A stretch of DNA of 64,000 bases from Membranipora membranacea (lineage: Eukaryota; Bryozoa; Gymnolaemata; Cheilostomatida; Membraniporidae). Position 1 is the stretch's first letter. Each line of letters opens with the position of its first letter. Under the pieces are notes generated by a model. The model saw only the letters and a list, made by a program, of their open reading frames with translations, ran no database searches and had not been told where the DNA came from. The DNA is taken from contig OU612069.1 in the NCBI GenBank assembly GCA_914767715.1, positions 6,262,001 through 6,326,000 on the forward strand, written 5' to 3'. The translations under genes and the position numbers were made by a program. This document shows, in pieces, positions 1 to 64,000 of this stretch.

Positions 1-12613
<12,613 letters not shown>

Positions 12614-12690
12614 TCACACTGATGACGTGATATACTATTGCATGTATATCTCTGATCGATAGAGAGTGAATTAATTCACTTAGCTTGAGT
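12614..12690 (-). mobile_element. Family A element, terminal fragment
   Basis: cacactgatgacgtgatata, ctattgcatgtatatctctg and gatcgatagagagtgaatta are the reverse complement of the right end of the family A elements. It sits at the edge of the tandem array. Confidence 0.6.
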
Positions 12691-12913
12691 GCAGCTGAAG
12701 TTCAGTATTAAGGAGACGTATGGATGATTACCCAAACTCTTGGATATACACTTATCATTTTCTCATTCTTTGTTAGAATATTCTAATTTATATTTAGAAA
12801 ATCTTATATCACCTTTTAACAGTTTTAGAAGAGCATTTAGCACATGTTTTTGACAAGAAAAGTGACATCGAAACTGTGTATTGTTAGCCTAAGCTCAGAA
12901 AAGAGAACTAATA

Positions 12914-14140
12914 ATGCGGAGCTCGGTAACTGTAAATTGCTGAACAGGCTGAACAGCTGAACAGAATTACTCAGACTAAAATTTGTTTTTGTATTATTTT
13001 CAGTGGCTGACTATAACTTCTCAAACACATTCCTCTCAGCCAAATGATTTAATGAGTATAATGAATCAATCCTAAGTTCCTGCTGGCACCTAAAATATTT
13101 GTTTTAGAGCATCACTGATATATATTACACGAACGTGGGGTACATATCTAACCCTTAGGAGGCGTATGGCTATTTCATGCGTGGTTGCTGGACAGCATTT
13201 CTCATCTTTAAATGGTCCACAAGTTCAGAATCTGTTATAGCTGACACTCGTAAACTTTTGTCAAGCAGCGCTTGCCTGAGTTTTTGAAGGTTGTTACTGG
13301 AACTTCAATCATGCGTAATGTACAAGCTGCAAGATTTATAACTTTAGTTATATCCTCACACAAGGCTTTATACTGATGGCATATCTTCACAAATAGCAAC
13401 GCTATGTGTTTTTCCACTGATCCATAAATTCATATATATATATATATATGTGTGCCAGCTGTAAGAGATAATCAAATTATTAATTTCTGTCTCCCTTGTA
13501 AAATGTAGTCATCAAGAAATCTCATTATTATTGTGCTGACATAACTCATGATAATATTTGATATTGAAATATATCAATTGGTTATCTAAATCTTATGCAG
13601 AATTACGAATTTTATAGGCAAGTGTTCAATCTACATAATATAAACCAAATTCTCAGGTTAATGATAATATAGACCAGTCACTTATATTAAGTTTGCAATT
13701 GCCTTTGTTACTTTCTATTATTTTATCCACAGTAAGTATTTGGGTGTTACACTTAGTGAATGGATGGAAGGAACCAACAACACCCACCCCCCCCCCCCCC
13801 CCAACAAAGCTTGTCAAGACTGCCTAGATGAAAGGATGGCATTGTGCTGAATAGTGTTTCTAGTTTCCTAAAATTTTCAGATTTGGTAGATTAATTGCTT
13901 CATTTGTTTTCCCTCATGAATGAGGGAAAACAAAATGAATTCATCCATTCACTAAGTGTAACACCCAAATACTTACTGTGGATAAAATAATAGAAAGAAA
14001 CAAAGGCAATTGCAAACTTAATATAAGTATTCAGCAGAATATAAGGAGTTGTCCAGGCTTGTGCATAATTAGTAGTCTGAGAAATTCTGTTCAGCTGTTC
14101 AGCATGTTCGGCCTGTTCAGCAATTTACAGTTACCGCATC
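12914..14140. mobile_element. Foldback element of about 1.2 kb with two pairs of inverted arms
   Basis: Outer arms: 12914-12982 (gcggagctcggtaactgtaa, attgctgaacaggctgaaca) and its inverse at 14068-14140 (gttcagcaatttacagttac, cgcat). Inner arms: about 13680-13778 (agtttgcaattgcctttgtt, cacagtaagtatttgggtgt) and its inverse at 13935-14028. The segment 13150-13430 resembles 20870-21110, so part of the interior is itself dispersed. A short minus-strand frame at 13235-13417 is not recognisable as a transposase. Confidence 0.7.
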
Positions 14141-16999
14141 AAGTTACTTAGTTCAAAGTTTGACTGTGATTGATGTGTCTGTAATCTGACAAAGTCCAAA
14201 CAACATGTGTATGTATGTGTACTTTTATTTTACAGCCTGTATGATTATGAAGGAGCATTTTAGATATTAACCAGAGATAAGCCATAGGAATGATATGCAA
14301 TCAACACCAGACTGAGTTAATCTTTGATCACATGTATCAGGATTGCATTGGTAAGACAGTGGCTGGTACTCTTAGCCGGATTTAAGATGCTGAGACTTCA
14401 TAGAGTTAAAATGTTTTCCAATGAACAACGAGAGATCAAGGAGATTTTATACACAACAATAATGCTGTTGCACAGCTCATCTCCTAGTCCTGCCACATCT
14501 CACTGTAAGTGCTTCATATAGGCTACCCTTGTAACATGGCTGAAGGATGTAGATGATAAATTAATGTCAAGCTGTGGACTTCAGTTGGTATTCAATACTG
14601 TTGATGGTGATACCTAGAGATTTTTTGCGGTATCAAATAAATGAACAAACTTCATCAGGGTGCTTGGTCACTGGGTGCAGGCCCCGGGGAACTGAAAAGA
14701 AGGTTCATTGCGTAAGGCAGTCCTCGCACCCTGCTATACTCTGCTTAGATCTATCAATAGTAACAAGATCGAATGATTCACAGTGTATTGTGCTTTTAAT
14801 TTTTATTTTCAGGTACATCGAATATAATATGCACAACAGCGACAGGTATTCTGGCTCGTAGTCACATTGATCCAACTTTTTTGGGTCAAACCAAACCCCT
14901 ATCCTTACTCCAACTTTGGATTGATTGATTAGTTTATGTGTCACTCACATATAAGTATGTTGCGAAATTTGTTGTTTGATACACTGCTGTTCACATAGAG
15001 CAAAGAAAAAAATACGTGAAAAAAAGCTGACATCTCATCGTGGATTGGGTTAAAATGATATTATTGAGGGATAAAATCATGTTGCTTACAAAACTGTCTT
15101 TCCCCCAAGAAGATCGATATTTTAATGTCCTGAATCTTCCTGATGGAAGCTTTGGTAAAAATTCATTTATAAAATGTTCATCATCATGTATGTAATTTAG
15201 TATCAGGTTTTTAGTTCAATTATCTATAATGGCATCAAGGACACTTATGTTTTGAATATTCAGATTATTAGCGTCTTTGAAAAACTTTCTCAGTCGTTTC
15301 TTATCTTAGCATAAATAGAGGTGAACAAAATAGGCAGACAGATGTAGGAGAGTGATAGTAAGTCCTTGGGTGAACTAAAGATATCAGGGAGTTTGTATGA
15401 TCAGGGAGTTGGGGACACAATATAACATTTGTCCCAAACTCCCGTGTATGATTGTATCAGACATATGGGTTGTCCTACCATAGTTCTTGTAAACACGGCT
15501 CCAAGTTCTCTCAGCAAAAATCAATCTTTCTCCCAAGGTAGTCTGGTCACTTGGCTCAATTAGACAATTCGTGCACAAGGCATTTACTCAGAATGCATAA
15601 GTATAGTTCTATCTATGAGAGAGTGATTTGGGGACGAGACCTAAGTAGGGCACCTAAGCTGTTTTTTTATTCAAAGAACTTTCAGTCACTGTTGACAAAT
15701 TCGCATCTATCTATACGTTATTCTGTAGAATTTCTTAGGCATAGTATAATTATTATTATGCTTAAAATACGTTACACAAAACAGATAACGAAAAAAGAAA
15801 TAAAGGAACCATTTATGTCAGCTCCTCATCAACAAACAAACATGGTATGTAAGAAAAAAAAATTTAAATCCGACCAGGGAGAAAACTTTGAAATAATTTG
15901 GTACCCACTTACAGATTACAGTTGTCAAGCCAGTTCACCGATGTATTTGTTGTCTGTTAGAACTAACGATTGATTTGAATCAGCTTATCAGTGGCACTTT
16001 GGGCATTTAAAATTCAAATGTGCTTGACTGCTTGAGTTCCTAAACTGAAAACCTGACCCACAGGCAATCAAAGAATGCATAGATACTAAGACCAAGGAGT
16101 TAGACTTATGTAAAGATGTCATTTGACCTTCTTTGTGGCACTTTGTTGCAGACTCGTATCTCATAGTTGATCGGCAAGTTGTTTGTCGGCATATTGATCA
16201 TCCAGATGACTTTATTTCAAACAATATTATGATAGACCACTGGGCCATAGGCTGGTTTTAATTTTGTTGTCATCACCTTGTCTTCAACCGTTCTGAAAGG
16301 AAAAATGATAATTTGATCAATCGATGCAGAAACCAAATGACATGCTCAACTGTGATAAAAAGTTTATGTTCCTGTGTTAGCGATAGAGCTATGAGGTCAT
16401 TGAATGAAAGAATTGAACGTAATACGACTGTCAAACATTGCCACAGACCCAGCCAGGTTTTGGATAAGGAGGACCATTGGGTCATAGATAGATAGTCTGC
16501 CAGTGAGGGTGCTGCTGCATCGTCAACAACATTCCACCAAACCTGTGACTCCGATTCACTGTAACAATGACAAAAATTAACTACATACATAGATCCTACA
16601 GATTGGTCCAGGAGCTGTCTGTAGTGAAAGATCAAGGAGTACTCCTAGCTAGTCCTTGCCAGTCCTTGGTAAGATAGATTGGGTGGTGACAATCAGAACA
16701 GTTCACATGACAGACACCTCTCCTCTGCATATATCTTTTCCAAGGAGGCACTATATTGAGAGTGTCTGACAGTGATAACGCTAAAAAGGTCACCTTTCAG
16801 TGCTCAGGCCAGTGAGTGATCCTCTAAACTCAAAGTCAGGCCTAGGACCCAATTATCAGACTCAGCTATCAAGATGGTGCAGACTTAGTTGTTAACAATC
16901 ATACCTCCAAAACCCAAGTTGACTCCAACTCTTTTCCGACTGAGTAGTGTCAGGCTATCAAATTCATGAGTTGTGTTCTCATGTCTTCAAAATTTGAAA
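14141..16999. other. No gene recognised
   Basis: Several open frames of 60-140 codons occur here (for example 15551-15973 on +), but they show no splice context, domain or compositional sign of coding. A dispersed repeat segment lies at about 16005-16160 (caaatgtgcttgactgcttg, catttgaccttctttgtggc), also found near 9990, 19810 and 26950. Confidence 0.5.
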
Positions 17000-17001
17000 C
17001 T

Positions 17002-17081
17002 AGCCGAGCTGCGCCACACATAAGTTGCCCCTAGCCGAGCTGCGCCATTCCCAATTTATTTTCCCATGTGGCGCAGCTCGT
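17002..17081. repeat. GC-rich inverted repeat at the satellite edge
   Basis: agccgagctgcgcca occurs twice in direct orientation (about 17002 and 17033) and once inverted (tggcgcagctcg, about 17069-17080), so either copy can pair with the last. It directly precedes the satellite array. Confidence 0.7.
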
Positions 17082-17089
17082 CTGTTGTA

Positions 17090-19146
17090 GACACCCATAT
17101 CATATTGTCAGAAGAAGTCTGGCTCACAAACTACCTAAACTACACTGACGGCCACATCATAGGCTACTGTCAGAACTCAGGCCAACCTCACGTACTGCCT
17201 TAACCAAACTGACACCCATATCATACCGTCAGAAGAAGTCGGGCTCACAAACTGTCTAAACTATTCGGACACCGATACCATACGCTACTGTCAGAACTCA
17301 GGCTAATCTCACAAACAAACAAACTACACTGACGCCCATAGCATGAGCTACTCTCTGAACTCAGGCTAATCTCACAAACAGCCTATACTACACTGACACC
17401 CATAGCATACCGTCAGAAGAAATCAGGATCACAAACTGCCTAAACTACACAGACACCCATATCATACCGTCAGAAGAAGTTGGGCTCAAAAACTGTCTAA
17501 ACTATTCGGACACCAATACCATACGCTACTCTCAGAACTCGGGCTAATCTCACAAACAAACAAACTACACTGACGCCCATAGCATGAGCTACTCTCTGAA
17601 CTCAGGCTAATCTCACAAACAGCCTAAACTACACTGACGCCCATAGCATAAGCTACTGTCAGAATTAAGGCTAATCTCACAAACAGCCTAAACTACACTG
17701 ACGCACATAGCATGAGCTACTGTCAGAACTCAGGCTTATCTCACAAACAAACAAACTGCACTGACGCCCATAGCATGAGCTACTGTCAGTACTCAGGCTA
17801 ATCTCACAAACATCCTAAACTACACTGACGCCCATATCATACTGTCATACTATCATACTGTCAGAACTCAGGCATATCTCACGAACAGCCTAAACTATCC
17901 GGACACCCATATCATACCGTCAGAAGAAGTCGGACTCACAAACTGTCTAAACTATTCGGACACCAATACCATACGCTTCTCTCAGAACTCAGGCTAATCT
18001 CTCAAACAAACAAACTACACTGACGCCCATAGCATGAGCTACTGTCAGAACTCAGACTTATCTCACAAACAGCCTAAACTACACTGACGATCATGGCATA
18101 AGCCACTGTCAGAACTCAGGCTAACCTCACGCACTGCCTTAACCACACTGACACCCATATCATACTGTCAGAAGAAGTCTGGCTCACAAACTGCCTAAAC
18201 TACACTGACGGCCACATCATAGGCTACTGTCAGAACTCAGGCCAACCTCACGCACTGCCTTAACCAAACTGACACCCATATCATACCGTCAGAAGAAGTC
18301 AGGCTCACAAACTGTCTAAACTATTCGGACACCAATACCATACGCTACTGTCAGAACTCAGGCTTATCTCACAAATAGCCTGAACTACACTGACGCCCAT
18401 CGCATGAGCTACTGTCAGAACTCAGGCATAACTCACGAACAGCCTAAACTACCCGGACACCCATATCATACCGTCCGAAGATGTTTGGCTCACAAACCGC
18501 GTAAAGTACACGGACACCAATACCATAAGCTACTGTCAGAACTCAGGCTAACCTCACGCACTGCCTTAACTACACTGACACCCATATCATACTGTCAGAA
18601 GAAGTCTGGCTCACAAACTGCCTAAACTACACTGACGCCCATATCATAGGCTACTGTCAGAACTCAGGCCAACCTCACGTACTGCCTTAACCAAACTGAC
18701 ACCCATATCATACCGTCAGAAGAATTCGGGATCACAAACTGCCTAAACTACACGAACACCCATATCATACTGTCAGAAGAAGTCGGGCTCACAAACTGTC
18801 TAAACTTTTCGGACACCAATAGCATACGCTACTCTCAGAACTCAGGCTAATCTCACAAACAGCCTAAACTACACTGACGCCCATAGCATAAGCTACTGTC
18901 AGAACTCAGGCTAATCTCACAAACAGCCTAAACTACACTGACGCCCATAGCATAAGCTACTGTCAGAACTCAGGCTCATCTCACAAACAGCCTAACTACA
19001 CTGACGCCCATAGCAAGAGCGGCTGTCAGAACTCAGTCTCATCTCACAAACAGCCTAACTACACTGACGCCCATAGCAAGAGCGACTGTCAGAACTCAGG
19101 CTAATCTCACAAACAGCCTAAACTACACTGACGCCCATAGCATAAC
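17090..19146 (+). repeat. Satellite array, about 60-64 bp monomers, about 33 copies
   Basis: Monomers of two main kinds alternate. One has actacactgacgcccatagc, atgagctactgtcagaactc and aggctaatctcacaaacagc; the other has gacacccatatcataccgtc and agaagaagtcgggctcacaa. Blocks of several monomers recur in the same order (about 17150-17260 resembles 18210-18300 and 18640-18730), so there is higher-order structure. Open frames inside are repeat-derived. Confidence 0.9.
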
Positions 19147-20069
19147 ATTAACACAATTGATTGTTCTGCTTGGTGCTTGGAGTTTGAAATAATACCTGTA
19201 TACAGAAAGAACTTGTATGCTGATAAAATTTCTAATGTTTGGAGACGTTCAATTTTTGGTCCTAGATTCTTCTTCTGTAAAGCATTCTCTATGTTTAGCC
19301 GGACACAAGGACGGGATATGAAAAATTTGGCAAAATGGGATAACTTCTAGTTCATAATGAGAACAAAATTGTACGAAAATGAGAAGATAACTCTACAGCA
19401 ACTGAGGGGGTGGCAAACCGTTTTCAGCCTTAGATCACAAGGCTAAACACTGGGTTTCTTGACCCTCTCATGATAGTATAGATGGGTAGTATAGAGGAGA
19501 GATGGTAGTTGATAGAGAGCTGACATTTAAACCTTGGAATGAGTAAGAGTTATTTTTTGTGCTTGTCTAGCCAAACTGCAATTGTGACATGTTCCAAAAG
19601 CTCAATTTTCTGTTTTCTCCTAATGTGATGCAAATTGGAGATTAGCTTCTAACACTAACAATCATTGTACTATGGCAGGAACTGACGACGTTTACCCACC
19701 ATTCAAACACCCTTTCAGCAAAATGTCATTATCATTTGGAGTTGTGCATCCCCATACACTTTGCGCATGCATGTGCATCAATCAGTTCAGGGTGGTTACC
19801 TTTGCGACTGAGCTAAATCGATTGTGCTTGAGTTCTCAAACTAAAAGGTCATTCCACCCGTGCTGGGAAAAAAATAGCTTTTTATGGGCGAAATGTAAAT
19901 AGGTCATTTGGGCCAGTTTGTGGCACTGTAGCTATGGTGCAGAGAGACTCGTATCACAGAGTCGATATGAAAGAAGTGTGGACAGCCAGGTTATTATTAG
20001 ATATAACAGGGCTGAGATCTATGGCATATAGCCATGTTTCTGGAGTAGATAACTAATCTGATAGTACAG
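19147..20069. other. No gene recognised; sequence before the tyrosine-rich exons
   Basis: No supported exon. At 20025-20069 a stretch (tggagtagataactaatctg) resembles the 3' part of the exon at 21976-22046 (ggggtagataacttagcaga) but has a stop, so it may be a decayed exon copy. The segment at about 19800-20000 is a dispersed repeat. Confidence 0.45.
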
Positions 20070-20216
20070 GTATGGCGTCTGCTGCCGAGCACATCGACTA
20101 CTCACATGATGAGTCTGTATACCACTCATCTAACGAAGAGTTCAATGAATCAGTACAGACCATCATAACACATCAAACCGGATATACTGATGAGCAGCAA
20201 GAATCGGAATATCAAG
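20070..20216 (+). CDS. Candidate exon with VYHSSN motif, copy 1
   Basis: Phase 1 in and out, 48 full codons: MASAAEHIDYSHDESVYHSS, NEEFNESVQTIITHQTGYTD, EQQESEYQ. Acceptor tagtacag, donor caag|gtttgt. It shares SVYHSSN with the exon at 22085, suggesting exon duplication. Confidence 0.6.
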
Positions 20217-23200
20217 GTTTGTGATTGTAGCGGCTTTGAATAGTATTCCCTATGTGTTATAATTGTCTCCCTGCATTGTATTGTATTGTATTGTATTGAC
20301 TTTATTATATTTTGGATGTTTCTTTTTTGATTTTGATCTTTTTTGCACATCAGGGAGAACATCTTTCAATGATGGTAGCTGCAAATAATAATTTATATAT
20401 ATATATAAGTGAAGCGATCCTCGGACAACATTCATTGATAAGTTGGCAATTTCACCATTGTTTCCGTCACTCTAGACCCGTAGCTGTATAATCATGCACA
20501 ACCACTGCAAGTTTTTCTTTGTTTTCTGCCTTTCCTCATATTTTAAGTTATTTGTTCTGTCACTGCATGAAATATGTTCAAACAGATGATTGCAGATCGG
20601 CAATAAAAAAAATATATAAGCCTATCTAAGATAATACAGCTTTATTCAACTTCCTAAACAAACTCTTGTTCCAGAAAAAATACAAGCTGTTTATTGTGAT
20701 ATAATATGATAGCTTTTTGTTGCTGCTGATACTGACTGCTGAGAGAAGCAGTTTTATAAAGACAATATAATATACAATATATTATAATGTAATATAATAA
20801 TATTAGTTAGATATATTAATGGATTAGGGAAACATATCTGACCGTGAACAAGCATATGGCAATTTATCTATGATTGCTTGAAGCATTTCTCATATTTGAT
20901 TGGTTCTGTAATGCTACAGCCAACCCTTTGCAATCATAATGGCAAGTACCTCATCTGAGATTTCAAAGGTTGTTATTGGGACATCAGTCAATGTGTAATG
21001 TTAAAGCGGCAAGAATTTTATCTAGATCTAATTTCTTGCTCAAAGTTATATACTGATGTATTTTCCGACAAATAGCCATACTGTGTATTTCACCACTAAT
21101 CCATGAATTCATATCGATTATTGTAGTAGTTGCGATGAAGCTCACTCTCAAAGCGTGGCGTACTCTCCGACAGCAGACATCGCCAACGCTTCGACTATAT
21201 ATAACGATGTGACCCCTCAGTGTGTTCCCTATGGAACATGAGATCCCAACTCTCATCACAAACCATCTCCTCGTCCTTACAGACCTGCCATATACAGCTG
21301 TAAATCACCGCTAGTCCTCGAGGTATCAATACTTAACTAATACCATGTGTCTCTCTGATTGTTGAAGTCAATTCTTAGTACGAGTACCTTACATATGCCC
21401 GCCCCTTACTAATGAAGTTGACCTCCTTCCTTCACACCAAATTCCATCTGATGGTTCTCAAGCTAAGATAAATTATTCACTCTCTATCAATCAGAGATGT
21501 AGATGCTGTAGTATTTCTTGTGAAAAGTGCGTCACGGAACTTAATATTGCTTACACATAGATCGGGCCAACCTCAGCCTGGCGCCTTGTTTGTTTTTCTG
21601 TTCATGAGCAATTAAGAACCCTCCATGGTTATTTTCCCATTGGAAATTCTCATGATATTGTTAGAATTACTATGAAGGTGATGATGATATCGACAGGCGG
21701 ACTCATACCACGACGACTACAGGTAATATATAAAATATAACATACCATATATAGCGTTTAAAAACGACTTAAAATCATCTAAAAATACCAAGTTGTCTGC
21801 TCAATGTCAGAGAGATGTTAATCCTTCATTGATATTGTCTGCAGAGCTACAGTTGGTAACTAATAAACAGAGGATTAGGGTCCCATTTTTTGAGGATTTT
21901 TGATGATATATATTACTATAATATAAAATAATGAGGTACATAATAATACAGCCTGAGTATTATTCTGCGCTGCAGGTACATTGAGCCGTAGATCTTACAG
22001 TAGAGGATCAGGGGTAGATAACTTAGCAGACAGTCATACTGTGCAGGTATGTAATGAGGAGACTGACTATGAGAATACTAACAGATGAAGAGGAGGGGCA
22101 GGAGGGGGACAACTCAGTATATCACTCATCTAATGGAGACATGCAGAGTACCTCCGCCTACGCTCATCACTCTGAGCCGACTACTGATGCGGGTAAAGTA
22201 TAATCTAATTAACAGAGAATCAGGTTATCAGAAGCCAGGGAATTGTTATTTCTAGGTGCAGACACGATTGTACTGCAGTCTGTTCAGTTTTGATGTGTGC
22301 GATTTGAAATAGTAATATCACTCTTTGACAACTTCCGATAGGTTGGGTTTTTCATTGTTTTTGGAGACTTTCTAGAGGTATCATACCCAAATCACCACTG
22401 CTTGATAGAACCAGTATAATAAATCTATTTTGTATTTTTGCTATATTCATTTTATTTATATTATTATTTGAGTATTTTGCTCGGAAATAAGACCAATTGA
22501 GTAAAGATAAAAGGAGATAACCTTGCTAAATCTGATCATATGCCATCCCCCCTCGCCTACCAGAATTTCTTTTACTCACATTTATTATTGTAATATACAG
22601 TGTGAGCTGGTTTAAATTCAGAACTCCTGTTTATTCAGACAAGGAAAATTGGTACCTTTAGCAAGATCTCAATGGATTCTAATGTCACTTAATTCAGACT
22701 CTGCATAATTAGGACCATTTTTTGTGGTCCCCAACAGAGGCTTCAATTAAGCTGCGCTATACTTTAAATAGGCGATCAAGATGACACGACGAGTCATTTT
22801 CCCGCAGTATACGAGGATGACGCTCCTGCACACAAAGCACCGGCTCCTTATTCTCAATTCGGTGAGTAAATCGGTGTTTGACAAATTGCCAGGGGTTACA
22901 AAGTGAACATAATACAATGAAAATTGGTAGTGTATAAAATTTAAGCTCTTTGAAATTCTAACTGGGCATAGAATGCAAAGGGTAAATCAAAAATACATTT
23001 CACTTTTTATTAGCAGCTCTCCAGCTGCCTTTACAGGACATGAAGCACATTAAATAGAAACATATACACACACAATTTAACTTAGATAACCTCTGAGCAT
23101 GGTAGGAGGGTGCAAGCTAGGCTCTTGTCAGGGGAGCTCACCTCCATTAGCAGCATAAGTGGATGGATGGATTTTATTACTATCACTGACAGCATTATTA

Positions 23201-26200
23201 AAAGAAAAAATGAGTCGCGAAATACAGTGTAATTGCTGGCACTTTGAATTAGTGACAGGGATTCGAACCAGCAACCCTCAGATTGTCTAGCTCAAATCCT
23301 GACCATCACACCATCCATAATGTATAATTGTAGCATCATATGTATCATCATTTTTATCATCTGTTTCAGTTTGTAATGTAAACCATCATCTGCTTTTGAT
23401 AGGCTAAATTTGAAGTTTTTAATAATATAAGTATATTATAAATGCATACAATGAATAAGCTCTATATGACAATACTTACATACATTTATCTCTCTATCGT
23501 ACATTGATAGGATTAGGAGGGGCGATGATTAGACAGAGGAGACAAACCTATTCCTGTAACAGTCCGTTTATACTTCATCGTCCCAGCGAGCATTCATCTC
23601 CTATCGATATGTCTGTAAGGCATAGTAATACCCCTCGTGTGTGGTGAGTGGAGCTATGCGCCCCTGATATCACCTTTATATAATGATGGTAATATTATTG
23701 ATGATAATAGGTGAATTCGCGCCCTTGGTATCTATATTAAATAATCATTAATCATAATCATTTTCATGGGGAAATCCAACTGAATTTAACTTGAATTCAA
23801 GTTGTCTCCCTATTACCAATGAGGAGATAAAACTAAGTTTCATGTCAATATCATTGAAAAACCTTATACCTAATCAAAAAATCTATTCAGCTGGATTTCC
23901 CCATGAAAATGATTATAATTAATGATTATTTAATATAGATATCCATGGGCCGAAGTTACCTAATAATATCAATATTAATAATATTGATAATAAAAAAAGA
24001 TTTTATTGCTATTCTCGGCCCCTTCCGTGACAAATGAGAAAATTTTTTAGTAGCGCACCACTGGGAATGCTACTTGTTGATTTGATTTTACGGAGTTGAA
24101 TGGAAAAACACAGATCTGAAGCATTGCATATTTAGCGGAGAGCAACTGCTCACCGCCTGCACCCTATTGGCTTCATTCTTGTGATTTTTGGTGTAAGCTG
24201 GTACCTAGTCTGAGCCCCCAGACTTTCTCACCGCCCGACAGCCCCTCATGTTGATAGGTCTGTAAGGCATAGTAGTATGTGGTAAGTTTGTTTAGTAAGT
24301 GGAATGCTGGATAAAATGTCTAAATTCTAGGCCTAATCTCCCTTTTGGCCTTTCAAAATCTTAATGTTACTTTTGATTTTGAGTTGGAAACCGAGAGACA
24401 AAACCTTCTAGTGAGTACCATATGAGAACACAACATCTCTCAGTTTGTAACCAAATGTATCTTCAAATCCCTCTGTTTGCTAATTTGTTGTGTCATCGTT
24501 CTGTGTTATATTTAGTCCAGACTATGATGATCGTAATTGATCAGTGAAGATAATCAATAAATTGGCAAAGTTGTCAACCACCTTCTTCCTTTCATATTAT
24601 ATCCATTAATGTCTCATTTTACATATTGTAAAGTTTCGAGTATGGATGCGCACAACTTACTGGGATATTGCCGGACAAAAATTGTTTCTCCAGATTTTGT
24701 CTATTCACCTGTTTTGATGGCTCCCTCCAGGTCACATGACTTGTCACAACGTAATCTTATTTCAGTCTAATGAAAGTTATGGTTGTCGATGGTATCGATA
24801 AAGATAGCTTAGAAAATTGTCCTTGAGCTATTCTACACACCGTGTAGCCCTATAGTTCTTTGTCATATCGATATTTAAACATCTCATTTCAGTCTCGTTT
24901 AGCTTACCTACTGTATTGTAGCTGGACACAAAGTTAATCTGACCGGGCTGACACACATCAACAGGGTCACAGAGACAGACACATACGCAATCAGATTAAA
25001 AAATCAGTAAATACATGCTGCTTTGCTGCTGTTGTTCTTTTTGTAAACTCTTTTATTGGCACACTATATCATCCCAAAAGTGAAGTGTTTTTCAATAAGT
25101 GCGGAAAAAAAGGTGAAAAGTAAAAAATGGCAAAAATGTTAGAGTGAGAATATTGTAACGTAAAAATGAAATCTGAATGTATCTTTACTTCCTATCATAT
25201 ATGAATATATAAATACTTTTATTGCCAACCAAATTCATCTCATTAGAAATGTTTTGCACTCAGTGCCAGAAGAAAAATTGAAAATAAAACAGAATAGAGT
25301 AGCATTAACGCTGTCGATTAATTTGATATTTGTACATACACCGAGGAAATATGACTCCGCTGACCTCGCCGAACCCGTTGACCTCGCTGACCCCTATCGG
25401 CAGCTGAGGCAGCAGCTCACAGTATAGAAGATATGGAGAGAGAAGAAGAAGACTACATGACTACAGAGACGGGAACTGCTATATTAGATGAGATTAGATA
25501 TATGCAGGTCATACTAGATCAAGCTCAAGGTAAATTATCAACGCTGATATGAAACTACCCTGAAGAAGTGAAGTATTATGAGAGGAAAAAATTCCACCAT
25601 CATCCATAGTCTTGAAACAGCATAATTTATGGATGGCTAGCATACATTTACAAACTTCAATATTTTACATAGACTCCCAGACTAGCAATTTTTGCTTGCT
25701 AACATTCACTTCACTTCAAACTAACTGAACTGTTTTTTTTAGGTCGTTATATGGCAACAAGGTTACATATCAGCAAGTTATAATTGTTTTCAATGTAGTC
25801 TATAAAATTCATGCTAATCAAAGCTGAAACTCATTAAACATATGCAAAAGTCCGCAGACCAGTCGAGTTTATCTGCCTTCTGGGCATAAAACTGTAGTGT
25901 GTATATTAAATGCTTCAAATAATTTATGTATGAACTGATTATCAACATAAGCTAACATTTACATAAAAGATGACTCATGCTGCCATTTCCGCATGCTTTG
26001 GAAAGGGTAACCACCATAGCAGGTGGCCAATCAAGTGGGCTTTGGAATTCCGAGACGCAATTTTGCAGAGATCAGCTCAGAGCTGCAGATGTGCAGAATG
26101 AAAAGTGCTCCCATTTTGCTGTTCAAATTTTTTCAGAAGCCAGAGAGTATGAAATGTCGTCGGCAGCGGTTTATGATGACTTGGCGGAGGTCGTCAGCAG

Positions 26201-27284
26201 CTCACAGATTTATGAATACTCAGCTCCAGATTACTGAGTACCAATGGCCTGTTCTCTATCTCCCGCTGATGGCGAGTCACGACATCACTGATACATGAAG
26301 CTTACTGTACTAAACGACAGCGCAACAAAGAAGGTTAATTTGCATTTTGATTTTTGAAGTTGATAATTTTTTTTCGATGTCGGCGGATACATAATTAAAA
26401 CTATTGTTGGATGGTTTAGGTTGAGTTGAGTTAAGTTCATCATATCCCGCTCAGAGTGAGTGACAACCACACTGTTGTAGGAGTCTATCCACACCAAACA
26501 CACTGCACTAAGAAGACCGTGATAATGAATTATTTACAATTTGTCGCTGGATGCTGACATTTGTCAATGGTGTATAGCTGAGATCAAGTGTCTCTACCAA
26601 TGGCCGTTTTATGCCAGTCTCAGTTTTGGCAGCTTGCTGCATACCCAGTTCAGGAGGACTTTTATAGCCTCACATCTAGGATGCATTCTAGTTTTCTAGG
26701 ATGTAACACATTCTCAGTATGAGGTTTTAGGGCACCTTGCGTCCCTCTTTAGGGGCAGCCCAATCTTCTGTTTCTCACTTAACAGCAAGATGGGTCAGGT
26801 TTTCAGTTTAGGTTTAGAGTTAAGTTAATTATCTCCCCCAAGGGCGGGTACCCCCCCCCCCCCCACACAACTTGTCTATCTATCTCTGAGATGCAAGTCT
26901 ATCAGCAGTATAGCGACGTACATATAAGAAGGCCTACTTGAGTAAATTACGCGGGTCGGTCAGGTTTTAAGTTGGGAGCTCAAGCACATTTGAATTAACT
27001 AAGTGGCTATGATGTAAATATAACCAACCCGAATTGATGAGATTCATCAAATGTCCCAGTCCCCCTTGGTTCTATCTGATTTCTACATATTGAAGTCAGA
27101 GTTTTCTAATGTTGCTTGGGTTTGATATGACATCTCAGCTAGGTCAGTTATTAAGTCCATACACCGTGTTTGCTGAGTCTCCAGATCTGTAGAGTTATGA
27201 GTATCTCTACACCCTGTGACAGGTGGTAGTTACAATGATAGCAGTAGTCTCTGTAGTGAGCCGATAGCTAAGAGAAGAAGATGA
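20070..27284 (+). CDS. Predicted multi-exon gene for an acidic, tyrosine-rich protein; not recognised
   Basis: A set of short candidate exons on the + strand: 20070-20216, 21678-21722, 21976-22046, 22085-22192, 22772-22861, 23511-23643, 25404-25529, 26137-26237 (stop), with an alternative end at 27223-27284. Most enter and leave in phase 1, so they could be joined or skipped without a frame change. Two links do not fit as drawn: 22046 to 22085 and 23643 to 25404. The peptides are acidic and have many tyrosines in sequences such as DESVYHSSNEEF, NSVYHSSNGD, AVYEDDAP, DEIRYMQVIL, AVYDDLAEVV and YEYSAPDY. No membrane segment, kinase or other domain is visible. Such sequence would suit a cytoplasmic tail or adaptor phosphorylated on tyrosine, but that is inference. 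The 5' part was not found. Confidence 0.5.
21678..21722 (+). CDS. Short candidate exon (DDDIDRRTHTTTT)
   Basis: Acceptor tatgaag, donor acag|gtaata, phase 1 both ends, fourteen full codons. Its phase fits the exons on both sides, but it is too short to be sure. Confidence 0.35.
21976..22046 (+). CDS. Candidate exon (TLSRRSYSRGSGVDNLADSH)
   Basis: Acceptor gcgctgcag, donor gtgcag|gtatgt. Enters in phase 1 and leaves in phase 0, which does not match the next candidate. Reading on past the donor gives VCNEETDYENTN before a stop, so a different donor or an indel is possible. Confidence 0.5.
22085..22192 (+). CDS. Candidate exon with VYHSSN motif, copy 2
   Basis: Encodes DEEEGQEGDNSVYHSSNGDM and QSTSAYAHHSEPTTDA, phase 1 in and out if the acceptor is actaacag at 22084. 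Donor g|gtaaag. Related to the exon at 20070 by SVYHSSN and the acidic surroundings. Confidence 0.55.
22598..22756 (-). mobile_element. Small inverted-repeat element, family B, copy 3 (reverse)
   Basis: Begins cagtgtgagctggtttaaat and ends ggcttcaattaagctgcgc; the reverse complement follows the copies at 1588 and 8004. It ends 16 bases before the acceptor of the exon at 22772. Confidence 0.6.
22772..22861 (+). CDS. Candidate exon (DQDDTTSHFPAVYEDDAPAH)
   Basis: Phase 1 in and out, 29 full codons: DQDDTTSHFPAVYEDDAPAH then KAPAPYSQF. Donor ttcg|gtgagt is strong; the acceptor tttaaatag has a weak pyrimidine tract. Confidence 0.55.
23511..23643 (+). CDS. Candidate exon (LGGAMIRQRRQTYSCNSPFI)
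   Basis: Enters in phase 1 and reads LGGAMIRQRRQTYSCNSPFI, LHRPSEHSSPIDMSVRHSNT, PRV, leaving in phase 2 if the donor is gtg|gtgagt. An inner GT (atgtct|gtaagg) would leave in phase 0. A partial copy of its 3' end lies at about 24231-24283 (gataggtctgtaaggcatag). Confidence 0.5.
23724..23950. repeat. Hairpin element, arms about 60 bp
   Basis: ggtatctatattaaataatc, attaatcataatcattttca and tggggaaatccaactgaat at the left recur inverted at 23888-23948 (cagctggatttccccatgaa, aatgattataattaatgatt). The loop is about 100 bases without coding potential. Confidence 0.75.
23951..25403. other. Intron or intergenic sequence; partial exon copy
   Basis: No complete exon supported. Positions 24231-24283 repeat the 3' end and donor of the exon at 23511 in diverged form (cgacagcccctcatgttgat, gtaaggcatagtagtatgtg). 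The rest is AT-rich with no clear structure. Confidence 0.4.
25404..25529 (+). CDS. Candidate exon (HSIEDMEREEEDYMTTETGT)
   Basis: Phase 1 in and out, 41 full codons: EAAAHSIEDMEREEEDYMTT, ETGTAILDEIRYMQVILDQA, Q. Acceptor tatcggcag, donor caag|gtaaat. It joins in frame to the exon at 26137. Strongly acidic, possibly helical, with tyrosines in DYMTT and RYMQV. Confidence 0.6.
26137..26237 (+). CDS. Candidate last exon (YDDL and YEYSAPDY tail)
   Basis: Acceptor attttttcag; completes a split Glu and reads AREYEMSSAAVYDDLAEVVS, SSQIYEYSAPDY, TGA. Five tyrosines in 33 residues. AVYDDL has the YxxL spacing of SH2-binding motifs; whether it is phosphorylated is not known. Confidence 0.6.
26238..27222. 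other. No gene; dispersed repeats
   Basis: Positions 26630-26720 resemble 5095-5170 (agcttgctgcat, tttatagcctcaca, tctaggatgta). Positions 26795-27060 contain the dispersed segment gggtcaggttttcagtttag / agctcaagcacatttgaatt. A run of fifteen C lies at about 26851. Confidence 0.5.
27223..27284 (+). CDS. Possible alternative last exon with basic tail
   Basis: Acceptor ctgtgacag; phase 1 entry like its neighbours; reads (G)GSYNDSSSLCSEPIAKRRR then TGA. In another frame the same bases give EEDEEQQEEAEYV, resembling the acidic exon at 22085. It could be an alternative end or a decayed exon. Confidence 0.35.
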
Positions 27285-28749
27285 GGAGCAGCAGGAGGAG
27301 GCAGAGTATGTTAGGGTAAACTTTACTCTAGCTCTGACTGTAAGTAAACAATATAAACTTAAGCGTATTTACTAACACTACACACGGCTCCTGATTAAAT
27401 TCATCCACAAACAATGCAAGCTCATAACATACTACATCAAGTACATCATAACATATGATACACATCATAAAGGTTACTGTATCAAGATGAGCCTGTTGTT
27501 GCGGAGTTATCACACTGCGTTTCATACCCAAGAATTGTTGGACAATTCTGTACAATGCTAGAATTGTTCGAAACTGACCCATATATCATTACCCAACCAG
27601 CAACCATTATTGTGTAATTAACCCTGCCTGCTTAATAAATTACATTCATTATTGCTATTGTATATATGTAGTACAAGCCTTTACAGTTCTAGTCAATATT
27701 ATATAATTGGATTGACATTGTATTCAATGAGTTTGTATTTCGATGTCCAGGCAAGAGCTGCTGTAATGAACAGATATTACTGTGCAAGGTAGCATCAAAG
27801 TCTATAACGCGGGAAGCCCAGGTTCAAATCCCGGCCGGGGTGAATCTTTTCTTTTCGTTTCATCATGGTGGATATCGAAAGCATTCCAATCGAATTGTCT
27901 ACTCACAATTTTTGTAAGCACAGAAAACTCTTTGTAATGAGTACGATGACCCAACAAAATCCTTATGTTCAACTCTTCTGTGTTGTACCCTACCCTACAG
28001 TGTATTTTGTGCAATCTGTTGATATTGGCAGCAACTGCATGAATAGAATACATCAGCTAAACTATGCTAGCAGAATTATCAGAAAACTCTGCTACTAATA
28101 CTACTAAAATGTACAGCAGCGCTCACCAGTTGAGCGAGGAAGTACTTTGTATCAATTGTCCTACACGCCTAAGTGGATAGAAGTGATATGTGAAGTGGCC
28201 ATATTTTCCACAGAACCACTGACTACTGAAAATATGCTGACTGATGCTAAAGAAGCTCAAATTTGGTGTCACAGCAAGTAGTATGAGTACTGATTATTGG
28301 CATAGTATAAACTACACTCATTGTGATTATTGAGAGTGAAAGGCTTTCAGCTATTTCTATTTGTTAGCCAAAGATGCTCTGAGAATGGAATTAGCTCTGA
28401 ACGTTATGGTATGTGGGCTGAGGGAGGCAAAGGTAAATCAACTATTGTAAGCCTGGTATATATTCATTACCTGTCTACAAAGGAGCTCTTGACGTTATAC
28501 TATATCATTCTCAGCCAACTCAGTTATATGGTGTACAGGAGGCAATTTTGGCATTATTCTCTCGCACTCTTGGATGGTAGTTCCCTAGTAGGTGTTGGCA
28601 CTACTTCAGATAGTGTTAGACTAGTGGCAACACCGTTTAAAGTAATAAATTTTAATCTGTCAGCTTGTGTGCCACAAGCAGGGAGGTTAGCCAATAACAG
28701 GCATAATTACATAATTACCTTGATATCCTTGTTGTCAAAATTTTTAATA

Positions 28750-29262
28750 GACAGTTTTCTGAGCTCTTATTTATGCCTCAATTCGGGGTTGTCCTCTCTC
28801 CAGTATGGTACTTTTAACCCACGCCGCATAGGAAAAACCTGCTGAAAGAGGGTTATATTGAAAACCGCTAATTTAAGGATAAAAATGGTTTTTGATTCAG
28901 AGTCTGCACCATCGAAAACCCTGTGAGACAGGGTTTCCAATTCATTAGAGACTTGAATGTTGATATATCTTTATTTTAGTGACGAAACTCATGAACAATT
29001 CTGCCAAATTGTCCGCAAAACAGGCGGAAAATGCTATAAGTGACTACCATATACTATAATTAATTCCCAAACTATGTCCATATGGGTTTTCAATGTTGCA
29101 GATTCTGAATCAAAAATAATTTTTATCCTATTATAAGCGGTTTTCAAGATAACCCTCTTTTCAGCACGTTTTTCCTATGCGGCGTGGTTTATAAGTACCA
29201 AACTGGAGAGAGGAAAACTCGAAATTGAGGCCTAAATCAGAGCTCAGAAAACTGTCTATTGT
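28750..29262. mobile_element. Inverted-repeat element inserted in the left arm, arms about 165 bp
   Basis: agttttctgagctcttattt, gttgtcctctctccagtatg and acccacgccgcataggaaaa at the left recur inverted at 29095-29262 (tttttcctatgcggcgtggt, agtaccaaactggagagagg). It separates two blocks that are contiguous in the right arm (31620-31630), showing it inserted after the large inverted repeat formed. Confidence 0.8.
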
Positions 29263-29969
29263 CCAATGAAGTATAATTAACACTATTTGTTAATCCTTCA
29301 CACGCATTCCATTGCGCTTGTAACAAGTCATCATGACACACTTTTGGAATCAGAGAGACAGGAGTCATTGTGAGCTGACCTAACATCCTGTCTTTTGCTG
29401 CTGATAATGAATGCGGTGAGTTTTTAATTTCGCGAATATTCTTTTTTATAAGGATGGTTGTTTGGGTGGAAGTGCAATCATGATCATTCTTTGACAGTAG
29501 AGTGAGTGGGCGGGAAGTTGTAACCTTATATGCAAAATACTAGATAATTGCCCAAATTCCATCTGTATATTATTTATTAAATTAATTCACAACTCTGCTT
29601 CAAAGCTTATCATTGTACAGAGTTATTATGCCAAGAATGAGATCGCCTCGCAAAAAAATCTTAAATGGATAATACACTTCTGATCTCTGTTTGGCAGCCA
29701 ATGGAGCACAGAAAAATGTATGTACATACATAAACTCCTTATTTGTAATTCAAAACCCCTTGTTCTGCTCAAATGTGCATTCTAAATTGTAGCTGTGCCT
29801 CTCCAACAAGAAATAAGACAACTAACAGAATTGCTTGTGATCTGAAAAAAGCATATTTTGTGAGCAGTTGTGTGCTCCTACCTCTTGGTTGGTGTTTCAA
29901 TTGTACAGATACTCAGAGTGCGCGTGTGCAATAATGATGACCTTTGGACTTTAGCTTGTTATTTTCTCA

Positions 29970-30033
29970 CAGCCCAGCTTAACACTTTTACTACCATAAC
30001 CGGATATGATAATAAAAGTGTAAAGCTGGGCTG
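29970..30033. repeat. Hairpin around a 20-bp stem
   Basis: cagcccagcttaacactttt and aaaagtgtaaagctgggctg pair almost perfectly, with a loop of about 24 bases. Confidence 0.75.
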
Positions 30034-30239
30034 TTAGAATTGGCAAATAGACACTGTGAGAATCTTGTTCAAATTTAATAACCTAATCTTATTTAAAAAT
30101 CAGGCAGATTTAAACTGTACATTGTAGCCATTAAATGCATGCATCAAAGAGTTTGGGATGTTAAAAGTTATATCAACCAATCATTTCAACAAATTCCTGC
30201 CTAAGGAATCCCAACACTGTAATTTATTCTGTTATATAC

Positions 30240-30560
30240 GAGGCCGGTAGCTTAGACAGGCGGTTGGGTTGCCAGAGTAGGAGTAGGAGGTAGCTCAGTT
30301 GGTTAGAGCGCCGTCCCTTCAGCATGCAAATGTTGAAGGTCGTGGGTTCGAATTCCACTGAAGTCTACTGACTGCTGGGGTTTGGTTGGACCCCCAGGTG
30401 TGCTCCGACCTGCCTGCAAACTGAGAGCAAAATGGGCGCAGATATTGCAGCCTAGCCCCTAAGGCAACTAGTATTTCGCCGCCCATGCTTCGGGATGTGG
30501 CGTGTGATATGTCATCTGATTTTAATCAACCTTTTAATCAACCTTTAAGATTAGGGGTTT
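30240..30560 (+). mobile_element. tRNA-derived SINE
   Basis: A pol III A box (tagctcagttggttagagc, from 30291) and B box (gggttcgaattcc, from 30344) are in tRNA order, and the T arm gtgg-gttcgaatt-ccac is intact. Between them the anticodon arm is enlarged (ccttcagcatgcaaatgttg + aagg), so it does not fold as a normal tRNA. A unique body follows (ggggtttggttggaccccca, gggcgcagatattgcagcct) and the end has ttttaatcaacc repeats, as expected for a SINE tail. Confidence 0.7.
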
Positions 30561-32330
30561 GCAGGGCCATTACAGCAGTTAAGACTCAAAGCGATAAATT
30601 ATTGCCTGGACAGCGTTTAAGCAGATAATCTTTCAAAGCTCTCAGATTATTATTATCGGCTGCATTGATTAATTTAGAATTTACAGTGACCACCAGACAT
30701 TCTGTACAAACAAGTTCTATTTTGTCATTGAATGATAGGCCTGTTTGATTTACTCTTGCTTTTCTCTACCCATATACCATACAATTCAGGGCTTACTCCA
30801 TGCTCAGAGCATCTTCAGCCAACAGAAAGCTGATGAAAGCCATTCACGCTAAAATATGCCGAGGAGTATACCAATGATCACTACTAATACTACATGCTAT
30901 GACACCAAGTATGTGTTTTTTTTAGCATCAGCCAGCATATTTTCAGCAATATTTTTGTCAATCATTTGTTCTGTGGAGAATATGGCCTCATTCTCATATC
31001 ACTTCTCTCCACTTAGGCATGTAAAGTTTTTTTACAAAGTAGATCCTCGCTCAACCAGTTAGCGATTTTGTACTTCATAATTAGCAAAGTTTTGTAATAA
31101 TTCCTCTAGAATAGTTTGGCTGATGCATTCTAAAGATGCAATTGCTGCCAACATTGAAAGATTGCACAAAAGATAATGTAGGGTAGGGTAGAAGGTTGGG
31201 ATGAAGGGAGTATCACAAGCTTTCATGCAACAATTTGGCACTAATCACTCTCAACTCAAATGGACTGCTTTCGAGTTAAATTATGATGAAACGAAAAGAA
31301 AAGATTTGCCCAAATTGGGAAAGCTCTGAATTGTATGGTACATGAGTAGAGAGAAGCAAGAGTAAATCAAACAGGCCTATCATTCAATGACACAATAGAA
31401 CTCGTTTGTACAGAATGTCTGGTGGTCACTGTAAATTCTAAAGATATCAATGCAGCCGATAATAATAATCTGAGAGCTTTGAAAGATTATCTGCTTAAAG
31501 GCTTTCCTGGCAATAATTTATCGCTTTAAATCTTAACTGCTGTAATGACCAAGTGTCTCATGATGACTTGTTACAAGTGCAATGGAATGTGTGTAAAGGA
31601 TTAACAAACAGTGTTAATTATACTTGATTGGACAATTAAAAAATTTGACAACAAGATATCAAGGTAATTATGTAATTATGCCTGTTATTGGCTAACCTCC
31701 CTGCTTGTGGTACTCAAGCTGCCAGATTAAAATTTGTTACTTTAAATGGTGTTGCCACTAGTCTATCATTTTAATACTATCTGTACTAGTGCCAACACCT
31801 ACTAGGGAACTACCATCCATGAGTGAGATAGGAAAATGCCAAAATTGTTTCCTGTACACCATATAACTGAGATGGCTCAGAATAATTATAGTATAACATC
31901 AAGAGCTCCTTTGTAGACAGGAAATGAATATATACCAGGCTTACAATAGTTGATTTACCTTACCTTTCGATTTCCAACATGACAAAAAGAAAAGATTTGC
32001 CCCGGCCTGAATTTGAACCTGGGCCTCCCGCATCATGGACTTCGATGCTACCTTGCACAGCAATATCTATTCATTACAACAGTTCTTGCCTGGTCATCTA
32101 AATCCAAATTCATTGAATACAATGTCAATCCAATTATATAATATTGACTAGAACTGTAAAGGCTTGTATTAGAACTATACAATAGCAATAATGAACGTAA
32201 TTTATATAGCAGGTAGGGTTAATTACTCAATAATGGTTGCTGGTTGGTTAATGATATATGGGTCAGTTTCGAACAATTCAAGAATTGTACAGAATTGTCC
32301 AACAAATCTTGGGTATGAAACGCAGTGTTA

Positions 32331-33053
32331 TAAAGCCATACCCTAGAACCCCATTGGTATTTGGGTCTTCCAACTAAAACATACCGTAGAAGAGTAAAGT
32401 ATTCATCGGAGGTTATGTCCGCATTATTGCACTGCTTGCAAAAGTGAGATTTATGGTTAGCCCACTTTCACTCAACCAACTTTCATATACACCCCAACCT
32501 TGACTAGTAAAAGTTGGTGTCAATACTAAGTTACCCCAAAAGAGCTAGACTAAACTCAAGTTTATGTTTAATTATTAATTTATTCGTCAATATACCAACA
32601 AGATTATCGCGGATAGTTTAATATAGTATAGACGGCCTCTATTGGATTGCCATCTTGTTAGATGAGGTAAAACAAAAACATTATACTACCAAAAAACTTT
32701 AGTTCCACTTATCTTATTTTATATAATATGATTTTGCTGAAAGTGGTCAGTTTGAAATTAGGATTGACTGAAGAGAAAAGCACTTACACAGGTTTTCACC
32801 ATAAAATTATATGCTATATATAATTATATTTATATATGTTTATGGTCATTGCATAACAATTCGGCGCCTTATGAGTTGGCTGTACACAATGAAAGTTGCT
32901 CTGTCCACGAAATCAACTTGAGGGTCAACAAAATTTAAATCTTATCTACAAACTCATTTTAAAGCTATTATTGCCAGTTGTAATTTTTACCTGGATAACG
33001 GAAGGAATTACTCTAAATGAAGTTTCCTAAATCTTTTATTCTGTTGTTTGCAG
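32331..33053. other. No gene recognised
   Basis: AT-rich sequence between the inverted-repeat complex and the first exon of the next gene. I see no open frame with coding character and no clear repeat. Confidence 0.5.
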
Positions 33054-33302
33054 CTGAAGGGAAAGAAGTTTTCAACAGAAAATGGTTGTCGGGACTAAGA
33101 AAACTGAGAGTAAGCTTTCTTTGCTACAGCATAATATCGGTTGTATTTTGCAAGTAGGAAATTTCAAATTTTCCCATGCCAATCACCCCAGAAGTCAGTA
33201 TAACTTCGGTCCTCCTAGTTAGACTAAGAAGGGAAGTGGATTAGACAATGACAGAGTTTTATCTGTTGTCATTGACTTGTTCTAATTGGAGAATTTCAGA
33301 GC

Positions 33303-33530
33303 ATTGCATCATGGGACACTCTGTGATATGCCCACTGTTCACAGACCTTTCTGCTCTCTTTTGGAATCCCAAAAAGTTGCATCATGGGATATTCTAAAAC
33401 ATACCCACTGCTTGTAAGTCTGATCTTTTTACCTGGGAATTCCATAAAATTGCATCATGGGGTGTTCTTCAGAATTCCTACTGTATATAAGCCTGCAAGT
33501 TCTACTGAGAAATTTGCGAAAATGACATTA
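33303..33530 (+). repeat. Three diverged 73-bp repeats
   Basis: ttgcatcatgggacactctg (33303), ttgcatcatgggatattcta (33378) and ttgcatcatggggtgttctt (33451) start three successive units, each followed by cccactgttc / cccactgctt / cctactgtat. Confidence 0.7.
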
Positions 33531-34679
33531 TGGTTTTTTCTTTGACACGCCTGCAGTTTAAAGAACCTCTTTCTCTACTTGAAAATTCCAGACATTTGAA
33601 TTGTTTGATGTTCTTTGACACGCCCTTTCGTGGGTATCCTGTTTTGGTGTCACATGGCCTAACTCATTTGGTAGAGAAGAGAATAATACAAAATAGACGG
33701 ATAAATCTGCAACACAGTAAGGCAGTGTATCTGATATCAGTAGTGAGTTCAACCAAGATGTACATTATCGGGGTGAGTGTAGACCATAGAAATAGACCTA
33801 ACATAGACGTAAATTTCTGTATTGTGTAACATAAGATGTTGTTTAAATTAGTAGACAACGGCATTTTGTAACATGTTCACCTGTAAGATAAGTGTCTATC
33901 AGTCTCACAGTTATGAATTGCATTTTAATCTCCAATTCAAACACTAAGTAAAAGAATGTTAGGGCAAATCGCAATATATTTTATGCAGATTTGACGTCAA
34001 AAGTTTAATTCGCTTATTGCAATGATGCTTTTAAGATTCATAGAAATCTTATTGGAGAGCATTAGATCAAAAATTAATCAATTTAAATGACTTTTCTATT
34101 TTAGACGAGGAGGAGGTAGACCAGTATACACCACCAGGTCAGAGTACCAGTAGTAGAATCTGCTCTGTGACTCCTAACCTATCTCGCTCTTCTAGTAGTA
34201 TCTAAGTCTCCGGCACATCAAGTCATACAAAGTGAAGACGGATCCTCTGGTGACATCAGCCAATCAGATGACTACCCTGTAGCCAACAACCAATCAGATG
34301 ACTTCACTGTAGCTGACAGCAAATCAGATGAGCCCGCTGTAGCCGACAACATTCTTGAGTGTGAAGCCAATAAAGCTGTCAGGACAGCAGAAGCTTCTGT
34401 GTCAAGAAATAGAAACCGTGTACTACCACTTCCCTCATCTCAATCTGGCAGTGATGTCTCTATGGATTATTGGGCTGCTGCAGCACCAGCTAAGCGCTCT
34501 GTTGATTATGGGACCACAGTATCAGGTTCTCCAACACATGTTCAATCAACCAATGACAACTCAGTAGATGATGGAGTTGCTGTCCTCAGCGGAGCTTCCT
34601 CAATTGACTACGGGGCAGGAGTCAAACCAGCCCTGACCCTCCCTTCGTCTCAGGCAGTTAGCTGTGCGTCTTTTTTCTT

Positions 34680-35395
34680 TGAAGTTTGAAGTTTGTTTAT
34701 TGCCTAAATTCTAATATCCATCCTGGGATAGGTTGATAGCATCGAATGTACAGCACATACATGGAAAAATAAAAATAAAAGGAGTCTGAGCTGCATTAGT
34801 TAAAAAATCGCATGTAAAATTCAAAAAAGGTATTTTGTGTTTTGGTTGTTCTACACTTGGATGGCCTATATTTATCTATTTTTGCTCTACGAGCAGATGT
34901 TCTGTTTGTGTTTATTTTAATACGAGAGTTCAAGGGGTGATTATCGTTGTCAGCTATTCTAGTGAAATGTTCACTGCAAGTGGTGTGCAGGAATGTTGTG
35001 ATGGGTGGCAGTGCTAAATGGTCCAGCTTCTGCTCGTAGTTGTCAGAGAATGTTAGTACAATCCGAGTAGCAGAGCGCTGGATCCTCACGAGTCGAGTGG
35101 TTTTTGTTGAGGGTTTCCCGGACAAATTTTCTTTTGTTTTGTCTGAGGAGTCGTTGGCAGATAGTTCTCAGTAGTTTGTGCGATGGGCAGCCTTTACAGT
35201 ACGCCTCATTTTTGGCACAGATTACTTTGTGTAGTGTGTCGCTCATCCAGGGAGGTTTGTCGACCCGGACTTTGGTGGTTTTTATAGGGCAGTGATTATC
35301 AAGAATCTTAGATATAGTTTTGTTCATTAAATGAACTTTGCTGTTTATATCCTGGGTATTTAGTACTGAGGACCAAGACTGTTCAGCTAATCCCT
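34680..35395 (-). mobile_element. LINE fragment with the reverse transcriptase deleted, antisense in the RVSF gene
   Basis: Read on the minus strand, 35395-35130 gives a linker typical of the stretch between endonuclease and RT (ISKILDNHCPIKTTKVRVDK, PPWMSDTLHKVICAKNEAY). Then 35125-34796 gives an RT C-terminal tail (LVRIQRSATRIVLTF, LDHLALPPITTFLHTTCSEH). The catalytic RT core between them is missing. The 3' end at 34680 carries short tandem copies of caaactt, as seen in CR1/L2-like elements. Confidence 0.65.
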
Positions 35396-37777
35396 TCAGA
35401 ACCATAAGCTTTCCAACTGTTGACAATGGAGCTGAGGAAAAACTTGTAGAGAGAGGGACAAAGAAGAAGAAGACAGTCGGGAGTACAGCCAGCGACGTTT
35501 CTCAGGCCCACAGTCGTGTTCCAGCAGATTCTTGTAGAGTGTTACCTGAGCCCACTCCTTTTCGAAACGTCCCAATCTTGAGATTAACATCCCAGTGCCA
35601 GAGGCCCCAAAATCCAGAAAGAGAAAGAAATCAGTACCCAGACAACAAAAGACACCACGCCCAAGGAAGCAAGCTGCTGCTAAAGCTCTGCAGAGAAAAA
35701 GGTAGCAGCGGGGGAAAACTGACACATTCTACTTAGTGTCCCAGGCTGGCTCTTAATGATGGCTTAGAATCATCCAATAAGTCACCTTGGTTCACACCTA
35801 TTGCTAAAAAGAAGCGCATATCCAACATTCAACAAAAAGGTAAGAAGGTTTCTGAGCACAAGCAAGATCAGAATGAGCCCATACAAACAAGTGAAAACAC
35901 ACAGCAAAGACGCTCCTTCAGTCAAGATAATAGTATTGTCCATAGCTCAGTAACTTTACCATGGGAAGGAAGGAAAGTGTTCTCTTGAGTTAACCGCTCA
36001 CATAGCTCTCATAACTCGGCTAGATTGGCTACAAAAGAATCAACTGACCATGTTGTGGTTGATGAGGTTGTTCTACCTAGTGTGGAGAGTGAACGAATGG
36101 AGCCTATGCAGAAGCGTGATGACATTGAAGGGAATTCGCACTCTGGGCCTTCTCTGACCCTCAACTCTGTAATTAGTCCACATCAAGAACCTGAGGCCAC
36201 ATCAACAGAAGGCCCAGTGGTTGGGTCTGCTGCACCTGATAACGAATCGATTCTCTGTGAGAATGAAACAAATTTGGAAGTCAAAACCAAACCATTTACA
36301 CCCAAACAGTTTCTGAAAACAGTTGATATCAAGCTGGCTGACAGCCCAAGTATAACCCAGGATCAACAGCCATCAGATGAAAATGAAATCAATGTTCAGG
36401 TTGACCCTGAGCCTGATGTTATGGGAAATCCCCTTTTGGAAAACCAAGGCTTGAGCGTAGCAACAAAAGGAACAACATCAAAAATCATGAAGTTCAAGAA
36501 GCCTGTTGCTAAGGCCGACAGTCCCCCAGCGGTTTAATTACGAGATAAGGTATGTGAAAAGTTTGCTGACGTGAGCTTGTCACAACAGATTAAGAATTCC
36601 CAAAAAGAACCTGTTGATGAAAGGCCCATCGTGAAAGATAGCATGACAAAGGTGAACAAGAAAATCACTAAAAGTATGCAATTAAATGTCAGTTGGGCAG
36701 TTACTGGTCATTTTAACAATATTGCCTCAACACACATCTAAAACAAAGTACATGACGGTGGTGTCACACCTTCTAGTGCACTCTTATCTCATAGAAATCC
36801 ATCAGAGAAGCATTGTGCTGTATCAGATGTTACACAGATAGACAACGATACTGTGCCAGAAACACAGGATGCTCCTCCTGTCGCTACAGGAATGGGCGAT
36901 GATGAGAAGTTTGAAACTGTACCTGAAACCCAACAGTCCAGGCTGGAGACTGGCGGAGATGTTGAGGCTGAGGTGTCAAAAACACCATCATAAGTTCAGT
37001 GTGACAGCGATAGTGCAGCTGACAAGGAACATGTAAACGCTCAGCCTATTGAAAAAAATTACTGTCCCATCTCCAATCACAGTGCGGCCTAAGCGAGGTA
37101 GACCCGCTAGGAACACCCGGACAAGAACGCGATCGGAGCCTACTAAACCAGCTACTACAAAGAGAGCAGCAAGTAAGCGAGCGAGGAGCCTATCAGAGCC
37201 ACAACCCAGAGCACCTGCTGATGATGAGGAAATCAAAAGTGTGTAAACCAAACCTAGAGTGTCATTCGCTGAAATAGTTAAGTATGCCATGACGCCGCGT
37301 ACTAGAGGTCAAGCTATAGTGGTTATGTTTGAAACGCCTGAGTTAAGTGGTGCCATCACACCTATCAAGACTATACTGAAGTCAACTGGATCAACTCCTG
37401 GTAAAGAGTTACATGCAAAGAGCTTTGATTGCTACAATGCTGTGGCCGGAGAGATAACTCCCAAGGCCATGCCTGCCAGTGATGGTTTGGTAGACGAAAC
37501 TGGAGATGACGTATCGTCCAATTCAGATGACACTACAGTGAAGGCCGATAGTATAGCAGCTCGCACTACATTGAAGGACCATAATTTAGCAGATTACAAC
37601 ACTAAAGAGAAGGCCCATAATATAATGGATGACACTATAGTGAATGTCTGTAACCCATGTCCGGCTCAACATGAAAACAGCAGCAGCAGCAGTCACTTCA
37701 TGTTCATCTATCCACCTGTTGAGATGAGTGATCAGATTGATTTAATCGAATTTTGGTTATGGAGGACAATGAATTGA

Positions 37778-38148
37778 ATTTCTTATGTTTTAGTGAATTC
37801 TGTGTCTTGTTGTCATCGGGGTTTAACTATTTCCAAACAGAAATGATGATTAATGAGGGACTATCAGCATATGCCCCAATGATTGCTCACAATTACAGAT
37901 AAAAAGACACATACAACAAATAATTGCGTAAAGTAACAAGGTCTGTCATCAATATACTGCTACGGTATTTGAGCCCATTTCTTCAAACACTTGGGAGTTG
38001 CCCTAACCGTCAGAGCTACACTGCCTTCTGTTCTATTGTGTTGGAGGTACTGTCTTGAAGCCCTTCTGATTTGCAAGCATTCATCTGAAAAATCACTAAT
38101 TCGACAAACTGACATGAAATCATTTCAAGTTCTTTCTCTTTGCTGCAG
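37778..38148. other. No gene recognised
   Basis: AT-rich stretch after the last open part of the RVSF gene; probably an intron of it if the exons at 38149 and 38611 belong to the same gene. Confidence 0.4.
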
Positions 38149-38610
38149 ACAAAACGAAGACTAAAACAGGCGCAGTAAGAGCAGTGTCCACTTTATGAAT
38201 CTTTAAATGAGAATAAGAGAGCAACCACACCTACGTCTCACCCTCATACACCCGGCAACTATACCTAAATCTCAAAATCCCACAACCGGTAGTTATTTAT
38301 TTTTATATGTGTCGTATGAAGCGGGCATTGATTTTAGGAGATATCTGCTCACAACTAAAGGAACGACAATTAAAATTAATGTTTACTTGCTGCATTGCCT
38401 GCTTGGTAAGCTGTATAAGTAAACTGAATATCAAATGAATTGACTAACTGGAGGAATACAAGGTGGCTTGTACATTTTAATATGCCAAATCTTTAAGAAG
38501 GTGAATTCTGACATGGATAGCGTGTTTCTGTGATTTTATTCATACTGATACCTTGACTCAGCAGAAAATGATGAGATGAGAGGTGGTAGTGACGGAAGAT
38601 TGTTCTTCAG

Positions 38611-38729
38611 TTGACAGATTAAAGAAAGAATCTCCAGATACAGCCTTCTATCAACATGTCTCGGCATGTCCAAGTCTGTCTGTACCAGAAAATCTCTCAA
38701 TACCAAAACCCCACAACAAAAACCAGCGC
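38611..38729 (+). CDS. Candidate exon, probably of the RVSF gene
   Basis: Acceptor ttgttcttcag, donor cgc|gtaagt, phase 1 in and 0 out, 39 full codons: DRLKKESPDTAFYQHVSACP, SLSVPENLSIPKPHNKNQR. A related stretch at 38240-38296 (atacctaaatctcaaaatcc, cacaaccggta) looks like a diverged copy of its 3' half. Confidence 0.5.
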
Positions 38730-40398
38730 GTAAGTTGATAGTTTATTCTTGCAAGGATGTAAAGAAGGAGATAAAATATTAGATGCGCAACCTTTTTGGC
38801 TTCCTGCTTCAACAATTGACAAGGTCACGTTTTAATAAATGGAACTGCCTCCGGTATTTTTATTGGTAGCGTTGGCAAAGAATTTTATCTTTTGTCACGT
38901 TTTTGATTTTGATACGGGATATTTTAGTGAGTTTTAAAGGGCAAACAAGGTTTCGCAGCAATACATTAATTGTTAGTAAATCATATGCTAGGCAGCATCA
39001 GCTTTGTGCATTCTATTTGTATTCTATTTTAGCTGAGTTTGAGTACCTGATAGATGAACTGTTTCACAAAAATTATGACAGAATAATCATCCGAATTAGA
39101 CTCTGTTTTTTCCCTATGCAGAAGGTGCAATCTGCTATTAATCCTCGGGTTTGGTCTATACAATCAAGAAGAAAATCTCAATCCATCGTAGATGAACTTA
39201 GCTTGGCCTCGCTCGGCTATACATATTGGAGTGAGGGTAGTGATAGGTCCCTCATTCCCGGATCTACGCAAAACTATCGAGAGAGAGTCTTATATCCCAC
39301 AATGCAGTTCATACTCAGCTCAGGATGATGATGATGTTAATCAACAGTGTTTCATGCAGGTGGAGTTATGATATAACAGCAATTAGAACATATCTTACCT
39401 TCCAAGTCCCGTATCCTAAGATAGGCATAGTGACTCCATTACCCAATGTAGCGTCTCCATGCCAAGCTGTCGGATTGCTCGCCGAATCATTATTTATTAT
39501 TGGAGGGATTAATCTAAAGAAAACTTCACCTAGTCTTGCCACAAAATTGAGGGAGGTTGAAAACCCAGGTTAGGCTCAATAGCAGGTTCACCTCTGCTGG
39601 GAGTTTGACAGAGCTTGTTATTACAGTATATATACATCAGTGATTTGTTATTGTGGTGACCTGTCATATTAATTTTTAACTAGCCCCTATATAAATAAAA
39701 AAAAGGTACTCCCAATATACCTGCTGTACTTGAGATCTGTCTCTACTCAGCTAACAATAACAAAAGTATCAAATCCCACAGGTTCAAGATTTAAGAATAT
39801 TCGTACCATAGCTCTCAGCCTACGATGGTGAACTACTCATGTTACATATAATACCAACAACCTGCATTCTCTGCACAGGCTATTTATATAGTAATATCTC
39901 ATTGAACATGAATTCTGTTCCAGATAGGTGCAAACATAACACTTAATCCAATACAAAATTATATTAATACAAGAAGTAACAGATAGCAAGTAAATTATCA
40001 CTTGTCTAATTTCTATGCTGGCACAAAGAACAACATATTATCTACATCCAGACAGTATAAATATATTAGCCTTATCAAGTGGCTAATTTCTTTGTTTTTG
40101 GGAAACAACCAAAAAAAAACTGCCGCGTGACAAGGCTTATCCGAACAGTAAACGATACAAAACTTAGATAATATTAGTACAAGGAGTTATCCTCTCTCAT
40201 GCAGAGAGAAGATAAGTGCTATAACAACAGTCACAAAATGACAATTAGAGGGATGAAAAGCGATATAGATTGTGATGATCATTTTTGTTAGTCTACAGCC
40301 ATAAATTCGTAACATATGTAGGAGACTACCCTACAGGAAAAAAATGTTTGGTGTGAATTAAATTTCGCGATTTTGGCGACCTAGAATATCGCTAATAG
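38730..40398. other. Mostly empty; one weak candidate exon
   Basis: At 39124-39328 an acceptor-like tttttccctatgcag precedes an open frame SAINPRVWSIQSRRKSQSIV, DELSLASLGYTYWSEGSDRS, LIPGSTQNYRERVLYPTMQF, ending in TGA. It is the best candidate for a last exon of the RVSF gene, but I would not rely on it. The rest shows nothing. Confidence 0.3.
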
Positions 40399-40513
40399 TT
40401 TATTCCACCAAAAAATTGATCCAAAAAGGAAGAAAAAATAAAGAAAATCCGAAAAAAAAGTTAGAAGCTATCTTCTCTTTTTAGCGAGTGGACAACCTCG
40501 CTAAACTTTTATT
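40399..40513 (-). terminator. Possible polyadenylation signals of the Roc-COR-caspase gene
   Basis: On the minus strand AATAAA occurs at 40513-40508 and at 40404-40399, about 215 and 320 bases after the stop codon at 40726. No cleavage site can be fixed. Confidence 0.3.
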
Positions 40514-40725
40514 CCTCTAAATCACACATGAGAGGGCAAGTCGCAAAAGTAAGTTCCACCAAACGTTTCTTCCCGTAGGGTATTCCGCCATTGTTAACTG
40601 TGACAGAAGAAATAAAAGTTAATGCAGTACAAATAACCAATTGATAAGCCCAGTCTATAACATGGTGTATTTACTTTCAAGATAATAGTTGAGGTGCTTA
40701 CTTCTCTTAATAATGTGTGAGACAG

Positions 40726-41160
40726 TCAGTGCTTATATTGCCTTTGGGTAGCCAAGCTTTTTAGGAGACTCTCCTTTGTATGCTTGGATCTTCGTAGAGG
40801 ACCTGTACTGCTCACTACAGGAGGAAGAACAAGGTTCTTCTGAAGTGTATTTCGCGATTCTGGAGACTGATCATACTTGTCTCCTTCATTCTCCTTCATG
40901 CCCATGACAGCATTTGTAACCATCTCATGTATGGTTGTCTTCCCATCAGCCTTAGCAAACTGCCTGGCTATGGCTCCAGTAAGAGCTCCTCTGACAGCCA
41001 TCTCTCCAACCACTGTTGACATCAGTAGCAGTGTATGAGGCCTCTTTAGTACGACATGGTCCACCTCATTTGGTTTACCTTCCTTTGCATCAGAATGGCA
41101 TGCTGAAGGTCCAGCTGCTTGTGTAGGGTTGTAATATTGGCAGGCCTGAACTATGGCAAT
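40726..41160 (-). CDS. Last exon: caspase catalytic Cys and p10-like part
   Basis: Starts IAIVQACQYYNPTQAAGPSA. Cys in QAC aligns with the caspase nucleophile, but the following Arg-Gly are Gln-Tyr. It goes on with HTLLLMSTVVGEMAVRGALT and GAIARQF, the p10 strand-helix pattern, then a basic tail (RRSKHTKESLLKSLATQRQY, KH) and a stop. Acceptor cacattgtag. Confidence 0.88.
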   Translation of the reverse strand: MAIVQACQYYNPTQAAGPSACHSDAKEGKPNEVDHVVLKRPHTLLLMSTVVGEMAVRGALTGAIARQFAKADGKTTIHEMVTNAVMGMKENEGDKYDQSPESRNTLQKNLVLPPVVSSTGPLRRSKHTKESLLKSLATQRQYKH

Positions 41161-44100
41161 CTACAATGTGTATTATATTATATCGATTGACTACGAATAT
41201 TTTGAAAGTATGATTTAGTGTGCAACCGTAGTTACAATTTTATTTTGTTTGATAGTCAACAGATGGTTATTATTCGAATGGGAAGTTATCACATCATCAG
41301 CCCATGCCACATATTGATCCATTTTTTCGATCATCAGCATGTTTGCTGCCGTGGAGTATTGAAGAACGAATACATACCATTGGGACTTGCTCAGACAACT
41401 TATTGTCTAGTATCTGTAGAACATCAGTGATGGGGATATGCGAGCCATTGCAGCCATACAGCATTCCGGCTTTTCCATGGGTCATGATGGAGATGACAAG
41501 AAGGGAGATTCCTTGGGATGGAAGCTCATCAATTCTGAGACGCAGGACTAATGCACTTTTCCATTCTATCTTCTGAGTCTCGCATCCTGCTGTGACTAGG
41601 CTGTCAGCCATTTTATTAGCTTCATCTTCAGCATCAGGTCTATTCTCGGTGTTGAACAGCACCAGACCGTACCTCTTCATATGATCTTGATGATGTGGTA
41701 TGATGTACTGGTCACTCTGAACAAATAGTCGATTGATGTCGTTAGCGTCTAATGGATGCTTCTCTATGAGCTCCTTCAGTATCTGTGACTTGTCACCTGG
41801 TTAAAATTAGAATTCAAGTCGAAGAGATATAGACAACCTGCAGCTTCCATTCTATTGTATATATAGCATTTTACAATTGTAGATTTTAATATTTAAATGA
41901 GACATATATATGATTGTGACATATAAACTCATATTTAAGACGAGTGGTTGTCATCATTAGTATGCATTGATGTACCCAACAAATATCTCTGCTAGCTGTG
42001 CAACTTGGTGTCACATTACAGTAATGTCAGTTGTAGCACCTTACCACTGACTTCAGATATAATGATAACCATAGCACATATATAACTTGAATCAAATTAG
42101 CAGACTTTTGTTAGAGAGTCATAGTTGGCTAGATCAAATTTTGTTCATTTGCTTGATTTTCAAGTTTCTCCCATTTATGGTCACACTAAGATGATCACAC
42201 ATAATATGTATAATGTAATATATAGATGTAATACAACAACTTTTAATGGGTAAAAACTGATTAAACATGTACTAAGTTTTATAAATTTTAATTCAAATTA
42301 ATTCGGAAACTTACTTGATAAGACAAGCTTTGATATGTAGTCTTGAAGTTCAGTATGACCAGCCTCTGTTATGCTTGAGCCTAAAATATTCGCAAAAAAT
42401 CATTGATAATAAAATGAGTTTTCCATGCACACAAAAATCAGTGTCTGGGAGGGCTGCTGAAGAGGGGGTTCAAGGTAGGTAAGCAGCTGTAGTGGCTGGA
42501 GCACAGGGAGATGGTGCTTCAAGTTCATTTTATTAAAGCAATTTGCCTTTTCCATGCCAATAAAGATACTTTACACTATGATAATACATATTTTTATGAC
42601 TTTTACATACATGGTTTCATGAGTGGTTGAGGAACAAGTCGGTTCTCTTTGTTCTGCACTTCCTTTCTGCAGACAAACTTCTCATATCCGGTATAGCTGG
42701 GAGCTTTTTCTCTAGAACTATCTGGAACATCCTCTTGGTACCAAGCAGGATCAACAGCTGTTTGTGGGTCTAGTTTGATAGTTAGTAGGCAGTGAGAACA
42801 GTAGAAGACACTCTCATAACGAACTCCTTTCCAGACAGATTTGAGTTCGGTGGTGAGCTTTCTCAGGGTCGAAATCTGCTCTTCTCTCGCTTCACAGAGG
42901 CTTTTCTGAGGTGTCAGAGTGATTAGAGTGACACACTTTTCACCTGCATTGTGAAGGAGGTGTTCGATTATCCCATTACTCTTGGTCACAGTAGCACCAT
43001 TCCCACCTGCCTCTGGAAAGTTTGAAGGATTAGAATTCATGTCTAGATAGACGGCAGTGATGAGGGAGAAGATGTAGCTGGGTATGGGTAGACCGCGGAG
43101 ATGAAGATCGACCTTCAACGGCACCAGTTGATCGTACACTTCAGGGGCTGTTATTGTTCGGCTGGCAAAATACGGTATAATGTATTTCTGATTGCTTATT
43201 GCAGCATTTGAACCGCATTGATGCACAAGATGAAATGTTCTTAGGATTTCGATGGACACATCGGCAGGGAGTTGGGATTCTTGCCCTAAGAGGTGTAGAA
43301 GCAGAGGTGCATCCATCACTCCTGTGTCATTGAATGTGTCTATCATCTCTACATATCTGCTCTTCTCTATGGTTTTTCCGTCAACAAGAGAAAACGGAGT
43401 AAATTTATCTAGCCTTTTGTACCAGGATTCCTCTTTTGTGTGGTTGTAAAGGACTTCTATCACACTTGTTATGACTTTAGAGCGATGGAATATAAAGTTT
43501 GATAGCTTGTTTAGTCTCCTGAACCACATTATTTGACTTATTTCATGAAGATACTCGAGAGTGACATGTCCTTTATCATCAGGAAATTCTTTCTCTATTT
43601 CAGACAGGGTGAGCATGGGCTTGTCAATGTGTTGGACTAGCTTCTGTAGTATTCGATACCAGCTACCGGGAATCTCAGTGATTAATCCTGCACCAGCTGC
43701 TATGATAGCATTTTTCAGCTTGTCGATTTCAGGCTGTCCGGATGTCTTTGAGAAGTGATGGATGTCACAAGGCCTTATCAGGACTTCTGAGGTGTTGGCG
43801 AAGCTGGTCATGGTGAAGATCGGGTTAGAGTCATTTTTCTGTTCGACATTATTTTCTGCTTGAATTATACGTTGGCGCAATTTCTCAGTCACTTTGAGCA
43901 GTTGATGAGTCGTCTGTTCAACCTTATCAGGTATACTGTCACAGTGAGTGAGGACTACTACGGGTCTTTTCAGTTGAGGACACGCAATGTAGAGGTGGGA
44001 TAACCACTCAATACAAAGCTCTTGACAGGCAGATTCCTCACCTTTCTCTGAAACTAATTTATCAAACTCAGCAATGTCTATCACTAGCAGCGGCACACAT

Positions 44101-47100
44101 TTTCTTCTAAAAGTCAGTCTATAGGAAAATTGATAGATCTTCTGGCCTCCGAAGTCAGTAAAGAGTATTTTTGATTTCCCGTCAGTTTCCGCCTCGCTCA
44201 TTTCAAACACTTTAGTGGCAGCATCCAATTTCCCCTCATCAGAATCGCGTTGTGTCAGCACCCTTTTGTTTGCTTGCACACTGTTAACAAGGCTTGTTTT
44301 ACCAGCTCTGCTTTTCCCGATGACAGTGACAGCTATAAGTCTCTGATTGCTGGCTTTCTCAATATGGAGGTCATGAATGTACTTTCTCACAGCTTCTACA
44401 CCTTGCTTACAGACACCTAGTGGTGGAGATGTTAGAGAATCACAGTTATCACACTTTAATTTTTCTAATGTGGGGATACTGAATAAGCTCTCGGGGATGG
44501 TTGTGAGAGATCTGTTTTTCTTGATATCCAAAGACTTCAGATTAATCAGCTGGCTGATGCTGCAAAAGAACAGAAGATAAAGTGTATTGTGTGAGAAGGT
44601 AAAACTGGTCATCTGGTAATCATCTTATTCAGAGGGGATAATGCTGGGTAGAGAGAGATGTGGCAAAGTATGCTGAATCGTTGGGTAAGTAGAACCTTCC
44701 TACAACTTCTTTAAAGAAATGAAGGTGAATTGGTTATAAGGTCCTTTTAACTAACAAAATGAAAATGCTCCAATTCAATTTCAATGACAATCTAGAATAA
44801 TATTTATGAATGCATACAAATTTTTATATACGTGTTTCTGTAATATTCATAGAGACTCGACGATATTTGAGTTCATTAACTTCAAGCTCAAAAACATTTC
44901 TGAGATAAACTCATCTAGGCTCAACATTATCTGTAAGTATTTAAAAAATTAAAGTGCATGGATTCGAGGAAGAGACACAGGGGTCAGTGAATATCAACAT
45001 TCTGTATTCCACTGGAATGCTGCATAGCTACTGATCAGTAACAGCTCATAAAAATGTGATTGGATGACATTGTGTCATTTCATCCAAGAAATGAGGCCAA
45101 AAAGGCTGTTTTTACGAAAGTGGGTGGCTGAGCTGATATGATTTCTGTATATTTCAAAACAGGTTATATTTATTCTTAGAGATATAGTTCATCCTGAATT
45201 TACATTGAAAATAATATGTGATGGGCCTTTTATGTCACTTATTTATGCCAGTGATCTTTTAAATTTTATGATTCAATGTGAAATTTTTATGCTACGATTT
45301 GAGACAGATCGGATAATTTTTGCTGTTTCCCACTGAAGTGCTGTTTGAATGACACATAACAATAAATTATCAAGATCATCGAGAGTAGATAAATTTTGCC
45401 TCATTTTTACATAGAGCCAAACATGCTGTCAAAGGGACCATTACAAAGGCTAGACCTTTTTTAAAAAAGAAATTTGTCTGGCCTAAATGATGGTCCTTTT
45501 GACAGGATGTTTTGCACTATGGAAAAATGACCCGAATTATATCTACATTCGATAGTCTGTGCTGATGTTGAATACTTGCACTGCCAAATTTGGAAGAGAA
45601 TCAATTTAACTGTGAAGATTGTTGTCAATAAATGTTAAGAAAAAAGTGTTATACTGCTGAAAATTTGTGTGTGGGTCATTCAAACAGCACTTTAGTCGAT
45701 AATAGCGAAAAATTGGCTCTTACTTATTCGGTCTGTCTCAAATAGTTGCTTAAAATTTCACATTATTGATCATCAAATTTCGAAAACCATGTGATGTAAA
45801 ATGCCGCAGTAGGCTCATCATATATCATTTTCAACCAAAAATTGGGATGGTCTATTTCACTTAGAAAAAATATGACCTGTTTTGAATTTCTTAGCAATCT
45901 AATAAGCTCAGCCATCCACATTATCTCGTACATGGCGGACATGGCGGACATGATAAATTTCAGCTCTGATAAAAATTAACATAATACAAACAATACCAAC
46001 ACTCAACCTAGTACTACGGAACACTCAACCCTGCAGAAAGGTGTACCAAACCACAAGATCAGTTCCTGAACACTGCCAGCTGGATACGAGGAGTCTTTGG
46101 TTGTCTTAGGAGGGTCACTGTGGCTGATCATTTTTGGCGGGAAACTGAAAACTGAGAAAGTCTAGAGTAGCTACACCAGTGGAACATCAAACAACTCTAA
46201 CATCTTGGTATTTATAGCACAAATATCAAAACCACAACTGCACCATCTTATTCAAACCTATGATAACCCTTCTTGCCCATTTAAGAATAGCCATATACTA
46301 TCCCCTGAGCTCTAGAGCTAGCGCTTGGTAGGTTGGTGATTTCTACTACCTTTGCTTACTTGCACTGATCATAGTGTTCTGAGTTTGTCAGACATGGCTG
46401 GTGAGACTAGCAGTAGGCCTAACAGTAGAGATAGCAGTCCTGCCTCAAAGAACGTTGGCTGTGTTGTGTGTACAATGAAAAAAGTTAAGAAGCTAAATCT
46501 TATCTGTGCAAGTTGCAATAAACCAGCCCATACCACCTGTATGGAAGACTGGAACGAAATCACAACTGGTCAAGATCTCAAAAATATAATTGGTAAATCT
46601 AGTTCACTCTGGTACTGTCACGCTTGTCTCCCTAAATTACCGACTTACTTTCCGGCACCTGGTGTTCGAGAAGCACTAGATTCGGTCGGCAAAAAGCTAG
46701 AGAATATGATGAAATTGATCGCTGTCACTAATACTAATAATGAATCATATAGTGAGGGGAGGTGAGTCCAAACCTGACCCAACTGTGAATCAAGTCTCAG
46801 GTCCAGCTCAAAGGCTTGACGATCGACTCAAACAGGTTGATAAAGTCAATGCTAAGCAGATTGGGAAAACTTGTGCCATTTTGCACGAAATATCTGAGGA
46901 ATCTAATACACATTCCATAGTATTTGATTCTCTTGCTGATCTTTCTATGCATGAACACACTGTTGTAGAAATTAGCAGGTTAGGCAAGCAAAAAAGTACC
47001 TACTCCGAACCTCGCCTTATAAAGATTCGAAGTCAACAAGATCGAATTCATGAAATGTTACAGTAAATACGAGGGCAGAGAGGATTCATTTGCTACCAAC

Positions 47101-50100
47101 GATCTATCACCAGAGATGAAAGACCTCGAGTACCAGCTGCGTATCAAAAAACGTGAATTAACCCAAGCTAACACTGGGTCTAAATATCAGGTACGCAATG
47201 GGGCACTCTACATCTACGATAAAACAGCCAAACTATGGACAATAGTCGAAGTTGACTTAGAACAGATATCGGTTACTCAAACTGCATCATCAAATACTGA
47301 CCAATCACTGCCTAACAGTGTATAAATCAACAGCTAACGAAAACCAACCTACTACCATTATAAACAATAAACACAATCTAAAAATCATGTATTGGAACTG
47401 CAACGGCATCAGCGGTAAGAGACACCACCTCAAAACTATGCTAGACCATCATACACCGAACATCTTCGCTCTTTCCAAGACAAAACTTCTCACCTCCATC
47501 ACCGATCGTGAAGTATGCGATAAATACACACTCCATCGCTACGACCGCACTCACGGTGTGGGTCGTGGTGGCGGAGTACTTGTAAGTATATCCAACAGTA
47601 GTAACATCCATATATTGAAATGTAACAAATATGATGGTGGTGAAATCCTTTCGCTTGATGTAAATGTTAATGGTTTTTCTTTTGCGTTCGTAGTTTATTA
47701 TCACCGGCCGTGCGTGAAAAACATAGATGATTTTCTAGCTTGGCATAAATCTATCCTATCTGCAAAGACAGTTGTTGTCGGTGACTTTAACCTGCCCGAC
47801 ATTGACTGGCGAACATCTTCACTGAAAAATAGGAGAGATCTGTATATGCATACTTCGCTTTTAGATTTTCTAGATTCCAGTGACTTAACGCAACATGTGA
47901 AGTCACCCACTCATATCCTCGGAAACATTTTGGATCTCATTCTCACAAATCTGGAGATATCTGAACCTGACATTCAACCCAGTAGTTCTGATCATCATTG
48001 TCTAACCTTCAATCTGTATTCTGATGTCCCAGTCATACATGCTGCACCTAGCGTGAACCCGACTCAATACTGGAAGTTCCACAAAACTGAAAAAAACTCT
48101 TCTTGCGTTTCTCAGTTCGACACTTCTCAGGATAGTATTTTGATATTACAGGTGTATGAGAGGATGTTTTAAAATTATTGATCTTGATTCTATTAAAAAA
48201 GAGGATGGCTTGAGTCCTCAGAAACTTTGCTAAAATAGTGTGCACAGACAGAAAATAAAAACTTGTCAGTCTTTAGAAGATTAAGCTGATCTAATAAAGA
48301 AAAATAATCATCAACCTCGGTTAAAACAATTTTACTACTAGTTTTATCTCAATCTTTACCAGAAAGTGATGACATAATGGAGTCATTTGCCTGATAATCA
48401 AGTTATTGATATTACTAAACTGGTTTGGCAGATCAAGCAATATTTATCAAGCTACCATACAGATTACCAATACTAATTTACAACAGTCCAAGGCTGTGAA
48501 TACCTTCCAAAAACTCTCCTGACTTGATGACTGCTAGCCTCATTCATACCTGGGGTGTATTGCTATTTAGGTGAATTGAGATTTTCAATCCAAGAATATT
48601 TCTTGCCAAAGTATGTATGTATGTATGTATGTATGTATGTATGTATGTATGTATGTATGTATGTATGTATGTATGCATGCATGCATGCATGCATGCATGC
48701 ATGCATGCATGCATGTATGTATGTATGTATGTATGTATGTATGTATGTATGTATGTATGTATATTGTATTGTTATCAATACTTGATAAAATTCATTGTTG
48801 TTTTGCTCTGTGATGCCAAAAAATATAAAATAAATTATAAATACAAAATATTAAAAAGTAATTGTTATTATTATGATTACCAAGTTATAGATTCACTTAG
48901 TTGTTATTATAAATACATGATTTTCAAGTGGGTTATGTGGAGTGTACGTCATCATAAATATTTTCCTGAATTAATATCAAAAAATGTATTATTGGGATAA
49001 AATTATGGTTATGACAGTGCTGTACAACTATCGGTTAGAAACTGTGTCGTTTGCTTATTTAAGCCTGCATGACAAGAATAAGTACCATTTTTAACAGCAT
49101 GGTAAGAGCGTTTGAATTTGTAAGAACAGAATTCCTAATTTGGCAATACGTGGGCGTAGACTTGTGATACAGATAGTAGTTTGAACTTGATCTGTGCTGC
49201 TGAAAATTACTTATTATAATTATGATTTATTATGATATTCATTGTTTATTTGAGCCAATTGTTAAATATTAAATGAAATCATTTTCAGTTACATAGACTA
49301 TGAGCCAACCTGCCAGCATGTCCGAAAACAATAAAACTAATCAGGTGGTAAAGACTGTGACAATAATTAATTTCCATTTTTGTTTGCGTTATATAATTTT
49401 GAGAAATTAGGTGCTTTAATTCATCAAATTAAGAAAGTATGGCCTCATATCTGACTGTGCATTGATACAATGTTAAACCGTTGATTTTTAATTTAAAACA
49501 CCCACCAGAGGTGTGCGGCTGATGGGATTCCAAACTGTCCACTTGTGTCCATGTGTCCTTTGCCCATCTGTTGGACACATTTGATGGGAAATTTGTATTA
49601 ATGGACAGACAATTTTAGCTGGACGGATAGACCAAATTGAATGGCCAATTTTTTTTCAGCTCAATGACCTCCTCCCACTTGCTCTGAATGAAATTACATT
49701 GGCGTCAAAGCGTTTTTGGACTGATCAATTTAACGAGCCACCTGGGAAAGAGGTATGTGTTGGGTATACCATGAATTGGGTACATTTTTAATAGAAACAG
49801 AGGGGAAAAAAAATTGCATAGTATACCACCTGTATTATTGAACCTTATTGGTGTGAGAGTTGAACAATCTAACCTCTTATATCATTGGCTGACCTATATA
49901 TCTCAGGCAAACCAAGCCAATGTTCCCTCCCATGACCCTAAGAGAGGTAACAAACCAACTGGTGCTTAGTGTGCATCACCACCCAGTGGTGCGTCTACTG
50001 TAACCGATGTGGAATTTGATCAAACACCAGACGATACCCAAAGTTTGATCATCAGTCATTCCAGAAGCGACCCGTCCTTGTTTGTTGGTGATCAAGTTGA

Positions 50101-52175
50101 AGATTAGCCAAAAGTTGAAATCCCCGAAAGCTCACGCCCAAGAGCAACCTCTGGTTCTTCCAGATCTGGCAAATTTGCCGTTGTCAAAAAAAGTTATTAA
50201 AAGTAAAATCAACTCTCTTCTCCCTGACCAAGCCAAAACCCAAAGAGGGAGATGATTGAACTGAATAACAATAGTAATAATGAATTAATATGGTGATTGA
50301 ATTTTAATGTAGGGTTTTTAGAAGAAACGTTGAATTTAAACCATGTTATATCTTGCATTATAGCTTGATAGTGTCCCTTTCTACATTAATTATATAATCA
50401 ATTCCATATGTACCTATTCCATGTTTCTTACCAGCTATATAATTATAAGTAGTACCAGATTCATCATCTTGACCAGTTGCTTGAAATTTAAACCATGATG
50501 CATCACATCCTTGTCATATTCATTGTCTTTACCAGGTGTGTGATTAATACTAATGATGAATTCCAAGTGCCTGGTTAGCTCGTCGGTTCAATAACTTACG
50601 GAGCTAGTTATACTTGATCTGACCATAACAATTCCAATATCACAGTGAGACGCCAGTCCTTTTTAACCATCCCCATATCTCACTCCCCTATGTTGATTTC
50701 CTTTCCAATACACAATCGAGAAAAAAAGGAAGACATGTGAGAATTGAATAAAGAGGGAAGGCATGTGAGAGTTGAACAATCTAAACTCTTATATCATTGG
50801 CCTATATATCTCAGGCATAGATCGGAACTACGTCAGAACCCGGGAACCTCAAATGTGTGCCTCAGCCCTTTACATCTAATATTTCAAGGTGAGAAGTCAT
50901 AAAATTAATTCTCTCATCAATATTAGCTATTATACTTGTCACATAAGTATCACAATTGGAACAGACCTAAATGGACCTAGATGAACATGCGCGGCAATGG
51001 CTGGTTTAGGCAACAAAGTTTTTTGCAATCATTGATTTGAGTTTCATATATCACCAATACAACGTCAATCGAACCAAGTCACATTTTATTAAAGCAGTCT
51101 TTTAGAAACCAGTCTTCGGTCAAACACTTATTTTCTCTTGACATACTTTTTTGAGAACAAACTACTGCAGCCTGTCTAGCAATCCTGTACAAAGAGAACT
51201 AGTTGTGATACTGTTGAGCTATTTGAAGACTAGATGCATAAAAATGACAAAAAGAGAAGGTTTTGTTAATTTGAAAATGTCCAGTTATGTCTTTTCTCTT
51301 TACATGAGAGCTTCAATTCAGTTTCGATCAATGAAACTTAATAGGTGACCAATTTTGAATTGTGTGCATGATGAATATTGCTAATATAGTTAAATTGTTA
51401 ATATCGAATTGTATTATAATTGCATATGTATGTCCTTTCATTTTCCTTGCGCCTATTTAAATCGATGATGCACCAACTAAATTATTTGCACTTTAAACCG
51501 GAGTTCCCAATTTTAAGTTTTCCTGAAAGAAATGTTGGTGTAATGGGGTCAGCCCAATGTTGTCCTGACCTCTTTTAGCGCCGCTGTAAGGAAGCGCATC
51601 TCGCTTACCCAAAGGTTCTACTGTTGCAAACATCTGACTCACATGTTTTTTTCAGATATTCGTAGGTATTTCTAGCGATGCAAGTTACACGATTCAGATT
51701 TGAAACTTATTCTATAATTGCTGACTAAAAATATAGACTTAATATGTAAATATCAATGCTTTATTAAACTTGCTTTCTAGTGATGCATGTTATGGGATTC
51801 AATTTATCAATCCATAGTGACATTTCACTCCATCCATAAAAAATGTGGAGTATTCACTAGCCTTAGCTTCTGACTGGTATAATTGTGATGCATTGATACT
51901 CGATGCATCAAAGACAGATGTTATGACATGTTATGTCAATGAGATTAAACTTAACCTAACCCAGTCATAGGAAACTTTAAGATAAATCACCATACTCACA
52001 GGGAAGAAACTAATTGTGTCTGCGTCTGACTCACCTGTCTGGAAGGCTGGTCAAGCCACAGCCACTCGCAACTATACTCTTCAATGATTGAATTTCCCCC
52101 AATCCTGCAGGTAATGTCTGTAGACCCTTATTCCCACTAACATCTAACGACTCCAGTCCTGGCAGTGTGAAGATG
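40726..52175 (-). CDS. LRR-Roc-COR-caspase protein, 5' incomplete, five exons seen
   Basis: Exons in reading order: 52175-52035, 44559-42611, 42380-42315, 41796-41378, 41160-40726 (TAA). All borders are AG/GT and all phases agree, giving 1002 visible residues. Residues 1 to about 95: leucine-rich repeats (LESLDVSGNKGLQTLP, LKSLDIKKNRSLTTIP). About 120-300: Roc GTPase with P-loop GKSRAGKTS (128-136), DFGGQ (182-186) and THCD (251-254) as base-specificity motif. About 343-690: COR, beginning IPGSWYRILQKL and containing YIIPYF. About 757-950: caspase-like fold with MTHG (His825) and QAC (Cys865) and a p10-like LLLMSTVVGEMAVRG. The canonical QACRG is QACQY. Known ROCO proteins usually carry kinase, death or no C-terminal domain, so a caspase here is unusual. 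By analogy it may be a sensor-switch-protease in cell death or defence; that is inference. Upstream LRR exons were not found. Confidence 0.9.
41378..41796 (-). CDS. Exon: linker and caspase p20-like part with His
   Basis: Reads DKSQILKELIEKHPLDANDI, NRLFVQSDQYIIPHHQDHMK and RYGLVLFNTENRPDAEDEAN, then GISLLVISIMTHGKAGMLYG and CNGSHIPITDVLQILDNKLS. LVISIMTHGKAG is the p20 strand with the catalytic His, and IPITDVLQIL the next helix. Forty residues separate His and the Cys in the next exon, as in caspases. Donor atg|gtatgt. Confidence 0.9.
42315..42380 (-). CDS. Short exon between COR and caspase
   Basis: Twenty-one full codons: SSITEAGHTELQDYISKLVL, S. Acceptor aatattttag, donor caa|gtaagt. 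Phases fit both neighbours (split Cys before, split Ser after). Part of a linker or a short pro-domain; no death-fold signature can be seen. Confidence 0.8.
42611..44559 (-). CDS. Large exon: last LRRs, Roc GTPase and COR
   Basis: An uninterrupted 1949-base exon. It joins the LRR exon so that LTSLPD continues as SISQLINLKSLDIKKNRS, keeping the LRR register. Roc motifs: GKSRAGKTS, DFGGQ, THCD. COR: IPGSWYRILQKLVQHIDKP, MWFRRLNKLSNFIFHRSKVI and YIIPYFASR. The Cys-containing end (VFYCSHCLL) precedes the donor cat|gtatgt. The acceptor is ttcttttgcag. Confidence 0.93.
44621..45110. other. Intron of the Roc-COR-caspase gene, no content seen
   Basis: AT-rich sequence without exon, repeat or element that I can support. 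Confidence 0.5.
45115..45925. mobile_element. Foldback element, about 810 bp, arms up to about 400 bp
   Basis: gtgggtggctgagctgatat at the left pairs with aataagctcagccatccac at the right. Further pairs are aaacaggttatatttattct with aaaaatatgacctgttttg; gagacagatcggataatttt with attcggtctgtctc; and gaagtgctgtttgaatgac with gtcattcaaacagcacttt. The centre pairs ctgtcaaagggaccat with atggtccttttgacag. It lies in the large intron. Old, imperfect arms; no coding capacity. Confidence 0.8.
46394..48172 (+). mobile_element. LINE with PHD-finger ORF1 and AP-endonuclease ORF2; RT missing
   Basis: ORF1 starts at ATG 46394. It has a PHD-like set CVVC...CASC...HTTC...CHAC (46461-46627), then a coiled-type region broken by frame changes near 46745 and 47050. 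ORF2 from about 47370 is an AP-type endonuclease: MYWNCNGISG, GRGGGVLVSI, VVVGDFNLPDIDW, NILDLILTN, SSSDHHCLTF. The conserved Glu of the usual ET motif is Ser (ALSKTKL), and the frame stops at 48172 before any RT. It lies antisense in the large intron of the Roc-COR-caspase gene. Probably a dead CR1/L2-like copy with its 3' part lost. Confidence 0.85.
48611..48762 (+). repeat. ATGT/ATGC microsatellite, 152 bp
   Basis: (gtat)n, then (gcat)n, then (gtat)n again, without a break in phase. It gives MYVC and MHAC repeats in open frames on both strands, which are artefacts. Confidence 0.95.
49308..50110 (+). pseudogene. Remains of a small unrecognised gene, copy 1
   Basis: Possible first exon at 49308 (MSQPASMSENNKTNQ before gtggta). 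A second exon has lost bases compared with copy 3 but keeps LNDLLPLALNEITLASKRFW and TDQFNEPPGKE before gtatgt (end 49751). A third, 49908-50107, starts after tctcag and reads ANQANVPSHDPKRGNKPTGA, stop, CASPPSGASTVTDVEFDQTP, DDTQSLIISHSRSDPSLFVG, DQVED, stop. Two in-frame stops and the deletions show it is not intact. No family recognised. Confidence 0.45.
51541..52034. other. Intron of the Roc-COR-caspase gene, no content seen
   Basis: Unique AT-rich sequence up to the donor of the LRR exon (minus strand). No exon or repeat supported. Confidence 0.45.
52035..52175 (-). CDS. Upstream LRR exon
   Basis: Forty-six full codons: IFTLPGLESLDVSGNKGLQT, LPAGLGEIQSLKSIVASGCG, LTSLPD. Two LRR units. 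Starts and ends in the same phase as the LRR part of the next exon, so exons of this kind could have been duplicated. Acceptor ccaccacag, donor acag|gtgagt. Confidence 0.88.
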
Positions 52176-52459
52176 CTGTGGTGGATAAATAGCAGAGTGT
52201 TAAAATACCATGCAATACTGCTTGTCAGTTGATGGAGCAAAGCGAATTGAGCAACGCATTCTATTAATTGGAGAAAGTTTCAGATTGATCAATTAACCAT
52301 GTAAGTTGTAACTATCAGATATAGATGTTAGATGATTATATGCATGTATTTTTAATCCCATGTCAAAGAGATCAAATGAAACCTAACTCAATCATAGCAA
52401 ACATTGAGAGAAAACGTAAGTTTTTGAATGAAACCTTAGCTGCAGTCGTGTACACAAGG

Positions 52460-52782
52460 TAAATAAAACCAAAGATTGAATATAACCTTATTGTTCTACT
52501 TAAGATATCTAAAAGAGTCCTAAGAGTCGATAGAAGATGTTTAAACATCATAAATCTAAATTATCTTACATTTAGACAAGGAAAAATCATGTCAATTTCA
52601 TCATCAAGCGGTACCATTATTTATACCTTTTAACCGTTTTCAAACTGACTTGAATTGGTCTCACTAGTGAACTTTGGAGCCAAATTATTTAATGACTTGC
52701 CTCTGACCATTAAGCTGTGCCCTGAGCTCAAATTATTCAAGTTAGACATGAAAATCCACTTTTTTGTGCAGAATTATTAAAC
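52460..52782 (+). mobile_element. 3' end of a LINE
   Basis: Frame at 52671-52779: NFGAKLFNDLPLTIKLCPEL, KLFKLDMKIHFFVQNY, stop. The W/F-N-x-LP ... FK..LK pattern closes many LINE ORF2 proteins. The upstream 200 bases are compatible in broken frames. The 5' part is absent. Confidence 0.5.
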
Positions 52783-54940
52783 TTTTCTACCTCATAATAC
52801 TTGTATTTTTATTCTTCTTAATCTGAAAATTTCAACTGTAATCTCTTTAATTTTTACGTTTTGGTTTTCCTAGTAGTTCAAACACACTTTCATTATTTTA
52901 TTCTTTTAAAAGAAATCCTTGGTACCCAGGTTATGGACCATATTCCCTTGACTTATTAGTACTACCAGAATGAATATGCAATATATATAAGTGATTATGA
53001 GAGCATTGTTTTAATTAAGGTTGTATCCCTGTTGATTAATATTGCTTTTCACAGGTTTCAAGATTATCTATCACAAAGCTAGAAGATATCCATAGATTGG
53101 TTCTCCCAAATGCCAATAATACTGATACACCTATGACATAAAATAATTAAATTAAAAATGGCAATCAGTTGCCACAACTCTGGAAATTGGTATTGCATAT
53201 CTTTTTCAGCATATCAACAACACTCTGAATCATCAAAATCAAAAATATAGTCTGCTGTGCCTGGCGGGTAGCTTTATTTTTGTGTGCCTAATACTGTTTG
53301 CTGACAAAACACTAGTCTAGAAGTTTTGAAATATTACAACTTAACGCAGTGGAATTGCTGTGTGTGCCCCTGTGCGATTTAAGATGGTTGAGATACAATG
53401 CTTGGATGGAGCTTGAATTTGCTACTCTGTGACAGGGATTTGCGAGATCTGGTTTCTATTAACAGTGCTAATAGTGATGATGTGTAAATTTGCTTTAAGG
53501 TATGATATTGGCAAGATACTGAAACCTGGTGGCCTGAAGTTAGGAGAGGCAAGCTCATAAGACTTGAAAAGTTATCTTATAGGTATTAAAATAATTAAGA
53601 GTGTACGGTGATCACATTCACCCCCTTCATGTGTACTAAAATAACTTAGGTAAAATAATGAATAAATCTGCCAGTCCCTGTTTTAGAATCCCAATATTTC
53701 TTTGTCATGTGGAGGGTTCTAAAATTACTGGTTCTTCTATCATACCTAGGTACTTTATATATTCCGCTTTCACAATTAAATATGGGTTCCGTTTTCATAT
53801 TAGGAACAATAATCTAAGTGGGCATTCAATACTCATAGTCTGATATTATAAGTGATGTCATGTTAGAAGACAAGACTACAGGTTCACATCAAATCTTCAT
53901 TGTGATATGAATATTGTATCATTGTATTGTGCTGATTGTGAGGCCTCTATAGAATTCAATACTTTTCATTGTTTCAACTTTTGGTAAACAAAAGAATCCT
54001 TTATATGCTGTGCCTGATTCTTTTCAATAGAGGATAAATATACCATGTCAGCTTGCATCCAAAGTTTATGTGAGAAAACTGAGAATAAATTTCTAGAAAT
54101 GCTGCATTAAATGAATGGAAAACACGATAGAGTGACCCTAATTGAATGTTCTTTTGGCAACGTCACAACGAGGTCACACAAAAAAGTGGACGCTTTTAGC
54201 ATTTGTAGAAAGGCATTTCAATTGAGTCATCTGGTTAATAAAAGATAATATTTTGCCAACATTTCATCACGTTGTATGAAATTCATGATTTTTTGCATTC
54301 ATTTCGAGGATTAAATAGTAATTACACCGCTAAGCCTGGACAGTAACTTTCAATCATGTTGTGATGGTTTCTGCATCAAATTAAAAAAAATGTAGGGGGA
54401 GATGAAGAGGAAACCATATAAGTCACTTAGAAGCAGAAATAACATCAAGTTGGTAACAAGATGCTGCTGTTTGTAAAGCAATTTTGAAACTCGAAATCCG
54501 ATCAAAATTGATTGAGTTATTTTGACAGTAAACCAATGATAATATCATTGCTTACTACACCTTCCAATGACGTTGTGTTACCCACAATTGAGTGCCTCAT
54601 TTCAGCTATATGTAGTGTCCTGTCTAGGTTTCTAATTAAGTCTATGGGTGCAATTGATTATGTTACAAAAATTAATAGAAATTTGTTATCATATTTCAAT
54701 TAAGGTGCAATAATCTAGTATTTATCCTAAAATATACAACCTATATCTTGCTCATGAAATTGGTCACAGCTTTAGAGTGTCACAATACACAAATTAGTAA
54801 TATTTACTTCTAAACTTAAAACTACTGATAACTCATAATCGTTTAGTTGAGGGACGAAAAATCATGCTGCTAGATTTTTTGTCATCACTCGCACATACAA
54901 ATCTTCTGCAAATAAGTATAGCTATACTTTTAATATTTAC
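52783..54940. other. No gene recognised
   Basis: AT-rich sequence, probably an intron or the 5' side of the Roc-COR-caspase gene. No further LRR exon could be found on the minus strand here. Confidence 0.45.
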
Positions 54941-54944
54941 AAGG

Positions 54945-57485
54945 AGGGAATGATCTAATGAAGTCATTTGCCGAACAATCAGGCAGGCCTATTGAGATTT
55001 TCAATCTTGGAATATTTTTCCATAAAGTAATTGTTATTATTATAATTACCTAACTATGGATTTAATTACTTCTTTTTATAAGAATAATACGGAATCTTCA
55101 AGTGGGAGATGTGGGATGGAAGTCAACAAAGTATTTTGATATAGAAAAACATATTATTGTGATATGGTTAGTAGGGCTTTCGGTTAGAGGATGTCTCTTT
55201 GCCCATTTAAGCCTGCATAACCAGACTAAAATCCATTTTTTACAGCACAATTGGTGTGAACTTGATTAGTGCTGCCAAAAAAAAAATTTACTATGATATT
55301 CAAGAGCCTGTCTGCAAACATGTCTGACAAACAACAAAACCGATAAGGTGGTAACAACAGTAATTATTTTGTCTTTTTGTCCTGTGACGGTAATTATTTT
55401 CTCCTTTTTGTTTTTGTAAATACTTTTGAGAGAGAAACTGCTTTAGTTCATAACATTAAGAAAGTTTAGCGGCACATCTGGCAGTTCAATGATTCAATAA
55501 AAAAGAAGCTGTGTTGATACCTTTAGTCGGCGTTGATTTTTATTTTTAAGCACTCACCACCAGGTAAGTGGCTGACAGGATACCCGATCGTTAGCCTGTG
55601 TCCATGCGGACACAGTTGGGGGGACAACCTGTACTGGACCGGTATAGACGGAATGCCCAACCGCTTCAGCTTGATCTGAAGCCTTTACCGACTGGCCCCT
55701 AGTGAGATTACGTTATTGCTAGCAAGGTGCTTAGTTGACATTATGCTAAATAGCAAGATTGCTCTTGTATGATGACTGTAATGACTGAATACTTTAAAAC
55801 ACCACCTGTATTACTGACCCTTATTTGAGCAGACCTAAATAGACCTACATGAGCATGCATGCAATGACTTGTTCATGTTCTAGCTTGAAATTAAAAAATC
55901 CAATCAAAGGAAGCAAGCATTTTCACATTTACTACACGACACTTAGACGTACTTCTTGTGTTACGCTTGTTTAGACAAAGAGGGGAATAAGTGACAATAA
56001 CAGCAGGTACTCCCATTATTATGTCATAAGACTGATCAGTGTAAACATCCCTCAATCTCTAGCCCACATTTGGTGATGCTCGCTTCCTTTTGCCATCATT
56101 GTTCTAAGCCATGGATCTTGCCAACGCGACGCCCATCGAATTAAGTCACAATAATTATATTGAAACAGTCTCGTAGAAACCAGTCTGCTCAAACACCTGT
56201 TTTCGCTTGACATACTCATTCGAGAACAAACTACTGCAGCCTTTCTAGCATTCCCGTTTAAGGAGAGCGAGGTGTGAAACTGCATGAAAATGACATACAG
56301 AGGAAGCAATCGTACTTGGAAATAGCCAGCCTTGTCTTTTCTCTTCACATGAGAGCTCCAATTCAGAATTGATCAATCAAACTTAATGTAGATGATCAAT
56401 TGAAATGTGTGCACGATAAATGTTTGTAGAGTTTCCAAAAAATTATATATACGCAAAAGGAAGTTATTAAATATTAAATCAAAATCGAGTTCCCAATTTT
56501 AGGTTTTTTTCAAAAGACAGTTAATCATATTAATCCCTGTTGTCAGGGAACACCACGGCCACTGGGATTTAATAAAAAATTGAAAAGCAATAAATCAAAT
56601 ACAGCATAGGTGCTCAATTAGTCTGTGTCCCAATCTTTTACAACTCAGATATTTCTGTCCAGTGACCACCAATGCATTATAAGTGCCACCAAACAATACT
56701 TAACAGCTCTGTCAAGGTCTGTAGGCCTATTATGATACAATACAATTCATTTAATATATGTGGTATCCAGTCATTACGAAGTGCAGTGAAGTGAAAAAGT
56801 TATGTTTGTCATCTAACATGTCAGCTCTTTGTTGTTTAATCTCAACTAAAGTTTGTATGCAGTACATGCTTGGCACTGAGAAGTTTACTCTGAATAATAT
56901 AATAAAATATGGCTGTGTATACAGAAACTTACTGTATTAACCGAATGATCACTGACAATAAGCGAAGGCTCTCAAAAATTATTGATCCTACTAATCTGTG
57001 CCTTTCCCTTGTACAGAGACAGCTAGAGATTGATAGTTCTATCATCAAAGAATGCAGCGGTGTTTCTGTTGGAGGGGAGGGGAGGGGGGGCCTCACAGCG
57101 CCTCTGTCAAACCAAAAAAGCTTTATCTCTTTAACCCAAGAGTTCATTTGGTGTTCCACTGCGCTGCACAGGATGGTCATTGATGACAGGATCACATCTG
57201 AAAGCTAAAACTCCATCCTGATTAGGAAGCCCTAACCTGAGCAACCCTGATTATCACAATAAACAACATTTTAAATGAGTTAGATTTAGATATGTTTATA
57301 ATCTTAGCAATCTTAGAAGCTGTGCCCATTTCATATTTTGTTAAGGATGTCAAATAACTCTATTTTAGAAAAAAATCTTTTCGTACTTGATAGTACATTT
57401 TAGTAATTACTACGGGATAATACACCCTAGGCATCGTAATTTTGAACTTAATACAACTAATTGGTATTGGAAATCTCAGATTATC
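54945..57485 (+). repeat. Segmental duplication, copy 2 of 3
   Basis: Diverged copy. Landmarks: gaagtcatttgccgaacaat, attgttattattataattac, cccatttaagcctgcataac, catgtctgacaaacaacaaa, actgcagcctttctagca, ttcccaattttaggttttt. The part from about 56940 to 57485 (actgcgctgcacaggatggt, ggataatacaccctaggcat) recurs at 59570-60070 in copy 3. Gene remains are weaker here: NMSDKQQNR and a damaged second exon at 55570-55730. Confidence 0.75.
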
Positions 57486-57488
57486 TTA

Positions 57489-60070
57489 ATTTTTACCAGA
57501 AAGTGATGACGTAACGGAGTCATTTGCCCAATAATCAAGTTATTGATGTTCCTAAACTGGTTTGGCAGATCAAGCAAAATTTATCAAGCTGGTCTACATT
57601 GCCATACAGAGCAGCGCCAATCTTTCTTGCGCTAATTAACAACAGTCCAAGGCTGTGAATAACATCCTAAAACTCTGTTGATTTGATGACTGCTGGCCTG
57701 ATTCATACCTGGGGTGTATTGCTATGTAGGCGAATTGAGATTTTCAATCCAAGAATAATTCTTGCCAAAGTAATTGTTATTATTATAATTACGAAATTAT
57801 AGATATACTTGGTTGTTTTATAAATACAGGATTTTCAAGTGGGGGATATGGAGTTAAAGTTATCACAAATATTTTCCTGAATTAATATCATGGTTATTAA
57901 TTATGGTTATTAATGTACTGTACAACTATCGGTTAGAAACGGTGTCGTTTGCTTATTTAAGCCTGCATGACGAGAATAAGTAGCACTTTTAACAGCATGA
58001 TAAGAGCTTTTGAATTTGTAACAACAGGATTCCTAATTTGGCAATACGTGGGCGTTGACTTGTGATACAGATAGTAGTTTGAACTTGATCTGTGCTGCCC
58101 AAAACTGCTTATTATTATTATGATTTATTATGATATTGATTGTTTATTTTAGCCAATTGTTACATATTAAATAAAATTATTTTCAGTTGCAAAGACTATG
58201 AGCCAGCCTGCCAGCGTGTCAGACAATGAACAAAACTAATTAAGGAAGTATAGCCTCATATCTGACTGTGCATTGATACAATGGTAAATCGTTGATTTTT
58301 ATTTTTAAACACCAACCCGAGGTGTGTGGCTGATGAGATTCGAAACGTTCCACATGTGTCCATGTGCCCCTTGACCATCTGTTGGACAAATTTAACGGGA
58401 CAACCTTTTCTAAAAAGGCATAAGCAGATTTGTTTTAATGGACATACAGTTTTGGCTGAATGGATAAACCAAATTGAATGGCGAATCTTTTTTCAGCTCA
58501 ATGACCTCCTCCCACTTGCCCTAAATGAAATTACATTGGCGGCAGAGCGTTTTTAGGCTGATCAATCCAACAAGCCACCTGGGAAAGAGGTATGTGTCGG
58601 GTATACCATGAATTGGCTACATTTTTTTCATAGAAACAGAGGGGCGACAAAAAATTACATAGTATACAACATGTATTATTGAACCTCATCAGGACAGACC
58701 TAAATAGACCAAGATGAACATGCATGCTATGGCTGGTTCATGCCACAAGGTTAAAATTAAAAAACCGCACAATTCATCCTTATATTAACTGATATGGCAC
58801 TTGTATGCACTTCTTGTGACACGCCTATTAAGACAATAATAGGGGAATGAGTGGCAAAACAGCAGACAGATCAGTTTAATTGTTCCTCCATCTCGAGCCC
58901 ACACTTTGTGAAACTCACTTCATTTTGCAATCATTGATTTAAGTTTCATATTTTGTCAATGCAACGTCTTTGATTTGGTCAAACACCTATTTTCTCTTGA
59001 CATACTCATTCGAGAACAATCTACTGCAGCCTGTCTAGCATTCCTGTATAAGGAGAGCAAGTTGTGATACTGTTGAGATATTTGAATACTAGATGTATAA
59101 AAATGACAAATAGAGAAGGTACACACTCAAAAATCATAACCTTGAAATAATCCTTTGAAAGTATCAAGTTAAACTTCCTCGCATTCAATCCAATTAAAAT
59201 ATTGTTTTGAGCCAATGCACATATTCTAATTGACCACATGACCAGAGCAACACTTGCATCTATTAGAAATGAACTGAACAGAGTTCCAAAACTATTCTTT
59301 CCTGTAAAATTCTAATTAGGTTAATTTTGAAACCATGGTCAACAAATTAAAAAAAAAGTTTCATTTTATTTATTTTTCAATGTAATGCAATGTAATGTAG
59401 AATAATAAGTCATTCTTTCGTTTGTTATTTATCACTTCTGTTGTGACAACTCATGCCCACCCTATTGATTTGATCAAAATTTTTAGCGCTGATTGTTTAT
59501 CATTCTTTTGCTAATCTGCTAATCAATTTCGACCTAAGATCACCTCCAGTATGCAGTAAATTTATTACTTTGTGAGGCCTTACGTTGTTCTCTAGGCTTT
59601 GAGAGTCGAGGTTCCACCCTGAACCCCGTATTGGGAGGTTGTGGGTTGGGGGGGGGGGGGGAGGCTTACAGCGCTTCTCCCAAAGCTGAGAATAACTGAT
59701 ATGACACTGCGCTGCACAGGATAGTCAATGATGGCAGGCTCACATTCAAAAGCTAGAAGTCTGTTTAGGGAGCTCAAATCTGAGCAACCCTGATTGTCAC
59801 AATGAACAACATGGAAAATGAATTATGGTGATCTATTGATAATATTAGTAAAACTAGTAATTGAAAGATCATTGAACTGAGGAAATTTTAAGTTTGATAG
59901 GCCACATAATCATGAAAACAGCGTCATTTTGCTCTATTTTTCAGTAACAAAGTTGTCTTATTCAAAGGTAATCGGCTACATTCAGTTATTTTTACAGGAT
60001 AATACACCCTTGGCATCGTAACTTTTAACATAATTCTACTTGATAGAGTTGAAAGTCTCAGATTATCACT
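57489..60070 (+). repeat. Segmental duplication, copy 3 of 3
   Basis: Directly follows copy 2. Landmarks as in copy 1 (agaaagtgatgacgtaacgg, gtcgtttgcttatttaagcc, gactatgagccagcctgcca), then the shared end with copy 2 (actgcgctgcacaggatagt, ggataatacacccttggcat). It lacks the microsatellite and the 0.9-kb insertion of copy 1. Confidence 0.8.
58198..58591 (+). pseudogene. Remains of a small unrecognised gene, copy 3 (best second exon)
   Basis: Possible first exon at 58198 (MSQPASVSDNEQN, then a stop). Second exon frame from 58326: ADEIRNVPHVSMCPLTICWT, NLTGQPFLKRHKQICFNGHT, VLAEWINQIEWRIFFQLNDL, LPLALNEITLAAERF, then TAG and ADQSNKPPGKE before gtatgt. In copy 1 the matching position reads W, so the TAG is a later mutation. 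The shared frame over about 75 codons implies a once-coding unit. Function unknown. Confidence 0.45.
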
Positions 60071-60367
60071 ATCAATAAACTGGTCTTATTGACTTACTGT
60101 ACACATTATTTTTATTTTAAATTGGTACACAGTTGATTTATTATTACATGAGGTGATGAGGACTAATTAATTTGCTAAATATAGTCTCATCATGCTGCAT
60201 TTTTGTTCTGGTCGATTATCTTGCAAATTGCCAAAAATAGATATAATTAATTAAATTAATATTATGCTTGATTGATAACTTCCCTCATACTAGGAAAGGT
60301 TGCTCCAACATAATAAAATAATAATAACAATAATGGAAATTTTAATAATAATAATAATGATATATGT

Positions 60368-60607
60368 TTGTATTATGCAAATGAAGCCGCTGACACATTT
60401 GTAGACTACCTGAACTTCTCAATGGAAACATGTATACCAACCAAGCGATTAGTCATACCAGCCAACAACAAAACGTGGATAACTCCTAGTAGGCACTACA
60501 AAGGATTTTTTCAAAATGTTCCAATCATGAAAATAAATACATGGTTGGAACCACATGGGTGTGAAGTTTCCAAATATGTTTTCAAATTTGCTCTGGGAGC
60601 AATATGA
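60368..60607 (+). mobile_element. LINE linker fragment
   Basis: ANEAADTFVDYLNFSMETCI and PTKRLVIPANNKTWITPSRH resemble the stretch between endonuclease and RT of vertebrate/invertebrate LINE ORF2 proteins (the F-x-x-Y-x-x-F-C-x-E-x-C-x-P-T-K and NNK-W-T pattern). No RT follows. The frame ends in TGA at 60607. Confidence 0.45.
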
Positions 60608-60650
60608 GGCAAGCAAATCCAAAATCAAATTTCATTTTAGCAGCCAAAAA

Positions 60651-60796
60651 TATCATCTAGAATTTACAATATTTGATACCAGGCAGAAGCAAAAAAATAG
60701 TGTGTGTAATGTTGCGCTATGACTGCACAACGTTACACACACTCATTTTTGCTACTGCCTGAGATCAAACATTGTAAATTATAGAGTCTAGTTGAT
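60651..60796. repeat. Hairpin element, arms about 60 bp
   Basis: tctagaatttacaatatttg, gcagaagcaaaaaaatagtg and tgtgtaatgttgcgc pair with gttacacacactcatttttg, atcaaacattgtaaattata and gagtctag. The loop is about 10 bases. Confidence 0.8.
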
Positions 60797-60799
60797 ACC

Positions 60800-62560
60800 T
60801 GAAGTATCCATGTTCCATCTTCCCTGGCCGCATATATTCAAACATGTGTACCCATTCCATCAAACATTATGCCAAAATTTATGTATTAAAATGTGATATT
60901 TTGTTAAGCGGTGAAGCAAAATCCATGCTTATTTGATGTAACTTATGTTTTTTTAAAGCTATACAGTAATATATATATATGCTCATGTTTATAGTTTGAT
61001 TTGATTTGATATAGATGATTCTCAGAAAGATCTAGACACTGGTCGGGGTCAAGAAAGAACGACTAACAGCTACCTTGAACCTCACTAATACAATGCTCCT
61101 CGTTGATAATGATAACAGCCAACTAACAGATACTCTCAGCTTACTTAATCTCTTGAGCATTGCACTACATTTTTTGACACCTCTTTTTTTAAGCCTTAGG
61201 ACTATGTTTAGGACTGTAGACACTCTCTGAAGTTCTAGATTTTCAACACTGTTTCGAACTCAATCCCTAAGTTGGCATTAGCTTTTTTTAAAATGCTGGG
61301 ACTTACATGTCCGCCAATTATATATATAATAAACATTGCAAAACTAGATATTTATACATTTCTCTCACATTGATTATGAGACGAAACCATACCAATAGAA
61401 CTACAACAGTGACCCTTGCGCCTTGGCCTACAACTGACTCAACTTGTTTATCACAAGAAAAAGAACTCCCTTTATACCCTGATTAGAGCGTCATGAGCAA
61501 AAATTGTTGACACCCATGCTTTACCAACTTAAAACATGTCCATTACATGCAAGAGCTCAACTATGTTATGGATTATGATCTGCTAGAGAAGAAGTGTCAA
61601 CCAGCCTAAGCAAGCATATCCAAATACTAACAACAGGTGCTTGCAATGCAAGTGAAAATAGTTGTTCATCAAATTGGTCTGCACTGAATATAGCTAAGAT
61701 ATCCCAGTAAAATTTTGGTGATCACTCCCTGATATCACTAGTGAAATAGGTTTATGTACAGCTTAATTGGTACTTCAATCTGAGGTGGGCAAACTACTAT
61801 GCAAGTTGATGTTCAATCTTATATAATATTAGAGAGGACATCACTTGAGTACATATAAATGATGAAATAGTGTGCAAACTTTGTCCATCATGCTCGCATT
61901 TTGTACCAACACAGACAGTTATGGCCTTACCATACTCAGTGATGAATGGTATGAGGATACATGTGTCATTTACACTAAAAATCCATCAGCAACAAAACAA
62001 CAAAAATCATCGCTTGACTTAGACTATGTTCTGTAGAGATATTTAGCAGAGTTTAGTATGAGCTACTGTGATTGGTCTAATTTTGAAAGTTAGACCAATC
62101 ACAGAGGCCATATCAATAGAGTGGCCATATTATTTCATCTTTAGTTTTCTAACTGGCAACTGAAACATGAGATTTTAAAACAGAGAGTACAAGCACTTCT
62201 TCAGAGCTAAACCAAACAAAGTACACACCATCAGAATCAGAAACCTTCAATCTTATCAGATAATTGTATGTTTGGAGTGAAAATGGAGTTTTTCTGTGGA
62301 ATTCAGGCAGCAGTTTGACACTAAATTTCAGTCTTGCCTACTTTAGTTTTCTAGGGTTTTCCATGGTTTTCTAACAATTGCGCTGGGTGCGCATGCTTCA
62401 GATCTATATCCTGAAAAATTTCAAGGCTGTAGGAGGAATAGAAACTGAGATATCTGGGTTTAAAAAACTTGTGTTTTCGAAAATCTGCGCAGTTTTTAGG
62501 CCCTGTCGAGAGTATAAGAATTTGATGACACTTTTCTAAAACGGAAGTTGGTGCATTGTA
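60800..62560. other. No gene recognised; one perfect hairpin
   Basis: No coding exon supported. The only strong structure is the inverted repeat at 62065-62104, listed separately. The segment 62380-62560 may be 5' sequence of the following LINE, but nothing identifies it. Confidence 0.45.
62065..62104. repeat. Perfect 15-bp hairpin
   Basis: ctgtgattggtctaa and ttagaccaatcacag are exact inverses separated by ttttgaaagt. It contains two CCAAT/ATTGG boxes in opposite orientation. Confidence 0.9.
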
Positions 62561-64000
62561 ATGCCTACTCCTAGAATCAGCCGGCTGTTTGGTGAGAGAA
62601 CCCAGGCTTACCAGAGTAACTCAGCTGAACACCGCATATTAAAAGGGCAAGTCCAGAAAGCCATAAGAGAGGCAAAGCATAATCATGCCTCAGATATTGA
62701 GACTAGAATGCAATGTAATAGTAGACTAGCATGGAGTCAGTTGAAGTCAGTCTTGAAATTAAAAGATAATGCAAAAGGGTGCTCTCTTGATTCTGATGTA
62801 TTGAATGCTTTTTTCAATCGTTTTGATAAACAGAGTGAGTGTCCAGACTTACCATCTCGTGAACCTATTTTTGATGGTTTTTTCTTTTGAGGAAGTTTAT
62901 GCAACTCTATGTAATGTACAAACGTGTAAGAGCCCGGGTCCAGACAACATCACCGCAAAAATGCTCAAATGTGCTGCATCCACCCTAGCACAACCCCTGA
63001 CACTGCTTTTTAATCGATCACTTCAGGAAGGTGTTATGCCTAGAGTTTGGAAAACAGCAAATATCAAACCTATTCCTAAGTGTGCAGGGGCATCAGATCC
63101 TAAAGATTTTAGGCCGATAGCCCTCACCTCCATCGTGGGCAAATGTCTCGAGCGTCTGGTTATGAAACGACTCGCACCATTACTAGACGACCCCATCCAG
63201 TTTGCGTATAAGTCTGGTAGGTCTACTGAAGATGCTCTAATCACTCTGATCGACTCGGTAACTGAACATCTTGACAGCAATGCTAAAAATCGGGTCCGAG
63301 CTCTTTTTATAGTCTTTTCTAGTGCTTTTAACACCATCAATCCTGCCACAATAATCAGCAAACTCGATAGCTACAGCATCAATCCTAACATCATCAACTG
63401 GCTATATAACTTCCTTACAAATAGAACACAGCAAGTTATTACATCACTCAACACGTCAAAATCATTGAGCACTTCAACTGAAAGCCCTCAGGGATGCGTC
63501 ATCAGCCCACTGCTATTCTCCTTTTATGTTGTCGATATGCCATCAACAAGCAACATCAAACTAGTAAAACATGCCGGCGACACTGTGATCATTGAATTGT
63601 TGACAGAAAACCAGCCATCTGAACTTCAAACAATGACTAATACCATCAACTCATGGTGCGCGGATAATGACCTAATACTCAATGCAAAGAAAACAAAAGA
63701 AATGGTCATGTGCAATGCAAGGGATAACCCAAGCTACCCACAACTGCTTGTAAACAATACTTCAATTGAGCAGGTAGAACAATTTACATACTTAGGCACC
63801 ATTATTACCAACAAACTGGATTTTACTCTGAACACCCTGAAAACTACAGCGAAAGTCCTTCATAGAGTCAGTAATCACGTTCCACCTGGTTGTGCTATAT
63901 AGTCATCTGAGCGCAGACTCTAAGAAAAAGTTAAAATCTGTGATAAGAACTGCAGGTTACCTATCAGGCGAACTTACGTTCACACCCGTAGACGACCTTG
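62561..64000 (+). mobile_element. LINE ORF2 fragment: linker and reverse transcriptase, damaged, runs off the window
   Basis: Linker from 62561 (SAEHRILKGQVQKAIREAKH), frame change at a T run near 62880, then the RT: CKSPGPDNITAKML, FRPIALTSIVGKCLERLVMK, IQFAYKSGRSTEDALITLID, SPQGCVISPLLFSFYVVDMP. The first catalytic Asp is Val (LFIVFSSAFNTI), and the ADD of the active site is AGD (KHAGDTVI). A stop at 63902 is followed by a matching tail in another frame (HLSADSKKKLKSVIRTAGYL), continuing past the edge. Not active. Similar in type to the CR1/L2-like pieces at 46394 and 34680. Confidence 0.88.

Follow-up and report, generated by a model that had tools for sequence, protein, structure and literature searches.

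The question raised by this locus is whether an animal gene can hold LRRs, the Roc-COR switch of ROCO proteins and a caspase in one polypeptide. The stretch analysed (64,000 nucleotides; hereafter the window) had been supposed to come from a sponge; its source is the bryozoan Membranipora membranacea, and it lies on contig C5 of the assembly searched here (339,339,785 bases in 18 contigs), where the gene occupies 6302726–6314175. Five minus-strand exons with agreeing phases, joined in one open frame of 1002 residues, had been proposed, and all are present in the sequence between 52175 and 40726 (Table 1), with GT..AG borders at all four introns. No initiator Met was seen and the frame opens at a splice acceptor; the gene model is therefore incomplete at its 5' end, and neither an LRR-pattern regular expression nor tblastn with full-length relatives found an upstream LRR or start exon. 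The first exon is placed provisionally: phase (2-2) and LRR register are what tie it to the next exon, which lies beyond a 7.5-kb intron. Confirmation of the 3' exons comes from a 98% identical copy of the gene (locus L041), in which six splice sites are all identical and the frame is open, and from paralogs arranged in the same way. Seven of eight paralogous loci have the linker exon at the matching position (with weak E-values, 0.006–0.47), as does L041, and the BLASTP alignment of the window protein to a protein of another bryozoan, Watersipora subatra (P0023), spans it. In the Cys-rich tail, C634, C637 and C677 are invariant and C697, the codon of which is interrupted by the intron after 42611, is nearly so (24 aligned sequences); one guess is that they form a zinc site. 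The LRR-Roc-COR-caspase architecture of the gene is near certain.

Table 1. Features of the ROCO-caspase gene in the window, exons in order of transcription with the domains of each exon below it (Pfam scores in bits)
Feature	Positions	Strand	Evidence and remarks
LRR exon, 47 aa, two repeats	52035..52175	-	Phase 2-2; LRR_8 E = 3.7e-4 in its own ORF; AG/GT borders; tblastn of relatives
Exon with LRR end, Roc, COR and Cys-rich tail	42611..44559	-	Closes with phase-1 donor CCAT/GTATGT (/ marks the exon border)
Roc GTPase domain, protein 124–254	43938..44330	-	Pfam Roc 28.9; GKSRAGKT, DFGG and THCD, taken by us as P-loop, G3 and G4
COR domain, limits approximate	42900..43670	-	COR-A in relatives; fold match of P0049 model
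Cys-rich tail behind COR	42611..42800	-	Conserved across 24 aligned sequences
Linker exon, 66 nt	42315..42380	-	Paralogs; L041; BLASTP alignment to P0023
Caspase p20 exon, His825 codon 41477–41479	41378..41796	-	Pfam; splicing; paralogs (likewise for the p10 exon below)
Exon with caspase Cys strand, linker and p10, Cys865 codon 41140–41142, includes stop TGA	40726..41160	-	

The preliminary description had offered its prediction of Peptidase_C14 similarity in the caspase region as a refutation test, and the Pfam profile does match the joined protein there (residues 767–968, E = 2.6e-12, 47.3 bits against a cut-off of 21.4). Scored separately, the two caspase exons gave E = 1.3e-3 and 4.4e-5; the improvement on joining is what a correct splice predicts. 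With phmmer, the caspase part matched caspase-2, -8 and -3 and a caspase-1 in the PDB, at weak E-values (0.0027 and up). A chance domain match was ruled out by the joined C14 score and by the paralogous loci. The Roc domain exceeds its cut-off (27 bits), as does LRR_8 (27.1 bits, cut-off 27), and LRR_4 is slightly below its own. The claim that LRRs, a complete Roc set, COR and caspase share one gene thus stands, except that COR in this chain is below the Pfam cut-off (COR-A, E = 0.19). Among 52 relatives, Roc is found at E ≤ 0.01 in 49 and COR-A in 28, and it is through these relatives and the fold match of P0049 that COR was recognised directly behind Roc. No NACHT or NB-ARC ATPase was matched in the joined protein by Pfam up to E = 1, and no CARD, DED or death domain was seen in the window chain, whose N-terminus is missing.

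More than 100 copies make up the family of which the window gene is a member, a point absent from the preliminary description. Searching the genome with PF08477 gave at least 148 matches (150 of 372 candidates scored), with the window exon at least 68 (68 of 376) and with another class of the family at least 68 (68 of 251). From the PF08477 list, 69 matches were kept which are in long frames and resemble single-exon ROCOs. There are at least 130 Roc ORFs of at least 500 aa, the window included (108 from the union of matches and 22 from the other-class search; that the 22 do not overlap the 108 was judged by eye, and COR was checked within the homology matches). Exon copies at 96–98% identity number at least 5, on the same chromosome, and those at 82–94% at least 11. 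A PF00656 search gave at least 145 matches (140 of 515 candidates scored), a list that lacks the caspase of the window itself, and a listed C14 match lies within 4 kb 3' and on the same strand for at least 58 of the 130 ORFs (45/108 and 13/22). For the 108 ORFs, among the matches listed, no C14 is on the opposite strand and none is upstream within 12 kb.

Twenty-five loci were fetched, 23 from the PF08477 list (L009–L031) and two from the window-exon list (L040 and L041); they were chosen from listed, mostly high-scoring matches and are not a random sample. In all 25, caspase-like sequence begins 0.5–1.7 kb 3' of the COR exon on the same strand. QAC is visible in 23, the exceptions being L030, where the catalytic Cys is replaced by Ser (QASSG) and the core with His is located 7 kb 3', and L029, where the fetched stretch holds the start of p20 only and ends before QAC (a C14 match lies 2.2 kb past its end). 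L040 also has weak caspase hits 5' of the COR exon, within the LRR array (4 at E ≤ 1e-3, 1 at E ≤ 1e-5 with 36.6 bits), which were taken as spurious. Two caspase classes can be distinguished. In the majority of fetched loci (16/25 by the Cys motif) His and QACAG or QACSG are close together and p20 is in one exon; the window class (L019, L022, L023, L027, L040, L041 and, in part, L010) is marked by an intron that separates the His from the Cys, by QACQ and by a shortened p10. Divergence in the ROCO part went along with divergence in the caspase part (Mantel r = 0.56 for the 25 Membranipora loci and also 0.56 for 32 sequences including Watersipora; 0/2000 shuffles reached it in each set, with L029 dropped, shuffling that takes no account of relatedness and, in window-type loci, a caspase core into which a few residues translated from the intron extend).

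Relatives were also sought outside this genome. Residues 1–700 gave 45 hits (8000 candidates scored): 22 environmental ORFs (P0001–P0022) covering the ROCO exon, Watersipora P0023, which carries both the ROCO and the caspase part, and 22 more distant LRR/ROCO proteins, all without a listed PF00656. P0004 shares 97% identity with one Membranipora locus; the other environmental ORFs of this set are 45–68% identical to the fetched loci and 30–35% to Watersipora. Residues 600–1002 retrieved no relative of the caspase part, the single hit being to the ROCO exon, and searches of viral contigs and prokaryote genomes confirmed no relative. P0023 as query gave 32 hits, of which 20 are Watersipora models. 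Roc-COR is followed by a caspase in eight of the 20 (P0023, P0046, P0048, P0049, P0051, P0058, P0066 and P0070; hmmscan C14 E = 3e-22 to 5e-37); P0046, P0048, P0058 and P0070 open with several LRRs, P0023 and P0066 at Roc. By its best PDB matches (CED-3, then caspase-2, -9, -3 and -8), the P0049 caspase is of animal type. The fold evidence comes from P0049: its predicted model folds as Roco plus caspase, with p10 at low confidence, and aligns over Roc-COR with LRRK1, LRRK2 and CtRoco.

The other 12 Watersipora models list no C14, which, together with an in-frame ATG in the p20 exon shortly before the domain, would suit a pair of tandem neighbour genes, one ROCO and one caspase, copied together. 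This is very improbable: the COR exon terminates at a conserved donor and not at a stop, the exons downstream of COR are in matching phase, and fused models occur in another bryozoan family (Watersipora). Donor use can be recognised in ORFs that run through it, since a phase-1 donor T/GTRAG or T/GTATG, when read through, gives Cys and then Lys (AAG), Glu (GAG) or Met (ATG). Among 33 environmental ORFs, the motif is present in 31 (all but P0018 and P0075), and the next residue is K in 12, E in 16 and M in 2, that is, in 30, and R in one (P0003); K, E or M follows in 0/17 Watersipora models with the motif. This pattern and the phase-1 donors visible in the DNA of 23/25 Membranipora loci indicate that the chain continues past COR family-wide.

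Nine of the 12 C14-less models have the PC motif, with 28–170 residues beyond it. When nine of the 12 were rescanned, P0059 proved to hold a partial C14 match (E = 0.0021, below the cut-off) to the first 49 profile positions, where the model ends; the other eight gave no C14 match up to E = 0.05. Such models without a full C14 might point to two forms made from one gene by regulated splicing: with the intron after 42611 retained the product would be ROCO only, and with it spliced, ROCO-caspase. The read-through ORF past 42611 does end at 42603, with a stop directly after PCM, and skipping of the 66-nt linker exon would keep the frame as well; however, the Watersipora models in question may merely be incomplete. 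They are NCBI's, while the part of the Watersipora assembly paper that treats annotation describes an Ensembl set built mainly via transcript alignment. Splicing control of this kind, which is compatible with our main reading, we regard as possible but rather unlikely.

The caspase residues bear on whether the domain can cut. His825 and Cys865 are where they had been claimed to be (QAC is 863–865), and His and Cys are kept in 6/6 window-type copies. The QACxG pentapeptide is not found in the window chain, which reads QACQY. The missing Gly takes no part in catalysis; QACQG is retained in L040, a member of the window's own class. About nine residues after the Arg of p10 are absent from the window subfamily relative to Watersipora. 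Because of QACQY and the shortened p10, the predicted activity or Asp specificity of the window subfamily may be altered. The main rival to our reading starts from these features: in the same fused gene, the window-type caspase would be a pseudoprotease or scaffold (like cFLIP), which binds or regulates caspases or catalytic paralogs and does not cut. The weak C14 score (47 bits, where Watersipora P0023 reaches 128; three window-type copies that were scanned gave 48–60 bits) is in line with such a role, and so is the loss of the catalytic Cys from L030, although this locus is of another class. Against it, the dyad is retained under purifying selection, Gly826 after His and Gln863 are also kept, and R771 and R915 align at Arg columns of Watersipora (p10 is shortened right behind R915) and are, we assume, the S1 arginines. 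Asp-Ala is likewise conserved in the p20/p10 linker of 6/6 window-type copies. The window-type class has an open frame, and its substitutions indicate purifying selection, with dN/dS at 0.11–0.42 in 14/15 window-type pairs, one pair being saturated and several only indicative because dS is high. (Comparison with L041 is uninformative because introns there are as similar as exons.) A decayed or pseudogene caspase was ruled out, as there are no stops and dN/dS is below 0.5. We consider a non-cutting role for the window subclass improbable.

Our preferred reading, to which we give a probability of roughly two in three, is that the window gene is one of a large bryozoan family of receptors, probably located inside the cell, of the order LRR-Roc-COR-Cys-rich linker-caspase, in which the LRRs and the Roc-COR dimer control the pairing of the caspases. 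The exon structure, the family and its size, the order of parts, the catalytic dyad and the co-divergence of ROCO and caspase are observed; the remainder we infer. Initiator caspases are activated by pairing. Roc-COR modules, as described in part of PMC6337361, dimerise chiefly via COR in a nucleotide-dependent cycle. The LRRs would bind a microbial or damage ligand, and binding would act on Roc's nucleotide state and on the Roc-COR dimer. Two chains would then pair, bringing together two caspase domains, which might cut the linker between p20 and p10 (probably at Asp882-Ala883) before cleaving further targets, with cell death or an immune response as the outcome. Sensor, switch and protease would act in a single chain, dispensing with the CARD, DED and death domain adaptors of animal inflammasomes and apoptosomes. 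Given the single-chain design and the very large family, these proteins may be an inflammasome-like, one-chain version of the multi-protein alarm complexes found in other animals. A bolder proposal, which we hold tentatively and at slightly less than even odds, is of a bryozoan receptor system undescribed in other animals, in which each of well over 100 germline genes of this genome encodes a complete one-chain 'inflammasome': a variable LRR array would gate the dimer of a Ras-type GTPase, and this dimer would directly activate the caspase of its own chain, bypassing NLRs, adaptors and death folds. Such a system would run in parallel to the LRR-Roc-COR-caspase defence proteins of bacteria and might have arisen independently of them.

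Known systems share parts of this design. In inflammasome and apoptosome receptors (NLRs and CED-4/Apaf-1, with caspase-1/CED-3), a repeat sensor and an NTP switch are likewise combined with oligomer-driven caspase activation, but the switch is NACHT or NB-ARC and not a Ras-type GTPase; in the window the caspase is in the same chain, and no CARD, DED or death domain was seen in that incomplete chain. Brown-algal ROCOs, as presented in the portion of PMC11378527 used here, are LRR-Roc-COR proteins with a C-terminal peptidase in an expanded family of candidate immune receptors, but the peptidase is IPR009003, of trypsin-like type, and not a caspase, and that group has three members. The Roco proteins covered by the relevant part of PMC6337361 (LRRK1/2, MFHAS1, DAPK1 and Dictyostelium Roco) have LRR-Roc-COR alone, with a kinase or, in DAPK1, with kinase and death domain, and none there has a protease. 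Placozoan (Trichoplax) ROCOs share the animal Roc-COR, and the domain key in a legend of PMC4104024 includes CARD and TIR, that is, a caspase-recruitment domain but no caspase. A legend on NACHT proteins in a paper on NLRs of Dysidea avara (PMC12909245) names CASc and COR together and could concern a related case.

The preliminary description knew of no ROCO with a caspase fold. For animals, searches of the open-licence literature (PMC), which omits most subscription papers, found no report of LRR-Roc-COR-caspase; for bacteria the statement does not hold, as section 15 of Kaur et al. 2021 (PMC8195603) gives LRR-Roc-COR proteins at least 24 effector domains, a C-terminal caspase being one. According to that section, the bacterial LRR-AP-GTPase (Roc)-COR-caspase proteins share with ours the order LRR-Roc-COR-effector, the caspase as effector, several paralogs per genome and a proposed counter-invader role. 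Judged from the published description of the bacterial set, the bryozoan proteins differ in having an animal-type caspase, split genes and a Cys-rich module that separates COR from the caspase. Bryozoan immunity has been little studied. The family would unite a ligand sensor, a GTP-operated switch and a death-protease domain within a single animal protein, and its pattern of many clustered, recently duplicated genes is typical of immune receptor repertoires. It offers a compact system for asking whether Roc-COR dimerisation drives an enzyme by proximity, a question raised for LRRK2 too, and may represent an animal counterpart to the bacterial LRR-Roc-COR-caspase conflict proteins.

When the genome was searched with an exon of the ROCO-caspase gene, its surroundings on the same contig (C5, 4.3-7.3 Mb) were found to hold very recent copies (96-98%), and further such copies (82-94%) were found on contig C3 at 21.7-22.5 Mb.

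Four cysteines of the joined protein located between COR and the caspase part (C634, C637, C677 and C697; 42611-42800, minus strand) are conserved among 24 family members. They may form a zinc-binding module; a Pfam scan of the joined protein gave no match in this stretch.

At the paralogous locus L010 (4974-6991, plus strand), two caspase-like stretches lie 3' of one ROCO exon: the first is of the window type and the second has Thr in place of His (STG). The pair is perhaps an active/inactive tandem. At the ROCO locus L030 (344-556, minus strand), the caspase core, located 7 kb from the COR exon on its 3' side, reads QASSG, with Ser at the catalytic Cys position.

Other features of the window are listed below; the low-complexity ORFs are perhaps exons of some other gene.

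Additional features of the window
Feature	Position	Strand	Remarks
LINE-type element pieces	46340-48172	+	inside the 7.5-kb intron of the ROCO-caspase gene; zinc-finger-like ORF (by eye) and endonuclease ORF (Exo_endo_phos_2, E 2.4e-11)
LINE-type element piece	62805-63902	+	reverse-transcriptase-like ORF (by eye), close to window end
Long low-complexity ORFs	34171-37777	+	opposite strand to the ROCO-caspase gene, on its 3' side
Long tandem array	11491-12614		150/300-bp units
Long tandem array	17090-19145		64/121-bp units
(GTAT)n microsatellite	48611-48762		

In the window-type paralog L040 (3-3530, plus strand), a single open frame of 2462 amino acids holds the LRR array (about 22 near-identical LRRs in the fetched part), Roc and COR, whereas the LRRs of the window gene are on separate small exons.
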